This document shows, piece by piece, positions 1-38,676 of a DNA stretch of 38,676 nt; the stretch's first letter is position 1, and every line of letters begins with the position of its first letter. The notes under the pieces were generated by a model. The model worked only from the letters and a program-made list of their open reading frames with translations, was not told where the DNA came from and made no database searches. Position numbers and translations under genes: made by a program. Source of the stretch: a virus; the IMG/VR virus record IMGVR_UViG_3300037321_000155, positions 1 to 38,676 of that record; one strand, written 5' to 3'.

Positions 1-110
1 AAATGTTTGCCGACATGGAGGTGAAGGACCGTATCCATAATTTAGAAATGCAGCTGAAAGGGGTCAAGCCTCAAGGATCGGAGTTTGATTGTGTGGGCTG
101 TGGGAGTTGA
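1..110 (+). pseudogene. 3' part of the CVGCGS-tail small protein gene (cut by window start)
   Basis: This is the last part of the 58-aa gene that is complete at 37697-37873; bases 1-127 are identical to 37764-37890. The reading frame enters at codon position 2 and ends at TGA 108-110 with the C-terminus DCVGCGS. If the genome is circular, as the repeat suggests, the gene is not broken in the phage and the truncation is only the end of the contig. Function unknown; see the full copy. Confidence 0.75.
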
Positions 111-123
111 AAGATGGTCCGGT

Positions 124-170
124 AACGATGGTAATATGTGGCGTTTTTTCTATGCCATATATTACGTGTT
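124..170 (+). other. attC-like recombination site 1 (upstream boundary of methyltransferase A cassette)
   Basis: The site reads AAC (124-126), a 6-base spacer, stem arm AATATGTGGC (133-142), an 11-base loop, stem arm GCCATATATT (154-163), a 4-base spacer and GTT (168-170). AAC pairs with GTT, and the long arms pair except for one internal G/T. This is the layout of an integron attC site: outer AAC/GTT box, unpaired spacer, inner arm with a non-paired base, variable loop. The last bases, GTTAGGT (168-174), match the integron core consensus GTTRRRY. The AAC is also where the 127-bp repeat ends and the two versions of the locus diverge. Classification as attC is inference; no integrase is visible in the window. 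Confidence 0.6.
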
Positions 171-208
171 AGGTGGCTGTAAAATAAAAAAATAGGGAGG
201 CAAAAAAA

Positions 209-835
209 ATGATTAAAATAACGAATGAAGATAATATGGAACTAATGGCACGATACGAAGATAACTACTTTGATTTGGCTATTGTTGACCCACCTTATGG
301 GATTGGAGCAAACAAAATGACGTTAGGGAATGGGAAAAAGAAAATATATAGAGGTATTGAAGATTGGGACTCTAAAATACCAGACAAAGAATACTTTGAT
401 GAATTATTTAGAGTAAGTAAAAATCAAATTGTTTGGGGTGGGAACTATATGACAGAATATTTAAAACCTACTTCGGCTTGGTTATTTTGGGATAAAGGAA
501 CTGGGGATAATGATTTTGCAGATGGTGAATTGGCTTGGACTTCTTTTGATGGTGCATTGCGTAAAATATCTAAAAGTTGGGTTGGTGCAAATGCTAAAGA
601 TGGACTTGAAAGAATACATCCAACACAAAAGCCAGTGTATTTGTATAGATGGATATTAGACAGGTTTGGCAAGGATGGATTAAAAATATTAGATACGCAT
701 TTAGGAAGCGGAAGTATAGCGATTGCTTGCCACGAAGAAAAGTTTGATTTAACTGCCTGTGAACGTGATACAGAATATTATAATAAAGCAATGAAATGGC
801 TGAGAGAGACACAAATGCAAACCAAATTGTTTTGA
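209..835 (+). CDS. Orphan DNA methyltransferase A (beta-class N6-adenine/N4-cytosine type)
   Basis: A 208-aa methyltransferase that would transfer a methyl group from S-adenosylmethionine to an exocyclic amino group of A or C in DNA. The catalytic motif IV, DPPY, is at residues 27-30. The AdoMet-binding motif I variant DTHLGSGS is at about 162-169, after HPTQKP. Motif IV before motif I is the beta-class order. Length is typical of short phage methyltransferases, and no restriction partner lies nearby, so protection of phage DNA from host restriction is the likely role (inference). ATG 209 follows a good ribosome binding site (AGGGAGG) and an A-rich leader. The gene lies in a cassette-like unit bounded by AAC at 124-126 and 877-879. 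Its AT-rich codon use differs from the late genes. A homologous but clearly different enzyme is encoded at 37945-38640. Confidence 0.88.
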   Translation: MIKITNEDNMELMARYEDNYFDLAIVDPPYGIGANKMTLGNGKKKIYRGIEDWDSKIPDKEYFDELFRVSKNQIVWGGNYMTEYLKPTSAWLFWDKGTGDNDFADGELAWTSFDGALRKISKSWVGANAKDGLERIHPTQKPVYLYRWILDRFGKDGLKILDTHLGSGSIAIACHEEKFDLTACERDTEYYNKAMKWLRETQMQTKLF

Positions 836-876
836 AAAAACAAAAGTGCGGTGGGATTTTTTATTTTATTGCACCT

Positions 877-943
877 AACACCGATATATACGCAATGCGT
901 ATATATCCCTGCTGAAAAATCGAAATTCAAAACCAATAGAAAG
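877..943 (+). repeat. R2 repeat, copy 1: cassette boundary with a perfect palindrome
   Basis: These 67 bases are identical to 37562-37628. The identity begins exactly at an AAC triplet; upstream of it the two copies have different genes. From 883 to 907 there is an inverted repeat with 12-base arms around a single A (arm GATATATACGCA). The layout AAC, 3 bases, stem, stem, 3 bases, GCT mirrors the other attC-like sites, although GTT is replaced by GCT. The 7 bases ACCTAAC at 873-879 fit the integron inverse core RYYYAAC and complement GTTAGGT at 168-174, the start of this cassette. Confidence 0.7.
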
Positions 944-956
944 CAACTATACCACC

Positions 957-997
957 AAGCTTGAAGCCATCATCTCCGATGGCTTCAAGCTTTTTTT
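957..997 (+). terminator. Strong intrinsic terminator
   Basis: A perfect 15-bp stem (957-971 with 978-992, arm AAGCTTGAAGCCATC), a 6-base loop and a run of seven T. It closes the accessory cassette locus before the late region. The second R2 copy has a degraded version of the stem near 37653-37677 that lacks the T run, so read-through is more likely there. Confidence 0.9.
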
Positions 998-1044
998 AGG
1001 GTCGCTTTTTCCTTTTCCCGAACTAATTGGAATAAAACCAGCTA

Positions 1045-1074
1045 TTTGTCAAAACTTATTGTTCGGTATGTTGA
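1045..1074 (+). promoter_or_regulatory. Host-like promoter for the gene at 1108
   Basis: TTTG at 1045-1048, an 18-base spacer and TATGTTGA at 1067-1074 resemble the Bacteroidota -33 TTTG and -7 TAnnTTTG boxes. The -7 box matches only in part. It lacks the TGTCC element of the late promoters, so it would be read by unmodified host polymerase. Confidence 0.4.
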
Positions 1075-1107
1075 ATTTTCCGATTTTTAGCAAACAAATA
1101 GTTCTGC

Positions 1108-1590
1108 GTGACAAGATCCTATTCGGTAGCTGTACCGATCAAGCCTCACCTGAAAGCATACCTTCAGGACTTCTATCAGATTCCCTACGAGCTGAACCAG
1201 AAGGATGACCTCGGACTATTTCTCTACCACCTGCTACGAAGAAGAAAATTCAAGAATCGAAGGTATTTTTCCATTGATTCCTGTACCGAATCATTCACCC
1301 TGCTGATCTCCTACAAATACGGATTCAATCAAGGCTGTGCACTGATGCATGACTACCAAGTGCACTTGCTGAATAGATACCTGGAAGATATGATGATGCG
1401 ACACGCGATCACCTGGATCAAAGGCGCTGAGATGTCGGGCATGACTAATAAGGCTGCAATCCATAAGTGGATCGAAAACTATGAGCTGGATGCAGGCAGC
1501 TCGGACTGGTATCATCGGATCAAGCAGCTGTACTTCCGGTATAGATTATCAAAAAAAACTTCAAAAACGAGTGAGCCCGCTGTCCCCTAG
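1108..1590 (+). CDS. Conserved phage protein of unknown function, candidate late regulator
   Basis: A 160-aa protein rich in basic and aromatic residues, with no signal peptide or membrane segment and no catalytic motif I recognise. The start is GTG at 1108, since no better ATG lies upstream in frame. It stands alone between the terminator at 957-997 and the first late promoter, whose -33 box overlaps its stop codon (TAG 1588-1590), and it has its own host-like promoter. Similar small proteins occur in Bacteroidota phages, to my recollection without a proven role. The position, with separate expression just ahead of the late genes, makes a transcription activator for the TGTCC promoters plausible, but this is inference from context only. 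A structural or packaging accessory role is the main alternative. Confidence 0.7.
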   Translation: MTRSYSVAVPIKPHLKAYLQDFYQIPYELNQKDDLGLFLYHLLRRRKFKNRRYFSIDSCTESFTLLISYKYGFNQGCALMHDYQVHLLNRYLEDMMMRHAITWIKGAEMSGMTNKAAIHKWIENYELDAGSSDWYHRIKQLYFRYRLSKKTSKTSEPAVP

Positions 1591-1616
1591 TTTATAAATC
1601 ATAAAACTGATCTTTG
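1581..1616 (+). promoter_or_regulatory. Late promoter P1 (TGTCCCCTA - N19 - GATCTTTG)
   Basis: The -33 element TGTCCCCTA is at 1581-1589, then exactly 19 bases, then a -7-like box GATCTTTG at 1609-1616. ATG 1620 follows after three bases (ACT), so the transcript would be leaderless or nearly so. Five other sites share the motif and three of them share the close start codon. Confidence 0.65.
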
Positions 1617-1619
1617 ACT

Positions 1620-2096
1620 ATGAATCTGACCTTTCCTGTGAGCGGCGATAATTATGGAGGAGTAGACCGATTTTGGTTTGCCCATGAGGACGATATCGCA
1701 GGGATAGATACCAATGGTCAGGTTGTACTGAAGCCAAACAAAAACTGGAATCTTGGCAAAGCCACGAAATTCACACTCGACTTCTCCAATCCTCAAACTA
1801 CCCGCAGAGGTGGGGTGATATTCAATTCTACACTCAAGGGTGTAGTAAAGAAGTACCGCCCCGAGCTGGAAGAAGTACTTTCAAAAATGCGAGGGGAACG
1901 CTTTGCATTGATCTTCAAAGATCTGAATGGCTACCTGGTACAAGTAGGCCGACCAGGTGAGCTCCTTACCTTCACTACAGATCAGGCCACCGGTGGACTT
2001 CCCTCGGAAAACAATCAGTATCAGTTTTCCTTTGGTGGCCAAACGAATAAAAATACCGTGGTCCCACGAATTATTCTCCCTGAATTAGTAGCCTGA
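1620..2096 (+). CDS. Tail-associated structural protein, paralogue 1
   Basis: A 158-aa protein starting at ATG 1620; an in-frame TTG at 1614 would add two residues but lies inside the promoter. It is clearly homologous to the next gene: both begin with FPV, then DNYGGV, RFWFA and EDIAG, and both share RGGV, KYRP, FAL/IL..KDLNGY and GRPGE blocks. The mixed beta-strand pattern without membrane segments fits a virion protein. Proteins of this kind sit next to fibre genes in Bacteroidota prophages, to my recollection. A tail-tube or baseplate role is possible but not shown by any motif. It is the first gene of the operon from P1, and its stop overlaps the next start (TGATG). Confidence 0.75.
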   Translation: MNLTFPVSGDNYGGVDRFWFAHEDDIAGIDTNGQVVLKPNKNWNLGKATKFTLDFSNPQTTRRGGVIFNSTLKGVVKKYRPELEEVLSKMRGERFALIFKDLNGYLVQVGRPGELLTFTTDQATGGLPSENNQYQFSFGGQTNKNTVVPRIILPELVA

Positions 2097-2704
2097 TGGA
2101 TGACTTGGTATTTCCGGTAACTGACGATAATTATGGAGGGGTAGCTCGGTTTTGGTTTGCCTCCGAAGAGGATATTGCGGGGCTTGATGTGCTGGGTACG
2201 ATCCAGCTGAAGGCGGGCAAGACTTGGAGTCTTGGAAAAGGAGTGAAATACAGCTGCATACTGCGTGTGAAAGCTAGAATCGAACGGGGCGGAGTATTGT
2301 TTGACATCACCTTAGAAGGTCAGCTTGCAAAGTATCGGCCTGCTTTGGAAGCGGTATTGGCGAAGATGCGGGATCAGCGCTTTGCGATACTGGTCAAGGA
2401 TCTGAATGGCTACGTGATGCAGTTTGGCAGGCCGGGTGAATGGCTTAAGTTCAGCACCAACCAAAGTACCGGTTCGCTTCCATCTGATCCGAATGGGTAC
2501 AAGTTTCAGTTTTCGGGCTCGATGAAGGCTCAGCCGATCAGCTACAACTCGATCATCGTGGACAATCCGAATATTCCAGCTCCTGAGCCTGATGGCGATC
2601 CGGTTCGGATATACCTGAATGGGCTATTGGTTGCGACTATCCCTCCGGGTGGAAATTTTGCTATTACTACAGAATTCACATTAGAATACACGATAATATC
2701 ATGA
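2096..2704 (+). CDS. Tail-associated structural protein, paralogue 2
   Basis: A 202-aa protein. Residues 1-150 align along their length with the preceding protein, with identical blocks such as DNYGGVARFWFA, KDLNGY and GRPGE. The extra 50 residues at the C-terminus contain a proline-rich linker (IPAPEPDGDPV) and a short beta-rich tail that may dock the fibre encoded downstream. The start overlaps the upstream stop (TGATG), and the stop overlaps the next start (ATGA). A tandem duplication followed by divergence is the simplest origin. Function is inferred from position between the late promoter and the fibre gene. Confidence 0.75.
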   Translation: MDDLVFPVTDDNYGGVARFWFASEEDIAGLDVLGTIQLKAGKTWSLGKGVKYSCILRVKARIERGGVLFDITLEGQLAKYRPALEAVLAKMRDQRFAILVKDLNGYVMQFGRPGEWLKFSTNQSTGSLPSDPNGYKFQFSGSMKAQPISYNSIIVDNPNIPAPEPDGDPVRIYLNGLLVATIPPGGNFAITTEFTLEYTIIS

Positions 2705-4311
2705 GCACTTGGACCGAGGTAGTTACCTATATTAAGACCCAGCTAAGGCCGGGCGTATTGGGCAATACCAATGTGCAAAAAATACTGAATTCGGTGCTTG
2801 CGGTAATCCAGCAGATCAATGCGGGAGACTACACGCCCAGCAGTGATTTTGTGTGGAACCCTGAATCATCTTACTCGGCAACTATACAGCCGGTACTGTG
2901 GCAGGATCAATGGCTGGTATCGAATATCGGAGACAATCTAGGCAATGTACCGATCAGCACATCGGGAGTGCTTCATCCGTCTTGGCGGATTATCGGAAGC
3001 AGTGCCGGATCAGGCATCCGTATTTGGGAGGCTATCGTATATCCCAATTCGCTGGAACTAGTCTACGAATCAGGTCAGCTGTACTACCTGAATAGAAGCG
3101 AGGTAGGCCTAGACCCATTTGTATCAATAGACTTTTCCGTAGAGCTATCGGAGGGAAAGTGGGTGGCTTTTTTGGAGATCATGGATCACAATCAGCTGGA
3201 AGGAATTCAGGGTGGTATTGAGGGAGAAAGGTATCATTTGACCTTGGCGGAAAAAAATTCTATTGGGGCGGGGGGTAATAATCCAAATGCAGTCCATTAT
3301 AATGTAGCAGATGGAAAAAATGCAACAGAAAGGCAACAAGCCAGATCTAATTTATTTTTAGAGACGGGCTTACCTCAAGTTCATGTTATAGTTGGAACAA
3401 ATGTATCTATACCTACCAGAACCTCTAATAGCATAGTCATAACCGATGGAACAGCAACTTTCAATCTAGTGGCAATGCAAGCGGGTCTTGATACTGAGGC
3501 AGTAACTATATATAATAGAACTATATATAATTGTCAGGTTAATAACGAATCAGGACCTATAGCATATGATAGATTTTCAATAGGAAGTACACTAGTAATA
3601 TTACCAGGCGGATCGTTTCGGGTGATTTACGATGCCTCTATAAGTAGGTGGATTTTTGATAATGCGCTACTAAGGGATGGTGACACAACGAAAAGAGGCA
3701 ATATTAATATGTTTGGAAATATTAATTTTCCAAGTGGATCCAATCCGGGAGCTAGACAGTTCTTTTTAAATTCGTCAGGATCAATCTCATTTAGGATAGC
3801 TTTTAAGGGGGCGGAGTTTTTTCAAGCCACTACAAATGGGATATTCTCAACACGGAGTTACGATATTTATGTTGGGGGGGATCTAGGTGCTGGCGGGCCA
3901 ACTGGGCTAGTTCGTGTTTTTAGGGCCGGAACTGATGGAAAGGTTTTTCATAGTAGATCTTCGGATGGAACTGAATCTATAAGACGAGATGAACAAAGGC
4001 TTTTCTATGTTAGAACTATAACGACAGTAGGTACGATAAACAGCCTAGTATTGCAGAATGGAATATTTAACTATCGATTTACGTCAGCTACTTCAATCAC
4101 AGGTTTTAATCCCGATGATATTGGTCAGTCTATTATTATTCAAAATGCTTCTAGCGGTACATTAACACTGGTTCACGAAAGCAGTCTAAGTATTGGAGGT
4201 ATGAGAATAAGGATTATAGGTGGGTCTGATCTAGTTATTCCAATCGAGGGAAAAGTCACTTTGATCTATGTCACAGAAAACCGATGGGAACTATTATGTA
4301 AAAACTTCTAA
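2701..4311 (+). CDS. Tail fibre / receptor-binding protein
   Basis: A 536-aa protein. Residues 1-180 form an N-terminal attachment region with a GC content like the neighbouring genes. A block with GIEGERYHLTLAEKN at about residues 170-185 is typical of phage fibres. The rest is beta-strand rich, with polar and glycine-rich turns and a phage fibre-like C-terminus. From about 3250 onward the DNA becomes markedly richer in A+T, so the distal part was probably acquired separately; distal tips usually set host range. Membrane and signal sequences are absent. Overlap with the upstream stop suggests translational coupling. Confidence 0.8.
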   Translation: MSTWTEVVTYIKTQLRPGVLGNTNVQKILNSVLAVIQQINAGDYTPSSDFVWNPESSYSATIQPVLWQDQWLVSNIGDNLGNVPISTSGVLHPSWRIIGSSAGSGIRIWEAIVYPNSLELVYESGQLYYLNRSEVGLDPFVSIDFSVELSEGKWVAFLEIMDHNQLEGIQGGIEGERYHLTLAEKNSIGAGGNNPNAVHYNVADGKNATERQQARSNLFLETGLPQVHVIVGTNVSIPTRTSNSIVITDGTATFNLVAMQAGLDTEAVTIYNRTIYNCQVNNESGPIAYDRFSIGSTLVILPGGSFRVIYDASISRWIFDNALLRDGDTTKRGNINMFGNINFPSGSNPGARQFFLNSSGSISFRIAFKGAEFFQATTNGIFSTRSYDIYVGGDLGAGGPTGLVRVFRAGTDGKVFHSRSSDGTESIRRDEQRLFYVRTITTVGTINSLVLQNGIFNYRFTSATSITGFNPDDIGQSIIIQNASSGTLTLVHESSLSIGGMRIRIIGGSDLVIPIEGKVTLIYVTENRWELLCKNF

Positions 4312-4421
4312 TTATGCAAAACTAAATAGGAGTTACTAACACCGAATTAAGAATACGCAGCATCGTCCTAGATAGGATTATACCAGTATTGTGGCACACT
4401 GCCAACTTAGCACTAAAACAC

Positions 4422-4457
4422 TGTCCTTTTCCACTAATCTAAGTCATAGTATATTCA
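4422..4457 (+). promoter_or_regulatory. Late promoter P2 (TGTCCTTTT - N19 - TATATTCA)
   Basis: TGTCCTTTT at 4422-4430, 19 bases, TATATTCA at 4450-4457, then ATG 4462 after four bases. It lies in the 150-base gap after the fibre gene. The rest of the gap (4312-4421) shows no gene and no convincing terminator. Confidence 0.55.
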
Positions 4458-4461
4458 ACTC

Positions 4462-4788
4462 ATGCCAGCATACCTCATCAAAAAACGTCACACGATCACC
4501 CGTAAATCTGGGGACAGCTCCGAGATTGTATTCACGATACCAGCCACGCATCCGATGCAGCCGGGCGTGTTGCTTCGATTTGGAATTGCTGATGGAAATC
4601 GGATATTCCTACTGAAGAACATCGCAGACATGACTGTGGATGGACAGCAAGTCAGGGTACCACTAGACAAGATCGACCTTAAGGGAAGAAGTGGAAGATC
4701 CGACTGGGAGCTGGAGTACACGGGAATTACCGGACTGGCCACCACCCTTGGAAATGGAGATTTCAACATCCTAAAAGAACTGATATGA
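4462..4788 (+). CDS. Small late protein of unknown function (fibre-region)
   Basis: A 108-aa protein starting at ATG 4462, just behind late promoter P2. It has alternating hydrophobic and charged residues with several glycines, fits a small beta-sandwich, and has no signal or membrane segment. An upstream in-frame extension is not supported because the start would fall inside the promoter. The stop overlaps the next start (ATATGA), so it is probably co-translated with the alanine-rich protein that follows. The place between two fibre genes suggests a tail or baseplate accessory protein, but nothing in the sequence proves it. Confidence 0.65.
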   Translation: MPAYLIKKRHTITRKSGDSSEIVFTIPATHPMQPGVLLRFGIADGNRIFLLKNIADMTVDGQQVRVPLDKIDLKGRSGRSDWELEYTGITGLATTLGNGDFNILKELI

Positions 4789-5396
4789 ATCCGATTATTC
4801 GAGAACTACTGATCGAAGAGCCTATTAAGCTAAGTCCTGAAGGACAGCAAGCGGTGATATCTGCCTATGATATAGCCGTGAAGAATGGATTTGTAGGGAC
4901 TGAGCTGGAGTGGCTACAGACCTTGCAATTCATTCAATCACCTATCACCGGCGAGGTACTTGCCGCCGCCCAAGCCGCAGCTGCATCCGCTCTCGCTGCG
5001 GGAGATTCAGAGCAGGTAGCTATTGAAAAAGCAGCGCAAACGGCGGAGGATGCAGCGGAAGCACTTGCTTCAAAACAGGCTTCTGAAAGTGCCGCTACTG
5101 CTTCGGAGGGCTTTGCTACGGACTCCAATGATTCGGCAGTTGCTTCTGAGGTTGCTAGACTAGCCAGTGTGGCAGCGCAAGGAATTGCCACTACTCAAGC
5201 GCAAAACTCAAGTACCTCTGCTGGGCAATCGGCTGAAAGTGCTGCGCAAGCATTAGCCTCAAATTTTGCATCACAAACGCTATTAGCAAATTTTTTGGAC
5301 TCCGCTATTATTTCGCTTAATAACAGAATATCACTTGACGGAGGTACAGTTGTGATTAAATTAAGATTTGTACAAGCACAATTAGATCAATTATGA
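4785..5396 (+). CDS. Alanine-rich fibre shaft protein
   Basis: A 203-aa protein. Residues 55-165 are a long run of Ala, Ser, Glu and Gln with near-heptad spacing (AAQAAAASALAAGDSEQ and similar), as in trimeric coiled-coil fibre shafts. The N-terminal 50 residues (RELLIEEPIKLSPEGQ, with GFVGTELEWLQ) resemble the collar or shaft-entry segments that phage fibres often carry. Base composition turns AT-rich near 5250, and the C-terminus belongs to the same AT-rich block as the next two genes. It probably pairs with the downstream head-spike-like protein as the foot and tip of one fibre. Confidence 0.7.
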   Translation: MNPIIRELLIEEPIKLSPEGQQAVISAYDIAVKNGFVGTELEWLQTLQFIQSPITGEVLAAAQAAAASALAAGDSEQVAIEKAAQTAEDAAEALASKQASESAATASEGFATDSNDSAVASEVARLASVAAQGIATTQAQNSSTSAGQSAESAAQALASNFASQTLLANFLDSAIISLNNRISLDGGTVVIKLRFVQAQLDQL

Positions 5397-6238
5397 GCAA
5401 ACCTTCATTAGCATTAATCCCAACGGCTTACAAAGCTGGTAAATTATATTCTGTACTTCGTGAAGACGGCAGTGGTGATTTTGATGTATCACGAAATGGT
5501 ACAGGTACATTTATAGGTCAAGATGGACTGATTAAAACTGCATTGGCAAATGAACCACGATTTGAGTATAATTATGACGGTACTTTTAAAGGAATATTGG
5601 TTGAACCTGCTGCTACTAATTTACCGACGAGAAGTTTATATTTTGAAGATCCTTGGATTATTCTAGGAGATAGAATTATGAGAACTTTTAATAATGGAAT
5701 AGCGCCTGATGGAACATTAACCGCAACAAGATTTACAAGGTCGATAGAAGGGTCTTATTTATTAAGGAATGTGTTTACAGTACAACCTGTTGCTGGACAA
5801 ACTTATACTTATTCAGTTTGGGCTAAAGCAATTGAAAGATCAATTGATATTAATTTAGATATATCAGACTTTGGGAAGACGTTTTTTACTGTAACTCCCG
5901 CTGAAGGATGGAAAAGAATTTCTGCAACTTTTACATTTGATATTAATAGAAGTACTAGAAATAATGAGTTTTTTGATTTAGATGTTAGAGACCTCCTTTT
6001 AAATGAATCACACTACCTTTGGGGAGCACAGGTTGAAGTAGGTACAGTTGCAACTTCATACATTCCAACATTTGCTTCACAGGTTACAAGACCTGCTGAT
6101 GTTATGACTGTAATTGTCCCTTTGAGCGCAACGCAAGTAAGCTACATTTTGAACGGAAATACAGTTACACAAAGTGTTATAGGAGGTTCTACTTTTACGC
6201 TTCCAAACGGTCATATTACTCAACTTACAATGGATTAA
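5393..6238 (+). CDS. Fibre tip / carbohydrate-binding head-spike-like protein
   Basis: A 281-aa protein. Residues 55-75 contain the ILVEPAATNLPTRS signature, followed at 100-110 by APDGTLTATRFT and at about 135-150 by YTYSVWAKA. The order is typical of the phage spike/fibre domain related to carbohydrate-binding modules. WGAQVEVGTVATSYIPTF at about 215-232 completes that fold. It probably binds a surface sugar on the host cell. The gene is AT-rich compared with the capsid genes and starts inside the stop codon of the shaft gene (ATGA overlap), so it seems to be part of an exchangeable receptor-binding module. Confidence 0.78.
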   Translation: MSKPSLALIPTAYKAGKLYSVLREDGSGDFDVSRNGTGTFIGQDGLIKTALANEPRFEYNYDGTFKGILVEPAATNLPTRSLYFEDPWIILGDRIMRTFNNGIAPDGTLTATRFTRSIEGSYLLRNVFTVQPVAGQTYTYSVWAKAIERSIDINLDISDFGKTFFTVTPAEGWKRISATFTFDINRSTRNNEFFDLDVRDLLLNESHYLWGAQVEVGTVATSYIPTFASQVTRPADVMTVIVPLSATQVSYILNGNTVTQSVIGGSTFTLPNGHITQLTMD

Positions 6239-6251
6239 TTATGAATTAATT

Positions 6252-6545
6252 ATGGACTACTATTTAAAAACAACTTCCAAAGAAGATTTTATACAAGACC
6301 TTTTGTCAATACGAATCGAAATTACTGACTTTGAAAACTACTTTCAAAACGAATCGCTGATTATAGACTGGATTGGTTTAATCCCAAATCCAATTGAATA
6401 CACTGAAAGTGGCGAACCAGTTGGTGAAATAACATTTAGAGTTGGGGAACACGTTAATATTAGGAGTGTTGAAGAAATTGATTTGAGTGATTTAATTCAT
6501 TGCGAAAGTGTTTTGCCAAATACACCGTATCGGATATTTAGTTGA
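6252..6545 (+). CDS. Small acidic protein after the fibre tip gene
   Basis: A 97-aa, acidic, AT-rich protein of unknown function. It follows the fibre tip gene by 13 bases, in which the sequence TATGAATTAATTATGG contains two near-identical start regions. The position fits a fibre-assembly chaperone, as small genes after phage fibre genes often are, but no motif supports this. A 16-codon ORF at 6547-6597 (starting MSEDQTDD) directly follows and could be a remnant of a further gene. Confidence 0.6.
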   Translation: MDYYLKTTSKEDFIQDLLSIRIEITDFENYFQNESLIIDWIGLIPNPIEYTESGEPVGEITFRVGEHVNIRSVEEIDLSDLIHCESVLPNTPYRIFS

Positions 6546-6659
6546 AATGAGCGAAGATCAAACTGATGATTTCTTTATTGAAGCAAAAAAGATATAAACA
6601 CCTTAGCTGAAATAATCAACCCTTTCATGCCTACACCCGCATGATACCCAATTTTCCAA

Positions 6660-6695
6660 TGTCCTCTAGCCACTGATTTTCTAGGATTACCTTCA
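6660..6695 (+). promoter_or_regulatory. Late promoter P3 (TGTCCTCTA - N19 - TACCTTCA)
   Basis: TGTCCTCTA at 6660-6668, 19 bases, TACCTTCA at 6688-6695. The 13 bases CCAATGTCCTCTA are identical to those at 24191-24203. ATG 6718 lies 22 bases after the box, so this transcript would have a short leader, unlike P1, P2, P4 and P5. It drives the capsid genes. Confidence 0.6.
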
Positions 6696-6717
6696 TAGCA
6701 TCAATGAATCGATTGCT

Positions 6718-8010
6718 ATGAGATTTTCTTTTTCTACACTTGGAGTACAATTAATTGCTATTCATGAAGGCTACCTTCAGGAGAATTTTTTGGCTATAAC
6801 TGCCTCCGATTCCAAAGGCATCTCGATAGAAGATTTCTTCACCAAACACGAAGCAGCGCTCCAAATCGGTAGAGACTACGACACTGACACCTTCTTCATC
6901 AAAAACAATCCTGAAATCGCACTTATTCCCGTAATTGGAGAAACTTCCAAAATGGGAGGATCTAACGGGATGCAGACCATGAGTCTCTCTCAGATGCTCC
7001 TCAAGGTTCAATCTTCAGGGATATACAAAGGCGCACTGATCTATGTAGACAGTCCCGGAGGTGAAGTAGATGGAATGGAAGACTGGGCGGACGAAATCAG
7101 AAACGCCACTATTCCTACGCTTGCCTTCATCGATGGCTATGGTGCATCAAGTGGATACTGGCAAGCCATATCAGCCAATCGCGTATTGGCAAATGTGGCC
7201 AACTCGAATATGATCGGATCGATAGGGGTGCAGACACTCCATATCGACCGTAGAGCGGTGGCGAAAAATACCATCGGTGAGGTCAAAATCATCCGTGCCC
7301 GACAGTCGGAACTCAAAAACGCAATCAACTCCTATGAGGAGCTTACTCCTGAAGGGGAAGCCTGGATCATAGATCGGCTATCAGAGTCTGCCGATACCTT
7401 CATCAATTATGTGAGTTCAAGACGACCAGACATCGACGTGAACTCCGATGTGATGAAAGGAGCTGTGTACACAGGACCGCAAGCAGTAGCTGCCGGGCTG
7501 ATTGATGGACTGGCTACCTATGACCAGGCGATCGCTGAACTGATCGGAATGATACCCGCAGGCGAAACACGTAATTCAAAATCAACAACAACTAAAACAA
7601 ACGCAAACATGAAATTCAACATTGGCATGACGGCTATTCTGTCATTCTTAGGTTTTGGAGCTGTGGCCTCTGCGGAAGAAGCCCCACTGGTGACAGAGGA
7701 GCGACTGACTGCATTGAATGCAGGTCTTGAAACTGCCACCGGCACGATCGAGACCCGAAACGCGACCATCACCCAGCTCAACGCAGACTTGAGCACTGCA
7801 AAAGCATCTCTGGTTACTGCTGAGGCAGATCGGGATCAGTACAAGGCCGATGCCGAGAAATACGGCAAGCAAGCCGGTGCCACTCACACGCCTCCAAAGA
7901 AGGATAAGCCTGAAGGAGGAAATGATGAAACTGCAAAGACAGAGCAGGAGCAATTCATGAGCTATGCTCACAATCAAGAAATCTTGAACGACATTTCTAA
8001 ATTTTCATAA
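6718..8010 (+). CDS. Prohead protease (S49/SppA-like) fused to scaffold
   Basis: A 430-aa protein for capsid maturation. Residues 65-280 form a ClpP/SppA-like serine protease: DSPGGEVDGM at 111-120, the nucleophile region DGYGASSGYW at 139-148 (likely Ser144), and Lys200 in the ARQSELK block as likely general base. The region after about residue 325 is a charged, helical, scaffold-like segment (TQLNADLSTAKASLVTAEAD), ending in a Lys/Pro/Glu-rich tail. An in-frame ATG at 7609 has an A-rich leader and could make scaffold alone, as in lambda C/Nu3. It lies immediately upstream of the major capsid gene. Confidence 0.88.
   Translation: MRFSFSTLGVQLIAIHEGYLQENFLAITASDSKGISIEDFFTKHEAALQIGRDYDTDTFFIKNNPEIALIPVIGETSKMGGSNGMQTMSLSQMLLKVQSSGIYKGALIYVDSPGGEVDGMEDWADEIRNATIPTLAFIDGYGASSGYWQAISANRVLANVANSNMIGSIGVQTLHIDRRAVAKNTIGEVKIIRARQSELKNAINSYEELTPEGEAWIIDRLSESADTFINYVSSRRPDIDVNSDVMKGAVYTGPQAVAAGLIDGLATYDQAIAELIGMIPAGETRNSKSTTTKTNANMKFNIGMTAILSFLGFGAVASAEEAPLVTEERLTALNAGLETATGTIETRNATITQLNADLSTAKASLVTAEADRDQYKADAEKYGKQAGATHTPPKKDKPEGGNDETAKTEQEQFMSYAHNQEILNDISKFS
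7609..8010 (+). CDS. Nested scaffold protein (internal start of the protease gene)
   Basis: ATG 7609 is in frame with the protease (Met298) and would give a 133-aa protein. The DNA just before it (ATCAACAACAACTAAAAC and on) is A-rich and translates to the low-complexity NSKSTTTKTNAN. It looks like an ordinary Bacteroidota leader that became coding. The product starts with a hydrophobic stretch and continues with the coiled scaffold-like part. Nested scaffolds are well known in lambda-type head modules. Internal initiation itself is inference. Confidence 0.45.
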   Translation: MKFNIGMTAILSFLGFGAVASAEEAPLVTEERLTALNAGLETATGTIETRNATITQLNADLSTAKASLVTAEADRDQYKADAEKYGKQAGATHTPPKKDKPEGGNDETAKTEQEQFMSYAHNQEILNDISKFS

Positions 8011-8013
8011 TCA

Positions 8014-9057
8014 ATGGATTTCAACATAGACGCGATCATCGCGGAATTTGGTGCCCGATACACCCCGGCAGGTCAAACTGAGCGGGATATTAAGACGCAG
8101 CTTTTTGCTGCCGCTGAGACCGAGGCTTATTTCTCCACTGTGCCAAACACAGGAGACTTTTACAGAAGCGCTTTTGCCACCGTTGGTGATGTGACACAAG
8201 CATTTGGTATTCCGTTTACGGCGAAGGGTGAAAGTACTTTTCAGCCTTTTGAGACCAAGCTTGGCGAATACAAGGTGGATCAATTGTTCACTCCGGATCG
8301 ATTCCGAAATTCTTGGGCTGGCTTCTTGGCCGCTACTCCTGAAGTAGATCGCTCCAAGTGGCCGGTGCTTCTGTGGTATATGGTCAACTTATTGTTGCCA
8401 AAAATCACCGAAGAGCAGGAAGTAGAGCAGTCTTTTTGGGGCTGGCAGAAGACAGGAGTGAATGCATCTCCTGTGGTGAACGGAACCACCTTTGTCCGTC
8501 AGTTTGCAAATGACACCACGGCCACCCCTGCCAATGCTGCGGTGGACGGACTGCATACCACGATGGCAAGAATGAGAGCTGCCGGTAGATCTACACTGAA
8601 TAACTCAGGTGTATGGTCAACCGATCCTGTGGTATTTGTAGGAGAAGTAGAAGAGTGGGTGCAGGCGGTGGAGCCTAAGCTGCGAAGAAATATGGACTAC
8701 CTCTTTATGGAGGAGGATCTTAAGAATCGCTACATCGACGGTCGAAGAGAGAAGTACAATAAGAATTATGCTCAGGAAGCAGACTTATTGTTGATTGACA
8801 AGACTACTATAAAGGTGCAACCACTGCACTCGATGGTAGGTGCCGGAGATTTTGTGTGGATGACTCCTGCAATCAATCGAATCAGACCTATTGCCAAAGA
8901 AAGCAATGGCATATTTGATATGCAAAAAGCAGACAGATCTGTCAAGATCATGAATGACTGGAAGAAGGTAATCACCTTTGACGTGCCTGAACTGGTAGTG
9001 CATAATGATCGAGGTGCTTTGATCACAGCGGAGCTTATCACAGAGAGATATTCCTAA
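8014..9057 (+). CDS. Major capsid protein
   Basis: A 347-aa protein directly after the protease/scaffold gene (three bases between stop and start), the usual place for the main capsid gene. Length fits an HK97-fold or lambda-E-like shell protein. An alternating beta pattern, an aromatic-rich middle (SFWGWQKTG) and the C-terminal block (WKKVITFDVPELVVHND) fit this fold. Membrane segments and catalytic motifs are absent. A hairpin terminator follows (9061-9094), which would lower expression of the downstream genes relative to capsid. The assignment rests on size and gene order, not on a diagnostic motif. Confidence 0.75.
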   Translation: MDFNIDAIIAEFGARYTPAGQTERDIKTQLFAAAETEAYFSTVPNTGDFYRSAFATVGDVTQAFGIPFTAKGESTFQPFETKLGEYKVDQLFTPDRFRNSWAGFLAATPEVDRSKWPVLLWYMVNLLLPKITEEQEVEQSFWGWQKTGVNASPVVNGTTFVRQFANDTTATPANAAVDGLHTTMARMRAAGRSTLNNSGVWSTDPVVFVGEVEEWVQAVEPKLRRNMDYLFMEEDLKNRYIDGRREKYNKNYAQEADLLLIDKTTIKVQPLHSMVGAGDFVWMTPAINRIRPIAKESNGIFDMQKADRSVKIMNDWKKVITFDVPELVVHNDRGALITAELITERYS

Positions 9058-9060
9058 CTG

Positions 9061-9094
9061 ATTTATGAGATCCGGGCAACTGGATCTCATAAAT
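9061..9094 (+). terminator. Hairpin after the major capsid gene
   Basis: A perfect 13-bp stem (arm ATTTATGAGATCC, 9061-9073, with 9082-9094) and an 8-base loop. Only a weak T stretch follows, so it may be a partial terminator or an mRNA-stabilising hairpin for the capsid transcript. Confidence 0.6.
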
Positions 9095-9119
9095 TTCACT
9101 TGTAATCATACCATTGAAA

Positions 9120-9500
9120 ATGGCTGAAAAAGAACTGACACCTGAGGAAGTAAAAGCTATTCAGGCAGAAAATAAAAAGCTCGTATCGGAGCTGATCGCA
9201 GCGAATGAGGCAGTAGCCAAAGCAAATGCGGTATTGGAAGAAAACGCTACATTGAAAGAGGCTGTAAAAAGTCTCAATGATGAACTGGCACTGAAAGAGC
9301 AGGAGAATGAGGAGCTAGGATCCTATCCTGTTTTGACCCACAAGGGTAAGAAATACGAGTTGATTGATGCAAAATCAAGAGCTCGGTTTGAAGGCAAAAA
9401 TATAGTAATCACGCTTGAGACTTTGAAAGAAGACAAAAAACTGATTGAACACTGCATCAAGAAGGGATATTCCTGCTTGAGAGAAAAAGGAGGCAACTAA
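9120..9500 (+). CDS. Coiled-coil virion-module protein
   Basis: A 126-aa protein with a long heptad-type helix over residues 5-70 (Glu, Lys, Ala and Leu rich) followed by a compact domain starting at SYPVLTHKGKKYEL. ATG 9120 is chosen over the in-frame TTG 9114. It sits between the capsid gene and a virion gene that begins at its stop (TAATG). Several phages keep a small head-completion protein here, but no motif gives the role. Confidence 0.65.
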   Translation: MAEKELTPEEVKAIQAENKKLVSELIAANEAVAKANAVLEENATLKEAVKSLNDELALKEQENEELGSYPVLTHKGKKYELIDAKSRARFEGKNIVITLETLKEDKKLIEHCIKKGYSCLREKGGN

Positions 9501-10039
9501 TGGGCTTTGAATCGCTGAAGAAAAACAAGCTGAGGGACAATGCTCCCGGGCTTAGAAAAAACATCCTAATCGCAGAGCGTGACTGGTTTGTGGCATTGAC
9601 AGGATTGAAAGCACCTGTAGGACCATTTCTTTTAGCCGGAGACACGCTTCGGATTATCGGAAATCATGAGTTTGTAGCTGGAAAGGGATTTGTTCCATTT
9701 CACTCAACTCTTGCTACGGCTGAGCTTACGGGTGAGAATGTAGGAGACCGCGAGTCTCGGACTAATAATCCGTCTCTGCTAGCCCAGCATCCCGGCTTGA
9801 CAGCTGAGATTGTAGAGTTCTTCCAATCCCGAAAAAATGGCGATTGGATCGTACTTCAGCAGACGTTGGCTGGTGAGTGGATTCAAATGGGAGAGGATGG
9901 ACTCGAAGCCGAGATAATGTTCTCTTTCGGTTCCGGCAAAGTCGATGGTGGCTATCAAGGTGTGACCGCTACGATCTCAAACTTTGGCAAGCCATACTTC
10001 TACGAGGGAGATATTGTCTACTATCCAGAGCCGGCTTAA
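9500..10039 (+). CDS. Putative virion structural protein
   Basis: A 179-aa protein with many short hydrophobic strands and few long helices. The start ATG 9500 overlaps the upstream stop (TAATG) and has an unusually good ribosome binding site (AAAAAGGAGG) eight bases before. No signal peptide or enzyme motif is seen. The location after the capsid gene suggests a decoration, head-completion or tail protein. I cannot choose between these. Confidence 0.65.
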   Translation: MGFESLKKNKLRDNAPGLRKNILIAERDWFVALTGLKAPVGPFLLAGDTLRIIGNHEFVAGKGFVPFHSTLATAELTGENVGDRESRTNNPSLLAQHPGLTAEIVEFFQSRKNGDWIVLQQTLAGEWIQMGEDGLEAEIMFSFGSGKVDGGYQGVTATISNFGKPYFYEGDIVYYPEPA

Positions 10040-10050
10040 GTGATCTGCTA

Positions 10051-10278
10051 ATGGAAAAATCAATAAAGAAAGCTCCGTCACTTCCCCAGGATGTGGCTGA
10101 GAAATACGAAGCGACAATCATCCCTACTGTAGTGATGATCGCTTCGGGAAAATCCAAAGGCTCCTATGATCTGACTAGAATCAGAATGGAAGATGCCGAA
10201 AAGCTAGCGAATGACGGGAAGTACTTGAAGAAGAAATCACCCGAAAAGCCTTCAAAAGCTGAAAAAATTAAAGGTTAA
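10051..10278 (+). CDS. Small lysine-rich protein
   Basis: A 75-aa basic protein starting at ATG 10051 (MEKSIKKAP). An open frame extends upstream over the previous gene but has no separate start signal there. The C-terminal third is Lys, Glu, Ser and Pro rich (KKKSPEKPSKAEKIKG) and likely disordered. It closes the capsid transcription unit before a terminator. The start of residues 15-55 (a short beta pattern with SGKSKGSYDL) resembles small head-tail proteins only in size; function unknown. Confidence 0.6.
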   Translation: MEKSIKKAPSLPQDVAEKYEATIIPTVVMIASGKSKGSYDLTRIRMEDAEKLANDGKYLKKKSPEKPSKAEKIKG

Positions 10279-10300
10279 CTATTAGGGCTAGTTTGGTGTG

Positions 10301-10331
10301 AAAGCCATCCCATCATTGGGATGGTTTTTTT
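10301..10331 (+). terminator. Intrinsic terminator of the capsid unit
   Basis: An 8-bp GC-rich stem CCATCCCA/TGGGATGG (10305-10312 and 10317-10324) extended by A/T pairs, a 4-base loop and a run of T (10325-10331). Late promoter P4 begins three bases later. Confidence 0.88.
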
Positions 10332-10333
10332 AT

Positions 10334-10369
10334 TGTCCTTTAGCTGGCAATTTCCAAAGCTTAGGTTTG
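10334..10369 (+). promoter_or_regulatory. Late promoter P4 (TGTCCTTTA - N19 - TAGGTTTG)
   Basis: TGTCCTTTA at 10334-10342, 19 bases, and TAGGTTTG at 10362-10369, a perfect match to the Bacteroidota -7 consensus TAnnTTTG. ATG 10374 follows after four bases. This is the clearest example of the shared late promoter. Confidence 0.75.
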
Positions 10370-10373
10370 AGAC

Positions 10374-10700
10374 ATGAAGCGAACCAAAAAAACAACCCAA
10401 ACCCTACTGGAAATTTCCAAGACTTTGCCAACACAGAAATACCAATCCACCGGTAAATTATCTGAACCCGGTCATCTTTTGATTCAAAAAGGAATGACCC
10501 ACGATGGTGACAATATTCCCATTCTTCCCCATAAGAATTATATCAAATCGATTTTTGTCGAAAACGAAGTGAATCACTTCAATCGCTTGAAATCAGCATT
10601 TGACAGCAATGGCAAAATAGGAGTGAAAGCCTATGTCAAAAGACTCATCAAACCACAATTTGAACTACAAGTATTCATTCGAATTGATGCACTCTTGTGA
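10374..10700 (+). CDS. Small basic protein, first gene of the packaging operon
   Basis: A 108-aa basic protein of unknown function. It starts four bases after promoter P4. It contains no recognisable DNA-binding motif or signal sequence. The last strand (FELQVFIRIDALL) and the placement before the terminase genes suggest a conserved structural or packaging accessory protein. A homologous layout (short gene, 190-aa gene, small terminase, large terminase) is common in Bacteroidota phages from memory. Its stop overlaps the next start (TGATG). Confidence 0.65.
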   Translation: MKRTKKTTQTLLEISKTLPTQKYQSTGKLSEPGHLLIQKGMTHDGDNIPILPHKNYIKSIFVENEVNHFNRLKSAFDSNGKIGVKAYVKRLIKPQFELQVFIRIDALL

Positions 10701-11278
10701 TGCAGAGCATTGACGCCTGGCTGCAAGATCAAGACTATTGCAAAGGGGTAGCACTCTATCGGAAGTATGGATCAGATGCGGTATTGCTTACTATTTTTGA
10801 CTTGCCAGAAACTTCATTCACCCGAAAGAAACTAGCCGCTGCCTTGGAATTGATGTCTGGGAATACGATTGAGAAATCAGACAAAATTGAAGCAGCTAAT
10901 CCTCAGCAAGCCTCAAAGCAGGTAACTACCCCAAAGCCGGTCCTTGAGCTGATCCAAAAAAGGAGCCAATACCACGAGTCACTGTATTACACGACTTCGA
11001 TAGCTGACAGGCACAAGATTTCCTTGGCCATTTTGGCTATTGGCACCAAGCTGGATGGCTGGTATGATCAGGGTCAGCTACCATCGGGCGAGGTGGAGAA
11101 TGACATGCAGGAACTCGATATTGCGCTGAACGCATGGGATCTCCATCAAACGGTCAATAACAATATGACTTATATCACCAAAAACAGGAAGCGAGAAGAT
11201 AAACTGGGAGAGGTGAGCCGTAGAACCCGACAAAACACAGCAATAGAAACGCGACTAAAGTCTATGAATTATGAGTAG
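10700..11278 (+). CDS. Packaging-module protein of unknown function
   Basis: A 192-aa, mostly helical protein. ATG 10700 is chosen; an in-frame GTG three bases upstream adds one residue. The N-terminal 60 residues contain AVLLTIFDLP, followed by a linker, and the C-terminal half has charged helices ending in a basic tail (KNRKREDKLGEVSRRTRQN). Genes like this lie directly before the terminase genes in Bacteroidota prophages. No enzyme motif is seen. It overlaps the next gene by eight bases. Confidence 0.65.
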   Translation: MQSIDAWLQDQDYCKGVALYRKYGSDAVLLTIFDLPETSFTRKKLAAALELMSGNTIEKSDKIEAANPQQASKQVTTPKPVLELIQKRSQYHESLYYTTSIADRHKISLAILAIGTKLDGWYDQGQLPSGEVENDMQELDIALNAWDLHQTVNNNMTYITKNRKREDKLGEVSRRTRQNTAIETRLKSMNYE

Positions 11279-11933
11279 TCTATTTCCCGAGAATCGCGGT
11301 AAAATTGAAGTGAAAATGGATACTCCGGAAGATCGGATAGCTGGGTTCATGATCAGCAAGATCGAGAAAGAATCGCTGCATAAAGGAGATCATGTAATTA
11401 TGAAACGCTGGCTAAAAATCTGGGGATTACTGCTAAACTATCATTCACCCTCTCAGGCAGTCGAAGCACACGTCAAAATGTGTACTGAAGATCCGGATAT
11501 TGGCACGATCAGTATGCGTACAGCTTGGTATGATCTGAAAAATGCAACCAGAATTTGGGGAGATCTGAATGAGGTGCCCTATCATGCTTCCTTGGTATTA
11601 TTGTCAGAATATGCGATGAAAACCTTCCAATTAGCAGCGCAAAAAAAGGATGTCAAAGAGATGAATCGCTCCATAGCCGAAATGCGGGAAATAAGAAGGG
11701 ATCTACACAATATCTCAGACACGGGAGATACTGACACCGTGACCTCTCGATTTGTATTGATTATCCAGACCGGAATTGATGGTCAATCTCCCAGGACTAT
11801 TGATTTGGACCACTACGAAGATTTGCCAGAAGATATCGCTAATGAAGTGATCGAGGCGGTGCAGGGTCAAGAGATAGATTCGGGTAAATTCATGCAGATT
11901 GTAGATGATGCAAAAAATGTAGCTGAATCTTAA
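11271..11933 (+). CDS. terS: Putative terminase small subunit
   Basis: A 220-aa protein immediately before the large terminase (TAATG overlap). A small terminase would recognise phage DNA and regulate packaging. It is helical throughout the first 150 residues, including an HTH-like stretch (PSQAVEAHVKMCTEDPDIGTIS), and ends in an acidic tail with few aromatic residues. The assignment rests on position, size and helical content; there is no exact motif for this family. Confidence 0.6.
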   Translation: MSSLFPENRGKIEVKMDTPEDRIAGFMISKIEKESLHKGDHVIMKRWLKIWGLLLNYHSPSQAVEAHVKMCTEDPDIGTISMRTAWYDLKNATRIWGDLNEVPYHASLVLLSEYAMKTFQLAAQKKDVKEMNRSIAEMREIRRDLHNISDTGDTDTVTSRFVLIIQTGIDGQSPRTIDLDHYEDLPEDIANEVIEAVQGQEIDSGKFMQIVDDAKNVAES

Positions 11934-13588
11934 TGCTGAAAGCGACGCAAACAGTATTCAATAAGCCTCAGCAGATTTTCCAAGTACTCAAGTCATTTTC
12001 TGCCAAAAATATATGGTCCAGAGGTACTGGAAAATCATTTTTGATAGCCTGGTTAATTCACATGATTGTGAAGTGGATGCCTCGATCCAGCTGGGCGATT
12101 ATCGGAAAATCCTATAAGCAGTTATTGACAAGAACACTTCCCACTACCATAGCCACTTTGGAGAGTGTTTTCGGCTATAAGCAGGATCGGGATTTCTTTG
12201 TCAGAAAAAGGCCACCTAAAAACTCACGGTTTGAAAGCCCATTTTCTCCACCATTGGATTACGACCATTGCATCACTTTTCGAAATGGGACCTTCTTTCA
12301 CCTGGTATCGCTTGATGGTGGTGGATCAACGATTCGAGGATTATCAATAGATGGCTATCTGGGAGATGAAGCCTTGGAAATCAATAAGGAACGCATGGAC
12401 TCTGAAGTGGTACCTACCAATCGGGGAAATATGAGGTATTTCAAGCATATCCCATTCCACCATGGAAGCTTCTTTTTCTCATCGATGGGTTATGGCCATG
12501 AATTCAAGTGGATGCTTGATTCAGGAAAGTATTACGAAGACGATGGCTTCAATTTCAGAGCTATTCGGCAGCAGATTGTAGAGAAGGAAAAGGAGTTGGT
12601 GGACTGCCCGGATAAGGGTAGAATGTCGGAATTATGGGAGCAGATCCTTAAGCTTAAGCGCCAATTGCGCTGGTATAAGAATAAGAATGGATTCCTCTAT
12701 ATGGAGGCCGATGTATTCGATAATATCGAGAATGTAGGCTGGGCATACATCAAGGAGATGCGGCGAACTCTATTGGACTTCATCTTCATGGTGGAGATGC
12801 TGAACTGGTTTCCAGAGGGCATTGAATCAGGCTTCTATTTCCTGCTTAACCGGACAGATCACGGCTATTCGAATAAGTTTGACCAGGGATATATATCAGG
12901 CCTGACTCAAGATGGGGCGGCCATTAAGACAGCCGATTGCCGTATGGACAGCGACCTGGTAGGAGGGCAGCCTCTAAGGATAGCGGTCGACTGGGGTAGT
13001 CATATCAATAGCCTGACGATCACGCAATACCTACTAAGCATCAACACACTGAGATTCATCAAAGACCTGTATGTCAAGGGGGAATTGCTGGATAAGTTAG
13101 CCAGTGACTTCTGCGATTACTACCACTACCACAACAAGAAGGAAGTGTACATGAGCTATGGTCACGATGGTAACGTACACCATGCCAATAGTAAGCTCAC
13201 CTATGCTGAGCAGTTCGCCAAGATCCTTGAGGCTAGAGGATGGATAGTGTACCTGAGTTATGAATCAGTACCCTTGGGTCAGATGGAGCGATACCTATTG
13301 TGGGGTAAGGTGCTGCAGAATACCAGCAATGCCAAGAAGGGTAAGCCTACAGATCCAGCACTGCCACTGGTAGAATTCAATCTTGATAACTGCAACGCCA
13401 CATTCATATCCATGCAGAATGCACCTGCCAAAGAAGGAAGGAATGGAATCGAAAAGAATAAGAGCAGTGAACGGAATGCACTCATACCTCAGGAGGAAGC
13501 GACTCACCTAAGCGACACCGCTGACTACAATCTGACGGGCATAGTCCGCGATCCTTTCTCTACTATGCCCTCTTATATAGGAAATTAA
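11933..13588 (+). CDS. terL: Terminase large subunit (packaging ATPase/nuclease)
   Basis: A 551-aa packaging motor. The Walker A-type loop RGTGKS is at residues 30-35 and Walker B-type GYLGDEA at 141-147 (acidic D145, E146). The C-terminal nuclease half begins near RIAVDWG (about residue 340), where the Asp is the likely first metal ligand. Length is typical of large terminases. The start overlaps the previous stop (TAATG). An unusually strong terminator follows. Codon use matches the capsid genes. Confidence 0.88.
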   Translation: MLKATQTVFNKPQQIFQVLKSFSAKNIWSRGTGKSFLIAWLIHMIVKWMPRSSWAIIGKSYKQLLTRTLPTTIATLESVFGYKQDRDFFVRKRPPKNSRFESPFSPPLDYDHCITFRNGTFFHLVSLDGGGSTIRGLSIDGYLGDEALEINKERMDSEVVPTNRGNMRYFKHIPFHHGSFFFSSMGYGHEFKWMLDSGKYYEDDGFNFRAIRQQIVEKEKELVDCPDKGRMSELWEQILKLKRQLRWYKNKNGFLYMEADVFDNIENVGWAYIKEMRRTLLDFIFMVEMLNWFPEGIESGFYFLLNRTDHGYSNKFDQGYISGLTQDGAAIKTADCRMDSDLVGGQPLRIAVDWGSHINSLTITQYLLSINTLRFIKDLYVKGELLDKLASDFCDYYHYHNKKEVYMSYGHDGNVHHANSKLTYAEQFAKILEARGWIVYLSYESVPLGQMERYLLWGKVLQNTSNAKKGKPTDPALPLVEFNLDNCNATFISMQNAPAKEGRNGIEKNKSSERNALIPQEEATHLSDTADYNLTGIVRDPFSTMPSYIGN

Positions 13589-13610
13589 AAACAATATATC
13601 AACTACAGTG

Positions 13611-13647
13611 AAAGGATATTCGACCGGTTCGTATATCCTTTTTTTTT
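13611..13647 (+). terminator. Intrinsic terminator after the large terminase
   Basis: A 9-bp stem AAAGGATAT/ATATCCTTT (13611-13619 and 13633-13641), with a further short pairing inside, and a run of nine T. The 190 bases to the next gene hold this terminator and promoter P5; I see no further gene there. Confidence 0.88.
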
Positions 13648-13801
13648 GAAAGAAATTGCCAAATTCCCACAGATCATGGCTGGGATGATCCTTTGATTTT
13701 GCAGTATGCCGGGGAACTAGCCGGTATAAAAATCTAATTATCAAAATATTGCAAACTTTTGCTTTGCAGATATACAAATTCAGAAGATACTGGATTTTGC
13801 A

Positions 13802-13837
13802 TGTCCTCTAAACCGTCGGATAGTCTCTTGAAATTTG
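13802..13837 (+). promoter_or_regulatory. Late promoter P5 (TGTCCTCTA - N19 - GAAATTTG)
   Basis: TGTCCTCTA at 13802-13810, 19 bases, GAAATTTG at 13830-13837, then ACT and ATG 13841. The end TTTGACTATG is identical to that of P1. Confidence 0.7.
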
Positions 13838-13840
13838 ACT

Positions 13841-14158
13841 ATGAAAATTATTCATCTCAAAGATGCGATGGAAGAGATGCAAGGTGAAAATCCTTTCTCG
13901 ATCACATTTGTAACCTGTGATACCAACCGGAAAACAGGTGGTGAAATAATGAAATTGGATAATGTAATACTGTCATTCAACCAAAATAATGCAGGGAAAT
14001 TAGGTTTTGAAAAACCCGAATTGCCTGTTACTGAATTTTCAAAAAAGCCAAAGCACTACACCAATGCTACCCGTAATGTGTTGCTGCAAAATGGCATGAG
14101 GCGAAAATTTCACATCCGATTACTTCTCGAATTCAACGGACAAAAAGTATTCTACTAA
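13841..14158 (+). CDS. Small late protein before the portal gene
   Basis: A 105-aa protein starting at ATG 13841, three bases after the -7 box of P5. An in-frame TTG at 13835 lies inside that box and is unlikely. Sequence features are a beta-rich N-terminus (FSITFVTCDTNRKTGGEIM) and a basic C-terminus (MRRKFHIRLLLEFNG). Similar small proteins stand before portal genes in Bacteroidota prophages, as far as I recall. No catalytic motif is visible. The stop overlaps the portal start (TAATG). Confidence 0.65.
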   Translation: MKIIHLKDAMEEMQGENPFSITFVTCDTNRKTGGEIMKLDNVILSFNQNNAGKLGFEKPELPVTEFSKKPKHYTNATRNVLLQNGMRRKFHIRLLLEFNGQKVFY

Positions 14159-15498
14159 TGAGCAATGTGATTGAAGGAATTAATCCTGGCGTGGTGTATT
14201 CCAAAGCAACAGGAAATATATACAAGACAGTTGATTTGAAAGCGCATCACCTGATGAAGGTACCGACTATCAAGTCCAACGAATCTACAGAGATAGTTAT
14301 GTGGGGGACTGATAATCTATTTCCTCAACGAGTACTCAAAGAGATTCGTAAGAATACAATCATCGGTCCTACACTAAAGAAGCAGGCTGAGATTGCCTAT
14401 GACGAAATCATCTACGGATTCAATGAATACGATGGGAATGGCAATGTGAAATTTCGAAGAGTCATTGATCCAAAGGTCGAAGCTTTTTTTAAGCGGTCAC
14501 ATATCCACCGCTACTACATTGAAGCGCTGAGAAACTTCTATTACTTCTACTTCGCAGTCCCGAAATTAATATTCACAGCGGATCGATCTGAGGTGTATTC
14601 GCTATCCTGTTACAAGACCGCTCACTTCCGATTTGAGAAGCCTAATAAATCGGGCCAAATCCCAAATGGTTATGTGTGTGCGGATTGGGAATCCGTGATG
14701 AGTGTGCAATCTGATTATGTGGAAAAACTTCCACTGATCGACATCTATGCAGATCCTGAAAGCTATCGAGCAGGGAGCGATTTCAAATTGATTTATCCCC
14801 TTGCGTATCCGACTGAGGACGAGATTCACTATCCTCTTGTGGATTGGAATGCAGCGCGTGAGTCGGGATGGCTGGACGTAGCGCAGTCCATTCCCAAATT
14901 CAAAAAAGCACTCATGAAGAATCAGATCTCTTTGAAGAATCTGATTCAGGTCCCCAGCTGGTGGTGGGAATGGAAGTATCCGGGCTTTTCCAAGATGGAT
15001 CAAAAGGAGCGACTGGCTGTCCAGAATCTTGAGATTGACCGGTTTGAATTATTTTTCAAGGGAGATGATGCAGCCGGAAACTCGATGATGGTGACTTACA
15101 TCTCTGATCCTGCCCATCAAAAGGAATATCAAGGCTGGAAAATAGAGGCTGTTGACAACAAAATCAAAGATGGCTTGTACATCGAAGACTCAAATGAGGC
15201 CTCATCTCACCTTTTGTATTCTCTAGGAATGGATCCGGCTATCGTCGGAGCACAACCGGGGTCAAAACTTGGGGGAGGATCTGGCTCTGACAAGCGAGTA
15301 GCATTTAATATCTACCTGGACACGATCCGATCCCATCAAGACATCCTGTTGGAGCCGCTGTCATGGATAGGAAATTTCAACAAGTGGCCGTCCTACTGTT
15401 ACAAATCCCGAAATTCGCTGAACGCTTCAAGTTCTGCGGCTGCGGATCTACCGCCTTCAAAGAATCCTATGGCTGAACCTGTACAACAATCCTCGTAA
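14158..15498 (+). CDS. Putative portal protein
   Basis: A 446-aa protein placed between terminase and neck genes. The portal would form the dodecameric ring through which DNA enters the capsid. Suggestive elements are the mixed alpha/beta N-terminal half with MWGTDNLFPQRVL at about 43-55, the Trp-rich segment (VPSWWWEWKYPG) near 262-273, and a low-complexity Ser/Pro/Ala C-terminus, all without membrane segments. Portal-like proteins in Bacteroidota phages have a similar start. The call depends mainly on gene order and size. The start overlaps the upstream stop (TAATG), and the stop overlaps the next start. Confidence 0.65.
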   Translation: MSNVIEGINPGVVYSKATGNIYKTVDLKAHHLMKVPTIKSNESTEIVMWGTDNLFPQRVLKEIRKNTIIGPTLKKQAEIAYDEIIYGFNEYDGNGNVKFRRVIDPKVEAFFKRSHIHRYYIEALRNFYYFYFAVPKLIFTADRSEVYSLSCYKTAHFRFEKPNKSGQIPNGYVCADWESVMSVQSDYVEKLPLIDIYADPESYRAGSDFKLIYPLAYPTEDEIHYPLVDWNAARESGWLDVAQSIPKFKKALMKNQISLKNLIQVPSWWWEWKYPGFSKMDQKERLAVQNLEIDRFELFFKGDDAAGNSMMVTYISDPAHQKEYQGWKIEAVDNKIKDGLYIEDSNEASSHLLYSLGMDPAIVGAQPGSKLGGGSGSDKRVAFNIYLDTIRSHQDILLEPLSWIGNFNKWPSYCYKSRNSLNASSSAAADLPPSKNPMAEPVQQSS

Positions 15499-16505
15499 TG
15501 GCACAACTTATTACCACCATCGCAGAAGTTCAAAACTACATCCGTGTAGCAAATGGACTTGATATCAAGACACTGCTTCCCGCGCTGAACGAAGTGGAGA
15601 TGCAGGATCTCACATTCTACCTCGGGTCTGATTTGCTTCAGGAAATTATCGCTGCTACCAACTCAAACAACTTTACTCCAAGACTGGAAAAGATTGCGCC
15701 GTATGTGACGGCTGCACTTGCTTGTCTTGCAGTATGGAAAGCAGGTCCCGAAATTGAAGTACTCGTCTCTGATTCGGGGATTATGCGTACCGAGACGACC
15801 ACGGAGAAAGCCGCATACGGCGGACAGGTCATGAGATTCCGGGATGTGGCTGCCAATCGTGGGTTCAAAGCAGTAGAATCATTCCTTTCTGTACTGGAAA
15901 CCTATACTCAGGACTACCCTGAGTGGCTTGGCTCTGCCTATTATGAAAAAAAGAAAGGGTTGATGATCCGTTCTGCCATTGAATTTGAGCAGTCAGGGGA
16001 GAATATTCAGGGATCATCGCTGACATTTCAGGCACTTCGCACGATTATGATCGACATTCAGGAGCAATCCATCAAGTCACTCCTTCCGGAAGCGATGTAT
16101 AATGAGTTGATTACTCAGATATCAGAGGGTAATCTTTCACCAGAAAACAAAAAACTGGTTGAACGATACCTTCGTCCTGCCATAGCCAAGCTCACTATCG
16201 AGGAAGCGCTGACTACGCTACCGGTCGAAGTCAACTACTCCGGTGTGGTGGTCAATCAACTGGAACTTGCCGGTGATGCCCGTACCTCCAAGATGGCAGA
16301 CCTGGCACTGACCGAAAAGAAAGCCTGGACACTTCGCGGCCGTGGTGGCTACTACCTGTCGAATATGAAAGAGTACCTGAACACCACTGCCTCAGCGGCA
16401 GCCTATCCACTTTGGTTCGCATCGGACTACTATTCCAAAACGCTGAAATCACAGATCGAAGAAGATTCAATTCATCCCTCGGACCGTAGAATCTACCGCG
16501 CATGA
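15498..16505 (+). CDS. Neck-region protein (DUF6712-like)
   Basis: A 335-aa protein made of two similar helical halves, each with a pattern like TTIAEVQNYIRV...LLPALNEVEMQDL, the second half starting near QALRTIMIDIQEQSIKSLLPEAM (about residue 175). Proteins of this architecture occur in Bacteroidota phages next to the portal and terminase, and are listed as a domain of unknown function. A head-tail adaptor function is plausible. Start and stop overlap the neighbouring genes. Confidence 0.6.
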   Translation: MAQLITTIAEVQNYIRVANGLDIKTLLPALNEVEMQDLTFYLGSDLLQEIIAATNSNNFTPRLEKIAPYVTAALACLAVWKAGPEIEVLVSDSGIMRTETTTEKAAYGGQVMRFRDVAANRGFKAVESFLSVLETYTQDYPEWLGSAYYEKKKGLMIRSAIEFEQSGENIQGSSLTFQALRTIMIDIQEQSIKSLLPEAMYNELITQISEGNLSPENKKLVERYLRPAIAKLTIEEALTTLPVEVNYSGVVVNQLELAGDARTSKMADLALTEKKAWTLRGRGGYYLSNMKEYLNTTASAAAYPLWFASDYYSKTLKSQIEEDSIHPSDRRIYRA

Positions 16506-17092
16506 TTCTGGAAAAAATACTAAGCAAGTCCATTCAATTTATAATGGACGCACTAAACCTAACTGCCAAGTCATTTGGATTTCAGGAATGGGAGTCAATG
16601 AACTCCTACATTTTTCTGGTTATAAATAAAACCATAACCGGTATAATCTTAATTTTCTCCTTCACTATAGGCGTGAGTGGATGGGTGGAAAATTGGATAT
16701 TTTCTCCGCTCTATACGTACATGGTATTTATATCGCTGATGCTTGCTGAGATTTTTCTAGGCACGATCAAAGCCATGCATATTGATAAGGAAAAATTCAA
16801 CTGGGACAAATTCGGAAGGATTGCTCCAAAACTTATTGCACATACGTTTGCACTGAGTGCTGCTTTTCACATGTCGAATGCTGAGCCGCTGTTTTCGTGG
16901 ATGCCCAGCAGCATCTTTATTTTTTTCAGTGTTCAAAATTTCATGAAGTGCCTGCTTCATCTGATTGCGCTCAAGTCGCTCGATGGAAGTATATCAGATT
17001 TCATGGCACGAAGATTTTCACAAAACAATGATTTCATTCCAACCGACACAACTAATGAAAACGAACAAAGCGGCGATATCGATCCTTCATGA
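16502..17092 (+). CDS. Holin-like membrane protein
   Basis: A 196-aa protein with three or four membrane helices (about residues 36-58, 64-86, 104-122 and 132-154) and an acidic, hydrophilic C-terminus (SQNNDFIPTDTTNENEQSGD). The basic loop between helices 2 and 3 (KAMHIDKEKFNWDKFGR) resembles Bacteroidota phage holin families. It would form lesions in the inner membrane at lysis and release the endolysin encoded by the overlapping next gene. The start overlaps the neck gene. Confidence 0.75.
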   Translation: MILEKILSKSIQFIMDALNLTAKSFGFQEWESMNSYIFLVINKTITGIILIFSFTIGVSGWVENWIFSPLYTYMVFISLMLAEIFLGTIKAMHIDKEKFNWDKFGRIAPKLIAHTFALSAAFHMSNAEPLFSWMPSSIFIFFSVQNFMKCLLHLIALKSLDGSISDFMARRFSQNNDFIPTDTTNENEQSGDIDPS

Positions 17093-17552
17093 ATTTGAAA
17101 ATTGTGCAAAGCGACTTCCCAATGGAACCCTACAAGCCTACAAATGCCCGGCCGGAGTATGGACGATAGGCTGGGGAAATACCTTCTATGAAAATGGATC
17201 CAAAGTACTTGAAGGTGATATCATCACTCAAGACAGAGCAAATAAGTTGTTTGATGTGATTCTATTGGGATTTGAGACCATGGCCAGAAAAGCTATAACG
17301 GCAAAGGTGAATGAAAATCAATTCGCCGCATTTGTCTCCGCACTCTACAACATCGGTCATGGATCAGCTCAGAAGTCTGGTTTGATTCGCTTGAGGAATG
17401 GCAATCCTTCCACACTGCTGACCATGATTAATCAGAATCCAAATCACTCCGCTATCCGAAATCAATTCATGGCTTGGGTATCTCCGGGATCTGCATTTGA
17501 AACAGGACTAACCCGCAGGAGAACAGCCGAAGCCAATCTCTATTTCTCATGA
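17055..17552 (+). CDS. Endolysin, lysozyme family GH24
   Basis: A 165-aa muramidase that cleaves the peptidoglycan glycan chain. The start is ATG 17055 (MKTNKAAISILHEFE); a longer frame from 16965 would run far into the holin gene. Active-site pattern: Glu15 in HEFE, then AYKCPAGVWTIGWGN at 28-42. The Asp of T4 lysozyme is replaced here by Cys31, and Thr37 is kept; this ECT form is known in the family. No signal peptide or N-terminal anchor is present, so export should depend on the holin. Overlap with the holin gene is 38 bases. Confidence 0.88.
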   Translation: MKTNKAAISILHEFENCAKRLPNGTLQAYKCPAGVWTIGWGNTFYENGSKVLEGDIITQDRANKLFDVILLGFETMARKAITAKVNENQFAAFVSALYNIGHGSAQKSGLIRLRNGNPSTLLTMINQNPNHSAIRNQFMAWVSPGSAFETGLTRRRTAEANLYFS

Positions 17553-18064
17553 AAAAAAATGCATTCTTATTGACCGTTTTTTTTTTTCTGTGGGTAATCT
17601 CCTGCCGTACGCAGAAGAAAACAGACGCCTTTAATCTTGAATTTGAGACTATCGATACCGCTGACAGCAGCGTGCGTAGGTACGATTACATCAATGCGGA
17701 CTGGTACCGAATCAATGAATTGCTAATCAGGCGCGATGGGCTGCTCACGATTCGCTTTGATTCACTTACCAGGGTGTTGGTCCTTCCAGATCGCACGATT
17801 CAGGCGATCGGATACAATCCGGTGATTGAGTCCAGTACGGTAGAGACTGAGAAATTCAACTCCTCGGATTCTGTATCCTTCAGCAAAACCGACTCCACCC
17901 AATCCACCGGCTCAAAAAAAAAAGGAGAATCAGGATCAACGGAAAGCTTATCAAAAAAAATTGACAGGAAGCCTTCAATGACTCCTTGGATAGGTGCAGG
18001 CATTGCAGTAGCGATTGCGCTTTTGGCTGTCCTCTGGTTTATATCCAAAAAATTCAAAATTTAA
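17549..18064 (+). CDS. Unimolecular spanin candidate (lipoprotein plus C-terminal membrane anchor)
   Basis: A 171-aa protein with a lipobox at the N-terminus (VISC, Cys19, after a Phe/Leu-rich signal) and one membrane helix at the C-terminus (about residues 146-165), followed by a positive end (SKKFKI). The middle is a periplasmic, Ser/Thr- and Lys-rich stretch with beta-strand character. An outer-membrane lipoprotein end and an inner-membrane end in one chain is the layout of u-spanins such as T1 gp11, which disrupt the outer membrane at the end of lysis. It directly follows the endolysin (ATGA overlap). The call is architectural. Confidence 0.7.
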   Translation: MKKNAFLLTVFFFLWVISCRTQKKTDAFNLEFETIDTADSSVRRYDYINADWYRINELLIRRDGLLTIRFDSLTRVLVLPDRTIQAIGYNPVIESSTVETEKFNSSDSVSFSKTDSTQSTGSKKKGESGSTESLSKKIDRKPSMTPWIGAGIAVAIALLAVLWFISKKFKI

Positions 18065-18071
18065 GTTCAAA

Positions 18072-18107
18072 CAATCAAACTACTTCAATCAATCAAACTA
18101 GTTCAAT
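18072..18107 (+). repeat. Tandem 18-bp duplication before the lipoprotein gene
   Basis: CAATCAAACTACTTCAAT is repeated with one change (C to G). The pair fills the gap up to ATG 18109, so it is the leader of that gene. Slippage or duplication is the probable origin. Confidence 0.85.
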
Positions 18108-18108
18108 C

Positions 18109-18489
18109 ATGAAAAACTTTCTCATTAGCTGCCTGATCTTATTTTCAGGCTTGCTTACCTCTTGCAATCTCAGCCGCACAGCGGTGATCAGAGATACGGT
18201 CAAATCAGTAGCTACAAGCACGCCCGACTTCTACCAATTCTATTACCAAGACTACGGCGAAGGGAAGCTGAAGGACTACAGTCATACCGTTGCAAATCAA
18301 GCGGGCAACCCGGAAACTATAATAAGGATGATTCCGGGTGAAAAGCAAGATTTGGGCTATTACATTATCAAGCCATTTTCTCCAGACTTCGTGAGTGCTG
18401 TGATGTCACCTGCCGGACTGTTGCCGGGTGAGATCTACATCCCTTTGTCGCGGCTGAAACCGATACTTATACCACAGCGAGGAAATTAA
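18109..18489 (+). CDS. Small phage lipoprotein
   Basis: A 126-aa protein with a signal peptide and lipobox (LTSC, Cys19), so it should be anchored to a membrane, probably the outer one. ATG 18109 is chosen because the signal peptide begins there; the open frame runs further upstream into the spanin gene without a suitable start. The mature part is Tyr-rich with PDFYQFYYQDYGEGK. It may be part of the lysis cassette or a superinfection exclusion lipoprotein. Neither is proven. Confidence 0.72.
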   Translation: MKNFLISCLILFSGLLTSCNLSRTAVIRDTVKSVATSTPDFYQFYYQDYGEGKLKDYSHTVANQAGNPETIIRMIPGEKQDLGYYIIKPFSPDFVSAVMSPAGLLPGEIYIPLSRLKPILIPQRGN

Positions 18490-18492
18490 ATC

Positions 18493-19317
18493 ATGCGCAA
18501 GATCGAGGTAATCTATTACCGGAAGATCTTGGGCAGCACGACTTACGCGGTCGATGTGCCTGCTACCTGGAATGAATTGACTGCAAAGCAACTCATACAG
18601 GTAGCAGGCTTGTTGCATTCTAAGCAGCATGACATCTACCGGCTGAGGATCGAGCTGCTTAGGATTCTCATGGGATTCAAATGGTATCACCTGCTGATGC
18701 TGGGAGGCGAGCGATTGATTGACCTATTCCCCTTTGTCGATTTCATCGAAAAGGAAATCACGCTTACCACAAATCCTATTTCCAAAATCAAGGCTAAAGG
18801 GGGGACGCTGCTCGGACCGGTGGGGGATTTTTCCCGACTGACAGCGGATGAGTGGACGGATGCGGATGAGGCTTACATCGATTACCGAAATAATGGATTA
18901 GCATTCAACTTGGATCGATTCATTGCGATTCTATACCGACCGGCTTATAGATACATTGATGCGTATGGTGTAGCAGATAACCGCGTACCGTATGCAGATC
19001 ACCAGGTACTCGATCGCATGAAGACACTAGCAAAGGTGGATATCCGTATCAAGCAGGCAGTGGTACTCTGGTACCAGGGATGCAGGTTTGAATGGGAATC
19101 GGTATTTGCCCGGGTGTTTACCAGTAAATCGGAGGGTCCAGAATCATTTGGATGGCAGGAAACTATCCTTAAGCTATCGGGAGCGGAGTTTGGAAACGAA
19201 TCTCAAACCCTAAAAAGCCAAATGTATAAGCTGATGCTGAAGATGGAGTACACGCTCAAAGACGATGAGTGGACCAAGCAACAGCAGGAAGCAAGAAAAT
19301 CTAACTCAAGATCCTAA
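18493..19317 (+). CDS. Tail-module protein of unknown function
   Basis: A 274-aa protein, rich in helices, with few distinctive motifs. The N-terminus (VDVPATWNELTAKQLIQVA) is an ordinary beta-helix unit. The middle contains EWTDADEAYIDYRNNG. The gene starts the tail block after the lysis genes and ends overlapping the next start (TAATG). A tail assembly or neck role is plausible from its place. Confidence 0.62.
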   Translation: MRKIEVIYYRKILGSTTYAVDVPATWNELTAKQLIQVAGLLHSKQHDIYRLRIELLRILMGFKWYHLLMLGGERLIDLFPFVDFIEKEITLTTNPISKIKAKGGTLLGPVGDFSRLTADEWTDADEAYIDYRNNGLAFNLDRFIAILYRPAYRYIDAYGVADNRVPYADHQVLDRMKTLAKVDIRIKQAVVLWYQGCRFEWESVFARVFTSKSEGPESFGWQETILKLSGAEFGNESQTLKSQMYKLMLKMEYTLKDDEWTKQQQEARKSNSRS

Positions 19318-19868
19318 TGCTGATCAAAGATCATAAGACCTACACCGGTTTCTTTCGCAAGATGGCTACCCACCACAAGGATATCCATCACAGCGAATCC
19401 GAATCTCATTTCTCACGGATGAATCTATCCTCACACCCGGTCTTGGCGCGTGAAGACATTAAGGAATTTATCAAGTCACTGAAAAACAAGCTCTATTTCC
19501 CTGCATTACTACTCAATGCCTATCAGGCGAAAGGTGAAGCCACAGACTCCAGAGATGCCAAGCGCAAAGTATTCCAAGCCGAGTTCTTTATTGTCGATCG
19601 GATGCATCGGGAGAACTGGGATCAGCAGGACGAGGTATTTGACCGCACGGAGCGGATAGGTACCGATATTCTTTCTTTTCTCAGTGAATACTATGAAGAT
19701 GCCCCTGAGGAGGGATACTTTGAATGGAATGATACCATGATGGAGAAGATCTCCAATCTGGAAGTGGACAGCCTTGCCGGTACCAAATTTTATTTCACGA
19801 TCAGCATTCCAAATGAGAATGCTTTTCACCTTGACACGGATCGATTCGATTCAGAACTATTTGACTGA
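19317..19868 (+). CDS. Tail-module protein, possible tail completion protein
   Basis: A 183-aa protein, hydrophilic and His-rich at the N-terminus (KMATHHKDIHHSESESHF) and acidic toward the end. No signal or catalytic motif is seen. The next gene starts four bases before its stop ends (ATG 19868). Size and place, ahead of large tail proteins, fit a tail completion or terminator protein, but sequence support is lacking. Confidence 0.58.
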   Translation: MLIKDHKTYTGFFRKMATHHKDIHHSESESHFSRMNLSSHPVLAREDIKEFIKSLKNKLYFPALLLNAYQAKGEATDSRDAKRKVFQAEFFIVDRMHRENWDQQDEVFDRTERIGTDILSFLSEYYEDAPEEGYFEWNDTMMEKISNLEVDSLAGTKFYFTISIPNENAFHLDTDRFDSELFD

Positions 19869-22036
19869 TGGCTACCAAAACCTATAATTACATCAACGGA
19901 GGAGTAGCGGGAAGCGTAGACGTCACCGTCACGATCAACGCTTGCAACATCCTGTTTTCAGATCAGGGATCTGGTGATACCCAAAGCGGCGTACTCACCA
20001 TCGACGTGATTCTTTCCCAGGCACTGCCATTTGAGCTCCAGCTGAAATTTCTGGTAACGAATGAAATCATGGATTCATTCAACACCAGTTCGTCCACCTA
20101 TAATAAGTTCCTGGCAGTACCTCAGAATGTGACAGCTCACAGCTTCACCGATCAGGCTTGCTACGAAGAAACCGCGGATCCTTACTATCGGGAAACTTCT
20201 GAGTATGAATTCTCAGAACAGTCCGGCACGCAAGAAGAAGGAAGTGTATTGGTCGCTACGGTCCAATCCATCACGCCTGCAACTTGTTTTGGACTAGCCA
20301 CTGGGGCCATTTCCATTGCTACCAGCGGCGGAACTGGTGCCTATAGTTTTGCCTGGTCAGTGGGTACTGCCAATACTGCCTTTCGGGGATCACTTCCTGC
20401 TGGTACCTACTCGGTCACGGTCAGTGATGCAGCAGGCAATCAGGTTTTTCTTTCGGGCATTGTCGTCAGTCAGCCTACTCAGCTTGTATTGAATCCAACC
20501 GTCACGCCGCCAGCTTGCTTTGGTGGTGTGGGAGCAGTGGCCACCGCGCCCGCAGGTGGGACGGGTGGCTATACTTTTGTGTGGGGAGATGGATCCACCG
20601 CTCAGAACAGAACCAATCTGCCGGCAGGATCTTATCCCGTCACGGTCAGAGACTCTTCCGGATGTAATCGACTATTCACCGTAGTGATCAGTCAACCGAC
20701 TCAGATCCTGATCACGGTGAATAAGACCGGGAAAAATATCAGCAACCAGATCACCGGCGGGACTCCAGCCTATTCTTTTCTCTGGTCGGATGGAGCGGTG
20801 GTGCGCGATCGTACCAATCTGACCAACGGAGTCTATTCCTTCACCGTCACCGATGCCAACGGATGCCAGCAGTCCACTGTGATTGTAATTCAGGATTTCA
20901 AATTCTATTTCTCCAAAAATCCAATCTGGCTCCAGCTTGCTGTAGATTCTATGATAGGCAAAGACAACCTGTCCTATGTCTGCGAAGTATTCCTGGAAGA
21001 AGTCTATCAGTCCGATTCCTTCATTAAGAAATACGAGTCGGAGCATCCCGCCAAGCAAGATGGAAGTACTTCCTTCAATGTGCAGCAGGTGCTCAATGCC
21101 TTTTTGGAATCTCAGGCACCGCTATATGCAGACCCTCAGGTACGCCAGGTGTCGAGCGCATTCAAGCGATTCTTTCTACGCTACTATCAGAAGTACGGCA
21201 CGCCTCCGGTGCCTGATGCGACTACGACCAACGATACCTTCTATGTGCTCTTTGGTGGACTATCCGATCAGGAGTTTGCAAAACAGACGTTCTTTGATTC
21301 CTACTTAGACATCACCCAACCCTTTCTGACTTGGCAGCCGATCACGCAGCCAATCGCATCCGATCAACATGCCTATCTCCACCTCGTAGTAAATAATCCA
21401 ATCTACTCCGCACTCAGTCTCAAAGCCACTATTCGCTATTCGGACAATACGGCTGTGGATCAAGTGGTGAAGTCGGTCAATACCGTAGCACCGTTCGAGG
21501 TGTATCGGTTCCCGGCAGGGATTCAACAGCTGGGATTACAGTCACTGAATCCTTCCAAAATCATTACCTCCTATGACCTGCAGGTCTTTTCGGCTGAAGT
21601 AGTGCTCTCTGAGAAGCGTACCTATGAAGTGTATGCTACCAAAAAGCATTTCAAGAAGCTACTATTCCTCAATTCCCTTGGGGCTTGGGATCATACCTTG
21701 TGCTTTGGTCGGGGAAAACAATCCCTCCGTACTTCCGAAGAGTCCATCTCCAGAGCCTTGCCGGTGGGTTTTGCCTATTCAGATCGAGAGGAGGAGACCG
21801 TATCAAAGCTGGGCACACTCACCGGTCAGCTGGTGATCGCTACGCTGAACGGCTACCAGCGAAAGCACCTCACAGAATTGGCGATCTCGGAGCAGGTATT
21901 TGAACAGACCGCCTCGGGCTACTTGCCGGTGCGGGTGAGATTTGACTTTGATCCTGAAGATGATTTTGAAAACCTGGATGAAATAGGACTGGATATTACC
22001 TATCCTACCCTTCGCCGCTACACCCCGGAACTATGA
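19868..22036 (+). CDS. Large tail protein with SprB-type repeats
   Basis: A 722-aa protein in three parts. Residues 1-125 are a beta-rich N-terminal domain. About 128-345 hold three repeats of 65-75 aa of the SprB type, each with a GGTGxYxFxW core, a hydrophobic TNLPAGSYPVTV-like strand and DxxGC; the third lacks its start. About 350-722 form a large C-terminal domain of unknown type. SprB repeats are typical of Bacteroidota surface adhesins and are unusual in a virion protein. They may act as a spacer or bind the cell surface. Start and stop overlap the neighbours, so it belongs to the tail operon. Confidence 0.78.
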   Translation: MATKTYNYINGGVAGSVDVTVTINACNILFSDQGSGDTQSGVLTIDVILSQALPFELQLKFLVTNEIMDSFNTSSSTYNKFLAVPQNVTAHSFTDQACYEETADPYYRETSEYEFSEQSGTQEEGSVLVATVQSITPATCFGLATGAISIATSGGTGAYSFAWSVGTANTAFRGSLPAGTYSVTVSDAAGNQVFLSGIVVSQPTQLVLNPTVTPPACFGGVGAVATAPAGGTGGYTFVWGDGSTAQNRTNLPAGSYPVTVRDSSGCNRLFTVVISQPTQILITVNKTGKNISNQITGGTPAYSFLWSDGAVVRDRTNLTNGVYSFTVTDANGCQQSTVIVIQDFKFYFSKNPIWLQLAVDSMIGKDNLSYVCEVFLEEVYQSDSFIKKYESEHPAKQDGSTSFNVQQVLNAFLESQAPLYADPQVRQVSSAFKRFFLRYYQKYGTPPVPDATTTNDTFYVLFGGLSDQEFAKQTFFDSYLDITQPFLTWQPITQPIASDQHAYLHLVVNNPIYSALSLKATIRYSDNTAVDQVVKSVNTVAPFEVYRFPAGIQQLGLQSLNPSKIITSYDLQVFSAEVVLSEKRTYEVYATKKHFKKLLFLNSLGAWDHTLCFGRGKQSLRTSEESISRALPVGFAYSDREEETVSKLGTLTGQLVIATLNGYQRKHLTELAISEQVFEQTASGYLPVRVRFDFDPEDDFENLDEIGLDITYPTLRRYTPEL

Positions 22037-23487
22037 TCAGTATTACTTTAGGGGATGAATTGATTGATATCAGCGAGTCCGCCAGCTTTTCCATTGCGGG
22101 GCGAAGTCCATTTGTCACGCCAGGGGAATTGTACGGACCCAAGGTCTACAATATTGCAGCGCTCGACAGCAGTCGCAACAATCGGACCTTCTCTTTTGCC
22201 AAAATGCTGAATCATACCGCGCGGGTGCGCACCTATCCCAATGTGGAGATTCGATTCTCGGACTTGCTCTGGAAGCTGGGAACGCTGAAGCTTCGGGACT
22301 TTGACGGAGCTTACAATTTCAGCTTTCACTCCGATGCAGGAGATATCGAAGCAAAGATCAAGAACCGAACCCTGCCGGGAGTAGACTTGGGTACGGCCGT
22401 ATCAGATATGAATGTGACGGATAATTACCCCGCTGCAACTCATGCCTATTTCACGGTAAAGAATCCCAACTTCTACGGGACTAAAAACCCTTTGGCCACC
22501 GGCTATGTGAATCAATACAATGCAGCAGCCGGGCGACTGTTCAATCCTACGGATGATGGGGATGCGCACACGATCACCCCATTCCCATTTTTGCTGTACC
22601 TGCTGGATCGGATCTTCAAAGACCTGGGCTATTATGGAATCACCGGGGACTGGACCGAGGAGCTGACGATCCGGAAGGTGGTGGTCTATAACAATTTTGA
22701 TCACCGCACGGGTACGATTACCTACAACCGGCACGTGCCACCGATCTCAGTCGGGGACTTCCTGATCGATACGGCTATCTTCTTTGGGATCACCTTTGTG
22801 GTGGATCCCGTCACTCGACTGGTAGCGGTGAAGAGGCTTGTGGATTGGATTACGAATCCTGACTATACCGAGCTGAAGAATCCCAGTAGCGCCTACACCT
22901 TGGAGCCGAATCAATCGAATGGATTCTTGTTTCGCATGAATGCAGATAGTCAGGATAAGCTCATGGAAAACACTCCATCTTGGCTGGACTACAAAGAAGG
23001 CAATGGCTCGGAAGTAATCGAGTGCAAAGCTTCCCCGCTTGCGATGCTTACCGAGACCAATCCTGCGGGAGCGGAATGGACGATTCCCCAGGTCGATCAG
23101 GCGGGATCAGGTCCCGCATTTGAGCTGGACTTGGACAGTCGGGGAGGATTGCGCTTTATGCTATTTGAAGGAATGAAATCAGATAGCCTGGGCAATGCCT
23201 ACCCACAGGGGCACTACCTTACTACCGGTTATTCGCTGCGATGGGCTGGGGAAAATGGGATCGTGGCCAGATGCTATACGGAGTGGATGAACTGGAAAAG
23301 CTACACCGAATACATGGAGCGCACGGTAGACCTTACCCTGGTGCAGCTGCTACAGTTGGACACCGAGCGCAAGGTGATGATCGATGAACTCAAGTGGGTG
23401 GTGGATGAATATGAAGCCAGCATCTCGGGCAAGGCGAGCGGCGGTCGCATCAAGACTAATTTGAAATTATATTCGGTGAAATTATGA
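22033..23487 (+). CDS. Tail hub / baseplate-like protein
   Basis: A 484-aa protein, beta-rich in the first 120 residues (LGDELIDISESASFSIAG) with a mixed central part containing FLLYLLDRIFKDLGYYG and FLIDTAIFFGITFVVDP. These resemble the hub/distal tail proteins encoded next to tape measures of Bacteroidota phages. A late GKASGGRIKTNLKLYSV strand ends the protein. The overlap with the SprB-repeat gene and the small virion gene downstream places it in tail assembly. No catalytic motif is seen. Confidence 0.6.
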   Translation: MISITLGDELIDISESASFSIAGRSPFVTPGELYGPKVYNIAALDSSRNNRTFSFAKMLNHTARVRTYPNVEIRFSDLLWKLGTLKLRDFDGAYNFSFHSDAGDIEAKIKNRTLPGVDLGTAVSDMNVTDNYPAATHAYFTVKNPNFYGTKNPLATGYVNQYNAAAGRLFNPTDDGDAHTITPFPFLLYLLDRIFKDLGYYGITGDWTEELTIRKVVVYNNFDHRTGTITYNRHVPPISVGDFLIDTAIFFGITFVVDPVTRLVAVKRLVDWITNPDYTELKNPSSAYTLEPNQSNGFLFRMNADSQDKLMENTPSWLDYKEGNGSEVIECKASPLAMLTETNPAGAEWTIPQVDQAGSGPAFELDLDSRGGLRFMLFEGMKSDSLGNAYPQGHYLTTGYSLRWAGENGIVARCYTEWMNWKSYTEYMERTVDLTLVQLLQLDTERKVMIDELKWVVDEYEASISGKASGGRIKTNLKLYSVKL

Positions 23488-23897
23488 GACAGCTTACGAT
23501 TAATGATAAGATCAATATTCGCGCCTTGGCCAAGGAGTTTCCAGAGATTGCCAAAAAGGAAATGGGGGAGCGATTTCGCAAGCTGAAGATCGGAGTGACT
23601 GGTGACTTGCTGGATGGAATGAGCTTTCGCGGCAAAGTCCTGGTGAATGGGCTGATGGTGGAGATCGATTACCTGTACTATGGAATGTACACCGATATGG
23701 GAGTCGGTAAAGGCATCGGTAGAGACGATGTGGCTGTGGCGCGACTGATTGGATCAGGGAGAAAGAAGAAGAACTGGACTCGGAAGCTTGCGGGATTCCG
23801 TCACCGCCTGGGTGAGCTCTATACGGAGATCGCAGCAGATCAAATCTCCCATCAGGTAAATCAGAGCTTTGATCGGACGCTAAGGTTTAGATTGTAG
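23484..23897 (+). CDS. Small tail protein, gp10-like
   Basis: A 137-aa basic protein with the pattern GDLLDGMSFRGKVLVNG, then IDYLYYGMYTDMGVGKG, similar to phage virion morphogenesis or tail-completion proteins (HK97 gp10-like). It has a basic, helical C-terminus. The start overlaps the upstream stop. It probably links the neck to the tail. Confidence 0.55.
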   Translation: MRQLTINDKINIRALAKEFPEIAKKEMGERFRKLKIGVTGDLLDGMSFRGKVLVNGLMVEIDYLYYGMYTDMGVGKGIGRDDVAVARLIGSGRKKKNWTRKLAGFRHRLGELYTEIAADQISHQVNQSFDRTLRFRL

Positions 23898-23982
23898 AAA
23901 TTTTGTTTAGTTTAGGTAAATTTTAAAACCCTATTCATGAAATGATGAGTAGCTTCAACACCCACATCCAAAACGCCTAAGC

Positions 23983-24180
23983 ATGGAAGACATCGAAGAA
24001 AAAACGCCAATCCAGAAACTCAGAGCTGAGCTATCCAAGTCCTGTCCCAGCCTGCCCGACTACAAGATCATCGAGATGTGCCAAGACTACGGGATTCAAT
24101 ACGACATCCCCGACAGCAACACACTCCGAGTATTCATGATTTTGGCCGCCTCAGAAAATAAGCTGCTTACTGACAACTGA
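23983..24180 (+). CDS. Small protein before the tape measure gene
   Basis: A 65-aa acidic protein with a short helix-rich body (PIQKLRAELSKSCPSLP, then YKIIEMCQDYGIQYD). The 85 bases before it contain no late-promoter motif and no clear ribosome binding site. The place just before the tape measure is where many phages encode tail assembly chaperones, but no frameshift signal is apparent. Function unknown. Confidence 0.55.
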   Translation: MEDIEEKTPIQKLRAELSKSCPSLPDYKIIEMCQDYGIQYDIPDSNTLRVFMILAASENKLLTDN

Positions 24181-24194
24181 TCACTGTATTCCAA

Positions 24195-24230
24195 TGTCCT
24201 CTAAAAGCCCCTTAATTGGGGCTTTTTTTA
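24195..24230 (+). promoter_or_regulatory. Late promoter-like element P6 (TGTCCTCTA, weak -7)
   Basis: TGTCCTCTA at 24195-24203, sharing 13 bases with P3. The box expected after 19 bases (24223-24230) is TTTTTTTA, a poor match, because a terminator hairpin occupies this place. It may be a degraded or attenuated promoter for the tape measure gene. Confidence 0.4.
24204..24229 (+). terminator. Intrinsic terminator before the tape measure gene
   Basis: An 8-bp stem AAAGCCCC/GGGGCTTT with loop TTAATT and a T run of seven. It lies inside the spacer of the P6 element, 17 bases before ATG 24247. Confidence 0.85.
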
Positions 24231-24246
24231 TGGAAAATACCGAACT

Positions 24247-26682
24247 ATGGCCGTCAAAACCGAGCAACGGAAGATTCAAATTATAGCCGATGGCACTCAG
24301 GTCAATGCCTCTCTGAGTGATATGCAGAAAGCCTCACGTCTGCTATATGCCGAGATGAGTAAGCTCCCGACTAATTCGGAGGCCTTTGTGAAGAAATCAG
24401 CCGAATTTCAGCAGGTGAAGAAAAAGCTCGATGAAACCAAAGGCGCTGCCACCGGTGCCTCGAAGTCCCTCAAGGAAATGGCCAATGAAGCACTGATGCT
24501 ATCTCCATTTGGAGGAGTCATCACTACGATCACCGCAGCTATGGGTCGGGCAAATATGGTCATCAAAGCCGTGAGCGCTTCCACCCACTTATTCAAGATC
24601 GCACTTGCCAGTACCGGGGTGGGATTATTGGTGATTGCGCTGGGATCGCTGATCAGTTACCTCACGTCTACCCAAACCGGTATTGACAAGGTGAATCAAG
24701 TACTGACTCCATTGAATGTGATCTTTCAGAAAATCACCGGTGTAGTACAGAATCTTGGAGGGAATGTATTCAAGGGACTTGGTGAAATGCTGAATGGAAA
24801 TGTGCTCACAGGATTTAAGACGATCGGCAAGGGAGCAGTTCAGGCGGGCTCGGAATTTAAGACCGCATTCACGGAGGGGATCAAGCAAGGTGGGGAGCTT
24901 GCTGCGATGAACATCAAGATAGAGGAGACCGAAACCGAGCTGACAAAGAGTCGGTCCGAACTCAATAAAAAATATCAGGAAGCGAAAGAGATTGCTCAGG
25001 ATCAATCTTTGTCTGAAGAAGTGAGACTGAAAGCTGCTCAGGATGCTAAGGATGCTCAAAATGAATTGCTGGCTCAGGAGCAGGGATTTTTAGACCTGAA
25101 GATGGACAGGATGAAATTGGAGCAGACTTTCAATGATACCAGTCGAGCAGGATATCAGGATCTAGCACAATTAGAAGCAGAACGGATTGATTTTGAGGCG
25201 ATGGCTGCCAAGAAAAGATCATCCGCTAAATCCTTGGAAAATAGTATCTCCAAGGAAATCCACGCTGAAAACATGAAGCGGTCTGATGAGACCGTCAAAA
25301 AAGAGAATGAAAACCAAAAGCGCCTTGATGGCCTGCGCAAGGAATACGGAAAAGCAGCCAGTGACCTGGAAAAGAACCTAGCAGATGTCTCCATCGCCTT
25401 GATGGATGAGGGTTTGGCGAAAAAAGAAGCTAAACTCAATCTTGATCTGACTCGTGAGCTGGAACTATTGGAAGAAAAGCGGCTTGCTGTTCTGGCCAAT
25501 GAGACGCTGACAGAAGAAGAGCGTCAAGCCATCAGAGACAAGTTTGCAGCACTTGACGAAATGAAGCGTCAGGAGAATCGAATCCAACTGGCCGAACTCC
25601 AAGAACAGGAGCGAGAGGAAGATTTGGAGAAGAAACTGGAACAATTTGACACCGATCAGGAGATTGAAACTTTACTTCTTGAAAACTCCCTGATCGGGGC
25701 TGTGGATGCGGAGATGCGCAAGAAGGAAGCCCTGCTTCAGATTCAGCGGGAGTATGCAGCCGAGAAGCTGGCCTTACTCGAAGCATCCGGAGAGGGCGAA
25801 TCTGTCCAGGCTTTGAAACTGAAAAATGTCATAGGCCAGATTGATCAGGATATTGCCCAGAATAAAATTGATGAAGCCCAGCGCGCTGAGACCTATAAAA
25901 TCGCAGTTCAGCAAGCAGGATTGGATGCCGCCAGAGGATTCCTACAGCTTGGCCTGGAAGTACTGGGCGAGAATACCAAAGCCAGAAAAGTAGCAGCCAT
26001 AGCCATGAAGGCCTTTGAAATAGGTATGGCCATCACTAATGGAATTACTGAAATAACAGGATATTGGTCCAAGACAGGTCCGATCCCTTTTGTCGGTCCA
26101 GCATTAGCAACAGCCCTAAGTATCGGAGCAGGAATCAGAACATTAGCAGCCGTAGCTCGAATCAAAGGAACCAAATACGCTCAAGGTGGATCTACCGGAT
26201 CAGGTCAGGTGATCGATATGATGATGGGCGCAACTGGTTCTTGGAATATGCCCAACGGTCAATCCGCTAAGGATGTGGGAAGCTTTGCCGGTGGTGGTCA
26301 TGTAGGTAGTGCATCTTTTGGAGTGATCGGAGAAGCTGGTTCCGAGTGGGTGGGACCCAATTGGATGATGCGCTCGCCCAAGTATGCGAATATCTTTGGC
26401 TATTTGGAAGCAGAGCGCCGACGGGCTACACCTTTTGCCGTCGGTGGAGTCACCGCTTCAGCTCCCATGCAGCTTCCAAGTACCGCTGGTGGTACTCCGG
26501 ATCTTCAGCAGATGCTCTCAATGATCGAGCAGTTCGGAGAGATGAACCTGAAACTAGATGCGATCGCATCCATCCTGGAGCAGTGGCCATCCAAGTTGCG
26601 GGTCTACAATGATCCGCGTGACATCATGGACGGCGTGCGAGTGCTAAACGAGATCGAGGCGGATTCGAGGATTAATCGATAA
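24247..26682 (+). CDS. Tail tape measure protein
   Basis: An 811-aa protein that sets tail length and passes into the cell during DNA entry. Hydrophobic segments lie near residues 118-144 (IALASTGVGLLVIALGS) and 600-640. Long charged coiled-coil stretches fill about 215-560. The C-terminus is Gly-rich (GGSTGSGQVIDMMMG), with a final helical part. The length predicts a tail of roughly 110-130 nm by the usual rule of thumb. It ends the late region before an AT-rich terminator-like inverted repeat. Confidence 0.85.
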   Translation: MAVKTEQRKIQIIADGTQVNASLSDMQKASRLLYAEMSKLPTNSEAFVKKSAEFQQVKKKLDETKGAATGASKSLKEMANEALMLSPFGGVITTITAAMGRANMVIKAVSASTHLFKIALASTGVGLLVIALGSLISYLTSTQTGIDKVNQVLTPLNVIFQKITGVVQNLGGNVFKGLGEMLNGNVLTGFKTIGKGAVQAGSEFKTAFTEGIKQGGELAAMNIKIEETETELTKSRSELNKKYQEAKEIAQDQSLSEEVRLKAAQDAKDAQNELLAQEQGFLDLKMDRMKLEQTFNDTSRAGYQDLAQLEAERIDFEAMAAKKRSSAKSLENSISKEIHAENMKRSDETVKKENENQKRLDGLRKEYGKAASDLEKNLADVSIALMDEGLAKKEAKLNLDLTRELELLEEKRLAVLANETLTEEERQAIRDKFAALDEMKRQENRIQLAELQEQEREEDLEKKLEQFDTDQEIETLLLENSLIGAVDAEMRKKEALLQIQREYAAEKLALLEASGEGESVQALKLKNVIGQIDQDIAQNKIDEAQRAETYKIAVQQAGLDAARGFLQLGLEVLGENTKARKVAAIAMKAFEIGMAITNGITEITGYWSKTGPIPFVGPALATALSIGAGIRTLAAVARIKGTKYAQGGSTGSGQVIDMMMGATGSWNMPNGQSAKDVGSFAGGGHVGSASFGVIGEAGSEWVGPNWMMRSPKYANIFGYLEAERRRATPFAVGGVTASAPMQLPSTAGGTPDLQQMLSMIEQFGEMNLKLDAIASILEQWPSKLRVYNDPRDIMDGVRVLNEIEADSRINR

Positions 26683-26693
26683 TTTTTTAAATG

Positions 26694-26739
26694 AAAGTAT
26701 TAAAATAAATATCTATATAAATATTTGTTTTAATACTTT
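26694..26739 (+). terminator. AT-rich inverted repeat after the tape measure gene
   Basis: Perfect 12-base arms (AAAGTATTAAAA, 26694-26705, with 26728-26739), extended inward by a further seven pairs with one G-T. The T-rich end makes it a likely end of the late transcript, and it overlaps the -33 box of the next promoter. Confidence 0.6.
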
Positions 26740-26754
26740 TATTCGCTATATTTA
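26724..26754 (+). promoter_or_regulatory. Host-like promoter of the moron genes
   Basis: TTTG at 26724-26727, 19 bases, and TATATTTA at 26747-26754. The stretch around the -7 box (TTCGCTATATTTATATCA) is nearly the same as at 36633-36650. The late TGTCC element is missing, so host polymerase could express the genes in a lysogen. Confidence 0.65.
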
Positions 26755-26792
26755 TATCATCAAGTTAATCAAGTCACAAAAATCACACTATC

Positions 26793-27590
26793 ATGAAAAA
26801 GCAAGAATTAATCAATCTTCTAGTTGAAAATGCAGTAAAATCAACAAATCTTAAGTCTTCTCTTAATGCAGCTGAGAGAAGAATCGTTGAACAACATGGG
26901 TTTCAAAAAGTCAAAATCTGGCTTGAGAAATTAGAAGCTAAAAAAGAAGCCGAACATCAAAAAGAACTTGATGCCAGTAGAGCTAAATCATTCCAATTAT
27001 CTGTAAAAAAGTATTTGGAATCAATGGATAAGGCTTATCAAATACTTGGTAGCTTTCACACGGGTCACTCTATGGGTTGCTATAGAACTGTTTTGATTGC
27101 AAATAAATCATTTCAATCAAACAATACTCTTCAGGATTATGCCAAATCATCCAAGTACAAGGCTACTTATGGTAGTCTCTCAATCAGACTTTCTAAGATA
27201 GAAATTCAAAAAATCCAAAATATTGAGGGGATATGGACAGTCCTAAATAAGGATGGTTCTTCAAAATGGTTGGAAGAAAAAGGTAACAAAAGTCATCATT
27301 CTGTAAATTGGATAGAAGGATTTTGTTATAAAGATTCTCACAGTAGAATATCTCTAATAGATGCAAAAGAACTTCAGGCTATTAAACAAATGCAAATTGC
27401 GACAGAAGTCGCTAATAATAGTCAGTTTATTGGTTTTCAACATGTGAGAGCAACCGGTGCTTGCATGGATGGAATAAGGGTTTTTTGCAATAGACACGGA
27501 TTAGATATTAATCTAGGTTACAACATAGGCTTCTTGAAAAGTATCAATGACTCCTACTCAGCAAGGTATCTAAACTCAGTAAAAAAGTAA
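26793..27590 (+). CDS. Moron-like protein of unknown function
   Basis: A 265-aa protein, lysine-rich and AT-rich, unlike the late genes around it. The first 80 residues form a charged coiled helix (KLEAKKEAEHQKELDASRAK). The remainder is a mixed domain containing HTGHSMGCYRTVLIANKSF and a His/Cys-containing end (ATGACMDGIRVFCNRHG). It has its own host-like promoter and stands between the late region and the repressor, the usual place of lysogenic-conversion genes. A role in host protection or superinfection exclusion is possible but unsupported by a motif. Confidence 0.6.
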   Translation: MKKQELINLLVENAVKSTNLKSSLNAAERRIVEQHGFQKVKIWLEKLEAKKEAEHQKELDASRAKSFQLSVKKYLESMDKAYQILGSFHTGHSMGCYRTVLIANKSFQSNNTLQDYAKSSKYKATYGSLSIRLSKIEIQKIQNIEGIWTVLNKDGSSKWLEEKGNKSHHSVNWIEGFCYKDSHSRISLIDAKELQAIKQMQIATEVANNSQFIGFQHVRATGACMDGIRVFCNRHGLDINLGYNIGFLKSINDSYSARYLNSVKK

Positions 27591-27598
27591 ATCAAAAA

Positions 27599-27621
27599 AT
27601 CCCCGGTAATCAGCCGGGGAT
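27599..27621 (+). terminator. GC-rich hairpin between the two moron-like genes
   Basis: Stem ATCCCCGG/CCGGGGAT with a 7-base loop, no T run. A second, weaker hairpin (TCAGG/CCTGA) lies at about 27635-27653. These may be processing or pause sites. Confidence 0.5.
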
Positions 27622-27671
27622 ATCAAGTTAACCAGTCAGGAAATCACGCCTGACATAATTGAAACAAATAT

Positions 27672-28100
27672 ATGAAAACAGTAAACATTAGCCTCATGCA
27701 GGATCGTATTAATCAAGTTGCTTCATTGTATCCAACGCAAAAAGAGGGCTTGGCTACCTGCGTAGAGAATTATCTTATTCTTAGATCAGCAGGCCTGGCT
27801 AGTTTGAAGGGTATATTTATCAAAGAAGAGTTAATAACTTTGTTAGACCTTCATAATGGTACCATGTATGAGCCTCGTTTTACATCCCCTGGTATTCTGA
27901 TAGCTCACTTGGAAGACGGACAGAACTTGGAGGGAATTTGTGATCGTCAGGGATCGGACTTTGAGAAAATTAAGATTAAGGTAGAAAGCCTAAATCACTT
28001 ACAATCGCTTGTTCTCATTGAAGAATGCTGGAGGTTTTGGTATGTCGATGAATCTTATAGTCAGAATACAGATAAATTCTTGCTTCAATTTACTTTCTGA
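27672..28100 (+). CDS. Moron-like protein of unknown function
   Basis: A 142-aa, slightly acidic, AT-rich protein with a mostly hydrophobic/charged alternating pattern and no recognisable domain. It has an A-rich leader rather than a ribosome binding site. It is probably transcribed from the promoter at 26724 by read-through past the hairpin. A hairpin with a 10-bp stem follows at 28139-28174. Confidence 0.58.
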   Translation: MKTVNISLMQDRINQVASLYPTQKEGLATCVENYLILRSAGLASLKGIFIKEELITLLDLHNGTMYEPRFTSPGILIAHLEDGQNLEGICDRQGSDFEKIKIKVESLNHLQSLVLIEECWRFWYVDESYSQNTDKFLLQFTF

Positions 28101-28138
28101 TCAAACAACATCAAACGCTGTTCGACCAAAAAAATAAA

Positions 28139-28174
28139 CAAACATAGCCTGATTGATTAATTGCGCTATGTTTG
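28139..28174 (+). terminator. Hairpin between convergent moron and repressor transcripts
   Basis: Stem CAAACATAGC/GCTATGTTTG with a 16-base loop, lying between the + strand moron genes and the - strand repressor. No T run follows, so it may instead be a protein-binding or bidirectional site; its right arm overlaps the first GTTTGA iteron. Confidence 0.45.
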
Positions 28175-28196
28175 ATCAGTTTGATCAGTTTGTCAG
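28170..28196 (+). repeat. Three 9-bp GTTTGA iterons
   Basis: GTTTGATCA, GTTTGATCA, GTTTGTCAG follow one another with exact 9-base spacing. The same three-unit block occurs twice, in inverted orientation, around 36.0-36.3 kb. A related pair (GTTTGATG, GTTTGATC on the - strand) lies at 28098-28117. These are likely binding sites of a phage replication or regulatory protein. Confidence 0.7.
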
Positions 28197-28503
28197 ATTA
28201 ATCCCTTGTCATAAATCGACTGATGCGAAGTGACTCGGATTTTTTGCGCTGATCCATGATCTTCACATACTTTCCGTACTCGCTGTGGATTGAACACAAT
28301 CCTTGCGCTGCAATTAATCATGTTGAAACCATGTTGAAATCACATACTCGATACTACTCCAAATCCGTATGCTAGTAGAGCTCCCAAAGTGGCTTTTCAG
28401 CCAGTATTGGTATGGCCACGCGGCCAGTGTGCACTCGGAAGGATAACCCATATCTCTTATATATCAGTTGTTTAGCTTGTCAAGTTGAAACCAGGTTGAA
28501 AAA
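28197..28503. other. Gene-poor regulatory stretch downstream of the repressor
   Basis: No convincing gene. The sequence holds two pairs of GTTGAAA motifs with 11-base spacing (28322-28339 and 28484-28501); the second pair reaches the repressor stop codon. A short - strand ORF at 28193-28321 (42 codons, MINCSARIVFNPQRV) is possible but has no start signal. No tRNA fold was seen. Confidence 0.5.
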
Positions 28504-28863
28504 TCAGGCGGATAAGAGCTTGAGGAACTCATCTCTTTTGGAATTTGGTATTTCGAAAATCACTGAAATTACTTCGGGATAGGTGGTGTTTTTGGGTTGA
28601 AATTTTTCAACATCAGGTTCATTCACTTCCTGATTAACAGCTACCGGATTATCATATTTTTTCACCCTCAACTCATCTGCTAATAATTCATAGATATTGA
28701 TATTCAGGATTTTTGAATACACATTAATCACACTTTGATGAAGGAATTCTTTTTTGAAATCTTTTCGGATCGCGGTATCTGATTTATTTGATTTTTTGGC
28801 CACATCAATAATCCTCAATTCCTGCTTTACGAGTTCCTCTTCTATGAATTTCCCTAGATGCAT
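28504..28863 (-). CDS. Repressor-like HTH protein
   Basis: A 119-aa protein on the opposite strand from all other genes, divergent from a Cro-like gene, which is the layout of a phage immunity switch. The N-terminal 60 residues are an HTH-like unit (IIDVAKKSNKSDTAIRKDF), followed by a linker with DVEKFQPKN and a short C-terminal strand/helix domain (VISVIFEIPNSKRDEFLKLLS). It has no LexA-type autocleavage domain, so induction would not be by simple self-cleavage. It probably represses the early promoter at 28985-29016 through the operator-like repeats there. Its own -7 may be GATCTTTG (28899-28906, reverse). Confidence 0.72.
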   Translation of the reverse strand: MHLGKFIEEELVKQELRIIDVAKKSNKSDTAIRKDFKKEFLHQSVINVYSKILNINIYELLADELRVKKYDNPVAVNQEVNEPDVEKFQPKNTTYPEVISVIFEIPNSKRDEFLKLLSA

Positions 28864-28920
28864 AATCTTTTTGTTTGATTTCTACCCATTTTGTTCTACA
28901 AAGATCTGAATCATTCTATT

Positions 28921-28973
28921 CTAATTTTACGGAATTAGTACCCTAAAAATTATGATTAACAGCCTAAAATTAT
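28921..28973. promoter_or_regulatory. Operator-like repeats of the divergent switch
   Basis: An inverted repeat CTAATT/AATTAG (28921-28938) with 6-base spacer, then two direct repeats CCTAAAAATTAT (28942-28953) and CCTAAAATTAT (28963-28973) 21 bases apart, which is two helical turns. They lie between the repressor-like and Cro-like genes. Confidence 0.4.
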
Positions 28974-28984
28974 CTAAATAAGTG

Positions 28985-29016
28985 CTTAATAATAAATAAA
29001 TAGGACAATAAGTTTG
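28985..29016 (+). promoter_or_regulatory. Early promoter
   Basis: A perfect -7 box TAAGTTTG at 29009-29016, preceded after about 19-20 bases by a weak -33 element (CTTAA, 28985-28989). It would start the early operon, about 55 bases upstream of ATG 29075. A weak -33 suggests dependence on release from the repressor or on activation. Confidence 0.5.
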
Positions 29017-29074
29017 GAATAATAGAAAAAAATGTTCTAATTCGAATCATACAACAGCAAACAAAAAGTTTTCT

Positions 29075-29299
29075 ATGAATCGAATCAAAGAAGTACTCCA
29101 AAAAAAAGGCATCCGAGAGCTCAGACCTACAGATCAGGTTCTGGATCAAATGGGTATCAAGATTCACACGTGGATCAAATGGGTAGATGGGTCAAAAGAT
29201 CCAGAGTTGGTGCAGCTGCCAATCATCGCGGAGCTGCTGGAATGTGAAGTAGGGGACCTTATCGTATTGACTAATTCAAGCCATGCAGGGAAAAACTAA
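29075..29299 (+). CDS. Cro-like small HTH protein
   Basis: A 74-aa protein with an XRE/Cro-type HTH pattern: RPTDQVLDQMGIKIHTWIKWVDGSKDP, then a helix LPIIAELLECEVGDL. It is divergent to the repressor-like gene and is the first early gene. It probably shuts down the repressor side of the switch. The HTH alignment is by eye. Confidence 0.65.
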   Translation: MNRIKEVLQKKGIRELRPTDQVLDQMGIKIHTWIKWVDGSKDPELVQLPIIAELLECEVGDLIVLTNSSHAGKN

Positions 29300-29561
29300 C
29301 ATATCGGACACCATAGTCCGATTTGCCAAAGCAAGAGAGCGGGCATATCGTGCCAGCAGCGGATTGACAGCTGCCCAGCTCAAAGCGATCACCCGAATAA
29401 AAGCGGTAGGAGAATATTTTTCTACTGTATCGGATTCAAATCAGCTCAAAGCCATCACCCAGTTGGAGGACGAGCTTCGGCTTATCCTTCCCTCGGCTGT
29501 CAGCCGATTCAAGAAGCAGCGTCAAGTGATCCTAGAATTAATCGACTTGAGTCATGATTGA
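29283..29561 (+). CDS. Small early protein, helical
   Basis: A 92-aa, mostly helical and basic protein (TIVRFAKARERAYRASSG, then LKAITRIKAVGEYF), with a direct repeat of the LKAIT segment. It overlaps the Cro-like gene by 17 bases and the next by 8, so the three are translated from one mRNA. Function unknown. Confidence 0.6.
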   Translation: MQGKTNISDTIVRFAKARERAYRASSGLTAAQLKAITRIKAVGEYFSTVSDSNQLKAITQLEDELRLILPSAVSRFKKQRQVILELIDLSHD

Positions 29562-29805
29562 AGAAGTTGAAAAGATGTGTCTGCAAGTAGATACTGGTCG
29601 AAAACTCGTGAAGAGGTATTACCACGAAGCCTGCCACAATCCCTGCTCGTTCACCAGAGGCCGGGCAGGATGGGAACTGTATAAGGCAAATTACAAGCTG
29701 AGGAAATTGCAGCGGGAATATGTGATGCTCTGTGATACGGTCATGTCACCAAGCGAGCTCTATATAAGATTAGCTTTTGAAGGTGTAAAAATCAAGAACT
29801 TATGA
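29554..29805 (+). CDS. Small early protein, basic
   Basis: An 83-aa basic protein with HEACHNPCSFTRGRAGWELY, whose His and two Cys residues could bind a metal, and a helix-rich second half. It overlaps both neighbours by a few bases (ATGA with the following gene). Function unknown. Confidence 0.58.
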   Translation: MIEEVEKMCLQVDTGRKLVKRYYHEACHNPCSFTRGRAGWELYKANYKLRKLQREYVMLCDTVMSPSELYIRLAFEGVKIKNL

Positions 29806-29996
29806 GAGTACTAAGCTTGTGGCTATCAGTTGTACTGGTAGCGGTGTTGGTGCCGATGACATTGAAACTAGTTGGATTCCTTACGATCTCTTGGTTTTGG
29901 TTGGTGTTTAGCATCTTTACATTCACTTTGTATTGGTTCATCTTGCTCTTGCTCCTGACAGTATATCTGATCAAGATTATCTCCCTGGACCAATGA
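29802..29996 (+). CDS. Small early membrane protein
   Basis: A 64-aa protein consisting mainly of two membrane helices (about residues 5-27 and 31-59) with a short turn. Such tiny membrane proteins in early operons often modify host membranes or exclude other phages; that is a guess. Stop and the next start overlap (ATGA). Confidence 0.6.
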   Translation: MRVLSLWLSVVLVAVLVPMTLKLVGFLTISWFWLVFSIFTFTLYWFILLLLLTVYLIKIISLDQ

Positions 29997-30310
29997 AAGC
30001 GAATCACACCATCAGAACCAGTGCTTTCCAGGTGACGCTCGCTGTAGTAGATGAGCAGTGCAACGATCCGCTTTTCAACTACCTGTCTGATTACCTCAGG
30101 GTAATCACGGAAGACAGTCCTGATCTTTTCAAGACTGTCAACAGCATATTCGCTTTTCTTCAATCTCGAATAGAACAATTCACCACTGCCAATCCTAAGT
30201 ATCAGAAGCCACCCGGATTCACACTTACTTATTCCAAACCCAGCTGCTGCCCGGCAACGATCGTGATCAGCTACCAAAATAGAATAATCACAATAACCTC
30301 AATCAATTAA
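29993..30310 (+). CDS. Early protein of unknown function
   Basis: A 105-aa protein starting at ATG 29993, inside the stop of the membrane protein gene; an upstream extension in frame is unlikely as it would overlap most of that gene. The N-terminal two thirds are helix/strand mixed (CNDPLFNYLSDYLRVI), and a Cys-Cys-containing end (SKPSCCPATIVISYQ) follows. No domain recognised. Confidence 0.6.
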   Translation: MKANHTIRTSAFQVTLAVVDEQCNDPLFNYLSDYLRVITEDSPDLFKTVNSIFAFLQSRIEQFTTANPKYQKPPGFTLTYSKPSCCPATIVISYQNRIITITSIN

Positions 30311-30312
30311 TT

Positions 30313-30510
30313 ATGAAAACATTGCGCGTGTTAAAATTGACCCTATTAGTTTCCTTTCTGAGTATCGGAATGGCGATGACCCGAACAAAATTTGTGCGGG
30401 AGATGCAGCAGGAAAACAACTGGGATCACTACCAGGAGACTTGGTACAAAGAGACTTTGGCCGAGCTGAGCCAGACCAATCAGATTAGAAAGGAGGGCGG
30501 TCATGAGTAA
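30313..30510 (+). CDS. Small early protein with signal or membrane segment
   Basis: A 65-aa protein with an N-terminal hydrophobic helix (about residues 7-22) after basic residues, and an acidic and hydrophilic remainder. The signal has no clear cleavage site (SIGMAMT). It is short enough to be a membrane-anchored peptide. It overlaps the next gene by 8 bases. Confidence 0.58.
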   Translation: MKTLRVLKLTLLVSFLSIGMAMTRTKFVREMQQENNWDHYQETWYKETLAELSQTNQIRKEGGHE

Positions 30511-30724
30511 GCCAATCATTCAAATCATAATCGAAGGCCCTCAAGGTTCTGGGAAAACTTGTCTTACAGCTATGATAGTAAGTAACCTGATGCATGAATG
30601 GGAATATGAGTTAAGTAATATTCCCAATTCTGATCATGTGGAAGATTCTTATCAGCTGGAAAACAATTTTCATATTATCCAAGTCAGTACAAATCAAACC
30701 GAAAAGGAGGTTTCCGATGTCTAA
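30503..30724 (+). CDS. Tiny P-loop protein
   Basis: A 73-aa protein with a perfect Walker A motif GPQGSGKT at residues 12-19 after a hydrophobic strand (IIQIIIE), but no Walker B and no room for a full NTPase fold. It could be a truncated kinase/ATPase that works with another chain, or a remnant. The start has a strong ribosome binding site (AAAGGAGG). The stop and next start share ATGTCTAA. Confidence 0.65.
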   Translation: MSKPIIQIIIEGPQGSGKTCLTAMIVSNLMHEWEYELSNIPNSDHVEDSYQLENNFHIIQVSTNQTEKEVSDV

Positions 30725-31037
30725 GGAAAAATTGATTTGCTCATTCAAGTTTTCGATGATTCAGGAGCTTTCTCTCGTGTCAGCAATAGTTTCGTTAGGT
30801 TTTAGAAGCACTGGAAAAAAGTTCTCAGTGATTTTCAATGGGTCAGCCGGCTATCTAAGCAATATTGAAATTGAATGCGAAGGGACACAACGCTATCGTA
30901 GTAATGTGATTTGGGTAGATAAACTTAGGAATAAGGACGGCTCCCTAAAATCTAAAAAAGTTTCTGTCTACCACAGTGATTGCGTCGGAATTAGAATAGA
31001 AATTCAGGGACAAGTAAAGGAGGTCTCCGATGTCTAA
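30717..31037 (+). CDS. Early protein of unknown function
   Basis: A 106-aa basic protein starting at ATG 30717, behind AAAGGAGG; a longer frame from 30636 would overlap most of the P-loop gene and is rejected. Residues 1-50 are hydrophobic/helical (MIQELSLVSAIVSLGF), and the rest beta-rich and Lys/Arg-rich. The C-terminus EVSDV equals that of the P-loop protein because the same ribosome-binding/start module encodes both ends. Confidence 0.62.
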   Translation: MSKEKLICSFKFSMIQELSLVSAIVSLGFRSTGKKFSVIFNGSAGYLSNIEIECEGTQRYRSNVIWVDKLRNKDGSLKSKKVSVYHSDCVGIRIEIQGQVKEVSDV

Positions 31038-31881
31038 GCTAAAAACAAATCAATTCACCCTCCCGAGCGGACAGGTGATCAGCGAGATTCCAATGCTATT
31101 CCAGACCGAAATGGTGCAGGCTATTTTGGAAGATCGAAAGACCCAGACTCGACGGACTGTGAAACTAGATACTGGACAGTTGCGAGCTGACTCGGCGGAA
31201 CGGCTCAGTCAAACCTACTTCATGTTTGAAGAAAAAGGTTTGCCGGTAGCCGGTAGAAATTGTCCCTACGGTAAGCCTGGCGATCTGCTTTGGGTGAGGG
31301 AGAGCTTCTATAAGCATCCTAAGAATGGGTGGAATATCGAATACAAATCAGATTATCAAAATACTGAAGATGATAAATGGAAAGGAACGGAATGGAAATT
31401 GAAACCCTCCATCCACATGCCAAAAGGAGCTTCCCGAATCTGGCTAATGGTGGAATCTATTGGAGTGGAGCAGGTGCAGGACATCAATGAGCAGGATGCA
31501 CTAGCTGAGGGAATAGAGAAAGCTTATTCCGAAAATTTCAAAGAGTGGAGATACAAGGATTATTTTGATGGCAAAAGAAGAGGGAAATTATTTGCTCAAT
31601 TCCCTGAAATGGCTAAACAAACTGGTTTTGGTTCTATGCCCTGGCCAGATTGGAGAGATCCTATTTCATCCTATAGCAGTCTGTGGTTATCGATACATGG
31701 CGAAGCCTCCTGGAGGTCCAACCCTTGGGTTTGGGTGATAAAATTCCGAGTACTATCCAAGAATGGAAGGCCAACCGACGAGGTGATATGTCAGAACCAC
31801 ACTGAAATCAGCAGCACTGGCACAACCGAGAATCCAAAACCCAAATCTGAATCAACTGGAAAGGAGGCCAAAAATGTCTAG
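31030..31881 (+). CDS. ASCH-superfamily-like phage protein
   Basis: A 283-aa protein with the pattern MLFQTEMVQAILEDRKTQTRR (about 22-42), then PYGKPGDLLWVRESF, PSIHMPKGASRIWL and NPWVWVIKFRVL. Small phage proteins with this order are assigned to the ASCH/PUA-like RNA-binding fold. An RNA-binding or nucleotide-related role is suggested but not established. The gene is in the early operon, with AAAGGAGG before ATG 31030 and before the next start. Confidence 0.72.
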   Translation: MSKLKTNQFTLPSGQVISEIPMLFQTEMVQAILEDRKTQTRRTVKLDTGQLRADSAERLSQTYFMFEEKGLPVAGRNCPYGKPGDLLWVRESFYKHPKNGWNIEYKSDYQNTEDDKWKGTEWKLKPSIHMPKGASRIWLMVESIGVEQVQDINEQDALAEGIEKAYSENFKEWRYKDYFDGKRRGKLFAQFPEMAKQTGFGSMPWPDWRDPISSYSSLWLSIHGEASWRSNPWVWVIKFRVLSKNGRPTDEVICQNHTEISSTGTTENPKPKSESTGKEAKNV

Positions 31882-32245
31882 CAGAAACTACGATCACGAA
31901 CAGCAGGAGCGGGATCACTACAATCGCAAGAATGAGAAAAATCTTAGGCATTGTATCTCCTCATTCAAATTATTGCTCATACTGACCGCAATAATTCTGA
32001 TTGGGATGCTGCTCTTTTCCTGCTCCTCGATTCAGGGACCGATTGCCGAACCTTTCGGCGTGGTCATCACCGCTGAGCGAGACCTAATCCAGGTAGCACA
32101 CAAGGTCGTGAACAAAGTGTGCGGATCTCAGATCATCGGAGTGTACTATGTGCCTGGTCACACCTATGAGGTCGGTGATAGATTTCCGGACTTGTCCAAG
32201 TACGACTATCCATTTCCAATGAAGAAAGGAGGCGGTAATGAGTAA
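31874..32245 (+). CDS. Putative lipoprotein or membrane protein
   Basis: A 123-aa protein with a hydrophilic N-terminal 30 residues, a membrane helix at about 31-49 ending in LLFSC (Cys50, lipobox-like), and a soluble end of about 70 residues with VYYVPGHTYEVGDRF. The long charged start is atypical for a lipoprotein signal, so it may be an anchored protein instead. Ribosome binding site AAAGGAGG. Function unknown. Confidence 0.6.
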   Translation: MSSRNYDHEQQERDHYNRKNEKNLRHCISSFKLLLILTAIILIGMLLFSCSSIQGPIAEPFGVVITAERDLIQVAHKVVNKVCGSQIIGVYYVPGHTYEVGDRFPDLSKYDYPFPMKKGGGNE

Positions 32246-32552
32246 GCAAAAGATGTATGAGTTCATCTCGAAACGGTCAGTGCCCAAACCGATCGATTGG
32301 AATCAGGACCCAATCCTGATGATCCAGTTCCGAAGCCTTAGAAAAATCACCTTTCAATTACTGACTACCTACGCTACCCACCATGTCAACCTTTCCAAAA
32401 GAATCCGAAGAATTGAAGTCCAACTCGAAAAACTCGAACGAGACTCCAACTTCATCCTCCCCAAAGTCAAAAGACACCTTGAAGAACTCCGAGCTGAGCA
32501 AGCAGATCGAGCTGCAGTTCATGAAGGATCGGAGTCAGACCATCTACAATAA
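32238..32552 (+). CDS. Small basic early protein
   Basis: A 104-aa basic, helical protein (a long helix with KRIRRIEVQLEKLERD at about 54-69) starting behind AAAGGAGG. It overlaps a second frame (32383-32652) by 170 bases, which is unusual; this frame is supported by its good start signal. Function unknown. Confidence 0.55.
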   Translation: MSKQKMYEFISKRSVPKPIDWNQDPILMIQFRSLRKITFQLLTTYATHHVNLSKRIRRIEVQLEKLERDSNFILPKVKRHLEELRAEQADRAAVHEGSESDHLQ

Positions 32553-32652
32553 GCTAACCTGTATTCATGAGCTGACCGAATATCATAGAGGGCTATTGAT
32601 TCAAGAGATGACTGGGTTGGATGAGCAATTGTCAACAGAAGAGCCTGTATGA
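32383..32652 (+). CDS. Overlapping early ORF, possible short protein
   Basis: An 89-aa frame, Ser/Lys/Glu-rich at the N-terminus and helical at the C-terminus (YNKLTCIHELTEYHRG). It overlaps the preceding gene by 170 bases. The start may be internal, for example ATG 32521 (MKDRSQTIY); no ribosome binding site decides. Its stop overlaps the start of the primase gene (GTATGA), which supports translation of the C-terminal end. Confidence 0.4.
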   Translation: MSTFPKESEELKSNSKNSNETPTSSSPKSKDTLKNSELSKQIELQFMKDRSQTIYNKLTCIHELTEYHRGLLIQEMTGLDEQLSTEEPV

Positions 32653-35600
32653 CCGAATCCTACAAGTACGCCTTAGAAACAGGATCTCGGAAGTATCACT
32701 GCCCGGGATGCACCAAGAAGACGCTGGTCAGATATGTATTCACCGGAACCAAAGACTATGCAGGGGAGGAATTTGGGAGATGCGATCGGGAAAATAACTG
32801 TGGGTATCATCGGGTCCCAGGCAACGATATTGCCCAGCCCCTCAACCCCAAAATTAAACAAAAACTCCCGGCGCCAACTTTGCTTGTGCCAAGTGAAGAT
32901 TTTCTCAAAAAAGTCAGCACTACTACAGCTCCTAACTTTCAGAACTTCTGCACCTCCAAACTGGGAATCTCTACCGACCATCTGAAAAGGTGGGGAGTAG
33001 GAGGACACTGGAAGTTCACTGCCTTCATTCTGGCAACTAGAAAAGAGGTCGTCAATGTGAAATTTGTCGCCTACACGCCCGAGGGCAAGCGGGATAAAAC
33101 TGAGGGGACAGCGGGCGCACCTAAATTCACACCTTATTACCTGGGTAGAGCCTACCTGCGATCTCAGAAAATAGAAACCGATAATGCCCGACTGGAAGAC
33201 TGGCAGGATTATTTCAAATTTGCCCGCTGCTTCTATGGCGAGCACCTCTGGGATGCTGATAAGAATACCTGCATTGTGGAATCGGAGAAAACAGCGGTGA
33301 TTGCTGCCTTCTTTTTCCCGCAATACAACTGGCTGGCTACCGGTGGAAATAACGGGATGACCTTTGAGCAGTTTTCACTCTTCAACGGCTATCGCAATCG
33401 GATTTGGAATATCGTGGACAACGATACCGCAGGCTTTGCCAAGTCCAAGACTATGCAGTGGCTGGATAAGATGGCCGAGATGCGGGATAATCCGGAAGAA
33501 ATACTTTCGGTGAATCTACTCGAAGGCCGTCCTGCCGGTTGGGACTTGGCAGATGCCATCATCTTTGATGAGTTCAGAGATCCAAAAGCTTTCTCCCAAA
33601 AACTAGCCTTAGCGATCGACTGCCGGAAAAAGATCGTGGTGGATCAGCAATCAGGCGAATGGACTATTGAAGATAAGGTGAAAGTATCGGAGGCGAATGC
33701 CAAGGAACTTGCTAGAGCAAAGCAGGTAGCGGATCGGATCTTTGAAGGAAAGGTCAATCTCATTCTCATTCTCAATTCCGAAATAGATTCAATCGAGTTG
33801 GCGAAATCCACCGCCTATTTTGGGAAAGACGGAGTGCACCTATTGGTCAAAATATATGAGGCTTCCGGACTTGAAAAAGAAGAAGCCGAGGATGTCTTTG
33901 AAACCGCAAGGATGCATCCTCACACCAGCGGGAAATATTTCTTCAAGGTGGCCAAAGATGCAGGCGTGGAAACCCGCTACATCAAAACCGCTCGGTCGGA
34001 AGCTGCTCAGGGTGCTGATGGAATTGACTCACACGACTGGATCATTACTTGGCCTGATGATCTGGAAGAAAAGCCCGACTTTGATCAGTCGAAGTACAAG
34101 GAGCAAGTATTCAATTATTCATTCATCGAGCATAAGAATTGTATCTGGTATGCGACTTTCAATAATAATACACGAGAAATAGGGTTTTTCAAAATCTCCA
34201 ATTTCAGTATCCGGCCATTGTATCTGATCAAATCCAAGACTGATCCCAAGCGACTCTTTGAAATCAAGAATATCTTTGGAGTGAAATACATCCTCGACAT
34301 TCCGGCAAAGGCGCTGGTCAGTATGACCGAATTTCAGGTATTCTGCGAGAGTCACGGCAATTTCCTCTTTGAAGGCAGCAAGCAGCAATTCACCAAAATC
34401 AAGCGCAAACTCTACGATGAGACCAAGGATGCCGAAGAAGTGAAAATGCTTGGATGGCAGGATGAGGGATTCTACGCCTTTGCCAATGGCGCCTTTGAGG
34501 ACAAATTCACCAAGGTGGACGAATATGGAATCATCAAGCACCTGATTGGAAAGAATGAGCATGAAGCAGAAGAGAAGTATTTCTTCATCCCGGCAATGTC
34601 GAGCATCTACAAGGATGAGAAAGATCAGTACGACTCGGAAAAGAAATTCGTCTATGTGCCCAGACCTAATGTGAAATTTTCCGATTGGGCGCAGCTGTTC
34701 TTTGAGACCTATGGGGAGAATGGCGTGATCGGGATGAGCTTCTACATCTCCAGTCTTTTTCGAGATATGATCTACAGCAGGTTCAAGTTCTTTCCACATC
34801 TATTTCATTTTGGCCCACCTGGCACCGGAAAGTCTACGATGTGCTGGAGCATCCAATACATGTTTGGCCTCGAGCGGAAACCGTTCATGCTCAATGCAGG
34901 TACGGCGGTGGGTTTTCACCGGACCTTTGCACAGTTTCGAAATGCTGTGGTATGGTTTGATGAGTATAACAACTCAATCGAATTCAAGCGGGTGCAGGAT
35001 CTCAAGTCCGCCTACGATGGAGCCGGTCACGTGAAGGGTGAATGGTCTGCCTCGGGTGGATCGAGTAACAAGACGACCACGACACCGGTGGAATCTGCCT
35101 GTAATATCTCGGGGCAGGAACTTCCAATCGCAGACAATGCGCTATTCAAACGCTGCATCCTGCTGCAATACTACCAGACCATATTTTCAGATCCGGAAAA
35201 GGCGCAGCTTACCAAGTTGCAAAAGCTTCAGGAAAAAGGGCTCAGCCACATTACCGGAGCACTGACGATATTTCGCAAGAAAATGGAAGCGGACTATTTT
35301 CGGGTGTTTGACGAGGTGGAAAAGGAAATCATCCAAGCCCTGGACGGGGATCCTACCATCGAAAGCAGAATAATCAAAAACATGGCTGTAGCTGCTACCA
35401 CTTTCAAAGTGCTGAAGGATGAACTGCCGTGGCCTTGGAACTGGCAAAAGATGCTCGATGTGATGGTGAAGAACATCAAATCCCAAAATGCGCTGATCTC
35501 CAATGCGAAGGAAACAAACCAATTCTGGGACGCGGTGGAATATTGCATCTCTGAAGGAGAGCTGAATAATCTCGAAGACTTCAAGGTGGAGCACAACAAC

Positions 35601-35960
35601 TCGGTGAAGGTGATGCTCGATCGGAAGTCTGTGGAAAAGAATCTGGGTACGGTGAAGAAAGTACTCTACATCCGAATAGCCACCGCTCACCCGAAATACA
35701 TGGAGGCACTGCGGAAGCAGGGTGAAAAGAAGGGCATGGACAAAGGTTCGCTTGCGCACTACCTGACCCATGCACCAGGATTCATCGGGATGGTGGGGAG
35801 TACTCGCTTCAAGAATGGCGAGAAAAGCTTCACGAGTTCGGCCTATGCTTTTGAGTATAAGTACCTGGAAGATCAGGGCTACAACTTTGACCGGGAGGAT
35901 GAGGAGGCCAATCCGGACGAGCCAGTATTCAAGGAAAGACCTGCCGGAGAACCATTTTAA
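32649..35960 (+). CDS. Primase-helicase (zinc finger, Toprim, AAA+ helicase)
   Basis: An 1103-aa replication protein. A zinc-binding N-terminus has Cys18, Cys21, Cys45 and Cys51 (GRCDRENNCGYH), of the type found in DUF6371/Toprim proteins of Bacteroidota. A Toprim-like part follows, with CIVESEKTA at 208-216 and VDNDTAG at 256-262. The C-terminal helicase has Walker A GPPGTGKS at 722-729 and Walker B VVWFDEYN (Asp771, Glu772). It would unwind the phage origin and prime synthesis; no phage DNA polymerase is encoded, so host polymerase is needed. It is the last and largest early gene, with a terminator behind it. Confidence 0.85.
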   Translation: MTESYKYALETGSRKYHCPGCTKKTLVRYVFTGTKDYAGEEFGRCDRENNCGYHRVPGNDIAQPLNPKIKQKLPAPTLLVPSEDFLKKVSTTTAPNFQNFCTSKLGISTDHLKRWGVGGHWKFTAFILATRKEVVNVKFVAYTPEGKRDKTEGTAGAPKFTPYYLGRAYLRSQKIETDNARLEDWQDYFKFARCFYGEHLWDADKNTCIVESEKTAVIAAFFFPQYNWLATGGNNGMTFEQFSLFNGYRNRIWNIVDNDTAGFAKSKTMQWLDKMAEMRDNPEEILSVNLLEGRPAGWDLADAIIFDEFRDPKAFSQKLALAIDCRKKIVVDQQSGEWTIEDKVKVSEANAKELARAKQVADRIFEGKVNLILILNSEIDSIELAKSTAYFGKDGVHLLVKIYEASGLEKEEAEDVFETARMHPHTSGKYFFKVAKDAGVETRYIKTARSEAAQGADGIDSHDWIITWPDDLEEKPDFDQSKYKEQVFNYSFIEHKNCIWYATFNNNTREIGFFKISNFSIRPLYLIKSKTDPKRLFEIKNIFGVKYILDIPAKALVSMTEFQVFCESHGNFLFEGSKQQFTKIKRKLYDETKDAEEVKMLGWQDEGFYAFANGAFEDKFTKVDEYGIIKHLIGKNEHEAEEKYFFIPAMSSIYKDEKDQYDSEKKFVYVPRPNVKFSDWAQLFFETYGENGVIGMSFYISSLFRDMIYSRFKFFPHLFHFGPPGTGKSTMCWSIQYMFGLERKPFMLNAGTAVGFHRTFAQFRNAVVWFDEYNNSIEFKRVQDLKSAYDGAGHVKGEWSASGGSSNKTTTTPVESACNISGQELPIADNALFKRCILLQYYQTIFSDPEKAQLTKLQKLQEKGLSHITGALTIFRKKMEADYFRVFDEVEKEIIQALDGDPTIESRIIKNMAVAATTFKVLKDELPWPWNWQKMLDVMVKNIKSQNALISNAKETNQFWDAVEYCISEGELNNLEDFKVEHNNSVKVMLDRKSVEKNLGTVKKVLYIRIATAHPKYMEALRKQGEKKGMDKGSLAHYLTHAPGFIGMVGSTRFKNGEKSFTSSAYAFEYKYLEDQGYNFDREDEEANPDEPVFKERPAGEPF

Positions 35961-35979
35961 GGGAACTACTAAACTAAGA

Positions 35980-36006
35980 AAGCCCTAGCCGGCTTCTCTT
36001 TTTTTT
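35980..36006 (+). terminator. Terminator of the early operon
   Basis: A short stem AAGCC/GGCTT (35980-35984 and 35991-35995) with a T run that follows at 35999-36006. The stem is short, so efficiency is uncertain. It ends the early operon before the iteron region. Confidence 0.55.
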
Positions 36007-36031
36007 CTAAAAAAAAACTTTCCCCACGAAC

Positions 36032-36292
36032 CACCCAAAACCTGTCAAACGGTTCAAACGGTTCAAACAAAATCAAAAAAGTATATATAGATAGTTTAAA
36101 TGATGATTTTGATTTGAAAAGTAGGCTGATTCTGTGCGACAATGTTTGATCCTGTTTGATCATGTGCGACAAGGTTCAACTTGTCAAACAATGTGTGATC
36201 AACAAAAAAGTATAAAATCATTGAAAGAAGCGATTGGAGCGGGATTTTGGGCTTTGTTTGACGTGTTTGATCAGTTTGACAGGTTTTGGGTG
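36032..36292. repeat. Inverted iteron blocks, candidate replication origin or operator
   Basis: Two 37-base blocks face each other. Right block (36256-36292): GTTTGACGT, GTTTGATCA, then GTTTGACAGGTTTTGGGTG. Left block (36032-36068): the same read on the opposite strand, GTTTGAACC twice, then an identical 19-base end. Between them lie two GTGCGACAA motifs, two more GTTTGATC units and an AT-rich stretch. Iterons, an AT-rich segment and a place directly after the primase-helicase gene fit a phage origin. The apparent small ORFs here (FDVFDQFDRFW-type peptides on both strands) are products of the repeats. Confidence 0.65.
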
Positions 36293-36317
36293 TATAGGAA
36301 AAAAAAAATGCATAAAA

Positions 36318-36554
36318 ATGAAAAATCAGATCACTTTATCCCTGAATCTATCACATAGCATTCAGGAGTTTCAGAAAATGGAGAATGGATGCTATGTGAG
36401 GGATATTGGAAAGCCCTACTTCCAACTCATGCCGGAGGGGAAATACCTACTCCGAGTAGTCACCAATGACACGGACGGCAAGTGGCTGGAGTCGATGATC
36501 AACAAAAAACTAATTTTCAAAACAGATCAGGGAATACGAGCTGAGGTAGTGTAA
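36318..36554 (+). CDS. Small protein after the iteron region
   Basis: A 78-aa protein with ATG 36318 as the likely start; a longer frame from 36234 runs through the iterons and is less likely. The body has MENGCYVRDIGKPYF, LMPEGKYLLRVV and a basic end. Function unknown; it may be involved in regulation from the iteron region. Confidence 0.5.
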   Translation: MKNQITLSLNLSHSIQEFQKMENGCYVRDIGKPYFQLMPEGKYLLRVVTNDTDGKWLESMINKKLIFKTDQGIRAEVV

Positions 36555-36614
36555 TTGTATTTCTCACTAATTATAAGAACTTGAAAAAATAAATTAAAAA
36601 TACTTTGAAAAAAG

Positions 36615-36645
36615 TTTACAAGTATCAAAATAATTCGTATATTTA
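36615..36645 (+). promoter_or_regulatory. Host-like promoter of the accessory genes
   Basis: TTTA at 36615-36618, 19 bases, TATATTTA at 36638-36645, closely similar to the promoter at 26724-26754. It would express the AT-rich accessory genes from 36675 on. Confidence 0.6.
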
Positions 36646-36674
36646 TATCAGATAACAACTAAAAAAACAAAAAA

Positions 36675-36929
36675 ATGAGAAATTTTATATCAAATAACGA
36701 AGCAAAAAAATTAGCTGAAAAAATCGCAAATACTACACAAGTATTTTTTACAAATGAAGGATTAGAAATTATTTTTACTTCTGAAACAAAAAATCAAAAA
36801 GAAATAGCTGGAAATTTAAAAGCGGTTTTTTCAGATGTGAAAATAAAAGGCAGAAGAGTTCAAAGTATAGTGATTAACAGAATAAGCCAAGTGATAAATG
36901 GAATTAGAATTACAGAAGTTACATACTAA
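36675..36929 (+). CDS. AT-rich accessory protein of unknown function
   Basis: An 84-aa protein with alternating helical and beta pattern (KLAEKIANTTQVFFTNEG, then VIKGRRV-like strand VKIKGRRVQSIVI). It is very AT-rich compared with the early and late operons, so it is probably a recent acquisition. It has an A-rich leader and overlaps the next ORF by 32 bases. Confidence 0.6.
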   Translation: MRNFISNNEAKKLAEKIANTTQVFFTNEGLEIIFTSETKNQKEIAGNLKAVFSDVKIKGRRVQSIVINRISQVINGIRITEVTY

Positions 36930-37092
36930 ACTTAAAAAAATTGAAACAGAGCTTTCTAAGTGTAGAGGCTCTGTTTTAGAAGATGGGTGGCAAACTCAGC
37001 GTTACGCAAAAAAAATGAGAAAATGGGACTATTATGCTGAAGAAAAAAACAAAATCAGAGAACAAATTAACACCCTCGAAAGTAGGCGGTAA
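36898..37092 (+). CDS. AT-rich accessory protein, coiled-coil
   Basis: A 64-aa, charged helical protein (LHTKLKKIETELSKC at about 8-22). It overlaps both the preceding gene and, by 59 bases, the next one; it is likely translated by coupling. No recognised family. Confidence 0.5.
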   Translation: MELELQKLHTKLKKIETELSKCRGSVLEDGWQTQRYAKKMRKWDYYAEEKNKIREQINTLESRR

Positions 37093-37222
37093 GCGTATTG
37101 GTTCTGGGCGTAAAAAAGTGGATTATGAAACTAAAATAATTTCCTTTCGTGTTCGTATAGAATTTGTGGAACAGATTAAAAAGTTGGTCAAAGATGCTGT
37201 TTCTGGGTGGTCGGTAAAATAG
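37034..37222 (+). CDS. Small basic protein, ribbon-helix-helix-like
   Basis: A 62-aa basic protein with KVGGKRIGSGRKKVDYETK followed by ISFRVRIEFVEQIKKLVKD. The pattern is common in small phage and plasmid DNA-binding proteins with a basic tail and an RHH-like core. It ends five bases before the GCT/AAC of attC-like site 3. An overlap of 59 bases with the preceding gene makes the start uncertain. Confidence 0.5.
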   Translation: MLKKKTKSENKLTPSKVGGKRIGSGRKKVDYETKIISFRVRIEFVEQIKKLVKDAVSGWSVK

Positions 37223-37227
37223 CAGCT

Positions 37228-37287
37228 AACGAATTGTATATGATTAAGCGATAGCGACCCTTTTTAGGGTTAATTATATACGGTGTT
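37228..37287 (+). other. attC-like recombination site 3
   Basis: AAC (37228-37230), 5 bases, arm GTATATGATTAA (37236-37247), a 22-base loop, arm TTAATTATATAC (37270-37281), 3 bases, GTT (37285-37287). The arms pair perfectly except for one central G/T. Site 1 has the same layout and the same type of internal G/T. The cassette behind it starts GTTGTGG and ends with a complementary CAACACCG at 37561-37568. Confidence 0.6.
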
Positions 37288-37327
37288 GTGGTGAGTACGG
37301 ATTATTAACTGATAAAATTTAATTCAA

Positions 37328-37549
37328 ATGATACAAGATAAATTAGAAAATCAAATACATAACGTAATTATGGAAACGGCAAGAGAGCCTAACGTTATTG
37401 TAATGCATCCGCAAACTTGGGTAGACCTTGCAAAAGAAGTAACTGGAAAAGATGGTATGGCTATTAACAGACACGACCCCAATATGAAGTACAGAGGGAT
37501 AAAGGTACTTAGAAGTTTGGATTTGTTAGAAGGTGAATTTGAAATGTAG
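37328..37549 (+). CDS. Cassette-borne protein of unknown function
   Basis: A 73-aa protein (IVMHPQTWVDLAKEVTG, YRGIKVLRSLDLLEGEF). Short proteins with this pattern occur in phages, but I know no function. It is the sole gene in a 334-base unit between AAC 37228 and AAC 37562, the same layout as the methyltransferase cassettes, with an A-rich leader. Confidence 0.6.
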   Translation: MIQDKLENQIHNVIMETAREPNVIVMHPQTWVDLAKEVTGKDGMAINRHDPNMKYRGIKVLRSLDLLEGEFEM

Positions 37550-37561
37550 TATTCACCTAAC

Positions 37562-37628
37562 AACACCGATATATACGCAATGCGTATATATCCCTGCTGA
37601 AAAATCGAAATTCAAAACCAATAGAAAG
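37562..37628 (+). repeat. R2 repeat, copy 2
   Basis: Identical to 877-943 over 67 bases from the AAC on, including the 25-base palindrome at 37568-37592. The following stem-loop (about 37653-37677) is a degraded version of the terminator at 957-997. Confidence 0.75.
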
Positions 37629-37696
37629 TAACTATAACACCACAGCTTGAAGCCATCATCCCAGATGGTTTCAAGCAACTAATCAACTAACTTATA

Positions 37697-37873
37697 ATGA
37701 CTGAAAATCAGAAAAACCAATTACTCGAAAAAATCGAAGTCTTGAAAGCTTCGCTGGTAGGTGAAATGTTTGCCGACATGGAGGTGAAGGACCGTATCCA
37801 TAATTTAGAAATGCAGCTGAAAGGGGTCAAGCCTCAAGGATCGGAGTTTGATTGTGTGGGCTGTGGGAGTTGA
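37697..37873 (+). CDS. 58-aa protein with CVGCGS C-terminus (full copy)
   Basis: MTENQKNQLLEKIEVLK begins a single charged helix. The end EFDCVGCGS carries a CxxC motif that could bind metal or be redox active. Small proteins with this terminal motif occur in Bacteroidota phages, from my memory, without known function. The gene lies between R2 copy 2 and the branch point where the cassette region varies. Bases 37764-37873 are repeated at the window start. Confidence 0.65.
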   Translation: MTENQKNQLLEKIEVLKASLVGEMFADMEVKDRIHNLEMQLKGVKPQGSEFDCVGCGS

Positions 37874-37890
37874 AAGATGGTCCGGTAACG
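37764..37890 (+). repeat. 127-bp exact repeat of the window start (1-127)
   Basis: The sequence is identical to bases 1-127, and the copies diverge at the next base (A at 128, G at 37891). The length equals the largest k-mer size of common de Bruijn assemblers. The repeat is therefore best explained by a circular genome in which the contig returns to its own start and then takes a second path. A true duplication remains possible. Confidence 0.85.
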
Positions 37891-37912
37891 GAATGCAGCT
37901 AACCGAAGTTGG
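37886..37912 (+). repeat. 27-bp direct repeat flanking methyltransferase B, left copy
   Basis: Starts TAACGGAATGCAGCTAACCG and ends AAGTTGG. An identical copy lies at 38650-38676, the window end. AAC and GTT bracket each copy in the same order as the attC-like sites, although the inner stem is short (GCTAAC/GTTGGC around CGAA). Confidence 0.7.
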
Positions 37913-37944
37913 CGATTTTGAAACACAAAAACTATCAATAAACA

Positions 37945-38640
37945 ATGAACTTAATTAGAAGCACAAAACTACATACCACCACTGAACCGCCAATTTTGGT
38001 TAGCTGCGGTTATACGCTGCCCTTTTCGGAAGTTTATAATGAAGATTGCATTGAGGGAATGAAACGATACCCTGACAAACACTTTGATTTGGCGGTTGTT
38101 GACCCGCCATACGGAATAAACATAAATCATTCAATGGGCAGAAGAAAAGGGGATAAAAAATCAAATTATAAAAAAGCCGATTGGGATAACGAACCGCCAC
38201 CGATTGAATACTTTAATGAATTATTTAGAGTGTCTAAAAGCCAAATCGTTTGGGGTGCAAACCACTTTATTAGCCGTATGCCTTATGATAGTGCTTGCTG
38301 GCTTATGTGGGATAAAAAATTTAGCGATGAAGTCTCTTTTGCTCAATACGAAATGGCTTGGACTTCATTAGATGGAACTTGCAAAAAGTTTGATAAGCAC
38401 CCAACACAAGATAATCGAATACACCCAACTCAAAAGCCGATAACCCTTTACGATTGGATATTTAACAAATACGCTACTCAAGGAATGAAAATATTAGATA
38501 CTCATTTAGGTAGTGGCTCAAGTCAAATAAGTGCCAATAAAGCAAAATTAGAATTTATTGGTTTTGAAATTGATACCGACCACTTCAAAGCACAAAACAA
38601 ACGATATGCAGATTTCATTTCACAGACGAGGCTCTTTTAG
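37945..38640 (+). CDS. Orphan DNA methyltransferase B (beta-class N6-adenine/N4-cytosine type)
   Basis: A 231-aa enzyme with DPPY at residues 53-56 and the motif I variant DTHLGSGS at about 185-192, after HPTQKP. It is homologous to methyltransferase A (shared EYFxELFRVSKxQIVWG, AWTS, HPTQKP, ILDTHLGSGS) but clearly different elsewhere, with 25 extra residues at the N-terminus. It thus may recognise a different DNA site. A-rich leader before ATG 37945. The gene is in a 764-base unit between the two copies of the 27-bp repeat, at the same position behind the CVGCGS gene that methyltransferase A has at the other end of the contig. Confidence 0.87.
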   Translation: MNLIRSTKLHTTTEPPILVSCGYTLPFSEVYNEDCIEGMKRYPDKHFDLAVVDPPYGININHSMGRRKGDKKSNYKKADWDNEPPPIEYFNELFRVSKSQIVWGANHFISRMPYDSACWLMWDKKFSDEVSFAQYEMAWTSLDGTCKKFDKHPTQDNRIHPTQKPITLYDWIFNKYATQGMKILDTHLGSGSSQISANKAKLEFIGFEIDTDHFKAQNKRYADFISQTRLF

Positions 38641-38649
38641 GGTTGCGTA

Positions 38650-38676
38650 TAACGGAATGCAGCTAACCGAAGTTGG
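38650..38676 (+). repeat. 27-bp direct repeat flanking methyltransferase B, right copy
   Basis: Identical to 37886-37912 and runs to the last base of the window, so the true repeat may be longer. The contig ending inside the repeat suggests a second branch point where several cassettes can follow. Confidence 0.7.

Follow-up and report, generated by a model that had tools for sequence, protein, structure and literature searches.

Methyltransferase genes on probable integron-type cassettes of inverted polarity recur in unrelated phages

How could a gene cassette of integron type come to lie, and to move, in a phage genome that encodes no integron integrase? The question is raised by an IMG/VR virus record of 38,676 nt (the whole stretch analysed, hereafter 'the window'), which encodes head protease, terminase, portal, tail and primase-like genes; the phage probably infects Bacteroidota. 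An earlier note, made from the letters alone, had placed a methyltransferase gene (MTase A) of this record in an integron-like cassette. That cassette is real, but it is one of several in an array that runs from about 36.6 to 38.7 kb, resumes at 1 to 0.9 kb, and also holds a second methyltransferase (MTase B), a 73-aa ORF, a 58-aa ORF and two further attC-like sites (Table 1). We consider it quite probable that MTase A is carried by a mobile integron-type cassette, within a CALIN array mobilised in trans by an integron integrase of the host.

Table 1. Features of the cassette array in the window
Feature	Position	Strand	Remarks
X	1..127	+	end of 58-aa ORF and GGTCCGGTAACG, then cassette A
Cassette A attC-like site	124..170	-	AAC..hairpin..GTT; attC top strand = minus
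Cassette A, 753 bp	126..878	+	hairpin, then MTase A, then ACCTAA; G^TT rule, minus strand
5' core GTGTTAGGTG	166..175	+	includes GTTAGGT
MTase A, 208 aa	209..835	+	N6/N4 DNA methylase, DPPY motif
3' core CACCTAACAC	872..881	+	complement of 166-175
Y	877..990	+	AACACC, 12-bp hairpin and terminator-like hairpin; right edge of array
Promoter-like element TTTA-N19-TATATTTA	36586..36667	+	array head
Head-unit small ORFs (84, 64, 62 aa)	36675..37222	+	last resembles L045 GGKRKGAGRK protein
Cassette C attC-like site	37228..37287	-	model score 7.0
Cassette C ORF, 73 aa	37328..37549	+	without Pfam family
58-aa ORF unit, between Y and X	37697..37873	+
Cassette B attC-like site, long	37887..38011	-	cores GTATAAC/GTTATAC; -18.7 kcal/mol
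MTase B, 231 aa	37945..38640	+	PF01555 2.6e-10
TAACGGAATGCAGCTAACCGAAGTTGG	38650..38676	+	exact repeat of 37886-37912

The letters on which the earlier note relied were all confirmed: AAC (124-126), a hairpin (131-165), GTTAGGT (168-174), ACCTAAC (873-879) and the AAC that ends it (877-879). The inverted repeat is 10 nt long, and TAAAATAAAAAA and TTTTTTATTTTA lie within it; exact matches to GTGTTAGGTG occur at these two places only in the window. Complementary R''/R' cores around a hairpin, as in integron cassettes, are found in cassettes A and B. The encoded MTase A matches PF01555 (1.1e-12) and phrog_67 (1.9e-37). The hairpin folds with -8.5 kcal/mol on the + strand, which is only moderately unusual (3 of 200 shuffles were as good), and it has no clear extra-helical base. 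Inverted 10-mers with GTT at such a spacing are not above chance (6 observed, 5.3 expected); that cassette A exceeds chance follows from the comparison with other phages, and not from the inverted repeat alone. Rfam gave nothing at the gathering score, and the 63-nt site had no BLAST match in the phage collection. A circular form of cassette A would read GCACCTAAC joined to GATGGTAATATG at its A-A junction.

Positions 124-881 of the window recur in a second phage of 36.7 kb (G001; locus L016), with 99.87% identity over 758 bp, that is, with one substitution. AAC (124) is the exact start of the common block and CACCTAAC (879) its end, apart from two more bases that are probably shared by chance. 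When the whole genomes were compared, this block was the sole strong nucleotide match, the remainder being weak similarity between MTase genes. To the left of the cassette the window reads agatggtccggtAAC and L016 reads taaatggtttacAAC; to the right of CACCTAAC they read accgatatatac and actaagctaaaa. Three more families were found: M2 (785 bp, MTase) in L044, L045/L046, L047 and L048, its flanks differing on both sides among these four contexts; M3 (772 bp, MTase) in L036, L039 and L049; and M4 (68-aa ORF) in G001 and L009. Across the four families, each present in two to four unrelated contexts, every edge is AA^C, which is G^TT on the other strand, the sole exception being the left edge in L044 (AT^C). 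These are discrete units moving with the G^TTRRRY edges of integron cassettes: bounded by AA^C, hairpin first and complementary half-site last, they stand in unrelated phage flanks. Other phages keep the AAC/GTT boundaries, and MTase A, whose flanks change, is not fixed at one site, so that two observations which could have spoken against the earlier reading do not. In the backbone relatives L097-L100 an empty-array allele was not found, because the locus between primase and structural genes is filled there by other accessory genes. A shortened M3 is present in L008 (95-280), with both ends kept and most of the MTase gene gone.

In L044, the M2 cassette splits a phosphoesterase gene that comes shortly after a terminase-like gene. 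When the two flanks are joined, they give a 304-aa ORF (...EIASVHGADI/IWMGHVHE...), and a PF00149 match spans the junction (20.8 bits, slightly below the curated 21.5). The predicted empty site has no exact match in IMG/VR, so its identification relies on the restored reading frame. The target reads CCAGATG^ATATCC on the minus strand, that is, G^AT. Secondary sites of IntI1 follow a GNT or GWT-type consensus (PMC4618277), and the insertion is as expected of such a site for an integron integrase. It resembles the insertions described there in that a single cassette lies at G^AT without target duplication, and differs in that the target is a phage gene. The 5.2-kb contig carries no integron integrase in cis.

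An integrase would then have to come from elsewhere. None passed the TIGR02249 cut-off in the window or G001, nor in the further phage records with cassettes that were tested, of which some are fragments. Among 395 evenly drawn genomes of Bacteroidota species, 105 encode an integron integrase above the curated cut-off, so hosts could often provide it in trans; many of the positive genomes (L131-L173) also have attC arrays. By contrast, IntegronFinder 2.0, applied to complete genomes, reported that complete integrons are very scarce in Bacteroidetes (PMC9024848). We propose that the hairpins would fold on single-stranded phage DNA during replication, where a host integron integrase could cut at AA^C, and that cassettes may in this way be swapped between phages and bacterial arrays. 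The cassettes would be expressed from a promoter in the head cassette and by read-through from the phage, and solitary N6-adenine methyltransferases may be kept for guarding phage DNA from the restriction of the current host.

Another tyrosine recombinase, either Xer-like and supplied by the host or a phage integrase, could in principle move integron-like cassettes, and we regard this as unlikely. Candidates exist: a 217-aa tyrosine recombinase in G001, integrases in the backbone relatives G005-G008, an Xer-like recombinase inside a bacterial array (L109), and Xer-like recombinases of 300-400 aa in the cassette-bearing Bacteroidota G017-G022, which have no integron integrase above cut-off. The window, however, has no tyrosine recombinase match at all (PF00589); the G^TT and G^AT edges with R-box complementarity are the rule of integron integrases; and phage attC sites work with IntI1 (PMC9892861).

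Ordinary mosaicism, in which MTase genes would be swapped by homologous or illegitimate recombination beside terminator hairpins that merely look like attC, seems improbable. Exchange of MTases is frequent among phages, the inverted cores by themselves do not exceed chance, and the family is mostly not cassette-borne, since attC-like flanks accompany relatives of MTase A at only about 10 of 80 phage loci. Orphan phage MTases (N6_N4_Mtase, phrog_67) belong to the same protein family and have the same presumed anti-restriction role, but unlike MTase A most of them (about 70 of the 80 loci) are without attC flanks. What contradicts mosaicism is the table of shared edges, where identical AA^C boundaries recur in four families with flanks lacking homology, along with the precise insertion into a gene and the core complementarity within each unit.

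Returning to integron-type cassettes, the polarity of the units calls for attention. Classical cassettes have the hairpin after the gene, and it travels with the gene. In A, M2, M3 and M4 the travelling hairpin is the upstream one, a result that needs no model, and the downstream hairpin differs in each copy. For further sites we used an attC model combining position weights and a hairpin term, built from 36 sites upstream of Bacteroidota integrase genes, a small set; with each locus left out in turn, it gave the correct polarity in 36 of 36. This polarity-aware model was adopted since an energy-only hairpin scan, which was dropped, over-called with too many matches in coding DNA. At a score of at least 6 the model found three sites in the window, all in the array, where whole-window shuffles average 1.1; an attC-model hit, the lack of which would have spoken against the earlier note, is thus present. 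The top strand is the minus strand at all three (8.1, 7.0 and 8.7), antisense to the genes; the gene orientation scores -4.8 for cassette A (against 8.1) and -12.1 for cassette B (against 8.7). Between one site and the next, the longest ORF runs against attC in 27 of the 29 phage intervals, which are not independent as they include the related loci L045/L047/L048 and L036/L039/L049, compared to 6 of 24 intervals in integrase-bearing bacterial arrays. In the Polaribacter phage P12002L, the model places the attC sites on the + strand, opposite to the MTase genes, which the minus strand encodes. The attC therefore lies 5' of the gene, without recourse to the model in four families and by the trained model at further sites.

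The layout proposed earlier is thus of integron type, but the unit opens with its hairpin, opposite to classical cassettes. A position of attC 3' of the gene is usual in integron cassettes, not universal, and the inversion does not exclude membership, since about a quarter of the intervals in integrase-bearing arrays are also antisense. With attC 5' of the gene, the bottom strand of attC, which is the one cut, coincides with the coding strand, whereas in classical cassettes it is the other way round. Sedentary chromosomal integrons (Vibrio, Bacteroidota) share the R boxes, the hairpin, the complementary cores and the G^TT edges, whereas they have an integrase and usually a Pc in cis, and attC 3' in most cassettes (ORF along attC in 18 of 24 intervals). 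The window has no integrase, and a promoter-like element heads its array; two attC-like sites 600 nt apart (37228-37287 and 37887-38011) and a third beyond X (124-170), with no TIGR02249 match, correspond to a CALIN and not to a complete integron. In Vibrio, attC excision depends strongly on how the array is oriented with respect to replication (PMC11023631), and by analogy the phage polarity may reflect which strand is exposed.

That the arrays are classical, each gene being followed by its attC, and that their polarity was misread is very improbable. Such a reading fits phage TJE1, as well as those phage hairpins whose 5' arm has extra bases, and the attC model disagrees with the extra-helical-base criterion for TJE1 and some phage hairpins. 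The extra-helical base was rejected as a polarity test, being ambiguous across phage sites, and the ends of shared blocks were used for this reason. The upstream hairpin travels in A, M2, M3 and M4, which refutes the classical reading for these families, though not for TJE1, and the model sides with the inverted polarity. As for IS200/IS605-like or other Y1-type single-strand transposition, the hairpin at one end and the single-strand chemistry are superficial likenesses, and it can practically be set aside: elements of the IS200/IS605 type have a Y1 transposase and hairpins inside both ends, the hairpin of the unit is at the 5' end only, the mobile block has none at its right end, the two cores are mutually complementary, and G000, G001 and four further phage records gave no match to a Y1 transposase (PF01797, Y1_Tnp).

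Integron-type cassettes with genes antisense to attC would not be read from the Pc of a host integron, yet they lie in sense in the phage. The Bacteroidota promoter consensus is TTTG-N19-TATATTTG. The element at the array head is 81% identical in L045/L046, and L045 reads TTTG-N19-TATATTTG; in the window and in L045/L046 it precedes a small gene, then an ORF for a GGKRxGxGRK protein. The resemblance suggests that the head cassette bears a promoter, taking the part of Pc. The MTase B ORF starts within the loop of its attC (37945-38011), and the M2 MTase does likewise (L045 3929-3981); the 3' arm of attC would encode the first residues of both proteins.

Bacterial arrays contain related genes. 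In Flavobacterium croceum (L117) and a Cyclobacteriaceae MAG (L109), both with attC-like arrays, the relatives of MTase A (5498-6205 and 3593-4297, respectively) are the sole antisense genes, all others running along attC. For L117, the polarity was judged from the bases adjoining AAC and GTT, since only one partial site there gave any score (3.3). This is expected if phage-type cassettes were taken up by bacterial arrays, two cases being few. Bacterial genomes were rejected as a source of cassettes, MTase A being rare there (4 of 395). In L117, a D12-type MTase adjoins an HNH-domain gene, perhaps forming a restriction-modification cassette. In L109, a 376-aa Xer-like tyrosine recombinase (4444-5574) is encoded between two of the array's attC-like sites, and similar proteins of 376-397 aa occur in other Bacteroidota genomes. 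Xer-like proteins of 376-399 aa were rejected as a hidden integron integrase of Flavobacteriia, with no clear attC array beside L126-L129.

The general arrangement is already known. According to Qi et al. 2023, CALINs without integrase, with MTase cassettes, are present in the virulent phages TJE1, P12002L and PH101; five of six phage attC sites tested were active with IntI1, including P12002L attC2, and divergent attC directions were noted in P12002L (PMC9892861). The novelty that the earlier note had attached to anti-restriction cassettes in a phage without integrase is therefore lost to that publication. The likeness extends to the genes, the TJE1 MTase being 55% identical to MTase A. What differs is that the paper shows no cassette common to unrelated phages and, in the sections consulted, does not describe a gene-antisense polarity (PMC9892861), whereas here transfer is direct and the antisense polarity is the rule. 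Our literature search on inverted cassettes, or on Bacteroidota phages with attC, returned only PMC9892861 and general integron papers. Within the literature searched, four points appear to be new: direct evidence that a cassette has passed between phages otherwise unrelated, the rule that genes in these phage arrays run antisense to attC, the precise insertion at G^AT within a phage gene, and the occurrence of antisense MTase cassettes among bacterial arrays.

Bacteria are the main setting in which integron cassettes are known; as the same 753-bp unit is present in two otherwise unrelated phages, phages themselves join the cassette traffic. We give about even credence to a wider proposal, namely that Bacteroidota phages share their own pool of polarity-inverted cassettes, swapped among unrelated phages, parked in bacterial arrays, mobilised by the integron integrase of the host, and carrying anti-restriction MTases behind a cassette-borne promoter. 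The cargo recovered, in a search that began from MTase A, is what a phage would need against a new restriction system, and cassette movement is a possible route to fast turnover of orphan phage MTases. The inverted polarity predicts the recombined strand, which cassettes phages can express, and which antisense cassettes of bacterial arrays may stem from phages.

The ends of the window bear on the layout of the array. X is an exact repeat of 127 nt, a length typical of k-mer overlaps in assemblies; its identical copy at 37764-37890 leads into cassette B. G001 has an exact terminal repeat of 127 nt, i.e. it is a closed circle, and because of this same pattern we read the window as a circle of about 37.8 kb: X, cassette A, phage, cassette C, Y, 58-aa ORF, X. 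The tail of the window would then be X followed by cassette B in place of A, X being either present twice or present in two versions within the population. At the very end (38650-38676), either the end of B is joined to the start of its own hairpin, as in a tandem or circular B, or another cassette with the same hairpin follows. Y has a copy at 37562-37676 (95% over 115 nt, with an exact 67-nt repeat, 877-943 and 37562-37628); it is also found after AAC in L009 and L010, and is without a GTT partner. Relatives of the 58-aa ORF occur on six IMG/VR contigs, adjoining attC-like sites.

G001 (L174/L175) has an attC-like array of its own (34414-35713 and 125-927, in L016 orientation) in the corresponding position, ahead of the structural genes; it also has a DUF4326 gene, and its 217-aa tyrosine recombinase is encoded elsewhere. 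In the window, 54 nt between two ORFs (26690-26743) form a long imperfect palindrome that is 89% self-complementary.
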